A DNA stretch of 64,000 bases, taken from contig JAUIJE010000002.1 of assembly GCA_030431455.1 (NCBI GenBank), forward strand, positions 257,294 through 321,293, written 5' to 3'. Position 1 is the first letter of the stretch. Each line of letters opens with the position of its first letter. This document shows positions 1-64,000 of the stretch, in pieces. Both the position numbers and the translations under genes were made by a program. Below the pieces are notes generated by a model. That model ran no database searches. It saw only the letters and a program-made list of their open reading frames with translations, and was not told where the DNA came from. The DNA is from a bacterium (GTDB lineage: Bacteria; Myxococcota; UBA727; JAUIJE01).

Positions 1-267
1 CTTGATCAAGAGTGGTTCGAAATCGGCGAGACCGAGCTGCTCGCCGGGGGGCTCATCGAGGTCGACGACAACGAGGTGATCCTCGGCCAAGGCACGACCC
101 TCCTGTCGTTCGACCGCAGCGACCGGACGCTCGTGCCCGTGCTCGACCTTTTCGGGTTGGTCGACGAGATCTCGGGCCTGAGCCGGACCGCCGACGGCGA
201 GACCGTGCTCGTCACCGACGAGGCCCACGACCAGCTCGTCGAGGTGTCGCTCGACCTCGGCCGCTGA
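1..267 (+). CDS. C-terminal end of a secreted/lipoprotein paralogue (5' end outside window)
   Basis: The frame is open from the first base to a TGA at 265-267, so only the last 88 residues are present. They align closely with the C-terminus of the gene at 477-1319: both contain LDQEW, LLAGGLIE, a DRTL-VLDL stretch, DEISGLSR/DDISGLSR and VLVTDE..DQL.EV. The two genes are therefore tandem paralogues. The complete neighbour has a lipoprotein signal, so this one is probably also exported. The repeated short hydrophobic and acidic strands resemble a beta-propeller-like fold, but that is an impression and I recognise no catalytic motif. An intrinsic terminator follows immediately, so the two copies are probably separate transcripts. 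Confidence 0.75.
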   Translation, partial: LDQEWFEIGETELLAGGLIEVDDNEVILGQGTTLLSFDRSDRTLVPVLDLFGLVDEISGLSRTADGETVLVTDEAHDQLVEVSLDLGR

Positions 268-287
268 GCCCCGCCATCGTCCGTGTC

Positions 288-315
288 GCGCGCCCCGTCC
301 GGGGCGCGCTCTTTT
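288..315 (+). terminator. Intrinsic terminator after the first paralogue
   Basis: Nine-base arms GCGCGCCCC (288-296) and GGGGCGCGC (301-309) enclose a four-base loop and are followed by TCTTTTT. It lies 21 nt after the stop codon of the upstream gene. Confidence 0.85.
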
Positions 316-476
316 TGGCGGGCCGAACGCGGCGCGGCCGAACGCGGCGCGGCTTTTCGGGTCTGGGCACGCAGTTTTCTGAGATCGCGTCCCCGGAGGG
401 TGGGCTTGGGGCGCGGTCTTCTGCGGTCCTGGCCTTGGCACCCCCCTTGCGACGTCCCGGGCACAAGGAGTCGCCG

Positions 477-1319
477 ATGTCCCGAACCCACGCTGTGTCC
501 CTGTCCGCCATCGCCAGCCTCGCCGCGATTTTTGCCGGCTGTGCCGAGCCCCTGCCGGCCGGGCAGGTCACGGTGCAAGCGCTGCCCGCGCACGCCACCG
601 GGGCCTGGGTCGGGGTCAGCGAAGCCCCCGACGGCGAACGGTTCGCGTACCACACCACCGGCGGGCTCTACCGGCTCGACGACGACGGGGCGGTCCTGCT
701 CGCCAATCCCGCGGACATCCTCGCCGATGCCGAGTCCCTGCCGACCTCGGACTTTCACGACATCGCCGCGATGGGCGGCGGCCGCTTCGCCATCGTCGCC
801 GACAACGACGGGTTTTTGTACGACCACAACTTCGGCTTGCTCACGCGCCACTTCTGCTACCTGCCGGGCGAGACCATCGACGACCCCGCCGGCTGGGGCC
901 CCGACCCGGTGCCCACCGAGGAAGGCATGCTCCAGCGCACCCTGAGCCTCGACTACGACCCGGTCATGGACCGCATCGTGGCCCAGCCCCGCACCTACGA
1001 CGAAGTCACCGGACAGACCCAGGCCGCGCACGTCGCGAGCTTCGACGGCGCCACCGGGCTCGATCAGGAGTGGTACCAAATCGGCGACCGCGAGCTGCTC
1101 GCCGGCGGCCTCATCGAGCTGGGCCGCACCGTGATCTTGGGCCGCGGCACCGAGCTTGTGGCCTTCGACCGCAACGACCGGACCCTGGCCGCGGTGCTCG
1201 ACCTCGGCGACCTCGTCGATGACATCTCCGGCCTGAGCCGCAGCGGCCGCGCCGGCACCGTGCTCGTCACCGACGAAGGCCGCGACCAGCTGCTCGAGGT
1301 CACCCTGCCCGAGTGGTGA
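477..1319 (+). CDS. Lipoprotein, paralogue of the preceding gene, function unknown
   Basis: A 280-residue protein. ATG 477 is chosen because AAGGAG (465-470) lies six bases upstream and because it gives a clean lipoprotein signal peptide with a lipobox ending LAAIFAGC. The mature protein is rich in Gly, Asp and hydrophobic beta-strand-like segments. Its last 90 residues repeat the C-terminus of the gene at the left edge (EWYQIGD, LAGGLIELGR, DDISGLSRSG, VLVTDEGRD). No family is recognised; a cell-surface beta-propeller-like protein is possible. A GC-rich hairpin at 1324-1342 without a T-run follows the stop. Confidence 0.85.
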   Translation: MSRTHAVSLSAIASLAAIFAGCAEPLPAGQVTVQALPAHATGAWVGVSEAPDGERFAYHTTGGLYRLDDDGAVLLANPADILADAESLPTSDFHDIAAMGGGRFAIVADNDGFLYDHNFGLLTRHFCYLPGETIDDPAGWGPDPVPTEEGMLQRTLSLDYDPVMDRIVAQPRTYDEVTGQTQAAHVASFDGATGLDQEWYQIGDRELLAGGLIELGRTVILGRGTELVAFDRNDRTLAAVLDLGDLVDDISGLSRSGRAGTVLVTDEGRDQLLEVTLPEW

Positions 1320-1458
1320 GCCCGGGCCCGGGGGCCGGGCCCCACCGGCATGCCCCCGCAAGGCACCACAAAGCCCCTACAAAAGACCCCTTAAAAGACA
1401 CCGCAAAAGATACTGCAAAGACATTGTGCAGTGACTTTGTCAGGGACGGCCGCGGCTG

Positions 1459-2013
1459 CTACTTGGCCGGGTCGGGGCCCTTTTTCGGCGCGGCCCCCTC
1501 GCGGGGGAACCACTCGTCGTACGGGAGCGCGCCCCGGTCGGGGGGAAAATCAAACTTGCCGTTGGCGTACTGGACCACGTCCTCGACCGTGCCCTTTTTG
1601 CGGTCCACGCGGCCGTACAGGATGAACAGGCGGTCGCGCAGCATGCCCTCGCCGAGGCCGAGCTTGCGTTCGCACCGGGCCACGGCCGCGTCCAGCGAAT
1701 CGCGCCGCGCGTTCACCCGCTCTTTGCCATCGTCCAAGGTGCGCGCGCCCCCGACGTAGGAGACAAACACGAGCTCCTTGTCGCGATCATAAAACGCGAA
1801 CGTGTCCGGCTCGGTCCAGGGGGTGCCGTACTCCTGGGCGTGCATCGCGTAGAACATCTGCACATACCGCTCGAGGCACACCGCGGCCCGGTCGCCCACC
1901 GTCCACGTCGAGGCGGCGCCGAGCCCGCCCGCCGCCGGGTCGGCCTGACCGCCGCTGCAGGCCGAAAGCCCCACCGCCAAAACCACAAGCGCGCTTCGCC
2001 ACATCCCGTTCAT
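1459..2013 (-). CDS. Small lipoprotein, function unknown
   Basis: A 184-residue protein with a lipoprotein signal peptide: an N-terminal hydrophobic run and a lipobox ending VGLSAC at about residue 19. GGAGGGG lies just upstream of the start ATG. The mature part has scattered charged helices and a tail rich in Pro, Lys and Gly (GAAPKKGPDPAK). No conserved family is recognised. It points away from the ornithine carbamoyltransferase gene, which starts about 155 bases off on the other strand. Confidence 0.8.
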   Translation of the reverse strand: MNGMWRSALVVLAVGLSACSGGQADPAAGGLGAASTWTVGDRAAVCLERYVQMFYAMHAQEYGTPWTEPDTFAFYDRDKELVFVSYVGGARTLDDGKERVNARRDSLDAAVARCERKLGLGEGMLRDRLFILYGRVDRKKGTVEDVVQYANGKFDFPPDRGALPYDEWFPREGAAPKKGPDPAK

Positions 2014-2168
2014 GACCCCTCCACTGATGCGTTGCGTCGTCGTCCGCGCTTGTACGGCACCACAAAAAAAATGACGACCCCGTCGCCCGGCTCTTTTGCC
2101 CCCCCGCCGCCTGTGCCAACAAACCGCGCCTCATCAACCGCGGGCCCGCCCGCTTCGGAGTCATGGCC

Positions 2169-3104
2169 ATGGCCGCGCACCTCACCAGTCTGCTCGATCT
2201 CACCCCCGCCCAAACCAAACGCGTCGTCGACCTCGCGGTCGAGGTCAAAAAGCACCCCCAGGAGTTTGCGAAGGACCTCGCGGGCAAATCCATCGCGATG
2301 ATCTTCGCCAAACAATCCACCCGGACCCGCATCAGCTTCGAGGTCGGCATTCACCAACTCGGCGCCCAGGCCCTCGCCCTGTCCGCGGGCGGCTCGTCGG
2401 GCATGCAGCTTGGCCGGGGCGAGACCATCCACGACACCGCCAACGTGCTGTCCCGCTTCGTCGACGGCATCGTCATCCGCACCTTCGGGCAAGACCAGGT
2501 CGATGGGCTCGCCGAGCACGGCTCGGTCCCGGTCATCAACGCGCTCACCGACAAGTACCATCCGTGCCAAGCCCTCGCCGACCTGCTCACCATTCGCGAG
2601 CACCTCGGCTCCCCCGAAGGCAAAACCCTCGTCTACGTCGGCGCGGGCAACAACGTGGCCCACTCCCTGATGCTTGCGGGACCGCGCAGCGGGATGAACG
2701 TCATCTGTGCCTGCCCGGCGTCGCTCCCCCCGCACCAAGATGTGCTCGCCCGGGCGGAGGCCGACGCGAAGGAAGCGGGCACCACCGTCACCGTCTCGCA
2801 CAACCTGCACGAGGCGGCCGAGGGCGCGCACGTGCTCTACACCGACACCTGGGTGAGCATGGGCGAAGAGGCCGAGGCCAAAGCGCTCATGAAAAAGCTC
2901 GAGGGCTTCTGCATCACCGCCGACATCATGAAGCGCGCGGACCCGAGCGCGCAGTTCATGCACTGCCTGCCCGCGCACCGGGAAGAGGAAGTGAGCACCG
3001 AGGTCATGGACGGGCCCCAATCGGTGGTGTTCGACCAAGCCGAAAACCGCCTGCACGCGCAAAAGGCGTTGATGCTGCTGCTGTTCGGCGCGCGGGCCTG
3101 GTGA
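2169..3104 (+). CDS. argF: Ornithine carbamoyltransferase
   Basis: A 311-residue enzyme that makes citrulline from ornithine and carbamoyl phosphate in arginine biosynthesis (cytoplasmic). Diagnostic motifs are all present: the carbamoyl-phosphate loop STRTR (residues 50-54), HPCQ (131-134), the ornithine-binding DTWVSMG near 226-232, and HCLP (265-268) carrying the active-site Cys. Length is normal for the family. Two ATG codons lie at 2163 and 2169; the second is preferred because CGGAG ends at 2160, giving an eight-base spacer. No other arginine gene is adjacent, so it is probably transcribed alone. Confidence 0.95.
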   Translation: MAAHLTSLLDLTPAQTKRVVDLAVEVKKHPQEFAKDLAGKSIAMIFAKQSTRTRISFEVGIHQLGAQALALSAGGSSGMQLGRGETIHDTANVLSRFVDGIVIRTFGQDQVDGLAEHGSVPVINALTDKYHPCQALADLLTIREHLGSPEGKTLVYVGAGNNVAHSLMLAGPRSGMNVICACPASLPPHQDVLARAEADAKEAGTTVTVSHNLHEAAEGAHVLYTDTWVSMGEEAEAKALMKKLEGFCITADIMKRADPSAQFMHCLPAHREEEVSTEVMDGPQSVVFDQAENRLHAQKALMLLLFGARAW

Positions 3105-3233
3105 GCGCTGGGCGCGGCCGGGGCACGACGACCAAGCGCGTGGTGCCCCGTCCGGGCTGGCCCCCGATCGCAATGCAACTGTACGGTGCCCGGCGGCGCC
3201 GGTGACGAGGGCCGGACCGGTCCGGAGAACACG

Positions 3234-4085
3234 ATGAAGCTCGCCCGCGACGATTTTGACCCCCGCTACCAGCACATCCTCGACACGTGCACGCCCTACC
3301 TGCTCACCTACCCGGGCAATCTCGGCGCCCTCGACCGGGCCCCGTTTGGTTGGGACATCGCGGCCGAGAACACCTTCGACCCCACCCGCCTGTCGTCGCG
3401 CCGGGTGGTGGACGGGCTGCACCACCTGGACGCTTTTTCGTTCGGGGACCAAGAGATGCTGATGCCGCGCTGGGTGCTGTTCGACTGCGGCGAGTTTCCC
3501 GGGATTGTGTTCGGCTTTGGGCGCCGGGCCAAGGACTGCCCCCCCGACGTGCGGGCCGCGTACCGGGTGGCCGGTGACGACGACGACGACGTGTACGTGC
3601 CGCTCTCGATGTGGGTCGCGATCCGGTGCGCCGAGGACGGGGCCTGGTTCGGCCACAACCTGTCCTCGGCCAACCTCGTGTCCCACCAGGAAAAGCTCCC
3701 CGGCCTGGCCACGATCACCAAGTCGTTTGGTGTGAAGGTTGCGCAAGTTTCAACCCAATACGGCGCGACCCAATGGGACAGCTCGAGCTTGGGCATTCAC
3801 CTCTCGCTCGGGGCCATGACCTTGATGTGCGCCTACACCCCCGCGCACACCCACGACGAGACGTTCGCGTACCGCATCGACGTCGACGACGACCGGCTCA
3901 CCGCCCCCCTGCGCCCAGGCTTCGCGCGCCCCGCCAGCGGCGGGGACCGGCACATCGACGCGGGCGACACCGAAGCCATCCGCGGGTTGCACACCGACAT
4001 CGAGAGCGGCGCGCGGTACGAACTGTTCCGCATCGAGCGCCGCGACCACCAGCCGCAACGGCTCTGGCTCAAGGCGCACCATTAG
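3234..4085 (+). CDS. Conserved-looking protein of unknown function
   Basis: A 283-residue soluble protein with no signal peptide or membrane segment. GGAG at 3224-3227 supports ATG 3234. The centre holds an acidic DDDDD run and the C-terminal third has a His-rich stretch (YTPAHTHDETFAYR) that could suggest metal binding or a cupin-like barrel, but I cannot assign a family. Around 3725-3765 there is a run of codons with A or T in third position (gtt, caa, gtt, tca) that contrasts with the rest of the gene. The stop codon is the start of a repeat element that fills the next 400 bases. Confidence 0.75.
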   Translation: MKLARDDFDPRYQHILDTCTPYLLTYPGNLGALDRAPFGWDIAAENTFDPTRLSSRRVVDGLHHLDAFSFGDQEMLMPRWVLFDCGEFPGIVFGFGRRAKDCPPDVRAAYRVAGDDDDDVYVPLSMWVAIRCAEDGAWFGHNLSSANLVSHQEKLPGLATITKSFGVKVAQVSTQYGATQWDSSSLGIHLSLGAMTLMCAYTPAHTHDETFAYRIDVDDDRLTAPLRPGFARPASGGDRHIDAGDTEAIRGLHTDIESGARYELFRIERRDHQPQRLWLKAHH

Positions 4086-4470
4086 AGCGCATCTCAAAAT
4101 CATAGATGCGTGCGCTCGCCAAGGCCACGACGAGCGCCCGACCGGGCGTCTCGTCGCTGGACACTAGAGCACGTCTCAAAATCGCCTTTCGGCGCTTTCG
4201 AGCCGGGCCTTCTTCGCAGCGCATGACTTCGATGGGGGTCTGCTCGGTCGGCGTACGTACGGCCTGCGGATGCCACCAGCTGGGGTCTTGGGATGTGGTC
4301 CAGCGAAGCTTGGCGTGCGCAAAACGCAAGCGTTGCCCCCTCCCGGGGCCTGGCCATTCCGGAGCTTTCCGGGAGGGTCTCGTCCCGTCCGTCGCACAGG
4401 TTGCCTCACCGGAGAGCCGAAGCGGTGGCGGTTCGATGCTGCCCACGTCGAGCAGCGTCATACGAACTAC
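4082..4470. repeat. Degenerate interspersed repeat element, no gene seen
   Basis: This stretch lacks a convincing gene and is less GC-rich than its surroundings. It carries two copies of a motif close to TAGAGCACGTCTCAAAATC (4083-4101 and 4165-4183). The first forms a hairpin with arms CGCATCT/AGATGCG (4088-4094 and 4104-4110). A 38-base block at 4263-4300, read on the minus strand, matches 21148-21185 on the plus strand at roughly 33 of 38 positions (shared core CACATCCCAA, CAGCTGG, GCATCCGCAGG). The shared words AACGCTT-GCGTT and GGAATGGCC occur in both places but in different order. It may be a decayed mobile element or an intergenic repeat family. Confidence 0.55.
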
Positions 4471-4489
4471 GATACTACAATGCATACCG

Positions 4490-4509
4490 TACAATGCATA
4501 TGCATTGTA
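4490..4509. repeat. 20-bp perfect palindrome with CAATG...CATTG ends
   Basis: TACAATGCATATGCATTGTA is perfectly self-complementary. An upstream ACTACAATGCAT (4474-4485) can instead pair with ATGCATTGTAGT (4500-4511), so two alternative hairpins are possible. The same CAATG/CATTG half-sites recur elsewhere in the window. Function unknown; a protein-binding site is plausible. Confidence 0.6.
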
Positions 4510-4522
4510 GTTGTCATTCAAA

Positions 4523-4549
4523 AAAGAGCCCCGCACCACGGGGCTCTTT
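4523..4549. terminator. Bidirectional intrinsic terminator
   Basis: Arms AAAGAGCCCCG (4523-4533) and CGGGGCTCTTT (4539-4549) flank a five-base loop, with an A-run on the left and a T-rich tail on the right. It ends the bactofilin transcript on the minus strand and any transcript arriving from the repeat element on the plus strand. Confidence 0.85.
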
Positions 4550-4567
4550 CTCGTCGCGCGGGGACGG

Positions 4568-5026
4568 TCAGTTCTTTTCGGCGGGGGCCGCGTCGGCAGG
4601 TTTCGCGTCGTTTTTGGCGTTGCCGTTCTTGCCCGCCAAAAGCTCCGGCCGGGGGCGGTCGAGATTTTCCATGCGGCAGCTGCCCTCGAAGATGACCCCG
4701 GCGTGAATCACCAGCTGGGGGGTCTCGATGTCGCCGATCAGGCGCGCGGGGGGGTGCAGCTCGACCAGCTTGCTGGCCTTGACGTTGCCCCGGAGCAGGC
4801 CATGCAACTTGAGCGTGCCCACGTCGAGGTCGGCTTCCACTTCGCCACTTTTGGCGATGGTCACGATGTCTTCGGTCTCGATCTGGCCCTTGAAGTGCCC
4901 ATCGATCCGCACCTGCCCCTGAAACACGAGCTTGCCGTCGAAGCTCGCCTCGGGGCCGAGGATGGTGTGGGCCCCGGTGTCGAGGACGTTGGCGGTGGAC
5001 ACTTCTTTTTTGGGCATGAGCGCCAT
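4568..5026 (-). CDS. Bactofilin (DUF583 polymer-forming cytoskeletal protein)
   Basis: A 152-residue protein. Residues of about 15-120 show the short beta-helix repeats typical of bactofilins (LGPEASFDGKLVF, VRIDGHFKGQI, GEVEADL, GLLRGNV), followed by a disordered Lys/Ala/Pro tail. Bactofilins polymerise without nucleotide; in Myxococcus xanthus BacNOP form scaffolds that hold ParB-parS and the ParABC machinery near the poles. ATG 5026 is chosen because GGAGG lies six bases upstream. It is downstream of parAB on the same strand, separated by a terminator, so it probably has its own promoter while keeping a functional link with segregation. Confidence 0.9.
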   Translation of the reverse strand: MALMPKKEVSTANVLDTGAHTILGPEASFDGKLVFQGQVRIDGHFKGQIETEDIVTIAKSGEVEADLDVGTLKLHGLLRGNVKASKLVELHPPARLIGDIETPQLVIHAGVIFEGSCRMENLDRPRPELLAGKNGNAKNDAKPADAAPAEKN

Positions 5027-5189
5027 GGTTTTCCTCCGATTGGCGGGGGCAAAAGAGCGCGCCTGGACGACAAAGGCAAGTCCTTTTCCCGATCTCCCGC
5101 GGTTTTGGCCTGCGGGTCCCCGCGGGGGGTCCCGCCATCGGCCTCGGCCGGCGCCCCAGGGGGACGCGCGCCGCACGACAAAACGAAAA

Positions 5190-5211
5190 GCGCCGCTCCG
5201 AAGAGCGGCGC
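5190..5211 (-). terminator. Intrinsic terminator of the parAB operon
   Basis: Read on the minus strand, nine-base arms GCGCCGCTC and GAGCGGCGC enclose a TTCG loop and are followed by TTTTCGTTTTG. It lies 64 nt past the parB stop. Confidence 0.9.
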
Positions 5212-5275
5212 CGGTCGCGGACAGTCCTTTCGATACCTACAAAACTGTCAAGTCATGTCGGCAGGCACCCAGGGG

Positions 5276-6157
5276 TCAGTGGGCGTGCTCCACCTTGGCC
5301 AAGATCGCGTCCAGTTCGTCATAGGACGCGAAGTGCACCTTGATGAAGCCCTTGCCGCCCGCGTGGTCGAGCTCGACCTTGGTCCCGAACGCCCGCTGCA
5401 ACCGCATGCGGACATCCCGCTCATTTTGGCTTTCGGCCTTGGCCTTCTTGCCCGCCTTCTTGGGCGCCGGGCCCTGCAGCTGCTCCTGGACCGCCTTTTC
5501 GGTCTGGCGAACGTTCCAGCCCTTTTTCTGCACCACCCCGGCGAACTTCTCGATCGCCTTCGGCTCGTTGAGCGCCAGCAGCGCCCGGGCGTGGCCCATC
5601 GTGAGCACTCCGTCGAGCACCAACTGTTGCACCGCCTGCGGGAGCTTCAACAACCGCAGGGCGTTGGCCACGGTCGCGCGGTCCTTGCCCACCGCCTTGG
5701 CGATGTCGGATTGGTTGAAGCCCATTTCGGCGTGAAGGCGCTGAAAGGCCTCGGCCTCTTCGATCGGGTTCAGGTCCCGGCGCTGGATGTTCTCGACCAG
5801 GGCCAAGGTCAGCGTGTCCTTCTCGGCCACGTCGCTGATCACCGCTTTGATCTGGTCGAGGCCCGCCCGCTGGGCGGCGCGCCACCGGCGCTCCCCCGCG
5901 ACGATCTCGTACTGGTGGGCCGCCCGGCGCCGCACAACGATGGGCTGGAGGATGCCGTGCTGGCGAATGCTGCTCGCGAGCTCCTCGAGGCCGGTCTCGT
6001 CGAAGACCTGGCGGGGCTGTCCGTCGCTGGGCAGGACCTGGTCCATGGGCAGCAGCGCCAATTCGCTGTTGGCCACCTGGGTCGGCGCCTCGGCGGGACG
6101 GGGGGGAATGAGAGCACTGAGACCGCGGCCCAAGTTCTTTCGTTTTTCCAATGCCAT
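5276..6157 (-). CDS. parB: Chromosome-partitioning protein ParB
   Basis: A 293-residue ParB/Spo0J protein. The N-terminal segment (KRKNLGRGLSALI) is the usual ParA-interacting tail. The CTPase/N-domain contains GERRWRA and ENIQRRDLNPIEEA, followed by the KorB/HTH domain (QSDIAKAVGKDRATVANALRLLKLP) that binds parS, and a C-terminal dimerisation domain. ParB loads at parS as a CTP-dependent sliding clamp and organises the origin region. The ATG is 12 nt after the parA stop, so the two genes form an operon. Four matching parS sites lie upstream at 7.0-7.9 kb. Confidence 0.97.
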   Translation of the reverse strand: MALEKRKNLGRGLSALIPPRPAEAPTQVANSELALLPMDQVLPSDGQPRQVFDETGLEELASSIRQHGILQPIVVRRRAAHQYEIVAGERRWRAAQRAGLDQIKAVISDVAEKDTLTLALVENIQRRDLNPIEEAEAFQRLHAEMGFNQSDIAKAVGKDRATVANALRLLKLPQAVQQLVLDGVLTMGHARALLALNEPKAIEKFAGVVQKKGWNVRQTEKAVQEQLQGPAPKKAGKKAKAESQNERDVRMRLQRAFGTKVELDHAGGKGFIKVHFASYDELDAILAKVEHAH

Positions 6158-6169
6158 GTTCTGTTTCTC

Positions 6170-6970
6170 CTAGTGGGCCGCGTTCGCGGTCTTGAGGGGG
6201 GTGGCGCCGAGCCAGCGGCCCTTGAGCTCTTCCGACAACGCCATGTACGCCTGGGCGCCGCGCGAGGCGACGTCGTACAGAAGGATGGGTTTGCCGTGGG
6301 ACGGCGCTTCGCTGAGCCGCACGTTCCGCGGAATCACGGTCTCGTACACCTGCCCGGCGAGGTGCTGCCGAACCTCTTCCACCACCTGGTGGGAGAGGTT
6401 GTTCCGCGCGTCGAACATGGTGAGCAAGATGCCATCCAAGTCGAGCTGGGCGTTCAGGCTGCCCTTGACCAGGTCAATGGTCTTGAGCAGGTGGGAGAGA
6501 CCCTCGAGCGCGTAGTACTCGCACTGCAGCGGAATGAGCACCCCGTTGGCGGCGGTGAGCGCGTTGACGGTGAGCAAGCCAAGCGACGGGGGACAGTCGA
6601 GCAGGATGACGTCGTAGTCGTTCTGCACATCCTCGAGCGCCCGTTTGAGCCGGGTCTCGCGCGCCAGTGCACCAACGAGTTCGATTTCAGCACCGATGAG
6701 TTGGGTGTTCGACGGGGCGATGAAGAGCCCGTCCACCTCCGTGGGGCGCGCGACCTCGCGCATACTCATTGTTCCGATGAGCGTCTGATAGACCGTGGGC
6801 TCGTCGGGGCCGGGAAACAATCCCATGCCACTGCCCGCGTTGCCCTGCGGATCCATGTCGACAAGCAGTACCTTTGTGCCCTTGGCCGCCAATGAAGATG
6901 CCAAGTTCACCGAAGTCGTGGTCTTGCCCACCCCGCCCTTCTGGTTTGCAATCGCGATGACCTTCGCCAT
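6170..6970 (-). CDS. parA: Chromosome-partitioning ATPase ParA (Soj)
   Basis: A 266-residue ParA/Soj ATPase. It has the deviant Walker A KGGVGKTT near residue 11 with the signature lysine, switch motif DMDPQGNA, and Walker B-like DVILLDCPPSLG. ATP-bound ParA dimers coat the nucleoid and pull ParB-parS complexes apart. The GGAGG-like GGAGGTAGGAAC precedes ATG 6970. It is the first gene of the parAB operon and starts about 70 bases from the nearest parS site, which may place the promoter under ParB control. Confidence 0.97.
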   Translation of the reverse strand: MAKVIAIANQKGGVGKTTTSVNLASSLAAKGTKVLLVDMDPQGNAGSGMGLFPGPDEPTVYQTLIGTMSMREVARPTEVDGLFIAPSNTQLIGAEIELVGALARETRLKRALEDVQNDYDVILLDCPPSLGLLTVNALTAANGVLIPLQCEYYALEGLSHLLKTIDLVKGSLNAQLDLDGILLTMFDARNNLSHQVVEEVRQHLAGQVYETVIPRNVRLSEAPSHGKPILLYDVASRGAQAYMALSEELKGRWLGATPLKTANAAH

Positions 6971-7040
6971 GTGTTCCTACCTCCGAGAGCCCTGACCAGA
7001 TCAAACGCCGATCCATTTTTCAAGCAGAAGTTCTGCGCTT

Positions 7041-7056
7041 TGTTCCACGTGGAACA
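7041..7056. promoter_or_regulatory. parS: parS site 1
   Basis: TGTTCCACGTGGAACA, a perfect 16-bp palindrome identical to the GC-rich form of the bacterial parS consensus. It lies 70 bases upstream of parA. Confidence 0.95.
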
Positions 7057-7123
7057 CGGGTGCCGATCGATCCCGGAAATGCGCGGGCTGCCCTGGTCCA
7101 GGGGAAAGGAGCGGCAAGGGCGC

Positions 7124-7316
7124 GCCGCGGGGTCATCGAACGACCGGCATGCCCGGAGCCAACATCCGCGCAAATGGCCATCGACCGATCGCCACACCGG
7201 AGCCAAGAGCCGCCGGGCGTCGTCATCGCATCCCCGGAGCCGAAAGCCGCGGGGTCGTCATCGAACGAGCCGCCCCCGCCGGCGCCAGCCGCTGGCGTCC
7301 ATCGAACGAGCCACGC
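7124..7316. repeat. Five imperfect ~40-bp tandem repeats between parS sites
   Basis: Copies starting near 7124, 7153, 7198, 7235 and 7279 share the pattern CCGGAGCCRA, AGCCGC, GGG, then GTCATCGAACGA. The copies diverge from each other. No gene is convincing here. The repeats sit between parS sites 1 and 2. Confidence 0.55.
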
Positions 7317-7365
7317 TCCCCTTCGCCCCCGGCATCGGGCCCGACGTCCTTGACCAACGAACCCG

Positions 7366-7482
7366 GTTGAACCGGCCACGTCGATCCCCATGGCACGACC
7401 AAGGCGACGCTTGGCTGCCTCTCCATTCTCGGTCTCCCCTCAGCCAAAGCCGCTGGATGGGTTCCACGTGAAACATCTCTCC
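7366..7482. repeat. Duplicated parS-bearing block, copy 1
   Basis: This block begins with ACCGGCCACGTCGATC and runs through CTTGGCT, TCGGTCTCCC and CAAAGCC to a parS-like site. Copy 2 at 7533-7639 has the same order of words (ACCGGGCACGTCGATGC, CCTGGCT, TCGGTCTCCC, CAAAGCC, parS, CATCTCC). Confidence 0.6.
7460..7475. promoter_or_regulatory. parS: parS site 2 (variant)
   Basis: GGTTCCACGTGAAACA differs from the other three sites at two positions and mixes the two known half-site types (TTCCAC and GTGAAAC). Binding is probably weaker. Confidence 0.8.
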
Positions 7483-7532
7483 ACCGACACGCTTCTCCAA
7501 CCGCCTTGTTGCCAGTGATGAAGAACAAACCC

Positions 7533-7639
7533 GATGGAACCGGGCACGTCGATGCATGGCGGCGCCTGGCTTCTCCCTGGTCGAACAAATCGGTCTCCCA
7601 CCAAAGCCAACCGATGTGTTCCACGTGGAACACATCTCC
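7533..7639. repeat. Duplicated parS-bearing block, copy 2
   Basis: Second copy of the block described at 7366-7482. It contains parS site 3 near its right end. Indels of a few bases separate the copies. Confidence 0.6.
7617..7632. promoter_or_regulatory. parS: parS site 3
   Basis: TGTTCCACGTGGAACA, a perfect match to site 1. Confidence 0.95.
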
Positions 7640-7904
7640 CCCTCCCATCGCGCCACCGCACGATGAAAGACGGTTTCGGCCGTCGCTGCCCGTTCCCCCA
7701 CCACAGCATCCCTCCAAAGCCCTCTCCCCTCCACCTCGTCCGCCAAGCCGCGCCACGGTTGAACTCAAAAGCCCCCAACGCGCCGTCCACACCAAACACG
7801 TGCCCGCTCACAAAGCGCGCCCCCCCCAACACGCCCCGTGGTCCAGGGAAACAACGCACAGTTCGACACCTGCACAATCAAATCGACGTGCGCGTTCACT
7901 GGCC

Positions 7905-7920
7905 TGTTCCACGTGGAACA
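7905..7920. promoter_or_regulatory. parS: parS site 4
   Basis: TGTTCCACGTGGAACA, a perfect match to site 1. It lies 22 bases from the end of rsmG. Confidence 0.95.
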
Positions 7921-7942
7921 CCCTGCCGCCACCCGCTGCGGT

Positions 7943-8566
7943 CTAGCGTTTGTGCCCGCGGAGCACGGCGCGACCCGGCGCGTAGCTCTCGCGGGCCGGG
8001 GCGTCCACCTCGTGGGCGGTGCAGAGCTCGGTCCACGCCAGCAGGTCGGGCTGTTCCCCGGCGAGCAAAAACAACTCCGCCCCGGGCGCGAGACGGTCCA
8101 TCAACGGACCGTACTCGAGGCGCTCGGCGGACACCGTGGCCCGAGAGGTCACCCCCCCATCGAACAGCGCCAGCTGCTCGAAGCGCGCGTGGTGCACCTG
8201 CACGTTGTGAAGCCGCAACCCGCGCACCGCTTCCTGCAAGAACGAGCATCGCTTCCGCGCCGCGTCCACCAAGTGCACCTCGATGTCCGGCCACAGGCTC
8301 GCGAACGCCAAGCCAGGAAAGCCCGCGCCCGACCCGATGTCCCACACCCGGCGCGGCGGGTCGGTCCAACCGGCTGCGGCCAGCACACAGTCGGCGTAGT
8401 GCACCCGGGCAGCCTCGGCCGACGCCAAAACCGTGCTCAGGTTGTGTACCCGCCCCCACCGGTGCATGAGCTCGTGATGGGCGAAGAGGCGGTCTTCGAC
8501 CGGCTCTGGCACCGACACCAGAGCGCGCAACGACTCTTGGAAGATCGACCGGTCAGGGCTGGCCAC
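7943..8566 (-). CDS. rsmG: 16S rRNA (guanine527-N7)-methyltransferase RsmG
   Basis: A 207-residue SAM-dependent methyltransferase that modifies G527 of 16S rRNA. The SAM-binding motif DIGSGAGFPGLAFA and the downstream VHLVDAARKRCSFLQ are characteristic of RsmG (GidB). GTG 8566 is preferred over an upstream ATG at 8605 because GAGG lies seven bases before it; this leaves a 14-nt overlap with dtd and implies translational coupling. rsmG next to parAB is a classic origin-proximal arrangement. Confidence 0.94.
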   Translation of the reverse strand: MASPDRSIFQESLRALVSVPEPVEDRLFAHHELMHRWGRVHNLSTVLASAEAARVHYADCVLAAAGWTDPPRRVWDIGSGAGFPGLAFASLWPDIEVHLVDAARKRCSFLQEAVRGLRLHNVQVHHARFEQLALFDGGVTSRATVSAERLEYGPLMDRLAPGAELFLLAGEQPDLLAWTELCTAHEVDAPARESYAPGRAVLRGHKR

Positions 8567-9008
8567 GGCGTTTCCTCGAATCGAGCCAAATCGTGACCGG
8601 CCCATCGTTCACCAACGACACCTTCATGTCGGCGGCAAAGACCCCGGTCTCGGTGGGCACATGCTGGCCAAACCCGGCGACCACTTGGTCAAACATCGCC
8701 GCGGCCCCGACCGGTTCCATCGCCCGGCCAAAAGACGGCCGCGTCCCCTTGGTCACATCGCCCGCCAGCGTAAACTGGCTGACCGCGAGAATGCCCCCGC
8801 CGATGTCCGCCACCGACAAGTTCATCTTGCCGGCCTCGTCGGCGAACACCCGAAGGCCGGTCACCTTCTTCACCGTCCAGGCCACATCGCGGTCCTCGTC
8901 TCCCTCCACCGCGCACACCAAAGCGACAAGCCCCGCTCCCACCGCGCCCGTCACCACACCGTCCACCTCTACCATCGCCTCGGTCACCCGTTGCACCAAT
9001 GACAGCAC
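8553..9008 (-). CDS. dtd: D-aminoacyl-tRNA deacylase
   Basis: A 151-residue enzyme that hydrolyses D-aminoacyl-tRNAs and Gly-tRNA(Ala), a proofreading function after aminoacylation. It begins with LSLVQRVTEA, contains the catalytic-loop motif SQFTL, and ends with the Gly-cisPro-type motif NDGPVT (usually NSGPVT). GTG 9008 is chosen over an ATG at 9041 because GGAGGCAAGGA precedes it and the resulting N-terminus matches the family. It overlaps rsmG downstream. Confidence 0.93.
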   Translation of the reverse strand: MLSLVQRVTEAMVEVDGVVTGAVGAGLVALVCAVEGDEDRDVAWTVKKVTGLRVFADEAGKMNLSVADIGGGILAVSQFTLAGDVTKGTRPSFGRAMEPVGAAAMFDQVVAGFGQHVPTETGVFAADMKVSLVNDGPVTIWLDSRKRRGQP

Positions 9009-9056
9009 GCGTCCTTGCCTCCGCGAAGGCGCGCCGGTCACCCGGCGCGCCCCCTG

Positions 9057-9521
9057 CTATTTTTCGTTCGCTGCCGCACCGGCCGCGACCGGCGCCGGGG
9101 GGCAATCCTCAGAGCGGACCATGGCCTTGCGCCGCGACCGCCGCTTTTGCTTCGGCGCGACGTATACCATGGGCCGCATCCTTTCGAGCGTCTTCCGACC
9201 GATTCCCCGAATGTTCAACAACTGGGTCGGCCGGGTGAACCGGCGCCGGTTGCGGTAGGCCACAATCGACTCCGCGCGCTTTTTGCCGACACCCGGCAGC
9301 TTGCACAGCTCCTCGACGCTCGCCTCGTTGATGTCGATGCGCGAGGGCGCGCTCTCGTCCGAGGACCCCGCCTCCCCGGCCGCGGCAGGCGCGACCGGGG
9401 CCGGGGGATGGTCGGGCAGCGGACCCGCGAGCGCCCCGGCGGCCACCCACACCAAGAGCGTGGGAACAAACCAGGGAAGCGGATGCCGCCCCTCCGTGCG
9501 CGGACATCCCGGGACGGTCAT
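9057..9521 (-). CDS. ComEA-like helix-hairpin-helix protein
   Basis: A 154-residue protein with one N-terminal membrane segment (WFVPTLLVWVAAGALAG), a Pro/Ala linker, and a ComEA-type double helix-hairpin-helix domain (IDINEASVEELCKLPGVGKK, then LLNIRGIGRKTLERM). Such domains bind double-stranded DNA in the periplasm during natural transformation. The C-terminal tail is basic (PKQKRRSRRKAM). The start ATG overlaps the TGA stop of the upstream small gene (ATGA), so the two are translationally coupled. The other competence genes are not here, so a role in DNA uptake is an inference. Confidence 0.85.
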   Translation of the reverse strand: MTVPGCPRTEGRHPLPWFVPTLLVWVAAGALAGPLPDHPPAPVAPAAAGEAGSSDESAPSRIDINEASVEELCKLPGVGKKRAESIVAYRNRRRFTRPTQLLNIRGIGRKTLERMRPMVYVAPKQKRRSRRKAMVRSEDCPPAPVAAGAAANEK

Positions 9522-9775
9522 GCCGCGGCCCCTTCCGGCGCCGGACGCCACGGGTCGCGCATCTGGAGCTTCCCGTTGACGGGGACCGCGGCGAGGTCGA
9601 GCGAATAGGACCCGTCCCGGTTCTCAAACGCGATGCCGATCTTCGTCCAGAAGCTCTTGGTCTTTTGTCCCTGCTGATCGAACTTGTCCTCGACCATCCA
9701 CAGGAACTTGTACCCCCGCGCGCTCCGATCCCCGGCCACGGTCGACTCCAACTGCTCTTGTTTCATCTTGGCCAT
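9518..9775 (-). CDS. Small conserved-type protein, function unknown
   Basis: An 85-residue protein. ATG 9775 is chosen because AAGGAGG lies five bases upstream; two earlier in-frame ATGs lack a comparable site. The core (KSFWTKIGIAFENRDGSYSL, then LAAVPVNGKLQMRDP) resembles a family of small proteins widely annotated as hypothetical, often on mobile or plasmid DNA, but I cannot name a function. It is the first gene of a minus-strand cluster with the ComEA-like, dtd and rsmG genes, next to the candidate replication origin. Confidence 0.75.
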   Translation of the reverse strand: MAKMKQEQLESTVAGDRSARGYKFLWMVEDKFDQQGQKTKSFWTKIGIAFENRDGSYSLDLAAVPVNGKLQMRDPWRPAPEGAAA

Positions 9776-10381
9776 CAGGCCCTCCTTCATGTTCAGTTCA
9801 CCCCCTTCCATCTCAAGAGCCTTGCCAACCTCGAAAAACGGTCCCTATCTCACTGTTTTTATTCATCTTTCCGAAGAAACCGACCCGCCCCCGGGCCGCG
9901 GCGCAGATTGTTCGTCCCGCCACCAATCTCCGGCGAAAAAGCGCGTTCCGGATTCCCCGGACCCCGCAAAAAACATCCTACACCTGTGGAAAACGTCGCT
10001 ATGCACCAAAACAAACCGTTAAAAAACAGAGCCTTACCTCTCCACAACAAACCACAGCCCCCTGTGGAAGGCGCGGCTGGCGCCCGCTTCGCGCCATGAC
10101 CACGCCGCCCGCTGTGGAACAAGCTCGGGGCTTTGCCCCCACCCAATTGGGGAAAGCGGGCCGCGCCGTCCGTGTCCCCGACCTCTCCCGGCACCCCCCC
10201 ACCGGTTCTCCTCAGCCCCGCCATGCCCCGGGGCCGCGGCCCCGCCACGCCCGCGCCGATTTCCCCGATTTCCCCAGCCCTGATGATGGATGGATGAAAA
10301 TTAATTAACTCTCTTTCATTCTTCTGGGCCCGCCACATCAGCGCTTGATTGCCGCTTGGCACCTAGCTACAAACCGCCCGT
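9776..10381. other. oriC: Candidate chromosomal replication origin (oriC)
   Basis: A gene-free 600-bp segment between the divergent rsmG-side cluster and dnaN. It contains DnaA-box-like 9-mers: TTTTCCACA on the minus strand (9985-9993, one mismatch from TTATCCACA), CCTTCCACA minus (10063-10071), TGTTCCACA minus (10113-10121) and CTCTCCACA plus (10038-10046). AT-rich stretches occur at 9830-9885, 10000-10040 and 10296-10322 (ATTAATTAA), the last being a possible unwinding element. The location beside dnaN, parAB, parS and rsmG supports the call. dnaA itself is not in the window. Confidence 0.6.
10345..10373 (+). promoter_or_regulatory. Sigma-70-type promoter of dnaN, near-leaderless
   Basis: TTGATT (10345-10350), a 17-base spacer and TACAAA (10368-10373). 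Transcription would start one to three bases before ATG 10382. No Shine-Dalgarno sequence is present, which fits a leaderless message. Confidence 0.55.
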
Positions 10382-11554
10382 ATGGACTTTCGCATCTCTG
10401 TTCCCGAGCTGTCGCGCGCCCTGTCGATGATGCAGGGCATCGTGCAACGCAAGAACACGATGCCCATCTTGTCCAACATCCTGGTCGAGGCCGAGCGGGA
10501 CGCTGACGGCAACGGGCGCTTGATCCTGTCCGCCACCGACCTCGACGTGGGCATGCGCACGGTGCGGACCTGCGACGTCGAGGAGGCGGGCACGGTGACG
10601 GTCCCCGCCCGCGCGCTCGCCGACATGGTGCGGGTGCTCCCCGGTCCGGAAATGAGCGTGAAGAAGCTCGCCAACCAGCACGTCGAGGTCAAAAGCGGCC
10701 GGACCAACGCGCGGTTGATGGGGCTGTCCGCCGACGAGTACCCCAAGCTCCCCAACTATGAAGAGGTCACGTTCTACACCCTCGACGCCACGCTCTTTGC
10801 CGACATGGTCGACAAGACGTTGTACGCCTCGAGCACCGACGAGACCCGCTACAACCTCAACGGGGTGTTGTTCGAGCCTGCGCCCAAGCAGAGCGAGGAC
10901 CCCTCGATGCTGGTGATGGTCGCGACCGATGGCCACCGGCTGGTGCGCATCGATCGCCGCTTCGAGACCATCCCCGACGGCATCACCCTCGACGAAGGTT
11001 CGGTCATTCTGCCCCGCAAAGGCCTGGGCGAGCTCAAGCGTTTGCTCGACGTCGAGGACCCGGCCAAGGGCGGCACCGGCGAAGGCGACACCCTCGCCAT
11101 CGGGTTCAAAGAGAATCACGTCGTCGTCCGCCGGGGCAACACCACCCTGGGCATGCGGCTCATCGACGGGGCTTTCCCCGATTACAAGCAGGTCATCCCC
11201 ACCATCTCCGACAAGGTGGTGCGCATCGCCCGCGGCGACCTCGCGGAGAGCCTGAAGCGGGTGAGCGTGCTCGCCGCCGACAAGATGCAACCGGTCAAGC
11301 TATCCATCAAAGAAAATGAGCTGACCGTCGGCTGCAGCAACCCCGACGCGGGCGAAATCGTCGACGACGTGCCCGTCGAGTACGCGGGCGATGACATCGA
11401 GATCGCGTTCAATGCGCGCTACTTGAGCGACGCCCTCGCCTCCCTCGACGACCGGAACGTCCTGCTCAAGCTCACCGACAACCTCTCCCCCGGCCTGCTC
11501 GTGGGTGTCGATGAGACCCACCACCTGTGTGTGGTGATGCCGATGCGGCTCTGA
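10382..11554 (+). CDS. dnaN: DNA polymerase III sliding clamp (beta subunit)
   Basis: A 390-residue beta clamp that tethers DNA polymerase III to DNA and acts as a hub for clamp-binding proteins. It begins MDFRISVPELSRAL and ends with the hallmark VVMPMRL. Three clamp domains of about 125 residues can be followed, with conserved ATDGHRLVRID in the second and GAFPDYKQVIP further on. Length is slightly above the usual 366-378 residues because of an insertion near residues 225-240 (KGGTGEGD). It is the first plus-strand gene after the candidate origin and appears monocistronic. Confidence 0.97.
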   Translation: MDFRISVPELSRALSMMQGIVQRKNTMPILSNILVEAERDADGNGRLILSATDLDVGMRTVRTCDVEEAGTVTVPARALADMVRVLPGPEMSVKKLANQHVEVKSGRTNARLMGLSADEYPKLPNYEEVTFYTLDATLFADMVDKTLYASSTDETRYNLNGVLFEPAPKQSEDPSMLVMVATDGHRLVRIDRRFETIPDGITLDEGSVILPRKGLGELKRLLDVEDPAKGGTGEGDTLAIGFKENHVVVRRGNTTLGMRLIDGAFPDYKQVIPTISDKVVRIARGDLAESLKRVSVLAADKMQPVKLSIKENELTVGCSNPDAGEIVDDVPVEYAGDDIEIAFNARYLSDALASLDDRNVLLKLTDNLSPGLLVGVDETHHLCVVMPMRL

Positions 11555-11623
11555 CCGCCCGGCCTGTGACCGGGCCCGCGTCTCGCGCGGTGCCAGCCCG
11601 GGGCAAAGACGATACAAACCCCC

Positions 11624-12622
11624 ATGGGATTGTTGAAAGACGGCCAATGGGTCGACCAGTGGTACGAGCCTGACGATGACGGGGCGTTTGTTCGCCAAGA
11701 GAGCCAGTTCCGCCAGGGGGTGGGCGACGACGCGCATCCCCTCGAAGCGGACCGCTATCACCTGTATGTGAGCTACGCGTGTCCGTGGGCGCACCGCACG
11801 TTGATCCTACGGGCGCTCAAAGGCCTCACCGGCGCGGTCTCCCTCTCGGTGGTGCACCCGTTGATGCTCGACCACGGCTGGACCTTCGACGACAGCGACG
11901 ACAAAGTGCAGCCCGACCCCGGCGGTGCCCGGTACCTGTACGAGGTCTACCAACGCGCCGACCCCGCGGTGACCACCCGGGTCACGGTCCCCGTGCTGTG
12001 GGACAAGAAGAACAATCACATTGTCAACAATGAGTCTGCGGACATCATTCGGCTGTTCAGCGATGCGTTCTCCGTCCTGTCCGACGACGAGGACAAAGCC
12101 CGCATCGACTTTTACCCCCTTGCCCACCGCGCCGCCGTCGACGGCTGGAACGACCGCATCTACCCCGACGTGAACAACGGGGTGTACAAATGTGGATTCG
12201 CCACCACCCAAAAGGCGTACAGCGAGGCGTTCGCGGCGTTGTTCTCCACCCTGGATGACGTCGACGCCCACCTCGCCGACCACCGCTACCTCGCGGGCCC
12301 GGTGTTGACCGAAGCGGATTGGCGGCTCTTCACCACCTTGATTCGTTTCGACGCGGTCTACCTGACCCACTTCAAGTGCAACCGCCAGCGGCTCGAGGCG
12401 TACCCGCACCTGTCGGGCTACCTGCGCGAGCTCTACCAATGGCCGGGCGTCGCCGAGACGGTGCATTTTGACCACATCAAGGGCCACTATTTCCGCAGCC
12501 ACAAGATGATCAACCCGCACCAAATCGTGCCCGACGGGCCCGCCCTCGACCTGACGTCCGCGCCCGGCCGCGACCACCTCGATCGGACCGGCGACGGGCT
12601 CGTGCGCCGGGGCGGCTCATGA
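11624..12622 (+). CDS. Glutathionyl-hydroquinone reductase (YqjG/ECM4-type GST)
   Basis: A 332-residue Xi-class glutathione transferase. The catalytic motif CPWAHR (Cys53) and the downstream PVLWDKKNNHIVNNESADI, where the glutathione-binding VxNESxxI loop lies, are diagnostic. These enzymes reduce glutathionyl-hydroquinones from quinone detoxification. ATG 11624 is five bases after a TACAAA box and lacks a Shine-Dalgarno sequence. Its stop overlaps the start of the following hydrolase by four bases. At 12019-12032 the coding DNA contains the inverted repeat CATTGT-CA-ACAATG in unusual codons. Confidence 0.92.
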   Translation: MGLLKDGQWVDQWYEPDDDGAFVRQESQFRQGVGDDAHPLEADRYHLYVSYACPWAHRTLILRALKGLTGAVSLSVVHPLMLDHGWTFDDSDDKVQPDPGGARYLYEVYQRADPAVTTRVTVPVLWDKKNNHIVNNESADIIRLFSDAFSVLSDDEDKARIDFYPLAHRAAVDGWNDRIYPDVNNGVYKCGFATTQKAYSEAFAALFSTLDDVDAHLADHRYLAGPVLTEADWRLFTTLIRFDAVYLTHFKCNRQRLEAYPHLSGYLRELYQWPGVAETVHFDHIKGHYFRSHKMINPHQIVPDGPALDLTSAPGRDHLDRTGDGLVRRGGS

Positions 12623-13680
12623 CCACCTTTCGCGGTCTCGTCCGCGGGCTGTGCGCTTTTGGGATCGCGCTGTCGGCTTGGCCGGCCCAAGCGACGCCGG
12701 TCGGGGTCACGACCCACATCGCCGACGACGAGGGGCGGGACCGCCACATTCGGTACGAGCTGTTCTACCCCGCGGCGGCGGGGGCGCGGACCGACGACGA
12801 GACCCACACCTGGGTCTTCACCCGGACGGTGGCCCGCGACGCCGACCTGGAGGCCGGCCCGCCGCGCCGGCCTTTGGTGTTGCTGTCGCACGGGCACGGC
12901 GGCACGCGGTTCGACCTTGCCTGGCTGGCCGAAACCCTCGTCGACCAGGGCTACCTCGTCGCCTCGGTCGAGCACCCCAAAATGAACTACTACGAGTCGC
13001 CCACCATCGAGGCCCTCCAAGTCTGGAACCGCCCCCAAGACCTCACCGCGGTGCTCGACCACCTCGCCGACGATGCCGCGTGGTCCTCGCGCATCGATTG
13101 GGCGCGCATCGGCGCGGCCGGCCACAGCGTCGGGGGCTACACCGTGCTCGCCGCCGCCGGCGCCCGCTACAACTTCCACAACGCCCGGCGCGGCTGCGCC
13201 CGCCACGTCGACGACCCCACGTGCCAGGCGGTCAAGGGGTTCGACTTTTCACAAATCGACTACACCCACTCCCGCGACGACTACAGCGACCCCCGCATCC
13301 GGGCGGTGATCGCGTTTGCTCCCGCGGTGGGCGAAGCCGCCGACCCGCCCTCGGCCCGGTCCGTCGCGATTCCGGTCATGGTCGTGGGCTCGGTTCGAGA
13401 CAAACTGGCTCTGTACGAGACGCATGCCCAACGGTGGGCGTCGCTCATTGGTGCCGAGCTGGTTCGCCTCGACGAGGGCAACCACTACACCTACGTGACC
13501 CCGTGCAACTGGCTGGGCCGGCTCATCGACGTACCCGCGTGCCGGTCCAATCCCGGGCTGGACAAGAGGGCGGCCCAGGCCCACCTGAGCGCTGTCTCAG
13601 TTCGGTTCTTTTCTCGACACTTGTCGAACAAAAGCGATCTCAAAACTGCTAGGGTCGTGCCACGGGGGGAGAGGACGTAA
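12619..13680 (+). CDS. Exported alpha/beta hydrolase (dienelactone/PAF-acetylhydrolase-like)
   Basis: A 353-residue protein with an N-terminal signal peptide (about residues 1-25, ending AQA). The fold is an alpha/beta hydrolase: oxyanion-type HGHGG (91-95), nucleophile elbow GHSVGG with Ser170, and a late EGNHYTYVTP supplying the likely catalytic His. A Cys-rich insertion (GCARHVDDPTC) may form a disulphide, consistent with export. It resembles predicted dienelactone hydrolases or platelet-activating-factor acetylhydrolases, but the substrate is unknown. ATG overlaps the GST stop by four bases (ATGA), so the two genes are co-translated. Confidence 0.88.
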   Translation: MTTFRGLVRGLCAFGIALSAWPAQATPVGVTTHIADDEGRDRHIRYELFYPAAAGARTDDETHTWVFTRTVARDADLEAGPPRRPLVLLSHGHGGTRFDLAWLAETLVDQGYLVASVEHPKMNYYESPTIEALQVWNRPQDLTAVLDHLADDAAWSSRIDWARIGAAGHSVGGYTVLAAAGARYNFHNARRGCARHVDDPTCQAVKGFDFSQIDYTHSRDDYSDPRIRAVIAFAPAVGEAADPPSARSVAIPVMVVGSVRDKLALYETHAQRWASLIGAELVRLDEGNHYTYVTPCNWLGRLIDVPACRSNPGLDKRAAQAHLSAVSVRFFSRHLSNKSDLKTARVVPRGERT

Positions 13681-13688
13681 GCGAAGTT

Positions 13689-14285
13689 ATGGCGCGTTGG
13701 ACCCAAAAAGAACGGACACTGCTGAGTACTCACCAAGTCGCGAATCTCCTGCAAGTTGACCCCACGTCCATCATCAACTGGATCAAAAGTGGTTTGCTCA
13801 AGGCGCAGAAGACGCCCGGCGGTCACCGCCGCATCCACACCACCGCGTTGATCGAGTTCCTCGAGGAACACCAGATGGACGTGCCGGTCGAGCTGCGGCT
13901 GGGCCGGCGTCGCATGATGTGGATCGACGACGACGAGAAGTATCTCAAAAGCATCGCGCGTGGTTTGAAGCGGCAAGCCCCCAATGTGGACGGGCAGTTC
14001 TACGACAACGGCATTGACGCGCTGAGCCAGATTGGTTTTTTTAAGCCACACTTGCTCGTGCTCGACATCAAGATGCCCGGCATCGACGGTTTTGAGGTGC
14101 TCGAGCGGCTCAAGGCCAGTGACCTGACCAAAGACATCAAAATCATCGTCGTCAGCGGCAGCGCCGACCCCGACCAGCGCGCCCGCGCGATGAAGCTCGG
14201 GGCGCGCGCCTATCTGGTGAAGCCGGTGGAGCTGGGCATGGTCCTGAAAGAGCTCGGCATCGAGATGGCGATGGCCGCGGCCTGA
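13689..14285 (+). CDS. Helix-turn-helix plus receiver-domain regulator (inverted architecture)
   Basis: A 198-residue protein. Residues of about 10-60 form a MerR/excisionase-like winged helix (STHQVANLLQVDPTSIINWI, KTPGGHRRIHTTAL). Residues of about 75-195 form a CheY-like receiver: acidic pocket IDDDEK, phospho-acceptor Asp in VLDIKMPGIDG, switch Ser/Thr in IIVVSGSA, and Lys in YLVKPVEL. DNA-binding before receiver is the reverse of ordinary response regulators. No partner histidine kinase is adjacent. It starts nine bases after the hydrolase stop; there is no strong Shine-Dalgarno sequence. Confidence 0.88.
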   Translation: MARWTQKERTLLSTHQVANLLQVDPTSIINWIKSGLLKAQKTPGGHRRIHTTALIEFLEEHQMDVPVELRLGRRRMMWIDDDEKYLKSIARGLKRQAPNVDGQFYDNGIDALSQIGFFKPHLLVLDIKMPGIDGFEVLERLKASDLTKDIKIIVVSGSADPDQRARAMKLGARAYLVKPVELGMVLKELGIEMAMAAA

Positions 14286-14342
14286 CAAACGCCCGGCGGC
14301 CTCGGCGGCGCCGCATCTGGTGGACAAGGGGAGCGCGGGCCT

Positions 14343-14957
14343 TTGGCAATGCCATTGCTTGGCCCGAACACGCTCGCTCGGGTGGTGCCCGGTCGACCCC
14401 GCTTGCCCCCGCGGCGCGATTCTGTAGAACAATCTTCTGTGGGGCGTCGCAACAGCCGTGACCTGGTCTTGGCCACCGCCCGCGAGCTCTGGCTTGCGGA
14501 CGAGGACGTACACATCGCGACCCTCGTCGAGCAAAGCGGGGTCTCGGTCGGTTCGGTCTATCACCACTTTGGGGACAAGCCGGGCATCTTGGCCGCGCTG
14601 CGGCAGGACGCCATCGATCACTACGTGGCCGGCCTGCGCGCGGCCCTGACCTTTGCCCTGTCGCGCAAGCGCGACGGCACCATCCGCCGCGGCAAGCGCG
14701 GCCACCGCGCTTTTGTGGAGTGTGCGATCCGCCAGCACCACCAGTTCGCCCTCGAAGCCCCCGCTCACCTGCGGGTGCTCAAGCGGGTGTGGCCGTTTGC
14801 GTTGCTGCCCGACATCGAAGAGTTCGTGCCCCGTGACGTGGCGAGCCCGGCGGGGTTCGTGGCCATGTTGTTCGGCGCGCTGTTCGCCCTCGAGGTCACG
14901 TCCCCCGACGAGACGTCGTTGCGGTTTGTCGAAGCCGCGCTCGCCCCGCCGCCCTGA
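14343..14957 (+). CDS. TetR/AcrR-family transcriptional regulator
   Basis: A 204-residue protein. The TetR-type DNA-binding domain is clear (RDLVLATARELW, then HIATLVEQSGVSVGSVYHHFGDKPGILAAL), followed by a helical ligand-binding domain. The start is uncertain: TTG 14343 has AAGGGGAG nine bases upstream, ATG 14349 is in frame, and a GTG at 14439 would give a more typical short N-terminus. A CAATG-C-CATTG palindrome (14347-14357) overlaps the putative start and might be an operator. The target is unknown. Confidence 0.82.
   Translation: MAMPLLGPNTLARVVPGRPRLPPRRDSVEQSSVGRRNSRDLVLATARELWLADEDVHIATLVEQSGVSVGSVYHHFGDKPGILAALRQDAIDHYVAGLRAALTFALSRKRDGTIRRGKRGHRAFVECAIRQHHQFALEAPAHLRVLKRVWPFALLPDIEEFVPRDVASPAGFVAMLFGALFALEVTSPDETSLRFVEAALAPPP
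14347..14357. repeat. CAATG-C-CATTG palindrome
   Basis: One of several inverted CAATG/CATTG pairs with a one-base spacer in this window. It sits at the likely start of the TetR gene. Confidence 0.5.
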
Positions 14958-15024
14958 CCACGGGCGAGGTCGCCGGGTCCGTTGCGCCGGTTCGTTGCGC
15001 CTCCGCGCCGCTTCTCGCCGCCGT

Positions 15025-16470
15025 CTACTCGGTGCACTCTTCGGCGGAGGCGGCGGCGAAGAACACGCGCACCTGCTGGCCCGCGCCCGGCACCGCGTCC
15101 CCGTAGAAACGGATCGTGGTCGGGGCTTGGTATTGCCAGCCGCTCAGCCCTTCGGCTTCGGGATCGCCCACGTCGTCGTCGATGCGCACCGGTTGGGTCG
15201 TGGTCCCGGCCGACTCGACCTCGACGCGGATGAGCAACGGGGACGCGGGGGCTTCGCCCAGGCTCACCACATCGGCGATGGACGCGAGCTTGGCGATGTC
15301 GAGCATGGTCTGTTGGTAGCTGTCTTTGCAGATGCTGTCGGTGCGCACGACGCTGGCGTCAAACCCGGCGGCCAATTGGTAATAGCGCTCCCCGGCGTCG
15401 GCGATGCAACACGCGCTCGGGTCCAGGCCAAAACAGTCGCTGGCCGGGCTGGTGAGCACGAACGGTCCGCCCTGTCCCCGCGGCGCGGTGCACATGGTGT
15501 CGGGACCGCCGGCGGCATCGATGCGGCAGTCGGCGGCGGCGTAGCGGACGGGGTCGCTGTCCGCGACCGGCTCGCCCCCCGCGATGACCGCGACCCGGAC
15601 GCGGCCCTCTTTGACCTGTTGCAGGGCCGCGACGTAGTCGTCGACGGGGGTGAGCTGGTCTTTGTTGGCGTAACAGGCGGTGGCGTTGTCGCCCCAGGTC
15701 TGGTTGAGGGTGTCGCCAAAGCCATCGCAGGTGTCGGTGGTGGTCTCGTCGCCGAACGCCCCCGTGGCGGGGTGGCTGCAGTCGTCCTCGTCGGTGAGGT
15801 AGATGACGACGAGGGCCGCGTCGTCCCGCAAGAAGTCGTCGCGGTCGGTGCGGCATTCGTCGTGGGGGGTGTCGGCGTCGATGAAGGCTTGGGTGGCGTC
15901 GAGGCCGCGCTCGATGGCGCTGCCGTAGGTTTTGACCCCGGCCAAAATCGCGGCGAACTTGTCGTCGAGGTCGGCGTCGCCGCGTTGGAGATATTTCCGT
16001 TCGGCGTCGGCGGGGGCTTGCAGGCAGCCGCGCTGCGGCCGCCGTCCCCAGTCGGGCTCGACCCCCTCGCAGGCGCGTTCGGCCTTGCCCGCTTGGAGGG
16101 TGCGGTTGTCGCACAGGCCGACGTCGGTGGTGATGACCCCGAGCCGGAAGTCGAGGTCAAACGCGTAGAGCGCCTGCACAAAGCCGCAGCCCGCGAGCAT
16201 CTCGTCGGTGACGTCGGCGGGGCTCGGCGGGTCGTTGACGTCGATGGCGCAGCCATCGAGGAAGAAGTTGTTGCGGAGGTTGGCCTGCTCCTCACACATG
16301 GACGCGCTGTTGTCGACGACGATGAGGATGTCTGATTTGTTGGTGACCGGCACCGGGGCCACCGCCACGGTCTGGCTGGAGCACGGGTCGATGACTTGGA
16401 AGACGTGTTCGTTGGGACAGCCGCCGGCGCACACCAGCGCAGCGAGGGCGAGGACAACAGGACGAGTCAC
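15025..16470 (-). CDS. VWA-domain lipoprotein
   Basis: A 481-residue lipoprotein with lipobox Cys at residue 18 (LVCAGGC). A von Willebrand factor A domain follows, with the MIDAS motif DNSAS (Asp53, Ser55, Ser57) and a second metal-site region near IYLTDEDDCS. Many paired cysteines indicate an extracytoplasmic protein. VWA lipoproteins of this kind are common in Myxococcota and mediate adhesion or protein-protein contact; the ligand is unknown. GTG 16470 is chosen because CGGAG lies five bases upstream and it directly precedes the signal peptide. The gene is convergent with the TetR gene and divergent from rplU. Confidence 0.88.
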   Translation of the reverse strand: MTRPVVLALAALVCAGGCPNEHVFQVIDPCSSQTVAVAPVPVTNKSDILIVVDNSASMCEEQANLRNNFFLDGCAIDVNDPPSPADVTDEMLAGCGFVQALYAFDLDFRLGVITTDVGLCDNRTLQAGKAERACEGVEPDWGRRPQRGCLQAPADAERKYLQRGDADLDDKFAAILAGVKTYGSAIERGLDATQAFIDADTPHDECRTDRDDFLRDDAALVVIYLTDEDDCSHPATGAFGDETTTDTCDGFGDTLNQTWGDNATACYANKDQLTPVDDYVAALQQVKEGRVRVAVIAGGEPVADSDPVRYAAADCRIDAAGGPDTMCTAPRGQGGPFVLTSPASDCFGLDPSACCIADAGERYYQLAAGFDASVVRTDSICKDSYQQTMLDIAKLASIADVVSLGEAPASPLLIRVEVESAGTTTQPVRIDDDVGDPEAEGLSGWQYQAPTTIRFYGDAVPGAGQQVRVFFAAASAEECTE

Positions 16471-16638
16471 GGGCGCTCCGGAAAAGGGGTCCAGACCAGG
16501 CTCTATTCGACTCTTTTTCGGGCCGGATCGCAAACCACCGTCTTGACAACCTACACCAAACCACCTTCGATGGCCGCTTGCTGCGCGCCGAGCCCCGATC
16601 CGATCGGCTGCTTTGTGCGCCCTGAAAGCGAGGAAGAC

Positions 16639-16971
16639 ATGTACGCGATCATCACCGCCGGTGGCAAACAGCACCGGGTCGTCGAGGGCGAGACGCTTTC
16701 GATCGACTACGTCAAAAACAAGAAAAAGGGCGACAGCCTGGTGTTCGACACCGTGCTCATGGTGAAGGACGGTTCTGGCTACAAAGTCGGCACCCCCAAC
16801 GTCAGCGGCGCCAAAGTCGAGGCCACCGTGATGCGCAATGGCGACGACGGCGAAGGCATCAAAGGCAAGAAGGTGCTGATTTTCAAAAAGCGCCGCCGCC
16901 ACGTCTACCAGAAGCTCAACGGCTTCCGGGCCCTCTCCACCCAAATCAAGATCGACAAGATCTCGGCCTAA
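16639..16971 (+). CDS. rplU: Ribosomal protein bL21
   Basis: A 110-residue ribosomal protein. MYAIITAGGKQHRV at the N-terminus and KKRRRHVYQKLNGFR near the C-terminus are diagnostic of L21. It is followed twelve bases later by rpmA, the usual pairing. GAGGAAG lies just upstream of ATG 16639. The transcript ends at the terminator after rpmA. Confidence 0.97.
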   Translation: MYAIITAGGKQHRVVEGETLSIDYVKNKKKGDSLVFDTVLMVKDGSGYKVGTPNVSGAKVEATVMRNGDDGEGIKGKKVLIFKKRRRHVYQKLNGFRALSTQIKIDKISA

Positions 16972-16983
16972 AGGAGGCGCGTC

Positions 16984-17250
16984 ATGGCTCACAAAAAAGG
17001 ACAAGGCTCGACCCGCAACGGGCGCGATTCCAATCCGAAGTTCCTCGGCGCCAAGCGTGCCGACGGCCAAGAAGTCAAAGCCGGCAACATCCTGGTCCGC
17101 CAGCGCGGCACCAAGATCAAGCCGGGCCGCAACGTGGGCGTGGGCAAAGACCACACCCTGTTCGCGCTCGTCGACGGCACGCTCAAGTTTGAGCGGGTGG
17201 GCAAAGACCGCAAAAAAGCGTCGGTCTACCCCGCCGAAGCCGCGGCCTGA
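16984..17250 (+). CDS. rpmA: Ribosomal protein bL27
   Basis: An 88-residue ribosomal protein starting [19 protein letters not shown], followed by LGAKRADGQ, the conserved L27 sequence near the peptidyl-transferase centre. AGGAGG just before ATG supports the start. The N-terminus is the short form without the cleavable extension known from Firmicutes. No Obg GTPase gene follows, unlike in many genomes. Confidence 0.97.
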
Positions 17251-17271
17251 CCTGCTCCCGCCAGGGACCTG

Positions 17272-17300
17272 AAAAGCCGGCCTTGGGGGCCGGCTTTTTT
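17272..17300 (+). terminator. Intrinsic terminator of rplU-rpmA
   Basis: Arms AAAAGCCGGCC (17272-17282) and GGCCGGCTTTT (17288-17298) with a TTGGG loop and a run of six T. Confidence 0.93.
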
Positions 17301-17301
17301 C

Positions 17302-17493
17302 GTGGGCGGGGCCACGCTCACCTTCGGCGTGGCCAACGTCGTCGAGGCCCGCGCGCGGTTGGCGGAAAAGGGCGTGACTTTCGACGGCGACATCGTGACC
17401 GAGCCGGGCATGGTCAGCCTCGCCACGTTCTTTGATTTGGACGGCAACAAGCTCATGATCGCCCAAGACCTGACCGGCGACGCATCCGCGTAG
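17302..17493 (+). pseudogene. Truncated glyoxalase/VOC-family protein
   Basis: A 63-residue reading frame opening with GTG directly behind the rpmA terminator. It matches only the C-terminal module of vicinal-oxygen-chelate proteins (VVEARARLAEKGVTFDG, LATFFDLDGNKLMIAQDL). The N-terminal half, the promoter and a ribosome-binding site are missing, so it is most likely a remnant of a lost gene rather than a working one. No frame-shifted N-terminal portion is visible upstream, since rpmA and its terminator occupy that space. Confidence 0.65.
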
Positions 17494-17638
17494 CCGCCGT
17501 CCCGGGGCTCGCCCGGCGCGGCCATTCGATCCGGAAGATCGCGGCATCGCCCGCTGCCGCCGACGAGCAGCAGCACACCGAACCTAGCGGCGGTTCGGCC
17601 CCGGCCAGAACGCGGCGAGCGGGGCCGCGACCTCAACA

Positions 17639-18823
17639 CTATTGTGGATAGCTCTCGCACACGTAGGCCCGGACCTCGCCGCAGCCCTCGTCGTTCCAGC
17701 CCACGTCGTCGGTCTCAGCGCAGTCTTCGCCGCCCGAGTTGTTGGGTTCGCCCGACTTCCAGGCGCTGTACGTCAGCGGGCTGTTGTCGGACCAGACCCA
17801 CGTGCCCTCGACGTTGATGTCGTTGAGCCCGATCCACCATTTGCCGGTGATCTGGGTGCGCAACCACGCCGCCTCGGCCGCGTCCTCGAGCATGATCAGC
17901 CGGTAGGTCGGGTAGTTGGCGCAGTCGTTGAACGCGTTGGTCCAGGTGAGCTCAAGCGGATCGGTGGTCGGCACCACCCGGTAACAAAAGTTGTAGGGCT
18001 TGAGCGTGTCCCCGTCGCGGTAGCCGACGTCGCACAGGCACGTCTCGGTGCTGTCGGCGAACCCGTCGCAGTCGTTGTCGATGCCGTCGCAGACCTCCGT
18101 CTCAAACGGGCTGCGGGTGTTGTCGTCGTCGGCACAATCATCGGTCGCCGACGGGCTGAACAGATAGCCGGCCGGGGCCGTCGCCCCATCGGTGCACACC
18201 GTGGTCGGGCCGCCCACGGTCGCGCCGTCTCCGTCCCCGTCCACGTACATGCTCATCAACGTGTGCAGGTTGGCGTTGCCTTCGTCGCAGTCCGGTCCAT
18301 TGGCACACCCCACACCATAGGTGTCCCCGTCGGTGTCGCCCGGACAATCTCCATCCCCATCTCCATCCCCGTCTCCGTCGCCATCTCCATCCCCGTCTCC
18401 GTCGCCATCTCCATCCCCGTCGCCATCCCCGTCTCCGTCGCCATCTCCATCTCCGTCGCCATCTCCATCCCCGTCTCCGTCGCCATCTCCATCTCCATCC
18501 CCGTCTCCGTCGCCATCTCCATCTCCATCCCCGTCTCCGTCGCCATCTCCATCCCCGTCTCCATCTCCATCCCCGTCTCCGTCGCCATCTCCATCTCCAT
18601 CCCCGTCGCCATCTCCGTCCCCATCGCCGATGGGCAGGGGGTTGGACGCGACGCACTCGCCGTCGAAATTGCAGATGGGACGCAGGGGGTCGGTGCAGTC
18701 TTCGGACACCGCACAATCCGGACCAGAGCCGGTCGGCTCCGGCTCGGTCGGTTCGACGTTGCCGTCGGAGCACGCCCAAAGCCCTGCGATGAGCACGCAG
18801 CTGAGTCGAAGTGTCGCGCGCAT
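17639..18823 (-). CDS. (GD)n-linker lipoprotein with C-type lectin domain
   Basis: A 394-residue surface lipoprotein. A lipobox ending GLWAC is followed by a Cys-rich EGF-like segment ([21 protein letters not shown]), a Gly-Asp linker of about 47 repeats (18349-18630), and a MopE-like metal-binding repeat ([10 protein letters not shown]). Then comes a C-type lectin domain over the last 140 residues: [26 protein letters not shown] with the mannose-type EPN triad, and [18 protein letters not shown]. It is probably a calcium-dependent glycan-binding adhesin on an acidic stalk. A GGGGGAGGGG sequence precedes ATG 18823. Confidence 0.9.
18349..18630. repeat. Hexanucleotide microsatellite encoding (GD)n
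   Basis: About 47 tandem copies of a six-base unit (GGNGAY on the coding minus strand), with silent variation between ggg/gga/ggc and gat/gac. Such DNA is prone to copy-number change in steps of two residues. The plus strand is also open as (SP)n, which is not a gene. Confidence 0.9.
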
Positions 18824-18983
18824 GTGTCTACCCCTCCCCCAATGTACCACCCCAGATCCGGTCGTTCCCGGATCCACCCCAAACGATCTGGGGCCGGCGG
18901 TTTGACAAATCACCCCACCCCCGCCCGTGTGGAACCGCAGGGTTCTGGTGTTGGCCAGTCCCCGGACGGGGTACAACCGCGCC

Positions 18984-20675
18984 GTGGGCATCTTCGCCGC
19001 CAGCCACTACGCCCTCGCGGGCCTGACCGGGTTCTTGGCCGTGGTGCACCTGGCGTTGGCGGTGGCCCGGCGCGAGCGCATCCATGTCTGGACCGCGATG
19101 GCGTTTGTGGGCTGGGTGGTGGTCACCCTCGCGATCGCCCGCTCCTCAGTGGCCGGCGGGGGAGAGTACAGCCTCGCGGTGCACTTCGCCCTCGGGCTGC
19201 CCTCGTCGGTGTGTTTGTGGTTCGGGGCGCTGTTCATGGCCTGGGACCACCACCGCCGGGGCATGACCCGCGCGCGCTGGGCGGTGGTGGCCGGCATCGC
19301 CGCGGTGATCGCCGCCCGCACCGTCGAGGTGCCGCTGGCGATCCAGGCCGCGCCCGGCCCGCTCAGTTGGGAAGACATCCACAATGCCATGGCATTGTGG
19401 ACGGCGGGGCCGTTCTTCGTGGTGTCCATGGGGGTGTGCGCCGCGTGGCTGGTGGCCGGCTACCGGGCGGCGCAAAAACAAGGGCCAGGCATCGCCCTGC
19501 TCCTCGCCATCCCCGCGCTGGTGGTGCTCGCCGACCTGGTGTGGGAGGTCGCGCTCACCTTCGAGCTCGTGCAGGGCCCGACGCTCATCGGGTTCGACGC
19601 GGTGGTGTTCGTGTTCTACTCGACGAGCGTGGTCGCGCTGGGCTATGCGCAAGCCAAAGACGAGGACGAGCTCGAGACCCGCTACCAGATCGTGCGCAAG
19701 GTCGCCGAGGGCGGCATGGGCGCGCTCTACCTCGCGGTGCGCAAAGGCCCGGCCGGGTTCGAGCGGCAGGTCGCGGTCAAGACCATCCTGCGCCCCGACG
19801 ACGACCGGGACCAAGACCGGTTCTTGGTCGAGGCCAAGGTCGCGGCCCAGCTCAGCCACCCCAACATCGTGTCCGTGTTCGACCTCGGCCAGACCAAGAA
19901 CGGCTGGTTCATGGCCATGGAGTTTCTCGACGGGGTGAGCGTGGCGGAGTTTTTGCGGCAAGCGGTGCACAAAAAGCGCCCGGTGCCGATCCACGTCGTG
20001 GCCACGGTGGGGGAGCGGGTGTGCCGGGGCCTGTCCCACGCCCACCAGCGGGGGGTGATCCACCGGGACATCAGCCCGCAAAACATCATGATCACGTTCA
20101 CCGGGGACATCAAGATCATCGATTTTGGAATAGCAAAACTATCAAATCAAGACGCGCCCGCCGCCCCCCTGCAGTTCATCGACACCGTCGACACCCAGAA
20201 GACCAAGGGCATGATCGGCAAGCTTCGCTACATGAGCCCCGAGCGCTGGAAGGGCGAGACCGCCACCATTCGGTCGGACCTGTACGCGTTGATGATCGTG
20301 CTGTTCGAGATGGTGGCCCAGGACTACCCCTTCGACGGGGACAACGCCAAAGCCCGGGCCAAAAACCTCATGAGCGGCGCGCTCCGGCCGATCAAACGCC
20401 TGCGGCCCGACTGCCCCGAGGCCTGGGTCACGTTTTTTGCCCAGGGGCTCTCGCCCGATCCTGTGCGGCAGTTCTCGTCGGCCGAGGTCCTGGGCGAGCA
20501 GCTCGTGACCCTGCGCGAACAACAGCCGCCCGCCTCCCTCGAGGCCTTGATGCAGGACCTGTTCAAGGAGCGCTTGGCCGGTCAAGCCCCGGTCGTCGAC
20601 GACCAAGCCGCGTTCGCCCCCACCGAACCCGTCGAGCACGACACCGTCACCGCCGCCACCCTCGACCTCGGCTGA
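18984..20675 (+). CDS. Membrane Ser/Thr protein kinase (N-terminal multi-TM sensor)
   Basis: A 563-residue Hanks-type kinase. Residues of about 5-215 hold six or seven hydrophobic helices, then a cytoplasmic kinase domain: glycine loop VAEGGMGALY, Lys266 in VAVKTI, catalytic HRDISPQN (His360, Asp362), DFG at 380-382, and YMSPERW. Kinases with the sensor at the N-terminus and the kinase at the C-terminus reverse the usual PknB order. GTG 18984 is preferred over GTG 18927 because a TACAAC box lies six bases upstream, suggesting a leaderless message, and because it starts at the first helix. Rare codons cluster around the DFG motif (20121-20155). Confidence 0.9.
   Translation: MGIFAASHYALAGLTGFLAVVHLALAVARRERIHVWTAMAFVGWVVVTLAIARSSVAGGGEYSLAVHFALGLPSSVCLWFGALFMAWDHHRRGMTRARWAVVAGIAAVIAARTVEVPLAIQAAPGPLSWEDIHNAMALWTAGPFFVVSMGVCAAWLVAGYRAAQKQGPGIALLLAIPALVVLADLVWEVALTFELVQGPTLIGFDAVVFVFYSTSVVALGYAQAKDEDELETRYQIVRKVAEGGMGALYLAVRKGPAGFERQVAVKTILRPDDDRDQDRFLVEAKVAAQLSHPNIVSVFDLGQTKNGWFMAMEFLDGVSVAEFLRQAVHKKRPVPIHVVATVGERVCRGLSHAHQRGVIHRDISPQNIMITFTGDIKIIDFGIAKLSNQDAPAAPLQFIDTVDTQKTKGMIGKLRYMSPERWKGETATIRSDLYALMIVLFEMVAQDYPFDGDNAKARAKNLMSGALRPIKRLRPDCPEAWVTFFAQGLSPDPVRQFSSAEVLGEQLVTLREQQPPASLEALMQDLFKERLAGQAPVVDDQAAFAPTEPVEHDTVTAATLDLG
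19379..19400. repeat. 22-bp perfect palindrome inside the kinase gene
   Basis: Half-site CCACAATGCCA followed by its exact complement TGGCATTGTGG. It carries the same CAATG/CATTG ends and six-base palindromic centre as the intergenic palindrome at 4490-4509. Confidence 0.7.
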
Positions 20676-20765
20676 GCCGGGCAAGCGGGCCCAGGCAAGG
20701 CCCGGCATGGAGGCTGGGAATGTGCGGCCCCCTTCGGCAGTTGGACCCTCACGAACGGGGGAACC

Positions 20766-21137
20766 ATGAACCGTAGACAATGTTTGTGCATGCTGGGCGG
20801 CGGGGTCGCGTGGGGGTTTTCCGGTTGCCGGCCCACTTCGAGCGCGCCCCGGATCGAACCCTATGACCCGGTCGACGCCGCGTTCGCCGGCTGCCAAGGC
20901 GGTTGAGGCCAAAAGGCCGTCGGCAGGTCTGCCGACACGTTCGAGCAACCGGGGGCGCAGCCCGGCCAGAAGACCTACTGCCCGGTGAGCGGCGCGGTGT
21001 TCACCGTCGCCGACCAACCCACGCGCCAGGTCGGGAGCCACACCGTGTACTTCTGTTGCGCCGCGTGCGCGGGCTACTTCGACGAGCACCAGGCGGAGGT
21101 CGCGCAGGCCCGCGGCTGGAAGGCCCAGGCGCTTTAG
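20766..21137 (+). CDS. Selenoprotein lipoprotein with YHS/TRASH-like metal domain (UGA = selenocysteine at residue 47)
   Basis: ATG 20766 opens a frame that meets TGA at 20904-20906 and continues in the same frame to TAG 21135-21137, giving 123 residues if TGA is read as Sec47. The N-terminus has a signal with MNRRQ and a lipobox ending GFSGC. The recoded motif is CQGGU (Cys43, Sec47), a possible selenenylsulphide redox pair. Downstream, TYCPVSGAVFTV and VYFCCAACAGYFDEH form a YHS/TRASH-like Cys-rich metal-binding module that would be useless if translation stopped at the TGA. A SECIS hairpin with the fdhF-type loop follows the TGA at the expected distance. Function unknown; an envelope redox or heavy-metal role is an inference. 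The genome must then encode SelA, SelB, SelC and SelD elsewhere. Confidence 0.88.
20907..20936 (+). promoter_or_regulatory. Bacterial SECIS element
   Basis: After the TGA a small GGCC-AAAA-GGCC hairpin (20907-20918) is followed by GTCGGCAGGTCTGCCGAC (20919-20936). This folds into a perfect stem with apical loop AGGUCU, the same loop that SelB binds in E. coli fdhF. The key GGU begins 22 nt after the U of UGA, against 21 in fdhF. The bulged U of the fdhF stem is absent. Confidence 0.85.
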
Positions 21138-21140
21138 TTG

Positions 21141-21345
21141 AGGACTACAGCACATCCCAAAACCTCAGCTGGTTGCATCCGCAGGATGAAACCACGGCGC
21201 GACGGGCCGGAGGCCCTTGGAGCGCCGCCTCGAGGGTGAGGGGCAACGCTTCGCGTTGCTTCAGCCATTCCATTGGAATGGCCGCCCGACATTCGCTGAG
21301 CTTGCGAAGCGTGAGGGCCGAGGGGGGAGGAACTCCCCCCTCAAA
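21141..21345. repeat. Interspersed repeat element, second locus
   Basis: ACTACAGCACATCCCAAAACC (21144 onward) is a third version of the motif at 4083 and 4165. Bases 21148-21185 match the complement of 4263-4300. Further right are a GCAACG-CTTCG-CGTTGC hairpin (21243-21259), GCCATTCCA-T-TGGAATGGC (21264-21282) and GAGGGGGG...CCCCCCTC (21320-21342). No convincing gene lies here. Confidence 0.55.
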
Positions 21346-21347
21346 AG

Positions 21348-22955
21348 CTAGTCCTCCAGCTCGAGCCGGAGCTTGTTCTTCGCGGCCCGGGCGATCTTTT
21401 TGCGGCCGCCCTTTTTGACCACCTCCTCGAGCAGCTCTTCGCCCACCGCGAAGCCCATCTCGATGAAGTGAAAGCCGAGATAAAACTTGTGCTCGAGTTC
21501 GAGGCTGCGCTCCTTTTTCAACAGGGCGTAGAGGTCGCCCCCCTCGTCGAGGATTTCGCCAAAGATCTTGAGCGACGCGTCCCGGGCCCGCGAGGTGGGC
21601 GTGATGTCGAGCCGGCTTTTCTTGAGCTCGAGCAGGCCAAGCTTGAACTTGTCCTCGACCGTCGAGTGTTCGCTGCGCTCGAGCAGGCTCAAGATCGCCG
21701 CGGCTTTGTCGCTCTTTTTGCGCTTGCGCAGCTTGTCCGCGAGGGCCCGGAGGCCGGCGGCGACCTTTTCCTCGTCGATGGCGCGGGCGGCCTTGAGCAG
21801 GCTCTCGTACCCGGGGGTGCCCGCCTCGGCCGCGGCCAGGGCCGCGTCTAGAACTTTCTTCTTTTGGGGGGCTTTGAGCTTGTCCACCTGGGGCAACAGG
21901 ATCTGGGTCAGCCACACCGCGCGCTCGGCGTGCTCGACTTGGGAAAGCGCGGTGCAGAGGGGCACGAGAATGCTGTCCTCACCGGCGAGCGCGGCGGCCG
22001 CGGCCTCGGCCGCTTTGGGGTGGCCGTCGGCCACGATCTTGAGCAGGGCGGTCTTGGCCGCCTTGTCGTCCGATTCCTGCAGCTTGGCGATGGCGAAGCG
22101 CCCCCGGGCGTAGCCCGCGGTGTTGGCGAGGTCCACCAAGCGGGCGTGCAGGGTCTTGGGGAGGAGAAGATTGGCCAGGGTGTCCATCGCGACCTGGCCC
22201 AAAGTCGCGTCTTCGCCCTCGAGGAGCACAAACAGGGCGCGGGCCACGTCGTCGGCTTCACGCTGGCCCTGGAGCGCGAACCGCAGCGCGATGATCGATT
22301 CCATACGCACAGAAGAATCGAACTGTTCGCCCTTCACGATCTCGAGCAGCGGGGCCACCGCCTTTTGGTCCTCCAGGTAGCCGAGCATCTTGACCGCTGC
22401 GGCCAAGGTCTCGGCATCGGCGCGCACGTCCTTTTTCTTGATGAACTTCAGCACCTGGCTCAGGTAGGTCTTGCGCTCCTGCTTCTGCGCATCCTTGATG
22501 CGCCGGCGCACCTCGAGGGCGGCCTCGCGTTTGCCCTCGGGGCTGGCCTCGGCAAGCCCGCTCAAGAGCGCGCCGAAGGCATCGTCGCCGCCGAGCTTGG
22601 CGAGCACGTGGTCGAGGGCGCGCTTTTTGTCCGGGGGCGCGCCGTGGCGGGCTTGTTCGATGGGGCCGACCGCGGCCTGGCCGAAGGCGAGCAGCGCGCC
22701 TGCGGCTGCGTCGCGCACGTCGGCGCGCTCGTGCACGACATGGGGGACAATGTCTTTGAGCGTGGATTTGGCCTGAAGCTGGGCGAGGGCGGACAGGGCC
22801 GCGATCTGTTCGCCCGCGCCGCCTTGGTCGAGCAGGGCCAGGAGCGCGGGCCGGGCGGCCTTGGCCTTGATCGCGCCGAGCACGGTGGCGGCGGCGATGC
22901 GCAGGTCGCGGTCGGGCGCGGACAAGAGGCCAATGATTTTGGTCAGCTCACTCAT
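21348..22955 (-). CDS. HEAT-repeat protein
   Basis: A 535-residue soluble protein made of helical HEAT/armadillo-type repeats, for example RDLRIAAATVLGAIKAKAARPALLALL, then ADVRDAAAGALLAFG and KAVAPLLEIV. The repeats occupy at least residues 10-400; the C-terminal third is more basic and helical. Such proteins usually act as scaffolds for protein-protein contact, and no catalytic motif is visible. GGGGTGTCCC precedes ATG 22955. It is divergent from the small lipoprotein gene at 22993, with only 37 bases between the starts, so the promoters must overlap. Confidence 0.85.
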   Translation of the reverse strand: MSELTKIIGLLSAPDRDLRIAAATVLGAIKAKAARPALLALLDQGGAGEQIAALSALAQLQAKSTLKDIVPHVVHERADVRDAAAGALLAFGQAAVGPIEQARHGAPPDKKRALDHVLAKLGGDDAFGALLSGLAEASPEGKREAALEVRRRIKDAQKQERKTYLSQVLKFIKKKDVRADAETLAAAVKMLGYLEDQKAVAPLLEIVKGEQFDSSVRMESIIALRFALQGQREADDVARALFVLLEGEDATLGQVAMDTLANLLLPKTLHARLVDLANTAGYARGRFAIAKLQESDDKAAKTALLKIVADGHPKAAEAAAAALAGEDSILVPLCTALSQVEHAERAVWLTQILLPQVDKLKAPQKKKVLDAALAAAEAGTPGYESLLKAARAIDEEKVAAGLRALADKLRKRKKSDKAAAILSLLERSEHSTVEDKFKLGLLELKKSRLDITPTSRARDASLKIFGEILDEGGDLYALLKKERSLELEHKFYLGFHFIEMGFAVGEELLEEVVKKGGRKKIARAAKNKLRLELED

Positions 22956-22992
22956 GGGACACCCCTTTGCGACCCTGGAATAACCTTTTACG

Positions 22993-23271
22993 ATGACCGG
23001 CGTGAAGGGTTGGGTCCTGTCCTGGGTTTTCGCGTGTGCGCTGGTGAGCGGCTGCGCCGCCGACGCGCCCGCGCCCGTCGCGCCCGCGGTCACGGTCACG
23101 TCCCGCGCGGTCCCGCTCGAGAAGTTCGTGGGCCGTTGCCAGCCGCCGCCGCCGGCCAAGACCTCGCGGCGGGTGATGCGCTTTTTGGCGTCGCAGATGG
23201 ACCTCTCGCTCGAGACCAAGAACACCATCGCCAACGCCCTGCCCGTGTCTGTGCACGCGCTGATTTTCTAA
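22993..23271 (+). CDS. Small lipoprotein, function unknown
   Basis: A 92-residue protein with a lipoprotein signal (VFACALVSGC, Cys at residue 21). The mature part is short and contains one hydrophobic C-terminal segment (IANALPVSVHALIF). No family is recognised. The start lacks a strong Shine-Dalgarno sequence. It is divergent from the HEAT-repeat gene and precedes the kinase-cNMP gene by about 95 bases. Confidence 0.65.
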   Translation: MTGVKGWVLSWVFACALVSGCAADAPAPVAPAVTVTSRAVPLEKFVGRCQPPPPAKTSRRVMRFLASQMDLSLETKNTIANALPVSVHALIF

Positions 23272-23365
23272 GCGCGCCGCGGGTTTCCGCTCTCGGTGTG
23301 CGCCGGGTCTCGGGTTTTTGTACAAGGCGCTGTCATCCCCGGTCGATTCTCGGCAAGATGCGCCC

Positions 23366-25609
23366 ATGACCGCGGGGCCCGTTCGATTTGGGGCGTACGA
23401 CATCATCCGCCTCATCGCACGGGGCGGGATGGCCGAGGTCTTTTTGGCCCGCTCCGACCGCATCTCGGGGTTGAGCCGGACCTGCGCCATCAAGCGCATC
23501 CGCGAACAATATTCGCGGGACATGACGTTTGTGTCGATGTTCATCGACGAGGCCCGGCTCACCATCGGTCTCGAGCACGACAATCTCGTGCGCATGTACG
23601 ACTTCGGCCAATGGAACGGCACGTACTACATGGCCATGGAGTACGTCTCGGGCACCGACCTGTCCCAGCTGCGCAAAGCCCTGAGCCAAAAGGGCAAACC
23701 CATGAGCCAGAGCCTCGCGGTGTACATCATCACCGAGCTGCTCTTGGGCCTGTCCCACGCCCACAACAAGCGCGACCATGAAGGCACATTGCTCGGGGTC
23801 GTGCACCGGGACGTCAGCCCACAAAACGTGCTGCTCTCGCGCGACGGCGAGGTCAAACTCACGGACTTTGGCGTGGCCGCGGCCCGCAACAAACTCTCCA
23901 AGACCCAGCCCGGCACCGTGCTCGGCAAGAGTGCCTACATGGCCCCCGAGCAGGCACGCGGGGACCCGCTCGACGGGCGGGCGGACCTGTTCGCGGTGGG
24001 CATCATCCTGCACGAGCTGCTCACCGGGGAGCGCCTGTTTGCCCACGAGGGCGGTGATGCACCCACATTGGACAATGTCTTTCACAAACAGGTCGCGCTG
24101 CCCTCGCAGCTCAACCCCCAGATCGACCGGCGCCTCGACGCGATTTGTATGCGGGCCCTGCGCCGCGACCCGACCACGCGCTACCAGACCGCCGACGAGA
24201 TGCGCATGGACCTCGACACCGTGCTGCGCGACCACCCCGCGGGCCCGCGGGAGCTGTCCATCGAGGTCGAGGGCCTGGAGTGGTCGGACGACACCGTCAG
24301 CCTGCGCCCCAAGATCGCGCGCAAGTCCGACGAGGCCGCGGCCGAGCTCGCCACCGAGGTCATCTTCGCCGCGTCCCAGGCCGACGACCCCGAGGTGGCC
24401 CGGCTCAAACAGCTCCTCGACCGGGACCGCAACCTCTGGACCCTGGTCTCGCTCGGCGAACGCTACGCGGCGCTGTCGTCGCGCAGCGCGGCGCTGACCG
24501 CGTTTCGGGCCGCGGCGCTGATGTTCGCCTACCGGGGGCGGCTGGTCGAAGCGGTGGCCGCCCACCACCCGGCCAAGCAGCTCTTGAGCACCTTCGAGCT
24601 CGAAGAGGACCTGGTGGGGTTGTGTGACCTCGACGAGGGGGACGACGACGAGCTCGAGCGGTTGGCCCTGCGCATGGGGGTCGAAGGCACGGTGAAATCG
24701 TTGCGGGCGATGGAGGACGAGACCTCGGCGGAGGGGGCGGCGCCGGCGCCGACCACGCCGCTGTTTGGTTACTTGTCGCCCCGCGAGTTCGCCAAGCTCG
24801 CGACCATGGTCCGGGTCCGCAAGGTCCCGCCCAATGTCCCCATCATCCGCGAGGGCGAACACGGCGAGTCGCTGTACGCGCTGGCCGACGGCAAATGTAC
24901 GGTGTGGTGTAAGCCCGACCTGCGGGCCCCGCCGGAGTTTGTCACCGGCCACGAGAAGCCACCCGACAAGGTGTACTTGGGCGCGCTGGCCAACGGCGAC
25001 TTCTTCGGGGAGTTTTCGTTTTTGACCGGGCGGCCCCGTTCGGCGACGGTCGAGACCATCACCGACGCGCGTTTGATCGAGATCGATCAGGCGGTGATCG
25101 ACCGGGTCTTCACCCTGCACGCCCGCTACACCGAGCCCTTGATGCGCTTTTACAAAGAGCGCGTGGTCGACCTGATGATGGCCAAAAGCCCCATCTTCTG
25201 CCGCCTCGACCCCGACGACCGGCACTCGATGATCGACGAGGCCCAGCTGATCGAGATGGCCGACAACACCTACGTGGTGCGGCAGGGCGAGCCGCCCGGG
25301 TCGCTCTTTTTCATCAAGGGGGGCGAGGTCGAGGTCCTGCGCGAGGACGACGGCATCCCCATCTTCATCAACAAGCTCGGCGCGGGTGACTTCTTTGGTG
25401 AAATCGCGGCGATCACCGACCAGCCCCGGACGGTCAGCGTGCGCACGATGGGCGACGCCACGCTCTTCCGCCTCGACCGCAACCGCCTGCGCGACATCCT
25501 CGACAAGCGCGCCGACCTGCGCGAGATCTTCGAGCAGATGATCGCGTCCCGCACCGAAGAGGCCCAAGAGCGCGTGCACGAGCACCGCACCCTCCTGCGC
25601 GAAACCTGA
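23366..25609 (+). CDS. Ser/Thr protein kinase fused to two cyclic-nucleotide-binding domains
   Basis: A 747-residue cytoplasmic protein. The N-terminal Hanks-type kinase has GGMAEVFLA, Lys43 in CAIKRI, HRDVSPQN (His147, Asp149), DFG at 167-169, and YMAPEQ. After a linker with short helical repeats, two cyclic-nucleotide-binding domains follow at about 475-590 and 605-720. The first has FFGEFSFLTGRPRSATV, with the phosphate-binding cassette and Arg558; the second has FFGEIAAITDQPRTVSV, a less canonical cassette. The plan recalls eukaryotic cGMP-dependent kinase with domain order reversed. ATG 23366 is preferred over a TTG at 23318, which lacks a ribosome-binding site. The stop overlaps the next ATG (TGATG). 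Confidence 0.9.
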   Translation: MTAGPVRFGAYDIIRLIARGGMAEVFLARSDRISGLSRTCAIKRIREQYSRDMTFVSMFIDEARLTIGLEHDNLVRMYDFGQWNGTYYMAMEYVSGTDLSQLRKALSQKGKPMSQSLAVYIITELLLGLSHAHNKRDHEGTLLGVVHRDVSPQNVLLSRDGEVKLTDFGVAAARNKLSKTQPGTVLGKSAYMAPEQARGDPLDGRADLFAVGIILHELLTGERLFAHEGGDAPTLDNVFHKQVALPSQLNPQIDRRLDAICMRALRRDPTTRYQTADEMRMDLDTVLRDHPAGPRELSIEVEGLEWSDDTVSLRPKIARKSDEAAAELATEVIFAASQADDPEVARLKQLLDRDRNLWTLVSLGERYAALSSRSAALTAFRAAALMFAYRGRLVEAVAAHHPAKQLLSTFELEEDLVGLCDLDEGDDDELERLALRMGVEGTVKSLRAMEDETSAEGAAPAPTTPLFGYLSPREFAKLATMVRVRKVPPNVPIIREGEHGESLYALADGKCTVWCKPDLRAPPEFVTGHEKPPDKVYLGALANGDFFGEFSFLTGRPRSATVETITDARLIEIDQAVIDRVFTLHARYTEPLMRFYKERVVDLMMAKSPIFCRLDPDDRHSMIDEAQLIEMADNTYVVRQGEPPGSLFFIKGGEVEVLREDDGIPIFINKLGAGDFFGEIAAITDQPRTVSVRTMGDATLFRLDRNRLRDILDKRADLREIFEQMIASRTEEAQERVHEHRTLLRET

Positions 25610-26760
25610 TGCACGCCGCCGCCGCCATCGTCGCCTGGCTGAAGGACTGGGACCTGTCGGCCTACGAGCACGCGCCCGGCCAAGACGCGCTCGACACCGC
25701 CTGGCGGGCCTCGTTGCGCGACCGGCTCGAAGCGTGCGCCCACGCCGAGCAAGAGCCGCTTCTGTTGCCGGACGGGTCCTTTCTCGACGTCGACAAGGCC
25801 GAACAGACCTTGGCCCGCAAAGAAGCGCGCGGGCCGTTCGCCCCGTTGCGCACGCTGCTCGACGGGCGCGCGGTGGATGCGCCCGCGTGGACAGGACAAG
25901 ACCGGTTTGGTCGCGCGCAGGTCTCGGCCGATGCGTCCCTCGACGTGAACAGCCTGCACGAAGCGGTGCGCGATTTGGCCTTGGCCGGGTATGGGTCGCG
26001 GCTCGAGACCGATGCGCAATGGGACTGGGCCGCGGACGTGCCCGACGAGGGCGGCGCGTTTTTGCCCCGGCGCGTACAGGCCGCGATGGCGCTCTACGCC
26101 GAGCGCATCGGGCCGCGCCAAAGCCGGGTCACGTATTTGAGCGCGCCGCGCGCCTTGGTCGGGCTGGTCCTGCCCGATGACCGCGCGCTCTATGTGCCCC
26201 TCGCCCAGACCCTGCGCGCGGGCCGCTATGCCCGGTTGTGGGCCGCGTCGTGCACGGGCCTTCTGCGCTCGGCGTTCGGGCCTCTGCCCGCCGCGGTCGA
26301 GGCCGGGCTCGCGCTCTACGCGGCCCAGTCCGCGCTGCCGCGCGACGCGGTGCGCGGCCTCGGCCTGTCGGTGGCGGTGCAGGCGCTGTGCGCGTCGGCC
26401 GCGGCCCGGGCCGATCAAGAAGGGGCCGAATCGGACGGCGACCGGCTCGAGGTCGCGCGCGATGTGCTCGGCGCGGCGCCGGCGGTGCTGCGGCGCCGGC
26501 TTTCCGCGATTTGTTGGCCGGACCCGGTCCGGGAGGCGGACCTCTCCGCCCCCGCCGCGTTCGGTCTGGCGACCGGGCTTTGCACCGCGCTTCACGGCGC
26601 GTTCGGTCCCGACGGCTGGGCGAGCGGAGATCTGCCCGCGACCTTGGCCGAGCTTTGCGCGGCGGCGCCGCAGGACGCGGAAAGTGCCTTCTATGTCGAG
26701 CAGTTGGGTGCAAAGGTGCACGCCGGTGCGGCCGTGGACTGGCTGTACGCCCTGGGGTAG
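25609..26760 (+). CDS. Protein of unknown function coupled to the kinase-cNMP gene
   Basis: A 383-residue Ala/Leu/Arg-rich protein, mostly helical, without signal peptide or clear membrane segment. I recognise no motif. Its ATG overlaps the stop of the kinase gene, so it is translated with it and is the best candidate for a substrate or partner of that kinase. It ends about 30 bases before the ECF sigma factor gene, which might belong to the same transcript. Confidence 0.75.
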   Translation: MHAAAAIVAWLKDWDLSAYEHAPGQDALDTAWRASLRDRLEACAHAEQEPLLLPDGSFLDVDKAEQTLARKEARGPFAPLRTLLDGRAVDAPAWTGQDRFGRAQVSADASLDVNSLHEAVRDLALAGYGSRLETDAQWDWAADVPDEGGAFLPRRVQAAMALYAERIGPRQSRVTYLSAPRALVGLVLPDDRALYVPLAQTLRAGRYARLWAASCTGLLRSAFGPLPAAVEAGLALYAAQSALPRDAVRGLGLSVAVQALCASAAARADQEGAESDGDRLEVARDVLGAAPAVLRRRLSAICWPDPVREADLSAPAAFGLATGLCTALHGAFGPDGWASGDLPATLAELCAAAPQDAESAFYVEQLGAKVHAGAAVDWLYALG

Positions 26761-26790
26761 AGCAGGCGCGCACGTCCTGGCAAAGGCGGA

Positions 26791-27363
26791 GTGAAACAGG
26801 TGGATGCCCCCTCTCGTACAGAGACCGTGAACGAGGAGTCTGATGAGGCCCTCATGGACCGGTACTGCGCGGGAGACGCGGCGGCGTTTGAATTGTTGTT
26901 CGAGAGATTTCAGGGGCGGCTCGTCCGGTTCCTCAGCCAGATGGTCGGCATGGCCCAGGCCCCCGACATCGCCCAGGTCACGTTCATGAAGATTCACCAG
27001 AACCGACACCGGTACCGCGCAGGGCACAATCTCGCCGCCTGGGTGTTCACGATCGCGCGCAACACCGCGCTCGATCACCTGCGCTCGGCCCCCCGCCGGC
27101 GGGAAAAGACCGGGATCGAAATCGAACGCGGCGCGCCCGCCCCCGACCGCGACCCCCACCGGGACCGCCGGGTGCGGGAGGCGATCGATCAGCTCCCCGA
27201 CGACCAAAAGCAGGTCATTCTGTTGCATTGGTTCGCGGGGCTGACCTTCGAAGAGGTCGCGGGGGTCGTCGGGGCGAGCGGGGCCGCGGTCCGGGTGCGC
27301 GCCCACCGCGCGTACAAGAAGTTGCGCGTGACCCTCGAAGCGGTCCAGCAGGGGGCGTCATGA
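26791..27363 (+). CDS. ECF-type RNA polymerase sigma factor
   Basis: A 190-residue sigma-70-family protein of the extracytoplasmic-function group. Sigma region 2 is seen in DEALMDRYCAGDAAAFELLFERF and FTIARNTALDHLRS, and region 4 in LPDDQKQVILLHWFAGLTFEEVAG followed by AAVRVRAHRAYKKLR. A second in-frame GTG at 26827 would remove the first 12 residues; the start is uncertain. The stop overlaps the ATG of a membrane protein that resembles an anti-sigma factor, the usual genetic pairing. Confidence 0.93.
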   Translation: MKQVDAPSRTETVNEESDEALMDRYCAGDAAAFELLFERFQGRLVRFLSQMVGMAQAPDIAQVTFMKIHQNRHRYRAGHNLAAWVFTIARNTALDHLRSAPRRREKTGIEIERGAPAPDRDPHRDRRVREAIDQLPDDQKQVILLHWFAGLTFEEVAGVVGASGAAVRVRAHRAYKKLRVTLEAVQQGAS

Positions 27364-28073
27364 GCGAGGTCATGCTCCCCGAAGACATGCCCGAGCGGCC
27401 CGATGACCTGTTGCGCGCCCTCGGCCTCGACGAGCCCACCCCGGGGGTCGACGTGGGCGTGCTCGGCCAGATCAAACGCGACCTCAAGGCCCGCCAAGGC
27501 CCGCACCGGCGCCGCACCCTCGCGCAAAAAATCTGGCCGGTGCTGCTCGCCGCCGTCGTGGGCGCGGTCCTGTTCGTGGTGCTCGCGCCCAACCCCGCCG
27601 CGGGCACGTGGCACTTTTTGGCCTCGGGCCTGGCCGGGCTCGCGGGCTGGCTGTGCCTGATGGCCGCGGCGGTGGCGCCGGACAAGCCCGCCACCGGCGA
27701 ACGGGTGGCGCTCTTTGGGCTGGTCGCGGCCGCGGGCGCGCTGGTGGTCGAGGGCGCGCTGGCCGCCCAGATGACGCGGGTGGGGTTCGACATGGGGCTC
27801 ACCTGCGCGGTCACCGCGATCGTGGCCGGGGTGGTCCCGATGGGCCTGGTCCTGTTCGCGATCAAACGCTCGGGCCTGCCCCTGCGCGCGCTGCACGCGG
27901 CCGCGGTGGTGGGCGCGGGCCTCGCGCTCTCGGGGGCCTCGGTCTGGCTGCACTGCGCGGCCGACAACCTCTGGCACCTCTTGAGCGGCCACATGGTGTT
28001 GCCCGCCCTGGTCGCGGCCGCGCTGGCCGTGCTCGTGTTCCGCTTGCTCAACCGCGAACGCACCTTGTCCTGA
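27360..28073 (+). CDS. Membrane anti-sigma factor (NrsF/DUF1109-like)
   Basis: A 237-residue protein with a cytoplasmic N-terminus of about 55 residues and six hydrophobic helices. The order and the motif LHCAADNLWHLLSGHMVL between helices five and six resemble the NrsF/DUF1109 family of integral-membrane anti-sigma factors. It overlaps the sigma gene by four bases (ATGA), so equal synthesis is expected. It probably holds the sigma factor at the membrane until a signal arrives. The signal is not apparent from sequence. Confidence 0.85.
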   Translation: MSEVMLPEDMPERPDDLLRALGLDEPTPGVDVGVLGQIKRDLKARQGPHRRRTLAQKIWPVLLAAVVGAVLFVVLAPNPAAGTWHFLASGLAGLAGWLCLMAAAVAPDKPATGERVALFGLVAAAGALVVEGALAAQMTRVGFDMGLTCAVTAIVAGVVPMGLVLFAIKRSGLPLRALHAAAVVGAGLALSGASVWLHCAADNLWHLLSGHMVLPALVAAALAVLVFRLLNRERTLS

Positions 28074-28134
28074 GCCGCGCCCGATTTCCTCTTGGCCGCG
28101 CGCGGGTTAGGCGCGCAGCCGGAGGTGACCGTCT

Positions 28135-30483
28135 ATGCGCAAGTCCGTTTGGCTCAGCTGTCTTTTGCTCCCCTTGGGCGTGTCCTGTGGGAGCGACCCG
28201 GCGCCCAAGCCGGACCCGGCCCCGACCCAGGCGGCGACCGACAACGAACCCGCGCCGGAAAAAGTCGCTGAGGCCCCCCCGCCGCTCACCGAAGACGAAC
28301 GCCTCGCGCTCGAGCGCGTGTTCGCCGACCCGCCCCTGGCCGGGACCGCCCCGCGCGGGGTGAGCTTTTCCCCCGACGGCACCCACCTGGCCTTTTTGAA
28401 GCCGAGCCCCGCCGACAGCGAGGTGCTCGACCTGTTCGCGCTCGATCTGCGCCGCACCCACCTCGAGGCCAAGCCCCTGGTGCGCACCCTCGACCTGGTC
28501 GACGTCAAACACATCAAGCTCTCCGAAGCCGAGCGCATGGCCAACGAGCGCAAACGTGTGCTCCACAAGGGCATCACCTCCTACCAATGGTGCGGCAAAG
28601 CCGGTGACGCCTTGCTCTTCCCCCTCAGCGGCGAGCTCTACTACGTCAAGCTCAACGAGGGCGGCGTGCCCACGGTCAAACAGCTCACCGACGACGGCGA
28701 AGAGAAGCTGAACCCCACCTGCTCGCCGCAGGCCACCTGGGTGAGCGTGGTCAAAAAGGGCAATGTCTTTGTCATCCCCACCCAAAAGGGCAAAGCCAAA
28801 CAGATCACCAAGGGGGCGGGGGGCACCCGCACCTTCGGCCTCGCCGAGTTCGTGGCCCAAGAGGAGATGGGCCGCTACGACGGGCTGTACTGGTCGCCGG
28901 ACGAAAAATACATGGCCGTGCTCGAGGTCGACGAGAAGGACGTGGGGGTGAAGGTCCGTCCCCGGATTTACGCCGACCGCACCGAGATGTTCGAGCAGCG
29001 TTACCCCGCGGCGGGGGAAAAGAACGCCCGCGTCACCGTGCACGTGTTCGACGTGGCCAAGGCCCGCGGCCGGGTCGTTTCGATACCTGCGCAAGTAACG
29101 GAAAAAGACCCGGGGTACATCGCCCGGGCCGGGTTTGCCCCCACCGGGGACCTGGTGGTGCAGTGGCAAAGCCGGGACCAAAAGACATTGCGCATCTACC
29201 GCGGGGTGAGCCCGCGCTATGAACTGAAGGAGTTTCTCGTCGAGCAGGACAAGGCCTGGGTCGAGCTGAGCGACGACATGCTCCTGCTCCAGGACGGCAG
29301 CATGATCTGGCCGAGCGAGCGCTTGGGCGTCCGGCAGATCGACCTGCTGAGCGCGGACGGACGGACGCGCACCGCGTTGACCGAAGGCGAAGACCCCGTG
29401 CTCGAGGTGGTGGGCAAAAACGAAAAGACCGGCGAGGTCTTTTTCCTCCGGGGCACGCGGCGCTCGCGGGAGCGGGCGCTTTTCGGCGTGACCCTCGAGG
29501 GCACCGAACGCGCGGTGCTCGCGACCCCGGGCATGCACCACGTGGTGATGGACAAGACGGGCACCAGCTTCGTCGACACCCACAGCCTGCTCATGGGGCC
29601 GCCCAAAGTGTCGCTCTACAGCGTCGAGCAAGGCCTGCGCGCGGTGATCGAAAAAAACGACGTGCCCGCGTGGGAACAGGTCAAAAAGCCCGTGGCCAGC
29701 TTCGTCGAGCTCGCCGCCCACGACGGCAAAACCCCGCTGAACGGTCTGTTGCTCGAGCCGGTCGGCCGCGTGCCCGGCCAGCGCTATCCGGTGATGGTGT
29801 ACGTCTACGGCGGGCCCCACGCGCAGGTGGTGCAAAACGGTTGGTCGCGGCGCATGCCGTTTTTTGTGCACATGACCCAGCAGGGTTACGGCGTGTTCAT
29901 GGTCGACAACCGGGGCTCGGGCAACCGCAACCGGGCGTTCACCCGGGCGATCAAAGACCGCTTCGGGGACCTCGAGGTCGAGGACCAGCTCGCGGCGGTG
30001 GCGTGGCTGAAAAAGAGCCGCGACTGGGTCGACCCCGACCGCATCGGGGTGTTCGGCTGGAGCTACGGCGGGACCATGAGCGCGTTTTTGATCAGCCAAA
30101 AGGACACGCCGTTTGCGGCCGCGGTGAGCGTCGCGCCGGTGACCGATTGGACCCTGTACGACACGCACTACACCGAGCGGTACATCGGGACCCCGCAAGA
30201 AAACGCCGAGGTCTACGCCCGGGCCAGCGTGCTCGGCCAGAGCGACGAGCTCGACCGGCCGCTGCTGCTCATGCACGGCATGGCCGACGACAACGTGCTG
30301 TTCGAAAACTCCCTGCAGCTCATCGAGCGGCTGCAAAAGCGCAGCGCGCCGTTTTCGCTCATGGTCTATCCCGGCCGGGCCCACGGGCTGCGCGGGCGCG
30401 AGACCCAGTTGCACGTCTACCGCATGGTGCGCACGTTCTTTGACCAGCACCTGCAAGGCACCGACAAAGAGGCCACCCCATGA
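28135..30483 (+). CDS. S9-family prolyl oligopeptidase / dipeptidyl-peptidase IV, lipoprotein
   Basis: A 782-residue exported peptidase. The signal has a lipobox ending GVSCG. Residues of about 60-520 form the beta-propeller (SFSPDGTHLAFL, GLYWSPDEKYMAVLEVDE). The EE motif that anchors the substrate N-terminus in DPP-IV enzymes is seen as AQEEMGRYDGLYW. The C-terminal hydrolase has Ser643 in GWSYGG, Asp718/719 in MADDNV and His750 in GRAHGL. It removes X-Pro or X-Ala dipeptides from peptides outside the cytoplasm. GGAGGTGACC precedes ATG 28135. Its stop overlaps the next ATG by four bases. Confidence 0.94.
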   Translation: MRKSVWLSCLLLPLGVSCGSDPAPKPDPAPTQAATDNEPAPEKVAEAPPPLTEDERLALERVFADPPLAGTAPRGVSFSPDGTHLAFLKPSPADSEVLDLFALDLRRTHLEAKPLVRTLDLVDVKHIKLSEAERMANERKRVLHKGITSYQWCGKAGDALLFPLSGELYYVKLNEGGVPTVKQLTDDGEEKLNPTCSPQATWVSVVKKGNVFVIPTQKGKAKQITKGAGGTRTFGLAEFVAQEEMGRYDGLYWSPDEKYMAVLEVDEKDVGVKVRPRIYADRTEMFEQRYPAAGEKNARVTVHVFDVAKARGRVVSIPAQVTEKDPGYIARAGFAPTGDLVVQWQSRDQKTLRIYRGVSPRYELKEFLVEQDKAWVELSDDMLLLQDGSMIWPSERLGVRQIDLLSADGRTRTALTEGEDPVLEVVGKNEKTGEVFFLRGTRRSRERALFGVTLEGTERAVLATPGMHHVVMDKTGTSFVDTHSLLMGPPKVSLYSVEQGLRAVIEKNDVPAWEQVKKPVASFVELAAHDGKTPLNGLLLEPVGRVPGQRYPVMVYVYGGPHAQVVQNGWSRRMPFFVHMTQQGYGVFMVDNRGSGNRNRAFTRAIKDRFGDLEVEDQLAAVAWLKKSRDWVDPDRIGVFGWSYGGTMSAFLISQKDTPFAAAVSVAPVTDWTLYDTHYTERYIGTPQENAEVYARASVLGQSDELDRPLLLMHGMADDNVLFENSLQLIERLQKRSAPFSLMVYPGRAHGLRGRETQLHVYRMVRTFFDQHLQGTDKEATP

Positions 30484-30911
30484 GCGACCGCGCGCGCGAC
30501 CCGTCGATCGAAACTGTGACAAGCATCGTGCAATCGATGCAGCGGGTGGCCGTGCTCGGCGCGCACGAGTCCGCGACGAGGCCCGCGCACTACGTGCCCG
30601 AGGCTTTGCACCAAGGGGGCATCGAGATCGTGCCCGTGAACGAACGCTTCGTGGGCAAGACCCTGTGGGGAGAGCCGGTGTTGGCCAAGCTCGACGACAT
30701 CGAAGGGCCCGTGGACGTGGTCGACGTCTTTCGCCGGCCGGACGTGCTGCCCACCCACCTGCCCGAGATCCTGGGCATGAACCCGCTGCCCCAGGTGGTG
30801 TGGCTGCAAAAAGGCATCCGCAACGACGACTTCGCCGAGGTGTTGCGCAACGAGGGCATCACCGTGGTGCAGGACCGCTGCTTGATGGTCGATTTTCGGT
30901 CGATGCGCTGA
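30480..30911 (+). CDS. CoA-binding protein (YccU-like)
   Basis: A 143-residue protein with a Rossmann-like CoA-binding domain: RVAVLGAHESATRPAHYVPEAL, then IVPVNERFVGKTLWGEPV, FRRPDVLP and a final VVQDRCLMVDF. Proteins of this small family bind coenzyme A or a nucleotide, and the function is unclear. It overlaps the S9 peptidase gene by four bases and is convergent with the M15 peptidase. Confidence 0.9.
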   Translation: MSDRARDPSIETVTSIVQSMQRVAVLGAHESATRPAHYVPEALHQGGIEIVPVNERFVGKTLWGEPVLAKLDDIEGPVDVVDVFRRPDVLPTHLPEILGMNPLPQVVWLQKGIRNDDFAEVLRNEGITVVQDRCLMVDFRSMR

Positions 30912-30915
30912 GCGC

Positions 30916-31539
30916 TCAGTGCCCGCGTGCCTGGCGGCGGGCTTTGCGCAACGCGCGCCGGCAGCGTCGAGACTCGATGTGGCCCGGGTCCCAGCCGAGG
31001 CCGTAGCGGCGCCAGGCCCGGTTCGATCGTTTCCAGTTGCCGCCCCAGGCGAGCCCGGCCTTTTTCGCTTCGGCCCCGAGCGCTTTGTAGAAGGTCGCCT
31101 TGGCCCGCATCGTGTCCGCGTGGGGGTCGGTGATGTCGATGGCGAGGGCGGCCGCGTCCCCGTCGACCTCGTGGTTGTGGCAGCTTTGGCCCCCGCTCAC
31201 TTGGGTGTAGGTCCCGCGCCCGACAAAGCGGCTCACCGTCGACGCGGTGAAGATCACATCCTGCCGCATCGGCGAGCGGTACGACGAGACCACCCGGGGG
31301 GAATAGCCGCGCTTGTGCAGGCCGAGCACGACCTTTTGCACGCGGGCGCGGAAGTCGGGGTCGAGGCTGTCGAGCGAGACCGAGCTGTGCCCGGGCAAGA
31401 GCAGGTTGAGCGCGTGGCGGGGCAGGGTCTCGCCGTGGCTGTAGCCGGCCGAGCTCAGAAGGAGCGCGGCCCCGACGAGAACGAGGCGGGAACGATCGAG
31501 AGCGGGGGCCAAACCGAAGCGAGAACGCGTCACAACCAC
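30916..31539 (-). CDS. M15-family peptidase (D-Ala-D-Ala carboxypeptidase-like), exported
   Basis: A 207-residue protein with an N-terminal signal sequence (about residues 17-35). LAS-type metallopeptidase signature: SSYRSPMRQD, then HNHEVDGDAAALAID with His121/His123 and Asp135 as likely zinc ligands, and WDPGHIE with Asp184 and His187. These enzymes trim peptidoglycan stem peptides. The GTG start at 31539 is taken to include the signal; a second GTG lies six bases further. It is divergent from the caspase-like gene at 31621. Confidence 0.85.
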   Translation of the reverse strand: MVVTRSRFGLAPALDRSRLVLVGAALLLSSAGYSHGETLPRHALNLLLPGHSSVSLDSLDPDFRARVQKVVLGLHKRGYSPRVVSSYRSPMRQDVIFTASTVSRFVGRGTYTQVSGGQSCHNHEVDGDAAALAIDITDPHADTMRAKATFYKALGAEAKKAGLAWGGNWKRSNRAWRRYGLGWDPGHIESRRCRRALRKARRQARGH

Positions 31540-31620
31540 ACGGTATTTCGCGCGCGGCCAAAGCCAGATCGACCCCGGTCACGATCTGCGCACGGGCACA
31601 GGCTCGGCTACACTGAGGGC

Positions 31621-32247
31621 ATGGCCGACGGCACCCGCGTGATGGTTTACGACGACACCTGCCGAACCTCCAAGGTGGGGCTCGATTTGACCCGGAGCTG
31701 GATCGCGGGGGGCGCGCTCTACCGCGCGCTCGGGCGCATCGACGCGCACGGGCCGGTGCGCTCCTGGGCCGAAGCGTTCAAGTTCATCCTCGAGCAGCGC
31801 CCGCGCGAGCCCATCGCCGAGGTCCAGTTCTGGGGGCACGGCAAGTGGGGCGAAGCGCGCATCGAGCGCGAGCCGTTCGGCATCGACGCGCTCTCGCCCA
31901 CCCACGCGCTCCACCCGTCGCTGTGCGAGCTGCGCGAGCGGCTCGTGGGCGAGCAGGCGCTGGTCTGGTTTCGCAGCTGCGAGACGGTGGGCGCGCACGC
32001 GGGCCACGACTTTGCCCAGGCGTTGGCGGACTTTTTGGGCTGTCAGGTGGCCGGGCACACGTTCATCATCGGGCCCTGGCAAAGTGGGCTGCACCGGTTG
32101 CGACCGGGCGAACGGCCGACCTGGTCGGTGCACGAGGGGCTCGCCCCCGGCAATGATCCTGCAAAGCCGAAGAAGGCCTTGTGGTCGGGTCCCTTGCAGC
32201 CGAACACGATCACGTGCCTGCAGGGCGAAGTGCCGGCTGGGTTCTGA
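31621..32247 (+). CDS. Caspase-like/DUF4347-like predicted cysteine peptidase
   Basis: A 208-residue cytoplasmic protein. A His in FWGHGKWG (His73) and a Cys in VWFRSCETVG (Cys120), separated by about 47 residues, match the His-Cys dyad spacing of clan CD peptidases such as caspases and DUF4347 proteins. The rest is not closely related to a family I can name. There is no signal peptide and no accompanying effector domain. A TACACT box lies seven bases before ATG and there is no Shine-Dalgarno sequence, consistent with a leaderless message. The assignment is a prediction from motifs. Confidence 0.6.
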   Translation: MADGTRVMVYDDTCRTSKVGLDLTRSWIAGGALYRALGRIDAHGPVRSWAEAFKFILEQRPREPIAEVQFWGHGKWGEARIEREPFGIDALSPTHALHPSLCELRERLVGEQALVWFRSCETVGAHAGHDFAQALADFLGCQVAGHTFIIGPWQSGLHRLRPGERPTWSVHEGLAPGNDPAKPKKALWSGPLQPNTITCLQGEVPAGF

Positions 32248-32313
32248 GCGCCGCGCCACGGGGGCGCGCCACACGGCGTTCGCGCGGTTTGGCCCGCCAA
32301 CGCACAATGCGCT

Positions 32314-33246
32314 TCACAGGCAGATGGCGATGGGACGGTCTTGGCTCGACGGCAGCCAGAGGATCGCGCCGCGCAGCAGGTCCATGCCGATCTGTGCGTT
32401 GGCGGTCTGGCCCTGGGGCCGGACGAGGGGCTTTTCGACGTGGATGGCGCGCCCCCCGAGGAGGAGCTCGCCGGGTTGGCCAAACGCGCCCTCGACCGCC
32501 TGTCCGCTGACCCCGCGCCCGGTGCCTTCTTTGGCGGCCACCGCGCCGTCGTAGACGGCGGGATCGATCTCGAAATGTTTGCCCCCGGTGTTGATCAGCA
32601 GACGAACCGGCGACCCGGCAAACGTCGCTTCCGCGATGGGCCAGCGCGACTCGTCCCCCGACGCGACGACCGAGGCCATCACGAGGGGCGCCGACCCGTC
32701 CGGGCACGCCGCGGGACGGTCAGGTTCGCCGCGCAACTGCAGGCCGCGCAGGTCGACGACCGCGTAGCCATCGTCGACGAGCAGCTGGGGGGCCAAAAAG
32801 CCGCCGATGTTCCAGTCCACAAACGGGGGCGGGCCATCGATCACCAGCGCGCGCGCGGCGTGGACCGTCCTGTACCCGGTGATCTCGACGGCGGCGGCGC
32901 GGTCGAGACGCCAGGAGCGGACGGCGGCGCCCCCGTGGTCGGTGCCCGGCGCGGCCGGGACCAGGTCCGCCTCGTCGAACCGCAGGCTCGGCCGGGTGAA
33001 CACATGATCGCTCGTGCCCGAGTCGAGGATCAAGCGGGTGGCCTGTCCGTCGACGGACGCGTCCACGAACGCGGTGTGAATCGTGTGCAAACTGCCGTCG
33101 GCGAGCGGGACCTCGAACGACAATGTGGCTGCAGGACCGGACGCGGGCCCCGGAGGCCCTTCGGGGGAGGTCGGTGACGAGGACGCGCACCCCCCGGCCA
33201 CGAGCAGGCCGAGGCTCAGCGCCCAACAAAGCAGTGTACGACTCAT
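32314..33246 (-). CDS. Retropepsin-like aspartyl protease, lipoprotein
   Basis: A 310-residue lipoprotein (LLVAGGC, Cys20). The mature part has the aspartyl-protease signature LILDSGTSDHVF (Asp75) and a second related loop LLINTGGKHFEI, in which Asn replaces the Asp of the usual DTG. Two lobes in one chain suggest a pepsin-like arrangement, and the second site may be degenerate. It would act on extracellular or periplasmic protein. A GGGGGGAC sequence precedes ATG. Convergent with the caspase-like gene, 66 bases apart. Confidence 0.78.
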   Translation of the reverse strand: MSRTLLCWALSLGLLVAGGCASSSPTSPEGPPGPASGPAATLSFEVPLADGSLHTIHTAFVDASVDGQATRLILDSGTSDHVFTRPSLRFDEADLVPAAPGTDHGGAAVRSWRLDRAAAVEITGYRTVHAARALVIDGPPPFVDWNIGGFLAPQLLVDDGYAVVDLRGLQLRGEPDRPAACPDGSAPLVMASVVASGDESRWPIAEATFAGSPVRLLINTGGKHFEIDPAVYDGAVAAKEGTGRGVSGQAVEGAFGQPGELLLGGRAIHVEKPLVRPQGQTANAQIGMDLLRGAILWLPSSQDRPIAICL

Positions 33247-33328
33247 CTTTGTCCCCCCGCGTCGTTCGCGGTCGACCGTAGACCTCGGTCGGCGGCACAT
33301 CAACCACGGCCGGTGACCGGGCCAGGGA

Positions 33329-35011
33329 CTACGGCAAAGAGACGTCGGCGCTCGCCGACAGGTCGTTGTTGACCTCGGTGCAGGTCACGGTGGCCTCGAG
33401 CGGCGGGGTCGCGAGAAGCGCGATGTTGCCCATGTTGTCGGGGCCTTGCAGCACGAGGTTTTGTTCGGGGTCGGGGCAGTTGCCGATGCCGCGCAGCTCG
33501 ACTTCGTCGAGGTGCACCTTGGCGGTGCTTTCGGTGTGAAGCTCGAAGCGCAGGGTGACGGCGTCTTCGTCGGTGACCGCGGGCCAGAAGTACCCGATGT
33601 CGACGCAGCGTCGTTCACATTGGCCGTTGCCGCCGAACCAGCGCCGCCCGTCGAACACTTGGACCTCATCGCTCCCGTTGACCGAGCCCACAAACACGTT
33701 GAGCTCCGAGTCGGTGTCCACCGCGAGCCCTTCGTGCATCGACCAGCACACCTCGAGCCGATCGAACCCCGCGGGCACATCGACGTCGCGCGACATGCTC
33801 ATCGTGCCCTCGGAGCTGTCCACGAACACGTTGAAGGCGTCGTCGCACCAATCCTGAGACGTGTTGTTGCAGTGGAACGGCCCGATGGTGTTCCAGCCGC
33901 CGAAGTCTTCGCCGGCGATGCAGCCGTCGAGGGTGTCGTAAAAGATCGTGGCCGGCGCACAGCCGGGGAGGTGACCGATGACTTCGAGGTCGTCGAACCC
34001 GATCTGTTTGCCCCCGGCTTGGCCCCCGGTGCCCACCGACAGCTCGACCCCGTCGACGAGGAAGTTGGCGGGCACGTCCGCACACCAGCGGCTCAGGGCG
34101 TCGTCGGTCGCGTTGGCCCGGCCGACGTGACACAGCATGGACGCGGTGTCGTCCCCATCGGGGAGCGTGGCCACGATGCGCAGGGTGTTCTGGTGTTGGG
34201 CGTCGCTGTCGTCACCCACCTTGAGGCAGACCTCGACGCGCTCGAAACCGGCGAGGTCGAACGTCTTGTTGAGCCGGAAGCGGCCATTGTCGCAGCCGGT
34301 GTTGCTCGCGATCACGTCCTCGCCGTTGAAATCGAGGCACAGGTCGTCGAGCTGGTCACAGCACGAGCCCCCTTGGGCCGGCTGTCCACAGTTGTCCTCG
34401 TTGATAAAACAACGGTTGTTGCTCTCCAGGGTCCACCCGCCGAGGTCGCACTCATTGTTCCCCAGGGGCTCGAACGTGACGCGATCGAGCAGCACCTCGG
34501 TCAACGTGTGCGCACAGGTGGCGCCACACGCGCCGATGGGCAGGCCGTTGGACACGACCCCGACCACACAGGTCTGGGTCTGGGGGTCGCAGCTGAGATC
34601 CATCGATTCCGCGATCTCGGTGCACCCTTCGCCATCTCCGTCGCCATCGCCATCTCCGTCTCCGTCTCCGTCTCCGTCGCCATCGCCGTCTCCATCGCCA
34701 TCTCCGTCTCCGTCCCCATCTCCATCGCCATCTCCGTCGCCGTCGCCATCTCCGTCGCCGTCTCCATCGCCGTCGCCGTCTCCATCGCCGTCGCCGTCGC
34801 CATCTCCATCGCCGTCGCCATCTCCATCGCCGTCGCCATCTCCATCCCCGTCGCCATCGCCATCCCCGTCCCCGGCGTCGACACACACGTCGTCCACGCA
34901 GGTCTGCTCTGCCGTGCAGGCGTCGTTACACTCTGGCGCGAGAAAGAAGGAGCACCCGGCGGTGGTCGCCCCCCAGACCACCACCACGAGCCAGCCGCAG
35001 AGCCTCATCAT
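33329..35011 (-). CDS. (GD)n-linker lipoprotein, Cys-rich beta-sandwich repeats
   Basis: A 560-residue surface lipoprotein with lipobox ending TTAGC and a short Cys-rich head ([17 protein letters not shown]). A Gly-Asp linker of about 40 repeats (34632-34870) follows. The rest shows two or three related beta-rich modules, each with a pattern like [16 protein letters not shown] or [18 protein letters not shown] and ending with LDEVELRG or FDDLEVIG, resembling carbohydrate-binding or LamG-like jelly rolls. No enzyme motif is seen. It is probably a cell-surface binding protein held away from the membrane by an acidic linker. Confidence 0.85.
34632..34870. repeat. Second hexanucleotide (GD)n microsatellite
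   Basis: About 40 copies of a six-base unit coding Gly-Asp on the minus strand, with the same silent variants as the array at 18349-18630. The two linkers sit in otherwise unrelated lipoproteins. Confidence 0.9.
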
Positions 35012-35033
35012 GCGATCACTCTACACCAATTGG

Positions 35034-35059
35034 AAAAGCCTCCCGAATGGGAGGCTTTT
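35034..35059 (-). terminator. Intrinsic terminator after the 193-residue lipoprotein gene
   Basis: Arms AAAAGCCTCCC (35034-35044) and GGGAGGCTTTT (35049-35059) with a GAAT loop; four T follow the stem in either direction. It separates the two minus-strand lipoprotein genes. Confidence 0.85.
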
Positions 35060-35077
35060 GCGAAGGAACAACACCGA

Positions 35078-35659
35078 TCAGCGACGCAGCAAGAACGTCC
35101 CCGTGGAGGTGTCATCCTGCACCTGGGTGAAATCCAGCGTGTTGGGCACGTGGGCGGTGTAGTTGACGCGGAGCGTGTCGGGGGTGTCGCCTTGCTCCAC
35201 GTTCATCGTGATTTGCGAGGCGGGCTCGTCCATCGTCCAGTCGTACGCGGCGCGGCCTTGGCCGGCGCAGCCCATCGCCTGGATGTGAAGCTCATTGGGG
35301 TTGGTGGGATAGTTGCCGTCGCGGAAGGTCAGCTGGGCGCCGGGACGCAACGCGGGGTGGTGAAGGCCGCCGTAGATTTCGATCCAGTGCATGGCCGCAC
35401 CGTTGTCGTTCTCGGTGACCACTTCGAGGGTGGTGTAGTCCCCTTCATCGTAGCCGTCGATGACCGCGTCGTTGTTCATGTCGCGCATGTCACCAATGTC
35501 GCCAGCGATGCGGGCGTCGAAGGCCTGAATGTTGCCGGCCACGGTGTTGCCGAGGTCAAACTCTTCGAGGTCTTCGTTGTAGGAGTTGATGTTGCGCTCC
35601 GAGATACATCCCGTGGAGATGAGCGCACAAGCGGCCAGTGAGCCGAGGATCTTTTTCAT
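35078..35659 (-). CDS. Lipoprotein, function unknown
   Basis: A 193-residue lipoprotein (ACALISTGC). The mature part is acidic, rich in Asn, Asp and Tyr, and contains [13 protein letters not shown] and two aromatic beta-strand-like segments. No family is recognised. AAGGA precedes ATG 35659. It is less GC-biased than its neighbours. It probably has its own promoter in the 35660-35760 stretch, where the AT-rich ATTATTGTTG occurs, and it ends at a terminator. Confidence 0.78.
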
Positions 35660-35992
35660 TGCTGTTCGTCCTTCGCGTAACCCTCGAGGGGGGTGTGTAG
35701 TTCAACAATAATAACGTCGACACGGATCACCAAATGCACAACCTTGCATCGGTCACGAATGAGACACTTTTCTCGACGACAAACGACCTATGCCCAAAGG
35801 TGCGACACATGCACACTTCGACGTGCCGTCGTCTCACTGTGCAACTGACGCAGCCGGCGCGAATGACGCGGGGTCACCCGCACCTCATGGGTCATCTGGC
35901 GCACACGCGGTCGCCGCGCCGCGACCTGTCGCGCCGCGGGCGGGAGCGGGATGTCCTTTTCGGTCCGGTCAGACCGGGGTAGGACCGCGCCC
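35660..35992. other. Intergenic region between divergent genes
   Basis: No gene is seen. An AT-rich segment at 35705-35740 may hold the minus-strand promoter of the lipoprotein gene. A 13-bp palindrome CCGGTC-A-GACCGG (35965-35977) lies 15 bases before the exonuclease gene and could be an operator. Confidence 0.35.
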
Positions 35993-36898
35993 ATGCAGAT
36001 TCATCTCGTGGACGGCACCTACGAACTATTTCGCGCCTTTTATGGGCCGCCCGGTGTCCGGTTTGACGGCAAAGAGGTCGGCGCCACCCGCGCGTTCTTC
36101 CGCAGCATGGCCGCGTTGCTCAAAGAGGCGCCGGTGACGCACGCCGCGGTGGCGTTCGACACCCGCATCGAATCGTTCCGCAACGACCTGTTCGATGGGT
36201 ACAAGACCGGGGCGGGCATCGACCCCGAGCTGTTCGCGCAGTTTCCCTGGGTGGAGCTGGCCGCGCGGGCGTTGGGCATGACCGTGTGGTCGATGTGGGA
36301 CTACGAGGCCGACGACGGGATGTGCGCGGCGGCCCACCACATGAAACAGGACCCGGCGGTGGAGAAGGTCTGGTTGTGCTCGCCGGACAAGGACCTGTAC
36401 CAGTGCGTCGATGAGGAGTGCGTGCGCGTGCGCGACCGGATGCGGCGCAAGACCATCGACGTGGCCGCGGTGCGCGAGAAGTTCGGCATTGAGCCCGGGC
36501 AGGTCCCGGACTTTTTGGCCCTGGTCGGGGACAGCGCCGACGGCATCCCGGGCATCCCGCGGTGGGGCCAGAAGAGTGCCGCCACCGTGCTCGGCGCGTA
36601 CGGCACCATCGAGGACATCCCCGACGACGAGACCGTGTGGACGGTCAAGGTGCGGGGGGCCAAAGCCTTGGCCGAGAACCTCCGCGACCGGCGCGAGGCC
36701 GCGCTTTTGTACAAGACCTTGGCCACCTTGCGCACCGACGCCGAGCCCACCGCCAAGACCCCGCAGGAGATCGCGTGGTCGGGCCTGGACGCGGACGCCC
36801 TCGACGAGCTCGTCGCGATCACCGGGGACGAAGGCGCCCGCGAGGTCGGGCGGCAGGTGGTCGAGGCGATGGCGAAAAAGGGCGTGATCGTCAGCTGA
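35993..36898 (+). CDS. 5'-3' exonuclease (flap-endonuclease-like, polymerase I N-terminal type)
   Basis: A 301-residue stand-alone homologue of the 5' nuclease domain of DNA polymerase I. The acidic metal-binding residues are recognisable: LVDGTYELFRAF, YEADDGMCAAAHH, CSPDKDLYQCV and LVGDSADGIPGIPRWG, which contains the helix-hairpin-helix. No polymerase domain follows, so it is a separate protein like ExoIX/Xni. It probably removes RNA primers or flaps. Its stop overlaps the convergent protease gene by eight bases. Confidence 0.93.
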   Translation: MQIHLVDGTYELFRAFYGPPGVRFDGKEVGATRAFFRSMAALLKEAPVTHAAVAFDTRIESFRNDLFDGYKTGAGIDPELFAQFPWVELAARALGMTVWSMWDYEADDGMCAAAHHMKQDPAVEKVWLCSPDKDLYQCVDEECVRVRDRMRRKTIDVAAVREKFGIEPGQVPDFLALVGDSADGIPGIPRWGQKSAATVLGAYGTIEDIPDDETVWTVKVRGAKALAENLRDRREAALLYKTLATLRTDAEPTAKTPQEIAWSGLDADALDELVAITGDEGAREVGRQVVEAMAKKGVIVS

Positions 36899-39782
36899 CC
36901 CGGCGCCGCCGGCGCCGCGCCAGCAGCAAGATGCCGCCGAGGAGGGCGCCCGCGGGCAAGACCGGGGTGTCTTGGCTGCACCCGGTGGGCGCCACCCGCA
37001 CCCGGGTTGGCCGGGACTTGTCAAAGCCGCCGTCGAAATCGGACGCGCCGGGGCCCGCGTCGAGGGTGGGCGGGGCCGGGGCACACGCGCCCTCGCTGCA
37101 GATGTCGTCGCCGAAACAATACCGCGCGCCCCCCCACACCGCGCAGCCGCCGACGTCGACACAGGTGCGGTAGGCGTGCGCGGCCACGCAGGCGGTGTCG
37201 CCGACCGTGCACACCGAGGTGCAGTCGCCCACGCACTGGTCGTTGGTGCAGACCCCGCCCGCGGGGCAGTCCATGGGGGCGGTCCACACCGTGCAGAGCC
37301 CGCCGAGTTCGCACACCTCGATTTGGCCGCTGTCGGTGCAGCGGGTGTCGCCGGCGATGCACTCCCCTTCGCATTGCTGCACACACTCGCCGCCTTGGCA
37401 GGTGGTCTGCGCGCCGCACGCGAACTGTTCCCACATCAAGCACCCGTCGGGGTCGAACAGGCAGGTCTCGACGTTGTCCCCCGCGCACCGGGATTCGCCC
37501 GCGGCGCATTCGGGGGGCGGACAGACCGTGCCCCCGTCGGGGCCGATGCAGCCTTCGCCGATGGCGCAGCCGTGTTCGCACGGGTAAGGCACGTACTCGA
37601 AACACCCGTTGGGCTGCAGCTCACACTGCGCGACCCCGCCGGTCTCGGTGCAGTAAAAATCGCCCGCGCTGCAGTCGTTGACGCAGCTGCTCGCGCACAA
37701 CCCCTGGTCACAGAAGCTGCCCTCTTGGCACACCGGCTGGTTGACCCAGACCTCGCAGCCGAGGTCGGGGTCGGGCGAGCACACCTGGGGCGTGGTCACC
37801 GGGGCTTGCGGGTTGCAGCGGCGGGCGCCGACCACACAGTCGGCGCACCCATTGGCCACGCAGCTCCCGTCGAGGCAGCTCTCGTTGTCTTGGCAGACAT
37901 CGAGCACGTTCCATTCGAAGCAGGGGTCGCCGTCAAACTGGCCGCACACCCCCACCACGTCCACCCCCTCGAGCACGAGGCACGACACCGGCGCGTCGGG
38001 CTGACACTCGTCGACGCAGTCCTCGACGCAGTTGCCGTTGTCGCAAAAGCCGTCCGGGCAGGTGGTGGGGGGCCCGAACACCGTGCACCCTTCGTCGTCG
38101 AGGACACATTCCTGAAAACTGTCGACGTCGCTGCAGATGCGTTGGCCGAGGGGGCAGGGCGGCGGGCACTGCTGGCTGTCAAAGGTGAGCGACAGCGTGT
38201 AGTTGCCGCTTTGGATGTTGTTCCCCCAGGCGTCCATGAACAGGTAGTAGGTCCCCGCGGCCAGGTCGACGGTGAACTCGCTGGCGGTGCCGGGGCCGTT
38301 GTCGTCGTCGCAGACGAGCTCGGAGTTGGCGTCTTCGCACTCTTGGCGCAGGTAGATGAGGGTGTCGAAGCCGGAGGCCTCCGCCAGCAGAGTGGCGGGG
38401 GCGTCGAGGGTGAAGGTGTAGACCCGCTCGCGGCCATTGCCGCCGCAGAATCCTGCATAGTCATTGTTGGCGCTGTTGAGGTTGCCGAGCAGGATGATCA
38501 AGTCGGAGTCCACCCCGACGGGGATGGCGTCGGCGCAGACGTCGCCTTCGCCGGAGACGACGCAGGCGCCGTTTTCGCAGGTGCCGGGGCAGACGTCGAC
38601 GGTGTCGACGACGATGTCGCAGGAATCGACCTCGACCACGGTGTTGCCTTGGCAGGTGGTGGTCACATCGTAGCGGCACACGCCGTTGGCGTCGTCGCAG
38701 CTGGCGCCCACCGGGCAGTCAAGGTCGTCGATGCACTGCGGCGAGCAGACCCCCGCCCCGCTGGGGTAAAGCACACAGACCTCGCCGGCCGCGCCGCAGG
38801 GCTGGCCCGGCCCGCAGCTTTGGCAGGTGGCGGCCCCGCCGCACAGCCGGTCGGAGGGGAAGCCAAGGTCATTGCACAGCTCGTCGATGGCGTTGGCCGC
38901 GTACATCACGCCTTCGCCGTCCTCGGGTCCGTTTTCGCTGAGCACGTTGACGATGCGGCAGCCCTGGTCGGTGAACAGGTAGTCCTGTTCGCCGAAGGTG
39001 AGGATGCCGATGACCTCTTGCTGGTCGTTGAACACCCCCGAGCCGGAATTGCCCCCAAACGAATCGGTGGTGGCGAAGAAAAAGTCGAGGTCGCCGGTGG
39101 GGTCGGGATCGCGGACGGCGCCGCCGAGGTCGACTTTGAGCGGGAGCCCGGAGGGGAAGCCGAGCATGTTGACCGATGTGCCCACCGAGAGACCGCCCCG
39201 GGCGTCGATGACCGGAGCGGGCACGTGGGTGGGGGTGGCGTCGCGATCGATCTGGAAGATGGCCCAGTCGCGGTTGCCGAAGTTGGTGGAGACCAAAAGG
39301 TTGGTGCAGAGGTAGAGGTCGGCCAGCTCGAGGGGCGCGAAGGTGTCGGGCCCGTCGTAGAGATAGTCGAACATCACCACGGTGTTGTTGCACTGGGCGC
39401 TGGACGTCATGCAGTGCCCTGCGGTGAGCACGAGGTCGTCGTCGATGAGCGTGCCCGAGCAGCCCGCGTTGGTGGGCTGGGTCAAAAACCGCTGGTCGTT
39501 GCACATGTCGAACTGGCTCTGCAGCGACCCGGCGGGCACAAGCTCTGGCCCTTGGGGCCCGGCGGTGAAATCGGACGGGCTCATCAGGGCCACGGTGGCT
39601 TGGCGCGCGATTTGGCTCCAGGCCGCGGGGGCCTCGAACACCTCGATGCGGTCATCGACCCCGTACACCACCGCGCCCTCGGCCGCGGCGGCCTGGGTCA
39701 CGTCGACCGCCGCGGGACGCTCGTCGGTGCAGGCGAGCAAGCCCGTGCACACGACAAGACAACCGACCCCGAGACGCACCAC
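36891..39782 (-). CDS. Large secreted trypsin-like protease with Cys-rich repeats and MYXO-CTERM-like anchor
   Basis: A 963-residue exported protein. GTG 39782 opens a lipoprotein signal ending LLAC; the start is not supported by a Shine-Dalgarno sequence. A trypsin-like domain follows, with His123 in LTAGHC, Asp172 in NRDWAIF and Ser246 in GGNSGSG. Then comes a beta-sandwich module (near 430-560) and at least six Cys-rich repeats of 50-60 residues with a common C..G..C...C pattern (for example CEWVNQPVCQEGSFCDQGLC-like). The C-terminus has a Cys-containing GCSQD, a hydrophobic helix and an RRRRRR tail, the MYXO-CTERM arrangement. It is probably processed by a myxosortase and held at the surface. 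Confidence 0.88.
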   Translation of the reverse strand: MVRLGVGCLVVCTGLLACTDERPAAVDVTQAAAAEGAVVYGVDDRIEVFEAPAAWSQIARQATVALMSPSDFTAGPQGPELVPAGSLQSQFDMCNDQRFLTQPTNAGCSGTLIDDDLVLTAGHCMTSSAQCNNTVVMFDYLYDGPDTFAPLELADLYLCTNLLVSTNFGNRDWAIFQIDRDATPTHVPAPVIDARGGLSVGTSVNMLGFPSGLPLKVDLGGAVRDPDPTGDLDFFFATTDSFGGNSGSGVFNDQQEVIGILTFGEQDYLFTDQGCRIVNVLSENGPEDGEGVMYAANAIDELCNDLGFPSDRLCGGAATCQSCGPGQPCGAAGEVCVLYPSGAGVCSPQCIDDLDCPVGASCDDANGVCRYDVTTTCQGNTVVEVDSCDIVVDTVDVCPGTCENGACVVSGEGDVCADAIPVGVDSDLIILLGNLNSANNDYAGFCGGNGRERVYTFTLDAPATLLAEASGFDTLIYLRQECEDANSELVCDDDNGPGTASEFTVDLAAGTYYLFMDAWGNNIQSGNYTLSLTFDSQQCPPPCPLGQRICSDVDSFQECVLDDEGCTVFGPPTTCPDGFCDNGNCVEDCVDECQPDAPVSCLVLEGVDVVGVCGQFDGDPCFEWNVLDVCQDNESCLDGSCVANGCADCVVGARRCNPQAPVTTPQVCSPDPDLGCEVWVNQPVCQEGSFCDQGLCASSCVNDCSAGDFYCTETGGVAQCELQPNGCFEYVPYPCEHGCAIGEGCIGPDGGTVCPPPECAAGESRCAGDNVETCLFDPDGCLMWEQFACGAQTTCQGGECVQQCEGECIAGDTRCTDSGQIEVCELGGLCTVWTAPMDCPAGGVCTNDQCVGDCTSVCTVGDTACVAAHAYRTCVDVGGCAVWGGARYCFGDDICSEGACAPAPPTLDAGPGASDFDGGFDKSRPTRVRVAPTGCSQDTPVLPAGALLGGILLLARRRRRRVS

Positions 39783-40207
39783 GGGCCGAAGTGTGCTCTT
39801 TTGTGGGCGGCCCGTCAAAAGTGACGGGGCTTGATCCGCGCGTGATCCGGCCAAACGCAACTGGTCCGCGCCGGTTCCGGAATCAATGAAAGCGCTTTTC
39901 AAATTTTGGCGGCGGCAGACGCGGCACGAGAGAGGTTTGTCTTCTCCGGTGGCGGGGGTGGGCGTGGAAGCCCACCCAACTGAGGGCGGGCCTGCGTGAC
40001 AATTCGAGGACGCCCGGCGCGGGCCAGCGTGACATTTCCGAAGACGCCCGGCGCGGGCCTGCGTGACAGTTCGAGGACGCCCGGTGCGGGCCAGCGTGAC
40101 AATTCCGAAGACGCCCGGCGCGGGCCAGCGTGACAATTCCGAGACGTCCAGGGGCAGCGCGGGCGAGCCCCCACCCAGAGCTGCCGCGAAAACGTTATAC
40201 CCGCGGC
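39783..40207. repeat. Intergenic repeat cluster
   Basis: Between the protease and RNase R. At 39996-40129 four contiguous units of 33 or 34 bases start with GTGAC, continue as ATTCCGAAGACGCCCGG or ATTCGAGGACGCCCGG, and end CGCGGGCCAGC. A fifth, partial unit begins at 40130. The two unit types alternate. There are no spacers. Just before it is a GGTGGGC-GTGGAA-GCCCACC hairpin near 39957-39976. No gene is seen. Confidence 0.75.
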
Positions 40208-42493
40208 ATGAATACACCTATGCCGCTCGACCGCGACACCGTGCTCGCCGCGTTCGACCAAGACAACAACCGGCTTTTGCGAGCGAAAGACATCATCACC
40301 AAACTCTCCGCGCACGCCGACGACCGGCGCGCCCTCCGCCAACTCCTGCGCGTGCTCGTCGAGGAAGGCGACCTTTTGCAACACCCCGGGCGCCGCTACA
40401 GCCTGGCCGGCGACGGGCAGCTCGTCGAAGGGGTCGTGCGCCTGCACCCCAAAGGCTACGGCTGGCTGCTCCCCGACGACGACGCGGTCAAAGACGCGTT
40501 CATTCCGCCCCCCGACTGCGACGGGCTGATGAGCCAAGACCGCGTGCTCTGCCGCATCCTGCCCAGCGAAAAGGGCCCCGTGGCCCACGTGGTCAAGGTC
40601 CTCGCCCGGGGCAAGACCACCATCACCGGCGTGCTCCGTCGCTACAAAAACGCGGTCTACGTCGAGGCCGACGGGATGCGCGACGCCCTCCTCATCCCCG
40701 ACGGCATCGAGGGCAACGCCGACGGCATCGAGGACGCCATGGTCGTCGAGGTGCTCATCGTGCAGCACCCCACCACCGTGACCAGTCCCATTGGCCGGGT
40801 GGTGCGCGCCCTCGGCAAAGAGGGGGACATCACCGTCGAGATCGAACGGTTGATCGCCGAGGGCGGCATCGTCCGGCCCTTCTCCCCCGAGACCTTGGAA
40901 GAAGCGGCCCAGCTCCCCGACGCCCCGCGCGAACACGACCTGCGCGGCCGCCGCGACCTGCGCGACGTGGCGCTGTGCACCATTGACGGCGAGACGGCCA
41001 AGGACTTTGACGACGCGGTCTTCGCCGAACGGGACAAAAACGGCATCCGCGTCATCGTGGCCATCGCCGACGTCGCCCACTACGTGCGGCCGGGCACCGC
41101 CCTCGACCAGGACGCGGTGTCGCGCGGCACGAGCGTCTATTACCCCGGGCGCTGCATCCCCATGCTCCCCGAGGCGTTGTCCAACGGGCTCTGTTCGTTG
41201 GTGCCGCACCAGGACCGGCTGTGCATGGGCGTCGAGTTTCGCGTGACCGACAAGGGCGCGATCCAAAAGCCGAAGTTTTTCAACGGGGTGCTCAAGAGCC
41301 AGGCCCGGCTCACGTACACCTTGGCCCAGAAGTATTTCGACGGGGACAAGGACGCGCGCGACGAGATCCCCAAGCCCGTACAAATGTCACTGGATGCTCT
41401 GTTGGTGGCGGCCCGGGCCCTGCGCAAGCGGCGCTTTCGCCGGGGGGCGCTCGACTTCGACATGACCGAGCGGGTGGTGCAGATCGATGACAACACCTCC
41501 GAACCAGTCGCGATCCAGCCCCACGAACGCGCCGAGGCCCACCGGGTGATCGAGGACCTCATGATCGCCACCAACGAAGCGGTGGCCGAACACTTCGAGG
41601 GCCTCGACCGCCCGTGCATCTACCGCATCCACGAGACCCCGGACCCGGAGAAGCTCGATCGGTTCATGACGTTGGTGAAAAAGGTCGTGCCCGGTCGCTT
41701 CACCACGCCGAAAGGCCAGGTGCCCGAGCCGCGCCAGCTGCGCGACGTGCGCGCGAAAATCGGCGAACACCGTCTGAAGAGCGCGCTCGATTTTCTGTTG
41801 TTGCGCGCGATGCAGCAGGCCCGGTACAGCACCGACAACGTCGGCCACTATGGCTTGGCCTCCGATGCCTATGCACATTTTACGTCCCCCATTCGACGCT
41901 ATCCAGATTTGATGGTGCACCGGGAGCTCAAGTCGTTGCTCGCGGGCCAGTCGTTCAAAACCGATCAGGCCAAAGAGGGCCGCGAAGAGGCCCTCGAGGA
42001 GATCGCGGGCTCGTGCAGCCAGCTCGAGCGGCGCGCGGTCGACGTGGAGCGGGCGATCAGCGCGCTCTATGCCGCGTGGTTCATGAAGGACCGCATCGGC
42101 GAGGAGTTCGAAGGGACCGTGAGCGGGTGCGCGGAGTTCGGCGTGTTCGTGCGGTTTGACCAACCCGACGTCGAGGGCATGGCCCACATCTCGACGCTGG
42201 GGGGCGACTACTTCCGCTACGACCCGGTGATGATGCGGCTGTACGGGGAGCGTTCGGGCTTCGCGGTGGGCATCGGCGACCGCTGCTTGGTCAAGGTGCA
42301 GAGCGTGGACCTCGAGCGCCGCCAGGTGCTGGTCGAGCTTTTGATGGTGACCGAGCGCGACGGCGAGGAGGTCGAGCTCGAGCCGCCCCCCGCGTTTTCC
42401 GAAGGGGGCGTGCGCCGCACCGGACGGCGCCGCAAAGAAAAGCCCACGTCGCAAAAACCGCGCAAAGGGGGCCGGCGCCGCCGCCGTTCGTGA
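40208..42493 (+). CDS. rnr: Exoribonuclease R
   Basis: A 761-residue RNase II-superfamily 3'-5' exoribonuclease. It has an N-terminal helix-turn-helix (LRAKDIITKLSA), two cold-shock domains, and the RNB catalytic core with the acidic cluster IDGETAKDFDDAVF. The conserved YAHFTSPIRRYPDL follows, then an S1 domain (EEFEGTVSGCAEFGVFVRF) and a basic RRKEKPTSQKPRKGGRRRRRS tail. It degrades structured RNA, including rRNA and mRNA fragments. ATG 40208 lacks a clear ribosome-binding site; ATG 40220 is an alternative. The codons for the SPIRRYPD motif (41861-41905) are unusually AT-rich for this gene. Confidence 0.94.
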   Translation: MNTPMPLDRDTVLAAFDQDNNRLLRAKDIITKLSAHADDRRALRQLLRVLVEEGDLLQHPGRRYSLAGDGQLVEGVVRLHPKGYGWLLPDDDAVKDAFIPPPDCDGLMSQDRVLCRILPSEKGPVAHVVKVLARGKTTITGVLRRYKNAVYVEADGMRDALLIPDGIEGNADGIEDAMVVEVLIVQHPTTVTSPIGRVVRALGKEGDITVEIERLIAEGGIVRPFSPETLEEAAQLPDAPREHDLRGRRDLRDVALCTIDGETAKDFDDAVFAERDKNGIRVIVAIADVAHYVRPGTALDQDAVSRGTSVYYPGRCIPMLPEALSNGLCSLVPHQDRLCMGVEFRVTDKGAIQKPKFFNGVLKSQARLTYTLAQKYFDGDKDARDEIPKPVQMSLDALLVAARALRKRRFRRGALDFDMTERVVQIDDNTSEPVAIQPHERAEAHRVIEDLMIATNEAVAEHFEGLDRPCIYRIHETPDPEKLDRFMTLVKKVVPGRFTTPKGQVPEPRQLRDVRAKIGEHRLKSALDFLLLRAMQQARYSTDNVGHYGLASDAYAHFTSPIRRYPDLMVHRELKSLLAGQSFKTDQAKEGREEALEEIAGSCSQLERRAVDVERAISALYAAWFMKDRIGEEFEGTVSGCAEFGVFVRFDQPDVEGMAHISTLGGDYFRYDPVMMRLYGERSGFAVGIGDRCLVKVQSVDLERRQVLVELLMVTERDGEEVELEPPPAFSEGGVRRTGRRRKEKPTSQKPRKGGRRRRRS

Positions 42494-42568
42494 GCTGCGG
42501 CCCACCGGGTGGGCCAGGTTCTCGGCCTCGCGCGTTTCAAGGGTCGAACCCCTGGCCTCGAGGTCCCC

Positions 42569-43264
42569 ATGCCCAAGCCCGCGCCATCCGCGCCCCATCG
42601 CCCCCAAGGCACGCTGTTCGACGACGAGACCACCGCGGCGATCGCCATCGGTTGGTCGGTGCAGTTCGAAGACCAGGTCACGGACTTCGAGGTGTTTCGC
42701 ACCCTGGACGCGCGGGTCTGCGCCCTGGCCGAACAGACCGGGCGCGACCTGCGCCTGCTCGTGCCGGGCGACACCTACACCGATCCGGACCTCGGCTCGT
42801 TCGCGGCGCCGGTGGTGGGCGAGGTCGTCACGTTGCTGCGCGCGGACGGCGCGCCGCCGCTGCGGTTTGACCCGCGGGCGATCGCGGCCCGCCACGCGGC
42901 GTTTGCCCCGGTCCCGGCCGCGGCGTTGACTGGTCTCGGCGAGGGCGTGCCCGGCGTCGCGTCGGTGGCGCCCCGGCCGGACATCCACCTGCTCTCCTGG
43001 GGGCCGCTTTCGTACGCGGCCGTGCATTGCGGCGTGCCCCTCGATGGGGCCGCCCGCGATCAGGCCAAGCTCAAGTACGCCACCACCCAGGACACCGACC
43101 AGACCTGGGCCGACGCGGGCGTCGACGGCAAGTTTGTCGCGGGGGTCGAGTTTGCCCGGACGAGGACGCTCGACTTCAGCGAGGCCGCGCTGGCCGCGAT
43201 CGAACAGGAAGTGGGCGCGGTGCTGCCCGGCCCGGGCTGGTTTTTGATCGTGCGGTACGACTGA
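42569..43264 (+). CDS. Protein of unknown function
   Basis: A 231-residue soluble protein. GAGG six bases before ATG 42569 supports the start. The sequence contains a hydrophobic IHLLSWGPLSYAAV segment and many Asp and Arg residues; the N-terminus is Pro-rich. No recognised domain and no signal peptide. It follows rnr by about 75 bases on the same strand and might be on the same transcript. It may be specific to this lineage. Confidence 0.65.
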   Translation: MPKPAPSAPHRPQGTLFDDETTAAIAIGWSVQFEDQVTDFEVFRTLDARVCALAEQTGRDLRLLVPGDTYTDPDLGSFAAPVVGEVVTLLRADGAPPLRFDPRAIAARHAAFAPVPAAALTGLGEGVPGVASVAPRPDIHLLSWGPLSYAAVHCGVPLDGAARDQAKLKYATTQDTDQTWADAGVDGKFVAGVEFARTRTLDFSEAALAAIEQEVGAVLPGPGWFLIVRYD

Positions 43265-43333
43265 TACGCACGCGCGGCGCCCCCGGGGGCCGCGTGTCGC
43301 CACCGTCCGACGCCGGTTGCTATCGTGCAAAGA

Positions 43334-43660
43334 ATGGATCGCGGGCAGGCCGCGATCCACAGTCACCGGATGCGCACGATCTCGTTCACCGAAACGCACA
43401 CCTCGATCACCGTCCGCGCGCCGCAGCTGCTCCCGTTGGTGGAGCTTTGGTTCGCGGTGCGGGAAGACCCGTCCGACCGGCGGAGCAAGATTCAGCTCGC
43501 GCTGCTCGAAAAGGAAGGGCTCAGCGACTGCCCGCGGTGCGGCAGCCACCTGTCCCCGGCCCAGTACCGGCGCACGCGCACGTCCTACAGCGACCGCGCG
43601 TCTTTGTGTTGCGCGGGCTGCGCCACAGAATTTGTCGTCGACGAACGCACCGTGGTCTGA
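43334..43660 (+). CDS. Small zinc-ribbon-like protein
   Basis: A 108-residue protein with two CxxC motifs, CPRCGSH and CCAGC, spaced by about 35 residues, suggesting a small zinc-binding fold. The N-terminal half is helical with an Arg-rich segment. Start uncertain: ATG 43334 is used, but ATG 43370 (MRTISFTETHT) is also possible; a TATCGT box seven bases before ATG 43334 could indicate a leaderless message. Function unknown. Confidence 0.55.
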   Translation: MDRGQAAIHSHRMRTISFTETHTSITVRAPQLLPLVELWFAVREDPSDRRSKIQLALLEKEGLSDCPRCGSHLSPAQYRRTRTSYSDRASLCCAGCATEFVVDERTVV

Positions 43661-43717
43661 CCTGGGACAGTCTCGGCCCCGCTCCATGCGGCGCGGCCCA
43701 GGTGCCTATGATGGTGC

Positions 43718-44098
43718 ATGGCCGAGCGCATTCATGACGAGCCAGGGCTCACCTGCGACGTGCGCGACGACGGAGGTTTGCACATCGTGGCCGAAGGCGA
43801 GCTCGACAAAGGCATGATCGAGCGCATCGGGCCGGTGATTCTGGCCTGGGTCACCGCGCACCCGGGCTCGCGCAGCCTGCTCGAGGTCCGCGACATGAAC
43901 CTCGATGACCTCGCCGCGCGCTGGGCGTTGGCCGGCCTGATGCGCGAGACCAAACCATATACATTGCGCACCGCCGTGCTCGGGCTGAGCCCCACCATCA
44001 AGATCGTGGGCCAGATCGTGGTCCGGGTCGCGGGCCGCAAGAACGTGCGGTTCTTTTCCGACCGGGACGCGGCCGAGGCCTACCTCCGCGACGGCTGA
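43718..44098 (+). CDS. STAS/SpoIIAA-like domain protein
   Basis: A 126-residue protein with the beta-alpha pattern of SpoIIAA/STAS-like folds: LHIVAEGELDKGMIERIG, LLEVRDMNLDDLAARWALAGLM, and IVVRVAGRKNVRFFSDRDAAEAYL. It lacks the DSxG phosphorylation motif of anti-sigma antagonists, so a lipid or ligand-binding role like other SpoIIAA-like proteins is more likely. Stand-alone; the neighbour on the minus strand is an S4 protein. The codons at 43957-43972 (aaa cca tat aca ttg) are unusual. Confidence 0.6.
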   Translation: MAERIHDEPGLTCDVRDDGGLHIVAEGELDKGMIERIGPVILAWVTAHPGSRSLLEVRDMNLDDLAARWALAGLMRETKPYTLRTAVLGLSPTIKIVGQIVVRVAGRKNVRFFSDRDAAEAYLRDG

Positions 44099-44120
44099 CG
44101 CGCCGCCTGCGGCCGGCCCG

Positions 44121-44318
44121 TCAGGCCTCGTCGACCACCACCTCGATGTCGCCGAGCTGGACCTTGTCCCCCACCGCGAGCTTTTTGCGCCGGCGGGTCT
44201 CGACTTCGCCGTTGAGCCGCACCTCACCCGCTTGGATGAGTTGTTTGGCTTCGCCCCCGGTCATCACCAGCCCTTCGCGCTTCAAGAACTGGTCGAGCTG
44301 AATCGGCGTGTCCTTCAT
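44121..44318 (-). CDS. S4-domain RNA-binding protein
   Basis: A 65-residue protein consisting of a single S4 domain: LDQFLKREGLVMTGGEAKQLIQAGEVRLNG, followed by RRRKKLAVGDKVQL. Small S4 proteins of the YbcJ type bind structured RNA. ATG 44318 is preferred; an upstream ATG at 44345 would add nine residues. No strong ribosome-binding site precedes either. Confidence 0.88.
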   Translation of the reverse strand: MKDTPIQLDQFLKREGLVMTGGEAKQLIQAGEVRLNGEVETRRRKKLAVGDKVQLGDIEVVVDEA

Positions 44319-44417
44319 GTCGCAGAACCTACCACTCTGCGGCACCGCGCGATCGGGTGCGGCGGGTCACAAACCGATCGGCGCGACGGCCCGTAAGCAC
44401 AAGAGAAGGGACACGCC

Positions 44418-44633
44418 ATGAAAGTTCTTCGTCACGCCGATGTCGCCAAGCTCTACCCCCGCGAACGCGACCGGGAGCGCTTTCAAGACGAGGTCGACAC
44501 CGAGATCGAAGAGCTCAAAAAGGCCGTGCGCCGCCGGCCCGAGGACGACGACACCATGCCCGCGCCGTCCGCGCCCGACGACACCGACCGCGCGTCGAGC
44601 GCGCCCCGTCACGCCGGCACCCATCTGGGCTGA
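44418..44633 (+). CDS. Small acidic protein, function unknown
   Basis: A 71-residue protein with a helical N-terminal half (VDTEIEELKKAVRRRP) and a disordered Asp/Pro/Ala-rich tail. AAGGGA precedes ATG 44418. No family is recognised. It sits alone between the S4 and RlpA-like genes. Confidence 0.55.
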   Translation: MKVLRHADVAKLYPRERDRERFQDEVDTEIEELKKAVRRRPEDDDTMPAPSAPDDTDRASSAPRHAGTHLG

Positions 44634-44696
44634 ACGCCCCCCTGCACACACATTGACCCATCCGGTCCACCCCGGCCGGTCTGCTACACTCCGCGG

Positions 44697-45104
44697 ATGC
44701 GACGTGTTCACACCCGGCGGGTGCTGCTCGGCGCGGCCATGGCCGCGCTGGTGCCCGGGGTCGGGGGGGCCCGGGCGAAAAAGAAGAAGCACCGGCTGCG
44801 CGGCCTGGCGTCGTATTACGGCCGCAAGTTTCACGGCAAGCCGACGGCCAGCGGCGAGCCCTTCGACATGCACAAGTTGACCGCCGCGCACCGCACCCTG
44901 CCGTTCGGGACGTGGGTCAAGGTCACGACGGTGGGCAAACACCCCCGGTCGGTGGTGGTGCGGGTCAACGATCGCGGCCCGTGGAAGAAGGAGCGGGTGA
45001 TCGACGTGTCCCGTGCCGCGGCGGTGCGCCTCGGCCTGGTGAAGGCGGGCATGCTGCGCGTGCGGCTGCAGGTGGTGCCCGCGCCGAAGGCCCCACGCGG
45101 CTGA
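44697..45104 (+). CDS. RlpA-like peptidoglycan-binding/lytic protein
   Basis: A 135-residue exported protein. A basic, Tat-like N-terminus (HTRRVLLGAAMAALV) leads into a double-psi beta-barrel of the RlpA family: GLASYYGRKFHGKPTASGEPFD, AAHRTLPFGTWVKV, VVVRVNDRGPW and VIDVSRAAA. The conserved Asp in RVNDRGPW is the presumed catalytic residue. RlpA proteins cleave denuded glycan strands or bind peptidoglycan at the septum. The C-terminal SPOR domain of E. coli RlpA is missing. ATG is close behind a TACACT box. Confidence 0.88.
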   Translation: MRRVHTRRVLLGAAMAALVPGVGGARAKKKKHRLRGLASYYGRKFHGKPTASGEPFDMHKLTAAHRTLPFGTWVKVTTVGKHPRSVVVRVNDRGPWKKERVIDVSRAAAVRLGLVKAGMLRVRLQVVPAPKAPRG

Positions 45105-45144
45105 CGCAGCCACCCGGGCGTGCCCCGGGGCGGGGCCAAGATAC

Positions 45145-45173
45145 TTTACACCTGAACAATTCATGCCTAAGAT
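45145..45173 (+). promoter_or_regulatory. Sigma-70-type promoter, leaderless
   Basis: TTTACA (45145-45150), a 17-base spacer and TAAGAT (45168-45173). The expected start of transcription, six or seven bases later, coincides with the A of ATG 45180, so the message is probably leaderless. No Shine-Dalgarno sequence is present. Confidence 0.7.
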
Positions 45174-45179
45174 GTAGCC

Positions 45180-46082
45180 ATGACCGACCCCGTTGCGCCC
45201 AAGACCACCCGCCGCACCGCCCTCCTCGGGGGCCTCGCGGCCGCGGCCGCGGCGTGCACAAAGACGGAGCAAACGCCCATGTCCACCGCGAAGTTGCCGG
45301 CTGTTTATCTTCCCCACGGCGGGGGCCCCTGGCCGTTCGTGGACACCTTCGGCCCGAAGGAGGCCTGGCAAGGCCTGCTCGACTACACCAAAGGGCTGGC
45401 CGAGGTGCCGCGGGAGCGCCCGGCCGCGATCTTGGTCATCTCCGCCCATTGGGAAGAGGCCGTGCCCACGGTGATGACCGCGGCCCGGCCGCCGATGCTG
45501 TACGACTACTATGGCTTTCCGAAAGCGGCGTACGACCTGCAGTGGCCCGCCCCCGGCGACCCCGCGCTGGCCCAGCGGGTGCGCGATCTGTTGGGCGCGG
45601 CCGGGTTCGAGACCGCCGCGGACGAGACCCGCGGGTTTGACCACGGCACGTTCGTGCCGCTGAAGGTCGCGTATCCGCACGCGGACATCCCCACCGTGCA
45701 GCTGTCGCTGGTGGCCGGGCTCGACCCCGAGACCCACCTGGCGATGGGCCGCGCGTTGGCCCCCCTGCGCGAACAAGGCGTGTTCATCGTGGGGAGCGGC
45801 ATGAGTTTTCACAACATGCACGCGTTCCGGCGCGGCGACGGCCAGGCCTTGTCGCAGCCCTTCGACAACTGGCTGGCCGAGACCGCTCCCCTGCCCGCGG
45901 CCGAACGCGAGTCACGCCTCGCGGCTTGGGACAAGGCCCCCGGCGCCAGAGCGGCGCACCCCCGCGAGGAGCACCTGTTGCCTTTGATGGTCGTGGCCGG
46001 GGCAGCCGGCGCGGACCCGGGCACGGTGCCGTATCGCGATCGCCTGATGGGCGCGCAGGTCTCGGCGATCCATTTTGGGTGA
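45180..46082 (+). CDS. LigB/DODA-type extradiol dioxygenase, exported
   Basis: A 300-residue protein of the class III extradiol dioxygenase (YgiD/DODA) family. Metal ligands are visible at His46 (YLPHGGGP) and His90 (ISAHWEE), with further conserved His in GFDHGTF and HPREEHLLPL. An N-terminal Tat-like signal (TTRRTALLGG) with a lipobox-like AAAAAC26 indicates export or lipidation, which is unusual for this family. Substrate unknown; family members open catecholic rings such as DOPA. Confidence 0.88.
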   Translation: MTDPVAPKTTRRTALLGGLAAAAAACTKTEQTPMSTAKLPAVYLPHGGGPWPFVDTFGPKEAWQGLLDYTKGLAEVPRERPAAILVISAHWEEAVPTVMTAARPPMLYDYYGFPKAAYDLQWPAPGDPALAQRVRDLLGAAGFETAADETRGFDHGTFVPLKVAYPHADIPTVQLSLVAGLDPETHLAMGRALAPLREQGVFIVGSGMSFHNMHAFRRGDGQALSQPFDNWLAETAPLPAAERESRLAAWDKAPGARAAHPREEHLLPLMVVAGAAGADPGTVPYRDRLMGAQVSAIHFG

Positions 46083-46092
46083 CCCCGGCCGG

Positions 46093-47100
46093 TCACGGCC
46101 GCTCATCGCAGCTCCCCTCGATACAGAACAGCGGCATGTCGCAGTCGCGGTCGCTGACACAATCTCCGCCGGGCCGGCCTGGCTCGGCGGGGACAAGGTG
46201 CACCAAAATGTGCGCCCCGACCTCGAGGGGCCCGAGCTCACCCGGGGGCCGTCCCGCGCGGGAAAAGCGCGGCAGGCACCGGTGCGGGCCGTCGCAGGCG
46301 GTGACGAGCCAGTCGTGCGCGGCCAGCAGGCGCGCGGGCGTGGACGGGCTGCCCAGGTACACCGACCGCGCGACCAACAGGTCGACGGCCTGGGCCGGGC
46401 CGTTGGAAAGTCCCCACACCGGTCCGCCGGTCGCTTCGATCGCGGGCAACGCACAATCCGGCGGCCCGTCTGCCGGGCAACGCCACGCCGCCCGGCCGGG
46501 GGTGTGGGCCGGGAAGGGGTCGGCCGCGACCAACCGGGGCCGGAACGCTTCGCCTTCGTACAGCGTGAGCGCATCGCCGGCCGCGACGCTGACTTCGCTG
46601 CAGTCGGGCGCAGATAAATCGCGGCCCGGGCAGACCCGCACCAAGACCTCGGGCGCGGGCAGCGCCGAGGGCGCGAGGCCTGTTCGCCACACGGTGTCGT
46701 CCTGCTGCACGGTGACGGCCAGGCCGTCGGCGTACACCTCCTCGGCCATGCCCGCGCCTTTGTACACCGCGGGCAGGCACACGCCCCGGTCCGCGGCGGA
46801 AAAGCCGCCCTCCGCGACCTGTTCGAGCACGATGGCGTTGGCGGTCACGAGCACCGGCTCGTCCGCGAGCAAGACCGGGCAGACCTCGTCGCCGCGGGTG
46901 GAGTGGTAGTTCGCGTCGAGGGCCCGGTGCAGCTCGATGACCAGGTCGGGCCCCTCAAACGCGATGTCGAGGTTGCCGCCGTATTCGTCGAGCTCGGCGA
47001 GGGTGAACGCCCGGTCCACGCGCTCGCCGAAGAAGTGGCCGCCGCATCCGGCGACCGCACAGATCGAAGAGAACACGAGCCACAGGGGGGAGCGCGTCAT
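46093..47100 (-). CDS. Lipoprotein, function unknown
   Basis: A 335-residue lipoprotein (ICAVAGC) with a long Cys-containing mature part and a C-terminal EGF-like CVSDRDCDMPLFCIEGSC. Many predicted beta-strands; no catalytic signature. ATG 47100 is nine bases after the stop of the small upstream gene, so they form an operon. The EGF-like pattern recurs in the protease and the lectin lipoprotein, suggesting a shared surface-protein style in this organism. Confidence 0.8.
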   Translation of the reverse strand: MTRSPLWLVFSSICAVAGCGGHFFGERVDRAFTLAELDEYGGNLDIAFEGPDLVIELHRALDANYHSTRGDEVCPVLLADEPVLVTANAIVLEQVAEGGFSAADRGVCLPAVYKGAGMAEEVYADGLAVTVQQDDTVWRTGLAPSALPAPEVLVRVCPGRDLSAPDCSEVSVAAGDALTLYEGEAFRPRLVAADPFPAHTPGRAAWRCPADGPPDCALPAIEATGGPVWGLSNGPAQAVDLLVARSVYLGSPSTPARLLAAHDWLVTACDGPHRCLPRFSRAGRPPGELGPLEVGAHILVHLVPAEPGRPGGDCVSDRDCDMPLFCIEGSCDERP

Positions 47101-47108
47101 GGCGGCCC

Positions 47109-47381
47109 TCAAAACGACATCGCGACGGCGGGGGCCGCGGGCGCGGGTTGGGGGGCGCGGGGGGGCGGGGCCTGCACCCGCTTGTCGTCCGGGATGGGGC
47201 CGCGCGGGCGCAGGGGGCCTTTGAGACAGAGCGCGCAGGGCAGCGCCACCGCGCAGATCGCGCACTCCAAGACGCAGCGTTCGACCCCGGCCGCGGCGGC
47301 CGGGCGGGACAGGCCGAGGCCGGCAGCGAGAATCGCGGCCAGCGACCAAGAGCAACAGGACACAACGAGACGGCGTGGCAT
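47109..47381 (-). CDS. Small Cys-rich exported protein
   Basis: A 90-residue protein. GGAGG seven bases before ATG 47381 fixes the start. A signal peptide (about residues 1-30, ending AAA) precedes a cysteine cluster CVLECAICAVALPCALCLKG and a Pro/Ala-rich tail. Function unknown. First gene of a two-gene operon with the 335-residue lipoprotein. Confidence 0.7.
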   Translation of the reverse strand: MPRRLVVSCCSWSLAAILAAGLGLSRPAAAAGVERCVLECAICAVALPCALCLKGPLRPRGPIPDDKRVQAPPPRAPQPAPAAPAVAMSF

Positions 47382-47509
47382 CAGACCTCCGCGGCTTGGA
47401 CGGTCGCGCGCAGGGGCCTCATTCGGCCCTGGCGGCCACTGCACCTCGCCTGGCGCCGAAGGCCTGTGGGCCGGCGCACAGCCCTACCGCGGGCCCGCGG
47501 CGCCTCCCA

Positions 47510-47755
47510 AAACTGTCTCACTGAGACCCGCCTGAGACGGAAAGACTGTCTCATGTGCGACCTGAGACTGTCTCACTCTGTGGAGAGAAATGCCCGTCAC
47601 AGCCCGGGCTAGCCGCGGACACGGAACGTGTCGAGGGAACAAAAACACCTTTAAATCATACATATAAGCGCGACCCAAACCGCGTCGCGGCGGTCGGGCC
47701 GGCCGGCGAGACAGTCGACCCAGATCTGGATCGCATCGTGCATTTCGAGACAGTG
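47510..47755. promoter_or_regulatory. GAGAC/GTCTC operator-like array and promoter region
   Basis: Eight copies of the pentamer GTCTC/GAGAC lie at 47515, 47523, 47534, 47548, 47564, 47570, 47708 and 47747. Those at 47564 and 47570 make the palindrome TGAGAC-T-GTCTCA (47563-47575). AT-rich DNA with CATATAAG near 47660 and a GGAAC box at 47636 lie between the clusters. This precedes the 714-residue lipoprotein gene and is the best operator candidate in the window. Confidence 0.55.
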
Positions 47756-47801
47756 AACTCACAGGGCACAAGCGCCAAACATGCACACGGGAGGCACCAA
47801 C

Positions 47802-49946
47802 ATGAACAGACCCCGCAACCCCCTCTGGCTCGGCATCGCGGCAGCCGCGATCTGGGCCACCGGCTGTGTCGAGACAACGACGCCGCCAGAAGCGAACATG
47901 CCGCTGTACAGCGGCTACACCGTCCGGGTCACGCCGAAGGCGTCGATGGTGCCGCCCAGCGGACGATTGCAGATGAAGGCGCAGGTGTTCGATGCGAACG
48001 GCGACATGGTGTTCAACCGCGCCGACCTCCCGGTGGTGTTGCGTTGGGAGTCAAGCAACCCGGACATCGCCGAAGTGGACGAGACCGGAATGGTCATCGT
48101 GCACCGCAAGGAGCCGGTGAGCATCACCGCCAAGCTCGATGAAGGGTCGCTCAGCGGCATGGGCTGGCACGGCGGCAACGGCCAGGGCCACGACAACCAC
48201 GACCACGACGGGGACTCCGATGGGGACTCCGACGACGGGGACTCCGACGGCACGGCGGGCGATGGCGATGGGGACGATGACCCCGACGGCGCCTCGGGCG
48301 ATGGCGACGTCGGCGGCGATGGCGCGGCCGACGCGGGACCAGCCGGGGACGGCGATGGCGACCTCGGCGGTGACGGCGATGGGAGCGGGCCCGACGCGGG
48401 CCTCGCCGGTGGTGACGGCGATGGTGACCTCGGCGGCGACGGTGATGTCGGCGGCGGGGACGGCGACGGGGACGTGCCCGACCCCCTGCCCCCCGAGCTT
48501 GTCATCCCCTCCGACGGCGCGACCCTCAACGGCGACGGCCTCGAAGAGTTCAGCGATGTGCACGCCATCTTCGTCAGCCCGCGCCGCATCACCATCGACA
48601 TCAACCGCCCCCGGCGCTTGTCGGTCACCGCCATCGACGCCCAGGGCGCGCCCACGACCTTGGACTGTGGCGACGGCCCGACCATGGAGTTCGATGATTC
48701 TGTGACTGTACGATACAACAGCACCCTGGGGGCCGAGAGCCTCGACGTCACCGGCCGCAAAAAAGGCTTCACCGTGCTCACCTTCGCCTGCGGCGACTTC
48801 CACGCCGACCCGGTGGTGGTCGAGGTCAAGCCCTCGGTGACCATCCCCGACGCGTCCCCCTCGTCGAGCCACAGCGACTTTGGCTGGGAACCGAGCCTCG
48901 CCCTCGACGATGAGCGCATCCACCTGACCACCTACGACGCGGAATACGGCAAGCTGGTCTACACCCACTTCGACGGCATCTGGACCAGCCAGTTCATCGA
49001 TGGCGAAGGCGACTACGGCCGCCAAAGCCAAGTGGTGATCGACACCAGCAACGACAACCGGCCCCTGGTGTGTGCGCTCGAAGGCGACATGCTCACCTGC
49101 TGGCTGCAAGACAACGAAGGCTACTGGACCCGCCACGTCGTCGACCAAGTGAAATCGGAAGAGACCTACGACAGCGAAATCAACGCCGCGGTGTCACCCG
49201 ACGGGCGCGTGTTCTTGCTCTACCACCGGCAGCTCGACGACGCGCTGGTGTTCGCCACCAGCTACGACCCGAGCCGCGACTACTGGGAAACCGAAGTGGT
49301 GACCAACGGGGCCGACCACAGCGCCCTCGCCCTGGCCTCCGACGGCAGCCCCCGCATCGCGTTCCGCCAAAACAACGCCGCCCGCTACGGCCACAAGGGC
49401 TGCTTTGGCACCTGGCCCTGGAGCTTCGAGGACATCGACGCCCAAGACGTGGTCCCCGACGAGGACACCGACGAAGAAGACATGCCCACGCCCCCCGGCA
49501 CCTACATTCGCCTCACCCTCGGCGAAGAGGACCGGCCCCACGTGGTCTACTACAAAGGCGGCAACCTGGTGCACGCGATCAAGACCAACCTCGACTGGCG
49601 CACCAATGTCATTGAAGCGGTCGAGCTCGGCGGGGCCTCCATCGGCTTCGCCCTCGACCACCGCGGCCAACCCCGGGTGAGCTACTACGACGAGGGGGCG
49701 CGGCTTTTGCGCTACGCCTCGCGCCGCAACCTCAGCTGGCACATCGACAGCCCCACCGCTTCCCAAGGCATCGGCGCCCAGTCTGCGCTGGTCATCGACG
49801 CCTACAACCGCGCGCAAATCGCGTACTACGACGGCCAGGCCAAGGACGCGGGGTTTTACGTGGAACCCCACTTCTTGGACTACACCGCGTTCCTGGACGA
49901 AGAGCCGGAACTGCAGAACTCGTACACCAACGAGTGCCGTTTCTGA
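47802..49946 (+). CDS. Large lipoprotein with Asp/Gly-rich linker and beta-propeller-like C-terminus
   Basis: A 714-residue lipoprotein (AIWATGC). GGGAGG seven bases before ATG 47802 sets the start. The N-terminal part is an Ig-like/BIG2-like domain (YTVRVTPKASMVPPSG, VLRWESSNPDIAEVDETGMV). An Asp/Gly-rich linker follows (about residues 135-235), a degenerate relative of the (GD)n arrays. The C-terminal half contains repeated DGRVFLLYHRQ, DGSPRIAFRQ, EDRPHVVYY and RGQPRVSYYDEG units, typical of propeller blades. The upstream region is unusually rich in inverted pentamers, so expression may be tightly regulated. Confidence 0.88.
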   Translation: MNRPRNPLWLGIAAAAIWATGCVETTTPPEANMPLYSGYTVRVTPKASMVPPSGRLQMKAQVFDANGDMVFNRADLPVVLRWESSNPDIAEVDETGMVIVHRKEPVSITAKLDEGSLSGMGWHGGNGQGHDNHDHDGDSDGDSDDGDSDGTAGDGDGDDDPDGASGDGDVGGDGAADAGPAGDGDGDLGGDGDGSGPDAGLAGGDGDGDLGGDGDVGGGDGDGDVPDPLPPELVIPSDGATLNGDGLEEFSDVHAIFVSPRRITIDINRPRRLSVTAIDAQGAPTTLDCGDGPTMEFDDSVTVRYNSTLGAESLDVTGRKKGFTVLTFACGDFHADPVVVEVKPSVTIPDASPSSSHSDFGWEPSLALDDERIHLTTYDAEYGKLVYTHFDGIWTSQFIDGEGDYGRQSQVVIDTSNDNRPLVCALEGDMLTCWLQDNEGYWTRHVVDQVKSEETYDSEINAAVSPDGRVFLLYHRQLDDALVFATSYDPSRDYWETEVVTNGADHSALALASDGSPRIAFRQNNAARYGHKGCFGTWPWSFEDIDAQDVVPDEDTDEEDMPTPPGTYIRLTLGEEDRPHVVYYKGGNLVHAIKTNLDWRTNVIEAVELGGASIGFALDHRGQPRVSYYDEGARLLRYASRRNLSWHIDSPTASQGIGAQSALVIDAYNRAQIAYYDGQAKDAGFYVEPHFLDYTAFLDEEPELQNSYTNECRF
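49604..49614. repeat. CAATG-T-CATTG palindrome
   Basis: Within the coding sequence of the 714-residue lipoprotein. Same one-base-spacer form as at 14347, 50224 and 63364. Confidence 0.5.
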
Positions 49947-50023
49947 CGAGGCCCGTTTGCGCTGCAAACGGCCCGTCACCGAGGTCGAACACGACAAACA
50001 AAAAAACCCAAAACACCCCCCTG

Positions 50024-50056
50024 GGAAGGCGCCTTCGGGCGCCTTCCTTTTTTTTT
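50024..50056 (+). terminator. Strong intrinsic terminator
   Basis: Arms GGAAGGCGCC (50024-50033) and GGCGCCTTCC (50038-50047) with a TTCG loop, followed by nine T. A weaker hairpin CCGTTTGC-GCT-GCAAACGG lies closer to the stop codon. Confidence 0.93.
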
Positions 50057-50207
50057 GCGCCCGCGGGGGTGGCTCAGTTTGGCTGCACATGGGGCCCATC
50101 CGCCCGGCGCCGTACACTGATCCGCAGGCCCCCGCCGCGCGCGGTGTGTCGATGACATGGAATAGCCCCGCGGCCCGGCCGGGTTGTGGGGAACAGAGGA
50201 GGCTCGC

Positions 50208-50789
50208 GTGACCGGGCTTTTGACAATGACATTGCTGCTGGTGTCACTCGAGCCCGCGCCCGCGCCGTCGGCCCATGTCGCGGCCCAGCTGCAGTCGTTG
50301 TGCGGCAAGAGCTTGGAGCGGTCCTTCGGCGCGGTGTGTTCGATGTTGGACGAACGCGCGGCCGAGGCCCAGCAGGTGGGCGAGACCACGTTGACCCTCG
50401 ACGGCCCCGCCGGCTCTGGCCGGTTCTGGGCGCTGGTGGCCAAAAGCCCCGCGGCCGAACGGTGCCTGGCGACCTCGACGGTGGGGTGGCGCCGCTCGGG
50501 CCGGCATTGGCCGGCCACGTCGCCGTTGCCCTGGGTGCAGGACCTCGACGGGGACGGCGAAGCCGAGCTCATCGTGTGGTGGAGCCCGACCCTGCAACCG
50601 GCTGCGTCGATGGCCGAGCACACCCTGGTCCCCGCGGTGTACGCCCGCGAAGGGACGCAGTGGGTGTACCGCCCGGCGCTCGGCGCTTCGTTGTGGCGGT
50701 TGGCCGAAGACGCGGCCCGGGACAACGGCGACACCGCGGCGGCCCTGGCCATGGCCGCCCACCGCACCGAAGGCTGCTCAGCCCCCTGA
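50208..50789 (+). CDS. Protein of unknown function with N-terminal signal-like segment
   Basis: A 193-residue protein. GGAGG six bases before GTG 50208 supports the start. The first 18 residues are hydrophobic (LLTMTLLLVSLEP). The mature part contains VQDLDGDGEAELIVWW, a calcium-binding-like loop of the FG-GAP/EF-hand type, and is otherwise unremarkable. A CAATG-A-CATTG palindrome (50224-50234) falls within its fifth to ninth codons. The 3' end overlaps the convergent small membrane gene by 12 bases. Confidence 0.65.
   Translation: MTGLLTMTLLLVSLEPAPAPSAHVAAQLQSLCGKSLERSFGAVCSMLDERAAEAQQVGETTLTLDGPAGSGRFWALVAKSPAAERCLATSTVGWRRSGRHWPATSPLPWVQDLDGDGEAELIVWWSPTLQPAASMAEHTLVPAVYAREGTQWVYRPALGASLWRLAEDAARDNGDTAAALAMAAHRTEGCSAP
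50224..50234. repeat. CAATG-A-CATTG palindrome
   Basis: Within the first codons of the gene at 50208. Same family as the other CAATG/CATTG palindromes. Confidence 0.5.
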
Positions 50790-51005
50790 GCGGGCGACCG
50801 CCCGGGACCGCCACACGCGCGCGGCCACGACGAGCAACAGCACAAACGGCGCCCCGTGCAACACCAGGTCGAACCAGTCGAGCCCGGTCATGCCCTCGGC
50901 CCCGCCGAGCACCCAACGGATTTTGCCCACCAGGTGTGGCTCCGGGCTGAAGGGGGCCAGCCCGAGGGTGAGGCACAGGACCAGCGGAAACAAAAGCCGT
51001 TGCAT
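50778..51005 (-). CDS. Small membrane protein
   Basis: A 75-residue protein with two hydrophobic segments (LLFPLVLCLTLGLAPF and APFVLLLVVAARVW) linked by GKIRWVLGGAEGMTGLDWFDLVLHG. The GLAPF.PEPHL...K.RW..GG pattern looks like a conserved small protein of unknown role. It overlaps the convergent upstream gene by 12 bases. Confidence 0.65.
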   Translation of the reverse strand: MQRLLFPLVLCLTLGLAPFSPEPHLVGKIRWVLGGAEGMTGLDWFDLVLHGAPFVLLLVVAARVWRSRAVARSGG

Positions 51006-51048
51006 GGCCAGACGATAGGGCCGCCGGGGCCGCGGACAAGGCGTGGGC

Positions 51049-52125
51049 TCAGCGCGGGGCGCCGGCTGGTTGGGCGGAGCTCGACACGGTGTTTTTGCCC
51101 GCGCGTTTGCTCGCCTTCATCAGGTCTTCGACCCGGAGCAGGATGTCGCGCAGGGTCGAGGCCCCCGGGACCTCGGTGGCCCCGACGCTGGAGGTCACGG
51201 TGACGGTCTGGCCCGCCTTGCTCTCGACGTGGGCCTGCCCCACCGCCGCACAAATGCGCTGGCCCACCATCAGCGCGTTGTCCTCGGTGGCCCCGGGCAG
51301 GAGCACCAAAAACTCATCGCCCCCGATGCGGGCCACGATGTCGGTGGGCCGGACCGAGAGGCGGATGGCGTTGGCGGTGGCGGTGAGCACGAGGTCGCCG
51401 GTGCTGTGGCCGTGGTTGTCGTTGATGTGTTTGAAATCGTCTAAGTCAACGAACACCGCGCTCAGGGGCGGATCCCCCGCGCGCTGCCGGGCCATCATCC
51501 GGTCGAGGAGGTCGGAGACCCCGCGCCGGTTGAGCAGCTCGGTGAGGGGGTCGATGATGGCGAGGTGCTCGAGCTTGCTCAAGGCGTCGCGGAGCCGCTC
51601 TTCTTGGCGGCGGCGGCCGATCTCCCCTGTGATCCACGATTGCATGAGCATCAAACTGTCAACGTCCACGCCCTCGTAGGCGACCTTGCGACGACGACGG
51701 CTGGAGAAGCTCAACGTGCCGTAGAGCTCGCCTTCGATCTGGACCGGGACCCCGATGTAGGCCTCGATGTCCAAAGGACCGAACGCGAAGTGGTCGGGGA
51801 TCTCTTGGCTCGCCTGCAAAAAGCCGGTGGGGGCGTCGGACTCGACGGTGAGGCTGCAGTAGGTCTCGGCCAGGCCAAACGTCTCGCCGGGCAGCAGTTG
51901 CACCCCGCCGGGGGCCACCGCGCGCACGATGCTGAACTTGTCCCCCCGGATGCGGGACAGGATGCCGATGTCCATGTCGAACCGGTCGCACCCGAGCTGG
52001 AGCAGCTCGTCGACCTGCCGCTCAAAGCCTTCGTCGTACTGGTGGGTGATGGTGTACAGCCGCCGGATGACCGTCTCTGCTGCGGTCAGTTGGTGGAGCG
52101 CGCCGATCACCAACAGATTGGCCAA
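51049..52125 (-). CDS. GAF-GGDEF diguanylate cyclase
   Basis: A 358-residue signalling enzyme. The N-terminal 170 residues form a GAF-like sensor (FERQVDELLQLGCDRFDMDIG, then YIGVPVQIEGELYGTLSF). A coiled linker (RRRQEERLRDALSKLEHLAI) leads to the GGDEF domain: DPLTELLNRRGVSDLL, DLDDFKHINDNHGH and RIGGDEFLVLLPG, with an intact active site. It should make cyclic di-GMP. No EAL domain. The start TTG 52125 is tentative; an AGGG sequence lies just upstream. Confidence 0.92.
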   Translation of the reverse strand: MANLLVIGALHQLTAAETVIRRLYTITHQYDEGFERQVDELLQLGCDRFDMDIGILSRIRGDKFSIVRAVAPGGVQLLPGETFGLAETYCSLTVESDAPTGFLQASQEIPDHFAFGPLDIEAYIGVPVQIEGELYGTLSFSSRRRRKVAYEGVDVDSLMLMQSWITGEIGRRRQEERLRDALSKLEHLAIIDPLTELLNRRGVSDLLDRMMARQRAGDPPLSAVFVDLDDFKHINDNHGHSTGDLVLTATANAIRLSVRPTDIVARIGGDEFLVLLPGATEDNALMVGQRICAAVGQAHVESKAGQTVTVTSSVGATEVPGASTLRDILLRVEDLMKASKRAGKNTVSSSAQPAGAPR

Positions 52126-52227
52126 GGACCCTCATCCGGCCGCCCCATGCGCGGCCCCGCGCGAGGACCGCGCGTCTTGTGGCCCATCGACACGGGCGGG
52201 CACGATCCGAACGATCGCGGCGGTGGT

Positions 52228-52428
52228 TCAGCGGTCTTTTTGCGCCCTGCGCGGCAGGACAAACAGGCCCATCAGCGCGGTGTCGACCGCACAGACTGCG
52301 GCGATGCCGACGTCGACCACCCAGGAGGCCAGCCACGGGGTGAGGTCGGGCCGCACAAACAGCACGAGGATGATCGCGGTCACCGCGCCGCTCAGCAGCG
52401 CGCCGGGCCAGACCCACCTGTCAGTCAC
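52228..52428 (-). CDS. Small membrane protein
   Basis: A 66-residue protein with two predicted helices (ALLSGAVTAIILVLFV and WVVDVGIAAVCAVDTALMGLFVL). It overlaps the upstream small membrane gene by eight bases, which suggests the two act together. No family is recognised. Confidence 0.5.
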   Translation of the reverse strand: MTDRWVWPGALLSGAVTAIILVLFVRPDLTPWLASWVVDVGIAAVCAVDTALMGLFVLPRRAQKDR

Positions 52429-52696
52429 GGCGGGGCCGTTCGGGCTCGAAGCCGCGCCGCCACCGCCAGGCGGCCCAGCCGAGCGAAAACGCCCCCACCC
52501 CGAACAGCTCGAGCAGCAACAACAGCGGGGGGTCGGCGAAGGCCGACCACAACGCGCCGCCGCACAGCAACGCGAGGCCGACGACGAGGGCGATGCGCAA
52601 TGTCGCTTCCTCGCGCACGGCGAGCTCGTCGCGCGGGTTGCCCACGGTCAGGTGCAGGGGCGCGGCGGGCGCGGTGGGGGGCGCGGGTTTGTCCAC
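52421..52696 (-). CDS. Small membrane protein
   Basis: A 91-residue protein with a Pro/Ala-rich N-terminus and two predicted helices (LRIALVVGLALLCGGALWSAF and PLLLLLELFGVGAFSLGWAAW). The GTG start at 52696 lacks a good ribosome-binding site and is uncertain. First gene of an overlapping pair with the 66-residue membrane protein. Function unknown. Confidence 0.45.
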   Translation of the reverse strand: MDKPAPPTAPAAPLHLTVGNPRDELAVREEATLRIALVVGLALLCGGALWSAFADPPLLLLLELFGVGAFSLGWAAWRWRRGFEPERPRRD

Positions 52697-52869
52697 GGAC
52701 AGACCATAGCGTGCGCCACGGGTTCTTGCCGCGCACAGTGGGCGTGTCTCGCACACCCGGAGTGTGCCCGGAGCGATCAAACCCCCGCGCGCGGCCGCCG
52801 CGCGGCGCCCGGCACCGGGGGCACGGTTTCTGCTCAGCAGGGGGCGACGCCCCGAAGGAGTTTGTGCGA

Positions 52870-54315
52870 ATGGCTGTGCGCCCCTGGTCCCTGTTGTCCT
52901 CGACCCTGTTGCTGGCGGCGTTGTCCGCGGCCTGCGCCGGCACCGGCGAGCCCGAGCCCGAGCCGATGACCGAGCCCGAGGCCGAACCCGAGAGCGAACC
53001 CGACGCGCCCCCCCGCGCCTGTGGCGTCGACCTGCCCACGACGGTGTCGGTGGCCCAGCGCGGCTCGCTCGCGATCAGCGCCCCGCTCACCGTCGAGGGG
53101 GGCGTGCGGCTCGAGGACGTGACCGTGACCGTGACCGCGCCCGACGGCTGGCGCGCCCGGTACGCCGACGGCGCGGTGCAGGGCCGGGCGGGGGACGCGA
53201 CCGGCGACGTCATCGTCGACGTGAGCTGTCCCGACGCGGACGGCGCGCTCGCCACCGTGCAGGTCGAGGTCACGCCCTGGGTCGTGTCCCAGCTCCCGGT
53301 GTGGGTGCCGGGCGACACCGGCCCCCTCGGGCGCGAGTACTTCAACATGTGGGTGGACCCGGTGGATGCGGACACAATGTGGCTGTTTGGCGGGTTTCAT
53401 TATGTGCCGCAACAGTTCACGGTGGGCTGGGACATGTGGCGCTACGACCTCGAGGGCGAGAGCTGGACCGAGGTCGAGGCGCTGACCCCGGCCCCGCAGC
53501 TGGCGGGGGCGGGCCTGGCGGTGTTCCCCGCCGGGCACGACCGGGCGGGCGAGGCGTTGCGTTACGGGGGCCTGACCGGTGACTTTGGGTTGCCGTTTTC
53601 GTTGACCGCGCTGCGGTTGAGCGAGGCGGGCGCGACCTGGTCCGAGGCCCCGGTCACCGGCGCCCCGGGGGCGGGGGCCTACCAGCCGGCGACGTTTTAC
53701 GACCCGGCCCGCGACGTGGTCTGGACCATCGGCGGCCAAGGCGCGGGCGGGACCCACGCCGACGTCGCGCGATACGACGTCCAGGCCGCGACGTGGTCGT
53801 CGGTGGACGTGGCGTTCGGGTCTTTGCCGAGCGGGCGCACCGGGTTTTTCTGGGTGTTCGACGAGGCCCGCGATCGGTTCTTGATGGCCTTCGGCGAACA
53901 AGGCGGGGCCGCCCAAGGCTGCCACTGCGCGCACGACACCTGGATGCTCGACCTGTCGGTCACGCCCCCCCGGTGGACGCCGCTGGCCACCGGCGCGGCC
54001 CAACAGATCGGCCGCCGCAACGGCGCGTTCGCCCTCGACCCCGTCGAGCGCCGCCTGTTCGTGTTCGGGGGGACCGCGGATGGCGCGAGCACGTTCCCCG
54101 GGCTGTGGATGCTCGACCTCGACGAGGTCGATGCGTACGACTTCTCCGCGGCCATGCCCGCGGACATCCTGTGGCACGAAGTGGACATCGACGCCGCGAT
54201 CCCCCTGCGCAGCTCGGGCGCGATGGTCTACGACGCGGCCCGCCACCGGATGGTGCTCGGCTTTGGCAATGGGCAGGCCGGCGTGCACCGCGACCTGTGG
54301 GCCATCGACCTCTAG
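52870..54315 (+). CDS. Kelch-like beta-propeller lipoprotein
   Basis: A 481-residue lipoprotein (LSAAC, with an acidic Glu/Pro linker EPEPEPMTEPEAEPESEP). The mature part shows Kelch-type blades: MWLFGGFHYVPQQF, DMWRYDLEGESWTEV, TWMLDLSVTPPRW, RLFVFGGTADGAS and MVLGFGNGQ. These are usually binding platforms rather than enzymes. AAGGAG precedes ATG 52870. An imperfect hairpin without a T-run follows the stop. Confidence 0.85.
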   Translation: MAVRPWSLLSSTLLLAALSAACAGTGEPEPEPMTEPEAEPESEPDAPPRACGVDLPTTVSVAQRGSLAISAPLTVEGGVRLEDVTVTVTAPDGWRARYADGAVQGRAGDATGDVIVDVSCPDADGALATVQVEVTPWVVSQLPVWVPGDTGPLGREYFNMWVDPVDADTMWLFGGFHYVPQQFTVGWDMWRYDLEGESWTEVEALTPAPQLAGAGLAVFPAGHDRAGEALRYGGLTGDFGLPFSLTALRLSEAGATWSEAPVTGAPGAGAYQPATFYDPARDVVWTIGGQGAGGTHADVARYDVQAATWSSVDVAFGSLPSGRTGFFWVFDEARDRFLMAFGEQGGAAQGCHCAHDTWMLDLSVTPPRWTPLATGAAQQIGRRNGAFALDPVERRLFVFGGTADGASTFPGLWMLDLDEVDAYDFSAAMPADILWHEVDIDAAIPLRSSGAMVYDAARHRMVLGFGNGQAGVHRDLWAIDL

Positions 54316-54349
54316 GGTGCCCCGCGCGCCTCGGCGCGGGACCCGGCGC

Positions 54350-54544
54350 TCAGGGAGACGAGGCCGCCTCGCTCGGGGGCGCGTCCTCGTCGACGTCGGT
54401 GGGATCGCCCTCGTCCGAGTGCTCGTCGAGGATGGTGTCCGCATCGATCCAGTCCCCCGCCGCTTGTTCGCCCGGTGGGCGCGGCGGAGTCGCCGGTGTC
54501 TCGCCGTGGGCGGCGTGGACCGGTTCTTTGTTCTCGACGGTCAT
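54350..54544 (-). CDS. Small acidic protein, function unknown
   Basis: A 64-residue Asp/Glu/Pro-rich protein, probably disordered (ILDEHSDEGDPTDVDEDAPP). AAGGTG precedes ATG 54544. No family recognised. It is convergent with the Kelch-like gene and divergent from the Tat-signal gene. Confidence 0.5.
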   Translation of the reverse strand: MTVENKEPVHAAHGETPATPPRPPGEQAAGDWIDADTILDEHSDEGDPTDVDEDAPPSEAASSP

Positions 54545-54669
54545 CGCGGTTCACCTTTCCCGTGCGGTTCGTGCCCCCGCGCGGACCATAACAGCCTGCC
54601 CCAACCTGGCGCAGGCTGACTCTGCCCCGCGCCGAGCTGCTACCGTGCGGCCACACGGGGGCTGTGACC

Positions 54670-55077
54670 ATGGAGCTGACACGTCGCGACTTTTTGCTCA
54701 CCACCGCGAGCGCGGCCACGTTGATCGCGGTGGGCGCCGGGTGTCCCATCGTGCCCGCGCCCCCGCGCGACGAGTACCCGTTCCCCTACCACCACGACGG
54801 GTTCGGCGGCGACGGCAACGTCACCCGCGAGCAGCTGGTGTTTGGGGGCGCGCTGGTCACGGTCGCGTGGGCGCGGCCCCGGGCGCGCCTCGAGTTGATG
54901 TTCGGCGTGCAAGGCACCGTCGACGGGGTGCGCCTGCGGTCCGACTTTGGCGACGGGGGCGAGTACACCGTCGGCCAGTTCCGCGCGGGCAGTGACATTC
55001 GGCACCGGGTGCGCGCGATCTTCGGCGAGCTCATCGTCGACGAGCTTCACGAGACCTTGGGCGCGGTGAACGCTTAG
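54670..55077 (+). CDS. Tat-exported lipoprotein-like small protein
   Basis: A 135-residue protein with a twin-arginine signal (TRRDFLLTTASAATLIAVGAGC), ending in a lipobox-like GAGC. The mature part is acidic and beta-rich. No family recognised. It precedes the hcp-like gene by about 60 bases on the same strand, which might indicate functional linkage with that secreted ring protein. GTG 54664 is an alternative start two codons upstream. Confidence 0.65.
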   Translation: MELTRRDFLLTTASAATLIAVGAGCPIVPAPPRDEYPFPYHHDGFGGDGNVTREQLVFGGALVTVAWARPRARLELMFGVQGTVDGVRLRSDFGDGGEYTVGQFRAGSDIRHRVRAIFGELIVDELHETLGAVNA

Positions 55078-55138
55078 GTCCACCAAACCAAGAACCAACA
55101 CACACCGCGCGCACCGCGCGCACCAGAGGGGGAACCAC

Positions 55139-55615
55139 ATGGCACTGGATGCACGGCTGTACGTCACCGGCGAGACCCAAGGCGAGATTGAAGGATCGGG
55201 CGAGGGCGGCTGGATCGTCATCGACGGGTGGGCGCACGAGGTCATCGCGCCCCGCGACGCCGCTTCGGGTTTGCCCACCGGCAAGCGGCAACACAAGCCC
55301 CTCTCCGTGACCAAGCCCATCGACCGGTCGACGCCCCTGTTGATGACCTTGCTCACCCAAAACGAAAACGTCACCAATTGGACGCTCGAGGTCTACCGGA
55401 CCGCGGTCACGGGCGAGGTCGAGCTCTACTTCACCATTGAGTTGACCAACGCCACCGTCGCCGGGGTGCGCATGGAGTCGCTCAACAACAGCTACGCGGA
55501 GAACGCCCCCCACGAGCCGCGCGAACACGTCTCGTTCACCTACCAGAAGATCACCTGGACCTACGCGGACGGGGGCATCACCGCCGAGGACGACTGGGAA
55601 ACGCCCATCGCCTGA
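55139..55615 (+). CDS. hcp: Hcp-family type VI secretion tube protein (orphan)
   Basis: A 158-residue protein of the Hcp family: DARLYVTGETQGEIEGS, HEVIAPRDAASGLPTGKRQHKPLSV, LYFTIELTNATVAGVRM and HVSFTYQKITWTYADGG. Hcp hexamers form the inner tube of type VI machines and can also carry effectors. No other T6SS gene is nearby, so it is either an orphan subunit used by a machine elsewhere or a relative with a different role. AGGGGG lies just before ATG 55139. Confidence 0.9.
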   Translation: MALDARLYVTGETQGEIEGSGEGGWIVIDGWAHEVIAPRDAASGLPTGKRQHKPLSVTKPIDRSTPLLMTLLTQNENVTNWTLEVYRTAVTGEVELYFTIELTNATVAGVRMESLNNSYAENAPHEPREHVSFTYQKITWTYADGGITAEDDWETPIA

Positions 55616-55666
55616 TCGCGCCGGACCCCTCTTGTCCCCGGCGCGCGGGCCGGCCAAGGTGCGCGC

Positions 55667-56890
55667 ATGCAAGACGCTCCCCGCGACGTCGACGTGCTCA
55701 TCGTCGGCTCTGGCCCCTCGGGCATCAGCTGCGCGCTGCATTTGTTGCAGCGCGACCCGTCGTTCAAAGACCGCATCGTCGTCGTGGACAAGGCCGTTCA
55801 TCCCCGGGAAAAGCTGTGCGGGGGGGCGATCACCTTCGCCGGCGAGCTCGTCCTGCTCCGCCTCGGCATCGCGCTCGAGCCGCGCCACTTTCAAGTCAAA
55901 GAAGTGCGCATGCAGTACGAGGACCTCGCGTTTGGGTTCAAGGGCGCGCCGGTCGCGCGCATCGTGCACCGCGCGGAGTTTGACCATTGGTGGATGCAAC
56001 AAGCCCGCGACCGCGGCGTGGAGATTCGCGAAGGCGAAGCGCTGACCGCGGTGGAAGAACGCGACGACCACGTGCTCGTCACCACCGCCCACGGCCAATA
56101 CCGGGCCCAAGTGCTCGTGGCCGCGGACGGGAGCAAGAGCACGGTGCGCACCTTGCTCAATTGGGACAAGCACAGCAAAGTCGCGCGCCTCATCGAGGTG
56201 CTCACCGACGAGCAACCGAGCGAGCGCTGGGAGTTTCAAGACCAGGTCGCGGTCATCGACTTCACCGACATGCCGCACGGCCTGCAGGGCTACTACTGGG
56301 ATTTTCCCAGCGTGGTCGAGGGCGTGCCCAAAATGAACCGCGGGGTGTTCGACTCCCGCGCCGCCGAAGCCCGGGACAAGCACGACCTCAAAAAGAGCCT
56401 GCGCGACCAGATGCAGGAGCGCGACCGGAACCTCGACGACTACAAGATGAAGGGCCATCCCATTCGCTGGTTTGACCCCAAGGGCGCGCTCAGCCGCCCC
56501 CACGTCGTGCTCTGCGGGGACGCGGCCGGGGTCGACCCCTTGCTCGGTGAAGGCATTGCATTTGCATTGGGCTACGGGGACATCACCGCCCGCGAGGTCG
56601 CCCGCGCGTTTCGGAAACAGGACTTTTCCTTCGCGGGCTACAAGCGCCGGGTCATGACCTCGCGCATCACCTGGCAGCTCGCCCCGCGCATCTGGTTTGC
56701 CCGCTGGGCGTACAAGACGACCTCGCGGCGGGGCATGCGCGCGCTCTTTCGGTTCATGAAGCTGGCGGTGCCGTTCACCCCGTTCGGCAGCGGCCGCTTT
56801 TCGCCCCAGAAGAGCCACCTTGCGCGCATCGCCAAACAGCGCCCGGTCTCCGACGACCAGGGCGCGGTCGAAGCCAAAAAAGCCGCCTAG
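55667..56890 (+). CDS. Geranylgeranyl-reductase-like FAD oxidoreductase
   Basis: A 407-residue flavoprotein. N-terminal Rossmann GxGxxG variant VLIVGSGPSGISCALHLL, then VDKAVHPREKLCGGAIT, and the second FAD-binding motif ALSRPHVVLCGDAAGVDPLLGEGIAFALGYG. Enzymes of this family reduce isoprenoid double bonds (geranylgeranyl groups, archaeal-type lipids, menaquinone tails) or act as halogenase-like oxidases. The C-terminus has a hydrophobic, basic segment suited to membrane association. Five consecutive uncommon codons (att gca ttt gca ttg) occur in the GIAFALG motif. Confidence 0.87.
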   Translation: MQDAPRDVDVLIVGSGPSGISCALHLLQRDPSFKDRIVVVDKAVHPREKLCGGAITFAGELVLLRLGIALEPRHFQVKEVRMQYEDLAFGFKGAPVARIVHRAEFDHWWMQQARDRGVEIREGEALTAVEERDDHVLVTTAHGQYRAQVLVAADGSKSTVRTLLNWDKHSKVARLIEVLTDEQPSERWEFQDQVAVIDFTDMPHGLQGYYWDFPSVVEGVPKMNRGVFDSRAAEARDKHDLKKSLRDQMQERDRNLDDYKMKGHPIRWFDPKGALSRPHVVLCGDAAGVDPLLGEGIAFALGYGDITAREVARAFRKQDFSFAGYKRRVMTSRITWQLAPRIWFARWAYKTTSRRGMRALFRFMKLAVPFTPFGSGRFSPQKSHLARIAKQRPVSDDQGAVEAKKAA

Positions 56891-56906
56891 CGGACACGCG
56901 GAGGGC

Positions 56907-57536
56907 TCAGTTGGACGCCGCGGGCGTGCGGTCTTCGATCGTGTCTTTGGCCGCGTATTCGAGCATGAGCGCGGCCACCGATGCGTCGGTGATGCGCATC
57001 GAGATGCCCCGGCCGTCGGCGCTTTGGCGGGTCTCTTGGGCGGGCCCGTCGATGATGTTGGGGAACCGAAACGCCACCCAGTCGAGGTCGCTCTGTTCGA
57101 GCACCGCTTCCATGCGGTTTTTGTCCTCGATGAGCGGGACAATCCACGAAAAGAACAGCGGGAAGATGATCTTGCGCACCACCCAGGGCCCGCTTTTGCC
57201 CGCCCCGAGGTTGGACATGCCCACAAAGCGCGACACGCCTTGTTCGGGCATGACCTCGACGAGGATCTTCACCGCGTCGGACACGAGGGTGGTGCGTTTG
57301 CCCTCGCCTTTGCCCCCCACCCCGAGACAGTGCAGCACCGCGTCGCAGCCTTCGATGGCGTGGGCCACGTCTTCGCGCACAAGAGCATTGCCCGCGACCA
57401 CGGTGAGCCGCTCATGGGTGCGGCCCACCCGCGACGGGTCGCGCACCAGAATCGTCACGTCGTGTCCCGCCGCGAGCGCGGCGGCGAGGACCTTTTGGCC
57501 GGTGAACCCGGTGGCGCCGAATAGACTGAGCTTCAC
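56907..57536 (-). CDS. NAD(P)-binding NmrA/SDR-like protein
   Basis: A 209-residue atypical short-chain dehydrogenase-type protein: N-terminal nucleotide motif LFGATGFTGQKVLAAAL, then VLVRDPSRV, and DAVLHCLGVGG. Members include NmrA-like regulators and flavin reductase-like enzymes. The catalytic YxxxK is not clear. GTG 57536 overlaps the stop of the upstream hydrolase by four bases (GTGA), so the pair is co-translated. Confidence 0.85.
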   Translation of the reverse strand: MKLSLFGATGFTGQKVLAAALAAGHDVTILVRDPSRVGRTHERLTVVAGNALVREDVAHAIEGCDAVLHCLGVGGKGEGKRTTLVSDAVKILVEVMPEQGVSRFVGMSNLGAGKSGPWVVRKIIFPLFFSWIVPLIEDKNRMEAVLEQSDLDWVAFRFPNIIDGPAQETRQSADGRGISMRITDASVAALMLEYAAKDTIEDRTPAASN

Positions 57537-58807
57537 CCGTCGGAGGCTAGCATCTGCTGGAGCAGGTCAATGGCGTGGTGTTGCTCGCCCGGGTTTTCTT
57601 GCAGCACGTGGTTGCCGCTGTCGATTTGGCGGTAGGTCATCTGGTCGCCGAGCTGGTCTTTGAGCCAGCCGCACTTCGCCGCGTGGGCGAGCGGGTCATC
57701 GTCGCCGTGCACCACCGCGAGCTGGCCGCCGGGACCCTGGCCGCGCTCGATGAGCCCGAGCATGAACTGGATGTCGTCCTCGGCCGCGGTCATCGCCGAC
57801 AGCTGCGCGCGCACGTCCTCGAGCACCGCGTGCTGGGCGCCCTTTTGTGCACCCACATTGTCGGTGGTGAGCACGGGCACGCCCGCGGCCGGGGCCTTGA
57901 TCGCATTGAGCATGGGGATCTTGCTCGCGAACCCGACCACGTCGTTGACCAGGTTGGGCGAGCCTTCCAAAAACGGCGCTTGCACCACCGCGCGCAGGCC
58001 CTGCGGCATCTGTGGCCCGTCGAGATCGATGAGCCCGTTGTCGTTCAGGGTCATGGCGCCGATGACGCCGGGGCCCGCGCCCATGCTGTTGCCGTAGAGG
58101 ATGACCTCGTCGAGGCCGGGCTCGTTGTCCACCAATGTTTGTGCATATGCGGCGACCGCGGCCACGTCGCGGGCCACGCCAAAGCCGCTGTCGAGCCCGC
58201 CTTTTTTGCCGTCGGTCTGGCCCGCCCATTGGTGGTCCATGACCACGACCTCGTGGCCGAGCTGGTTGAGCTTGTCGATCTGTTCGTAGAAGTTGCGACC
58301 GGTCTCTTGGAAACCGGGCGAGAGCACCAGGACTTTGCCCGAGGGCTCCCCGGTGGGCTTGAACCGCTGGGTGAAGATGTCGCGGTCGGGGACGTCGCGC
58401 CCGTTCACGCTGCCGCCGGCGGTCACGAAGTGGTCGGTGACCTCCGACGGGGTGCGGCCGAGGCGGGTGAGCGCGATGGCCTTTTGGGCCGCGAACAGGT
58501 CGCCGCCGTTCAAACGGTCTTTGTCGACGCTGAGCACCGGCTCGCCCCAGGCTTTTTCCGCCGCGGCGGTGAACGCTTTCAGGGTCGAGACCTCGTCCCG
58601 GGCGGAGAAGCCCACCGAGAGGTGCTCGGCGATCTTGGCCGCCATCGGGTTTTTGTCGAAGAAGTCCCCGGTGGTGCCCTGGGCTTTGTGTTCGTTGCCC
58701 CAGATGCCGTCCTGGTTGCCGAGGACGTCTTTGAGGTCCTGGATGGTGCCGCCGATCTGCGAGCGGTTGCCCCAATCGGCGCGGCGGGGTGCATTGAAGA
58801 TCTTCAC
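57533..58807 (-). CDS. Alpha/beta hydrolase (serine aminopeptidase / lysophospholipase-like)
   Basis: A 424-residue protein without signal peptide. The C-terminal 260 residues form an alpha/beta hydrolase: LVLSPGFQETG oxyanion region, nucleophile LYGNSMGAG, acid in VVHGDDDPLA and His in SGNHVLQE. The first 160 residues are a helical extension not seen in ordinary hydrolases. It probably acts on an acylglycerol or small ester in the cytoplasm. First gene of a two-gene operon with the NmrA-like protein. Confidence 0.82.
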   Translation of the reverse strand: MKIFNAPRRADWGNRSQIGGTIQDLKDVLGNQDGIWGNEHKAQGTTGDFFDKNPMAAKIAEHLSVGFSARDEVSTLKAFTAAAEKAWGEPVLSVDKDRLNGGDLFAAQKAIALTRLGRTPSEVTDHFVTAGGSVNGRDVPDRDIFTQRFKPTGEPSGKVLVLSPGFQETGRNFYEQIDKLNQLGHEVVVMDHQWAGQTDGKKGGLDSGFGVARDVAAVAAYAQTLVDNEPGLDEVILYGNSMGAGPGVIGAMTLNDNGLIDLDGPQMPQGLRAVVQAPFLEGSPNLVNDVVGFASKIPMLNAIKAPAAGVPVLTTDNVGAQKGAQHAVLEDVRAQLSAMTAAEDDIQFMLGLIERGQGPGGQLAVVHGDDDPLAHAAKCGWLKDQLGDQMTYRQIDSGNHVLQENPGEQHHAIDLLQQMLASDG

Positions 58808-58916
58808 GAGTGCCTCCGAACGCTCAGGCTATCGACCGGGCGGTCATTTTGGAGGGGGGTGTCTCGGGGGGCGGTCCCGAGCGCATGGACATGCGGCCCA
58901 GGATATGAGCAATCGC

Positions 58917-59090
58917 TCACCTTCGGGGCGCAAAACGCGTGGCGGGCGGCGCAGAAATGCGAGCGCTCGTGTTTGGCGCGGGGCCGGCCTCGGCGAGCAC
59001 CACCGGCCGGCGGGGCGCGATGCGCGGCCGTTGGTGGCGGAGCCGGTGCTGCAGGTCTTGGCAGAGCTGTTTGACCGGGGAGCGCCTCAT
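58917..59090 (-). CDS. Small basic protein coupled to the ECF sigma gene
   Basis: A 57-residue, Arg/Pro/Ala-rich protein starting MRRSPVKQLCQDLQHRL. Its ATG overlaps the TGA of the sigma gene (ATGA), the arrangement used for anti-sigma factors, but it lacks the zinc-binding HxxxCxxC motif and has no membrane segment. It may be a remnant of an anti-sigma gene or a novel partner. Codon bias alone does not settle whether it is translated. Confidence 0.4.
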   Translation of the reverse strand: MRRSPVKQLCQDLQHRLRHQRPRIAPRRPVVLAEAGPAPNTSARISAPPATRFAPRR

Positions 59091-59698
59091 GCTTGGCCCC
59101 GTTGTGCGGTGGACAGCAGGTGTTGCTCGAGCAGGCTGCGGATCTGGCCTTCTTGGTAGGCGAGGGTGCTGCGGCGCATCTGGAGCTCGCCGGCGGCTTC
59201 GCGTTGGCTGCGCTGGTGGATGAAGCGCTGGTCGAACACCCCGCGCCACTTCTCCGGCAACACCTCGCGGCGGAAGGTGTCGACGACGCGGCGCGCTTCG
59301 GCCGCTTGCACGAAGCGGTCGCCTTCGACCGCGCCGGCCAGGCGCTCGAGGTCTTGGGGTTCGGTCTTTTCCATGCGGCCTTGGCGGCGCACGATGTCGA
59401 TGGCGCGGTTGCGGGTCACGGTGCAGAGCCAGGCCCGCAGCGACCCGCCTTGGTAGTTCTCCCGGAACGAACGTTTTTGCACCATGCGCAAAAAGACGTC
59501 GTGGGCGCAGGCCTCGGCCTCGGCCTCGGTGAGGTAGCGCCGGGCCACGGCCAGCACCGCGCCTTGTTGCTCACAGTAGACCTCGCCGATCAGGGCTTTG
59601 TCCCCGCGGTGGAAGCGGTCGAGCCAGTCCCCCTCGGACGACAGGTGGCTTTCCAGGGCGGTGATGGTGGCGCGGCGGCGTTGGGCGATGGTGTTCAT
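59087..59698 (-). CDS. ECF-type sigma factor, second in window
   Basis: A 203-residue sigma-70-family protein. Region 2: ALIGEVYCEQQGAVLAVARRY, ACAHDVFLRMVQ and RAWLCTVTRNRAIDIVRR. Region 4: FDQRFIHQRSQREAAGELQMRRSTLAYQEGQIRSLL, somewhat divergent. ATG 59698 has AGGGG six bases upstream; ATG 59731 would add 11 residues and follows a short upstream reading frame. A small coupled gene lies downstream. An inverted repeat TTAACCGG...CCGGTTAA (59899-59906 and 59928-59935) is in the divergent promoter region. Confidence 0.85.
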   Translation of the reverse strand: MNTIAQRRRATITALESHLSSEGDWLDRFHRGDKALIGEVYCEQQGAVLAVARRYLTEAEAEACAHDVFLRMVQKRSFRENYQGGSLRAWLCTVTRNRAIDIVRRQGRMEKTEPQDLERLAGAVEGDRFVQAAEARRVVDTFRREVLPEKWRGVFDQRFIHQRSQREAAGELQMRRSTLAYQEGQIRSLLEQHLLSTAQRGQA

Positions 59699-59733
59699 GG
59701 CGGACCCCTGCAGAGAAATCGCGGCGGACATGA

Positions 59734-59796
59734 TCAGCGCACCGGGCGGGGGGTGGCGGGGCGGAGGTCGTCATGGGCGGTGACGGGCGTGGGCAT
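59734..59796 (-). CDS. Possible 20-residue leader peptide upstream of the sigma gene
   Basis: A short frame MPTPVTAHDDLRPATPRPVR with AGGAG seven bases upstream. Its TGA lies two bases before another ATG (59731) in frame with the sigma gene (TGATCATG). This arrangement can couple translation and might serve as a control leader. It is too short for confident calling. Confidence 0.35.
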   Translation of the reverse strand: MPTPVTAHDDLRPATPRPVR

Positions 59797-59898
59797 GGTG
59801 TGTCTCCTGGGGGGTGATGTGTTGTGTATGTAGGTTCGGCGCGCCCAAGGTGTGGTCGTTGCCCACTCACGACATTGTTTGGGCCAAACACGACACGA

Positions 59899-59935
59899 TT
59901 AACCGGGGGCGACAGCCGGGTTCGCGTCCGGTTAA
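59899..59935. promoter_or_regulatory. Inverted repeat in a divergent promoter region
   Basis: TTAACCGG and CCGGTTAA are separated by 21 bases, between the sigma factor gene and the AraC-MGMT gene. AT-rich DNA (AAATATTTG) follows. Possible operator for either promoter. Confidence 0.4.
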
Positions 59936-60073
59936 ATATTTGAAAACAATGAACTTTGTGTGCACCGGTCACACCCGCGCCCGCCGCGATCGGGCCCCCG
60001 GGCCAAAACCGGATAGAACCGCCGCCCGGTCGTCGGCATGCTGGGCGCACCTTTGCAAAAGCACGGAGCCCCC

Positions 60074-60946
60074 ATGGTCGCCGCCCGCCCCCCCGATGTC
60101 CCCGTCCGCACCTTGGAGCAGGCCTGCCGGCACCTCGAGGCCCATTGCGACGAGCCGGTCTCGCTCGAGGCCCTCGCGGACGTCGTGCACACCGCCCCCG
60201 ACCGGCTGCGCAAAGCGTTCACCGCCGCGCTCGGGGTCAGCCCCAAACAGTTTCACGACGCTTGCCGCACCGCGAAGCTCAAGGGCGAGCTGCGCAAGGA
60301 CCAGAGCGTGACCGACGCGGTGTTCGCCGCGGGGTACGGGAGCTTGTCCCGGGTCTACGAAAAGACCGGCCGCGCCCTGGGCATGACCCCGAAGCAGTAT
60401 CAAAAACGCGGCGCGGGGCTTTCGATCACCACCGCCTGCGCGCACACCCCCTACGGAATGTTGCTGCTTGGCGCGACCACCCGCGGGGTGTGTTTTTTGC
60501 AGTTCGGCCCCGACGAGGCCGCGCTCAAGGACGCGCTGTTTCGCGAGTTTGACAAGGCCCGGCTGCACGAAGGGCCCGCGGACAAGAAGCGCTTTGCCCA
60601 GTGGGTGGCGCGCCTGTCCGACGCGCTCACCCGCCGCCACCCCCTGCCGCGGTTTCCGCTCGACATCCGCGCCACCGCGTTCCAGCGCGCGGTCTACGAC
60701 GAGCTTTTGCGCATTCCCCGCGGGGAGACGCGCGCGTACGGCCAGGTGGCGGAGGCGATGGGCCGGCCCCGGTCCGTGCGCGCGGTGGCCTCCGCGTGCG
60801 CCAAGAACAAGATCGCGCTGCTCGTGCCCTGTCACCGCGTGATCCGCGGCGACGGGTCCCTCGGTGGCTACCGCTGGGGGCTCGAGACCAAACGCGCGCT
60901 GCTCGACGACGAGGGCGGCTCCTCGTTCGCGGCCCGCGGGGGCTGA
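60074..60946 (+). CDS. AraC-type regulator fused to O6-methylguanine-DNA methyltransferase (Ada-like)
   Basis: A 290-residue protein. The N-terminal half is an AraC/XylS HTH domain (LEQACRHLEAHCDEPVSLEALA, DAVFAAGYGSLSRVYEKTGRALGMTPKQY). The C-terminal half is a DNA alkyltransferase with the active-site motif LVPCHRVI. This is the Ada layout without its N-terminal methylphosphotriester domain, so it cannot sense phosphotriesters in the usual way. GGAG six bases before ATG 60074 favours that start over ATG 60038. It probably repairs O6-alkylguanine and may control its own gene. Its 3' end overlaps the convergent DUF4349 gene by 79 bases. Confidence 0.9.
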   Translation: MVAARPPDVPVRTLEQACRHLEAHCDEPVSLEALADVVHTAPDRLRKAFTAALGVSPKQFHDACRTAKLKGELRKDQSVTDAVFAAGYGSLSRVYEKTGRALGMTPKQYQKRGAGLSITTACAHTPYGMLLLGATTRGVCFLQFGPDEAALKDALFREFDKARLHEGPADKKRFAQWVARLSDALTRRHPLPRFPLDIRATAFQRAVYDELLRIPRGETRAYGQVAEAMGRPRSVRAVASACAKNKIALLVPCHRVIRGDGSLGGYRWGLETKRALLDDEGGSSFAARGG

Positions 60947-62157
60947 GGCCCGGCCAGGGCCTGGCGGATGTCCACGATGCGCTTTTCGGCCCGGGGGCGG
61001 GCCACGACCTCGACCACCCGGAGCATGGGCCCGAGCAACGTGTCGTCCCGGTACACCGTCACCGCATAGTGCAGTGGCGCATCGTCGCGGGTGGTCACAT
61101 GCAACTCCCGGCCGGGCACGCCGTCCTCCCGCACGACCTCGCGGCGGCCGACCACGGTGTGCCCCAGGTTGTGCACCAGCTCCTCCTCGACCGCGTCGGC
61201 CCAGAACGAGAGGTCCCCGCCCTTGACCCGCACGTCCTTGACCTGCACCCGGGCGTCATCCGCGCTCAGGGCCTGCAACAAGAACAGGTCGCGCCCGACC
61301 AGGAAAAATCCCTCCGGGAGGTCCAGCACCGGGCCAATGGGACTGTCCAGCAACATCACGTCCACCGCGTCGTGCAAGAGCCGATCGGGCCGCAGCTCGC
61401 GGACAAAACGAAACGGGCTGCGCTTTTTGATCACGAACGGTTTCTCCGGCTCCGGCGGGGGCGGGGGCGGCGGGGGCGTGGGCCCTTGGTACCGCACAGA
61501 AATGGTGGAGAGCGCGGCGGACTTTTCGAGCCGGACCTGGGCGAGCTCAAACGCCTCGATCTCGCCGGTGATGCGCCGCAGCTCGTTCTCGAGGTGCAAG
61601 ATCTCGGGCAAGGGGGCGTCGCGTTCGAGCAGCGCGAGCAACCGGGTGCGGGCCGCCTTGGCGTTGTCGATGCGCAGCTGGAGCTCGGTGATGTTCTTGG
61701 TCACGTCCTGGGCCTCGATGCGCTCGTCGAGAAGTTCGCCCTGGCGCTTGATCAGCCGCACCGCCTGGTGAAAACGCGCGCGGGGCACCCGCACCGTGAG
61801 CGCGGTGCCCGACGCGGTCTGGAGGTGACCGCCCCACCGTTCGACCTGGTCGACGAGGGCGGTGCGCGCGGCGTCCACGTCGTCGGTCTGCACCTGCAGC
61901 GCGGCTTTGTAGATCACCGCCCGGGCCTCAGCCGGCTTGTCATGGTTTTGAAGGGGGGCGGGGTCGTCTTCGAGGGGGGCGGCGGCGGCGGCCTGGGCCA
62001 CCACCGGGCGCGGCGCGGCCGGGGCGGCCTTTTCGGCGCGGGGCATCACCGCCCGGGCGGCGGGGTCCTCCACGTACAGCATGGTGTCCGCGGCGGCGCA
62101 GCCGCAGGCCGCGGTCAGGGCGAAGGACAGGGCAAGGCAAAGGGGGGGCGTGGGCAT
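60868..62157 (-). CDS. DUF4349-family lipoprotein-like protein
   Basis: A 429-residue exported protein. An N-terminal signal with a Cys-rich ALTAACGCAAA lipobox is followed by the DUF4349 core: KAALQVQTDDVDAARTALVDQVERWGGHL, VRVPRARFHQAVRLIKRQGEL, and the coiled coil KNITELQLRIDNAKAARTRLLALLERDAPLPEILHLENELRRITGEIEAFE. A proline run (PPPPPPPP) and a C-terminal beta-rich part follow. The function of DUF4349 proteins is not established; some are membrane-associated. AAGGAG precedes ATG 62157. Confidence 0.85.
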   Translation of the reverse strand: MPTPPLCLALSFALTAACGCAAADTMLYVEDPAARAVMPRAEKAAPAAPRPVVAQAAAAAPLEDDPAPLQNHDKPAEARAVIYKAALQVQTDDVDAARTALVDQVERWGGHLQTASGTALTVRVPRARFHQAVRLIKRQGELLDERIEAQDVTKNITELQLRIDNAKAARTRLLALLERDAPLPEILHLENELRRITGEIEAFELAQVRLEKSAALSTISVRYQGPTPPPPPPPPEPEKPFVIKKRSPFRFVRELRPDRLLHDAVDVMLLDSPIGPVLDLPEGFFLVGRDLFLLQALSADDARVQVKDVRVKGGDLSFWADAVEEELVHNLGHTVVGRREVVREDGVPGRELHVTTRDDAPLHYAVTVYRDDTLLGPMLRVVEVVARPRAEKRIVDIRQALAGPQPPRAANEEPPSSSSSARLVSSPQR

Positions 62158-62392
62158 GCAGGGCTCCTTTTCTGGGCCCCACTGTGCCCGGCCCCGGGCG
62201 CGGGCACGCCATGGGCGCGGCATGCCTTGGTCACGAAACGGGCACGAACGGCGAATTGCCTATCTATTCTCGGTCCAGCCGATACCGTGGCCAGGCCGGA
62301 AGTCCCGGTCGACGATGGAAAAGAGTGATCCATCGGTTTGTTTAGAGGTCGGTGGTATCCGCTTGCGGCTCGCCGACCCGGAAGTAGTCAAG

Positions 62393-62683
62393 ATGAGCAA
62401 GAAGCTTTTTGTCGGCTCGCTGAGCTGGAACGTTGATGACCACCAACTGCGCACCGCCTTCGAACCCTTCGGAGAGGTGACCGACGCCAAGGTCATCAAC
62501 GACCGCGAAACCGGCCGCTCCCGCGGTTTTGGTTTTGTCACCTTTGCCGACGCCCAAGCGGGCAACGCCGCCATCGAACAGATGAACGGCCAGAGCCTCG
62601 ACGGTCGCACCATCAACGTCAACGAAGCGCAAGAGCGTGCGCCTCGTGGCGGTGGCGGCGGCGGTGGTCGCGGTCGCTGGTAA
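62393..62683 (+). CDS. RRM-domain RNA-binding protein
   Basis: A 96-residue protein with one RNA-recognition motif: RNP2 LFVGSL at the N-terminus and RNP1 RGFGFVTF near residue 46, then a Gly/Arg-rich tail (GGGGGGGRGRW). It resembles cold-induced glycine-rich RNA-binding proteins of cyanobacteria and several Proteobacteria. A long untranslated leader (about 100 bases or more after the preceding divergent gene) may allow regulation by temperature, although I see no defined cold-shock box. It ends at a strong bidirectional terminator. Confidence 0.92.
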   Translation: MSKKLFVGSLSWNVDDHQLRTAFEPFGEVTDAKVINDRETGRSRGFGFVTFADAQAGNAAIEQMNGQSLDGRTINVNEAQERAPRGGGGGGGRGRW

Positions 62684-62715
62684 GCCCCGCCACCGGTCGC
62701 CCGACCGGTGAACGG

Positions 62716-62744
62716 AAAATGCCCCGCTTCGGCGGGGCATTTTT
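62716..62744. terminator. Bidirectional intrinsic terminator
   Basis: Arms AATGCCCCGC (62718-62727) and GCGGGGCATT (62732-62741) with a TTCG loop, an A-run on the left and five T on the right. It ends the RRM gene and the response-regulator gene, which converge here. Confidence 0.93.
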
Positions 62745-62766
62745 GTGTCTGGCGATCGCCGCGGGG

Positions 62767-63171
62767 TCAGGCCGCGCCGTCGCTGAAGTGTTCTCCGATG
62801 ATGCGCGCCACCGACGGGCCGGTCAGGGGCTTGCTGAAAAAGCTGCTCACCAGCCCGCGGGCCTCGGCCGCGGCCCGGTCCGCGGGGTTGAGCGAGGTGG
62901 TGAGCATCACCACCACCACCTTGGCCTGCTTTTCCGGAGGCAGCGTTTCGAACTCGTCGAGAAACTCCCACCCGTTCATGCCCGGCATGTTGATGTCCAG
63001 GAACAACAGGTCGGGGGGGGCGTCGGCTTGCTCCAAATAGCGCAGGGCCGCGGGTCCGCTGACCGCGACCTCGATGTGCTCGGCGCAGTCCATCTCGTCG
63101 AGGACCATGCGGTGCAAGTAGTTGTCCGCGTCGTAGTCGTCGACGAGCAGAATCGAGTGCAGCTTTTTCAC
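62767..63171 (-). CDS. Single-domain response regulator (CheY-like)
   Basis: A 134-residue receiver domain: acidic pocket LLVDDYDAD, phospho-acceptor Asp in LLFLDINMPGMNG, Thr in VMLTTS and Lys in FFSKPL. There is no output domain, so it passes the signal to a partner. GTG 63171 starts one base after the histidine kinase stop, so the two genes are translated together. It resembles the Rcp1-type regulators often paired with phytochrome-like kinases. Confidence 0.93.
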   Translation of the reverse strand: MKKLHSILLVDDYDADNYLHRMVLDEMDCAEHIEVAVSGPAALRYLEQADAPPDLLFLDINMPGMNGWEFLDEFETLPPEKQAKVVVVMLTTSLNPADRAAAEARGLVSSFFSKPLTGPSVARIIGEHFSDGAA

Positions 63172-63172
63172 G

Positions 63173-64000
63173 TCATGGCTCCCGCAATACAAAACACACG
63201 TTGGTCCCCCCGAGGGGGGATTCGTCGATCCAGATGCGACCCCGGTGCAGGTCGACGATCTTACGGCACTCGGCGAGGCCGATCCCGGTGCCCCCGAAGC
63301 GGTCCCGGGGGTGCAGCCGCTGGAACATCCCGAACACCTTGTCGCGTTGGTGCTCCGGTATCCCAATGCCATTGTCGGAGACCGTGATGCGCCACCCGCC
63401 GGCCACCGCCTCGGCCCGCACCCGCACCCGGGGGGGGACGCCTTCGGTCACGAACTTGAGGGCGTTGGCGATGATGTTCTGGAACAGCCGGCGGAGCTCC
63501 ACCGGGTGGCCGGGCAGGGTGGGCAGCGGGCCCACGTCGAGCTCGGCCCCGCGGTCCCGAATCGTGGCGTCGAGATCGACCAGGGCCGCGTCCACCACGT
63601 CCTCGAGGTCCACCGACGCCACCGCGGGGTTGTGGCCCAGCCGGCTGTATTCGAGCAGGCTGTGCACCAATTCCGTCATGCGTGCGGACGCTTCGCGGAT
63701 GTACTGGAGCGATTGGCGCACCGCCGGGTCACCGCTGTCCCCCAATTGGCGGTCGATGAGCTGGGAGAAGCTCGACATCGTGCGCAGGGGCTCTTGGAGA
63801 TCGTGCGAGGTGATGTAGTTGAACTGCTCCAGTTCGCGGTTTTTGCGTTCGAGCTCGTCTTGGCGCCGGCCGAGCGCGGCGATGGCCGTGCTCAGGGCCC
63901 GGCCCAGCTCCGCCGCCTCCCCGCTGAGGTCGTCGGGGAGGGCCAACGCCGGGGCGGCGGGGTCGATGTCCGATGCCGCGTGGGCGAGCTGCTCGAGTGG
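63173..64000 (-). CDS. Sensor histidine kinase, 5' end outside window
   Basis: The frame is open to the right edge, so the N-terminus is missing. What is seen: a HAMP-like or linker helix region (PLEQLAHAASDI, AELGRALSTAIAALGRRQDEL), the dimerisation/phospho-acceptor domain with His in FNYITSHDLQEPLRTMSSF, and the ATPase domain with N-box QNIIANALKF, G1 SDNGIGIP and G2 GTGIGL. This DHp type is typical of phytochrome-related and PAS kinases. It is paired with the response regulator downstream. An internal CAATG-C-CATTG palindrome is at 63364-63374. Confidence 0.92.
   Translation of the reverse strand, partial: PLEQLAHAASDIDPAAPALALPDDLSGEAAELGRALSTAIAALGRRQDELERKNRELEQFNYITSHDLQEPLRTMSSFSQLIDRQLGDSGDPAVRQSLQYIREASARMTELVHSLLEYSRLGHNPAVASVDLEDVVDAALVDLDATIRDRGAELDVGPLPTLPGHPVELRRLFQNIIANALKFVTEGVPPRVRVRAEAVAGGWRITVSDNGIGIPEHQRDKVFGMFQRLHPRDRFGGTGIGLAECRKIVDLHRGRIWIDESPLGGTNVCFVLREP
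63364..63374. repeat. CAATG-C-CATTG palindrome
   Basis: Inside the histidine kinase gene, same form as the palindrome at 14347. Confidence 0.5.

Follow-up and report, generated by a model that had tools for sequence, protein, structure and literature searches.

A very likely new selenoprotein subfamily: an in-frame UGA ahead of a YHS-type domain in a putative bacterial lipoprotein

A 2026 catalogue of prokaryotic selenoproteins lists 119 families and subfamilies, and assigns proteins with a different selenocysteine (Sec) position to a separate subfamily (PMC13188914). Two of its entries are closest to the gene described here, namely: the YHS domain-containing (seleno)protein family NF041384 (YHS_seleno_dom), whose motif is GxU, and the DG family (NF049953) (PMC13188914). 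A 'YHS domain protein (OS)' is already found among the selenoproteins in an earlier study (PMC2398784). In the published model of the bacterial SECIS (bSECIS), the hairpin has a loop of 3-9 nt, a stem of 4-16 bp and a G in the first two loop positions; it lies 16-37 nt from the UGA and has an MFE of at most -7.5 (PMC13188914).

The candidate gene, referred to as P0001, lies in a window of 64,000 nucleotides (the whole stretch of DNA that was analysed). Its features, with the evidence used for each, are as follows:

20766..21137, plus strand: candidate selenoprotein gene P0001, from ATG 20766 to TAG 21135-21137 (sequence and translation, coding score, GC3, homologues)
20753..20765, plus strand: purine-rich stretch ACGGGGGAACC directly abutting the ATG, seen in the sequence and putatively a ribosome-binding site
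20904..20906, plus strand: in-frame TGA, read as selenocysteine 47 (sequence, translation, Sec machinery in the genome)
20919..20936, plus strand: SECIS hairpin GTCGGC-AGGTCT-GCCGAC (folding, chance tests, comparison with the FdhA, SelD and DG-like SECIS of the same genome)
20979..21101, plus strand: YHS-type domain, CPVSG ... VYFCCAACAGYF ... (PF04945 in homologues, 14-sequence alignment)

The coordinates given in the preliminary description proved exact on re-reading: the frame opens with the ATG at 20766, reaches the TGA at 20904 and then continues for 76 codons to the TAG at 21135. With UGA47 read as Sec, the product has 123 residues. The second half of the gene had been described as looking selected, and its codon usage bears this out. 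GC at the third codon position past the TGA is 0.92, and the two neighbouring genes have values of 0.90-0.91. In addition, among the 40 TGAs in 2.46 Mb that are associated with an NGGT-loop stem of at least 6 pairs, that of P0001 has the best downstream coding (codon-usage) score (33.1); the runner-up scores 8.3, and the rest are zero or negative. When P0001 is scored by half, the value is 5 upstream of the TGA and 33 downstream, and the weaker upstream half is a point against the reading. The neighbours of P0001 are a Ser/Thr kinase gene upstream and a HEAT-repeat protein encoded downstream on the other strand; thus, there is no operon context to hint at a substrate or a particular metal. The intergenic stretch behind P0001 (window 21144-21355) is an interspersed repeat with about 60 partial matches genome-wide. 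Elsewhere in the window (18321-18620, minus strand), a long Asp-Gly tract (GDGDGD...) is found in a predicted secreted, lectin-like protein (ORF 17639-18991).

Behind the TGA, a perfect 18-base hairpin with an AGGTCT loop had been reported, with its GGU 22 nt from the U of UGA. The hairpin is present at 20919-20936 with 6 perfect pairs, and the first G of the GGU is at 20926. In the predicted fold, the A and T of the loop pair as well, which gives 7 bp around a GGUC tetraloop at a spacing of 19 nt from the UGA. The hairpin reaches -10.7 kcal/mol, while a 45-nt segment folds at -19.5 kcal/mol (z -2.8; 3 of 200 shuffles are equally good). It agrees with all four constraints of the published bSECIS model (PMC13188914), and an Rfam scan of the window returned no family. 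Chance readily produces a looser SECIS-like pattern (5.5 per 64-kb strand in shuffles), so the hairpin alone would be weak evidence. Of the 42 AGGTCT words on both strands of the window, only the one at P0001 has a 6-bp stem, and no such combination appeared in 20 shuffled windows. Furthermore, a scan of 2.46 Mb (about 32% of the genome) covered 47,676 TGA triplets, and a single one, that of P0001, is followed 19-24 nt behind by AGGTCT on a stem of at least 5 Watson-Crick pairs.

The genes to be expected if UGA is decoded as Sec, namely selA, selB, selD and tRNA-Sec, were looked for as the preliminary description had proposed, and all four are present in the source genome (7.7 Mb, 28 contigs, 96.9% complete). 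In profile searches, selB scores 279-293 bits and selA, directly upstream of it, 512 bits, both over their cut-offs. selD lies beside selA/selB in divergent orientation and has an in-frame TGA of its own at the catalytic position (GGGUAAK), while a tRNA-Sec with the anticodon UCA is found on the same contig as the three genes.

Other selenoproteins were searched for by codon usage and hairpin scan in about 32% of the genome. These include FdhA, the formate dehydrogenase alpha subunit, with Sec in CSRGUHAPTV and a GGTCT-tip SECIS (L078, minus strand, TGA 12058 of the reverse complement), and an ArsC-family (seleno)protein with RSGUTGC (L172, minus strand, TGA 5392 of the reverse complement; NF041106, E 6e-12). 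Next to selB is a relative of the DG zinc-ribbon (seleno)protein (NF049953, E 2e-16), with an in-frame UGA in CLNRUGTK and a GGTC SECIS:

L081, TGA at 10829 of the reverse complement (G000:C12:242990-243298), minus strand: DG-like gene, with the homologue L192 in genome G002

The ArsC-like and DG-like proteins score under the curated cut-offs of NF041106 and NF049953, though they are clearly related. The TGA and the GGTC hairpin of the DG-like gene are kept in G002 (CVTGUSPK), which belongs to another family of the same order and has selB. It follows, independently of P0001, that UGA is decoded as Sec in this lineage. In G103, the DG-like homologue has CGGGC in place of the UGA motif. Finally, two UxxC frames are likely to be further selenoproteins, and their products are probably exported: a redoxin-type frame with ASHUNSC that passes the Pfam Redoxin cut-off (L166, plus strand, TGA 847), and a redoxin/thioredoxin-like frame with PAWUSAC, a weak match (L084, minus strand, TGA 773 of the reverse complement). 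Altogether, the scan reveals a selenoproteome of considerable size.

The SECIS elements of these genes are built alike. Counted from the U of UGA, the distance to the start of the apical loop is 22 or 23 nt in P0001, FdhA, SelD and both DG-like genes, and the stems have 6-8 bp. P0001 and the two DG-like genes share the loop core GGUC; in FdhA the core is GUC, embedded in GGUCU, and in SelD it is GGA. The proposal that the AGGUCU hairpin is a SECIS is thus upheld by its fit to the published bacterial model as well as to the selenoproteins of the same genome. Taken together, the SECIS, the complete Sec pathway, the other selenoproteins and the coding downstream half support the earlier reading of the TGA as Sec47, and we consider it highly probable that UGA47 of P0001 is recoded as Sec.

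The predicted product is made up of a Tat-like signal (NRRQCL), a lipobox (FSGC, with Cys21), a linker (C43-QGG-U47-GQK) and a YHS-type domain (C72, C97, C98 and C101). Against PF04945, P0001 reaches 13.5 bits and stays below the cut-off of 30.3, while all three of its scanned homologues (from L025, L026 and L028, same phylum) pass it. In an alignment of 14 sequences, C72, V74, C97, C98, C101 and F105 are invariant. YHS/TRASH-like cysteine motifs had been noted after the TGA; the homologues over the cut-off and the invariant Cys and Phe residues confirm their YHS identity, and the part after the UGA is, as judged from its sequence, a diverged YHS domain. In the AlphaFold model, this domain has a pLDDT of about 80-92, while the first 60 residues are uncertain; around residue 47, in the weakly conserved linker, the pLDDT is about 51-58. 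A Foldseek search of the model against the PDB gave nothing below E 0.001; eL24 ribosomal chains and phenol hydroxylases, weak matches by both Foldseek and sequence, were rejected. The N-terminus (MNRRQCLCMLGGGVAWGFSGC) reads by eye as a Tat-like lipoprotein signal, and the signal sequence and the lipobox (MNRRQCLCMLGGGVAWGFSG-C21) are both plausible; against this stands the Phe at -3, which is atypical.

In the mechanism that we propose, SelB and Sec-tRNA(Sec) would bind the GGUC apical loop, leading to the insertion of Sec at UGA47, and the ribosome would continue through the YHS domain to the UAG. Export of the product would probably be by Tat, as its RR motif suggests, and a lipid on Cys21 would serve as the anchor. 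On the flexible linker, the selenol of Sec47 may pair with Cys43 in the CxxxU motif. Sec47/Cys43 might then, together with C72, C97, C98 and C101, act at the cell surface by binding a soft metal or metalloid ion (e.g. Cu, Hg or Ag) and passing it on; alternatively, a selenenylsulfide might form as a redox switch of the YHS metal site. The first guess is copper or another soft metal like it, since a YHS domain has been described as a probable sensor of copper (PMC4626032). Overall, a metal-binding role appears moderately probable.

The same selenoprotein could instead have a thiol/selenol redox role, i.e. a CxxxU selenenylsulfide or the reduction of peroxides or disulfides, and differ from the above in function only. 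Cys43 and Sec47 could pair for such a purpose, and redox enzymes make up most of the bacterial selenoproteins characterised so far (PMC13188914). However, the catalogued redox motifs are mostly CxxU/UxxC and CxxxU is absent from the catalogue (PMC13188914), no thioredoxin-like or peroxiredoxin-like fold was found in P0001, and its folded part is the YHS domain with conserved cysteines of the metal-ligand type. We therefore regard a redox role as possible, but as the less probable function.

With regard to residue 47 itself, the suggestion that homologues should show Cys or UGA at this position received neither support nor contradiction: in the nearest YHS homologues, this region is a variable linker with no in-frame TGA. 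Their linkers differ in length and composition and are not alignable at residue 47; they are without TGA and mostly without Cys, and as a result the usual Sec/Cys pair argument is missing. Neither in 195 genomes of the phylum nor in a sample of 384 genomes extending to other phyla did a homologue show a clear Cys or UGA counterpart, and a second copy with a UGA was likewise not seen. Relatives with both selB and a YHS homologue have no UGA at that position. Phylum searches around G201, G298 and G376 (2 genomes each for the latter two) yielded no Sec homologue, tblastn in plasmids no match, and viral contigs no relative. Few homologues carry Cys in the linker stretch, e.g. that of G035 (AGGCGCDRAKAEC). 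The linkers of G035 and G201 (GGQCPATGCGGCP) are cysteine-rich, and from these sequences a lineage-specific gain of Cys, and then of Sec, seems plausible.

Several other candidates were rejected. The match of L027 (Acidimicrobiia) to 'RIEPYDPVDAA' is antisense, lies within an unrelated reading frame and is due to chance; chance or a wrong frame seems to account for L030, L031, L035 and L036; L037 and L038 resemble YHS proteins more distantly and do not have the lipoprotein layout; and the in-frame TGA of L026 is merely its terminal stop.

A variable linker is also where a stop could arise, and the homologues are without UGA. The TGA might thus be a recent nonsense mutation or an assembly error, the gene an otherwise ordinary one for a YHS lipoprotein, and the hairpin behind the TGA a coincidence. 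Against this, the one in-register AGGTCT hairpin among 47,676 TGAs in 2.46 Mb lies exactly at P0001, its geometry matches the SECIS of FdhA, SelD and the DG-like gene, and the downstream frame keeps its full coding character. An explanation by mutation or error is therefore very improbable.

Without decoding of the UGA, the entire YHS domain could not be made, because in-frame starts past the TGA are limited to three GTG codons (residues 74, 78 and 94), all within the domain and after Cys72. The earlier statement that a conventional reading gives 46 residues and loses the metal-binding half holds for the same reason, as these starts come too late for the whole domain. UGA always doubles as a termination codon, and from what is known of Sec decoding some 46-residue product is likely when selenium is scarce; that the UGA is a true stop, however, leaving a 46-residue lipopeptide and a YHS part that is a separate internally started or unused frame, is scarcely credible given that those starts exclude Cys72 and that no homologue has the two halves split.

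With UGA47 read as Sec, P0001 is the type of gene that homology-gated selenoprotein predictors can lose, as these may miss genes without clear Cys homologues (deep-Sep, PMC12013277), and P0001 has none. If the reading is true, P0001 would contribute CxxxU ahead of a YHS domain, a motif and a Sec position not found in the 2026 catalogue, and would link selenium to an exported metal-binding lipoprotein.

Among known systems, the SelB-binding loop of E. coli fdhF is AGGUCU at near-identical spacing. The fdhF-type SECIS thus resembles that of P0001 in its hexaloop and spacing, while its stem sequence is unrelated and its host gene different. The DG relative in this genome resembles P0001 in its C-xxx-U-G-x-K motif (CLNRUGTK) and in a GGTC hairpin with almost equal spacing, but it is a different protein, a zinc ribbon with no signal peptide seen. 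It is conceivable, though doubtful, that CxxxUGxK is a new selenium motif in two unrelated small metal-site proteins of the lineage, namely the YHS lipoprotein (CQGGUGQK) and the DG-like protein (CLNRUGTK; CVTGUSPK in G002), where it would act as a soft-metal ligand or a selenenylsulfide switch and would have arisen or spread independently of the host fold. The YHS/TRASH domains (PF04945, PF24273) have the CPVxG ... FCCxxC ... F pattern in common with P0001, whereas P0001 ends differently (AEVAQARGWKAQAL) and its homologues carry no Sec. Finally, NF041384 is, like P0001, a small YHS-type protein able to carry one Sec; its motif is GxU, whereas the Sec of P0001 lies in CxxxU, N-terminal to the YHS domain. 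P0001 gave no match to NF041384 at E up to 1, and three of its homologues match it weakly (best E 0.0018). Because of the missing NF041384 match, the different Sec position and the uncatalogued CxxxU, we place P0001 at the level of a new subfamily: its product is very probably a selenoprotein, has a YHS-type domain and stands outside NF041384.
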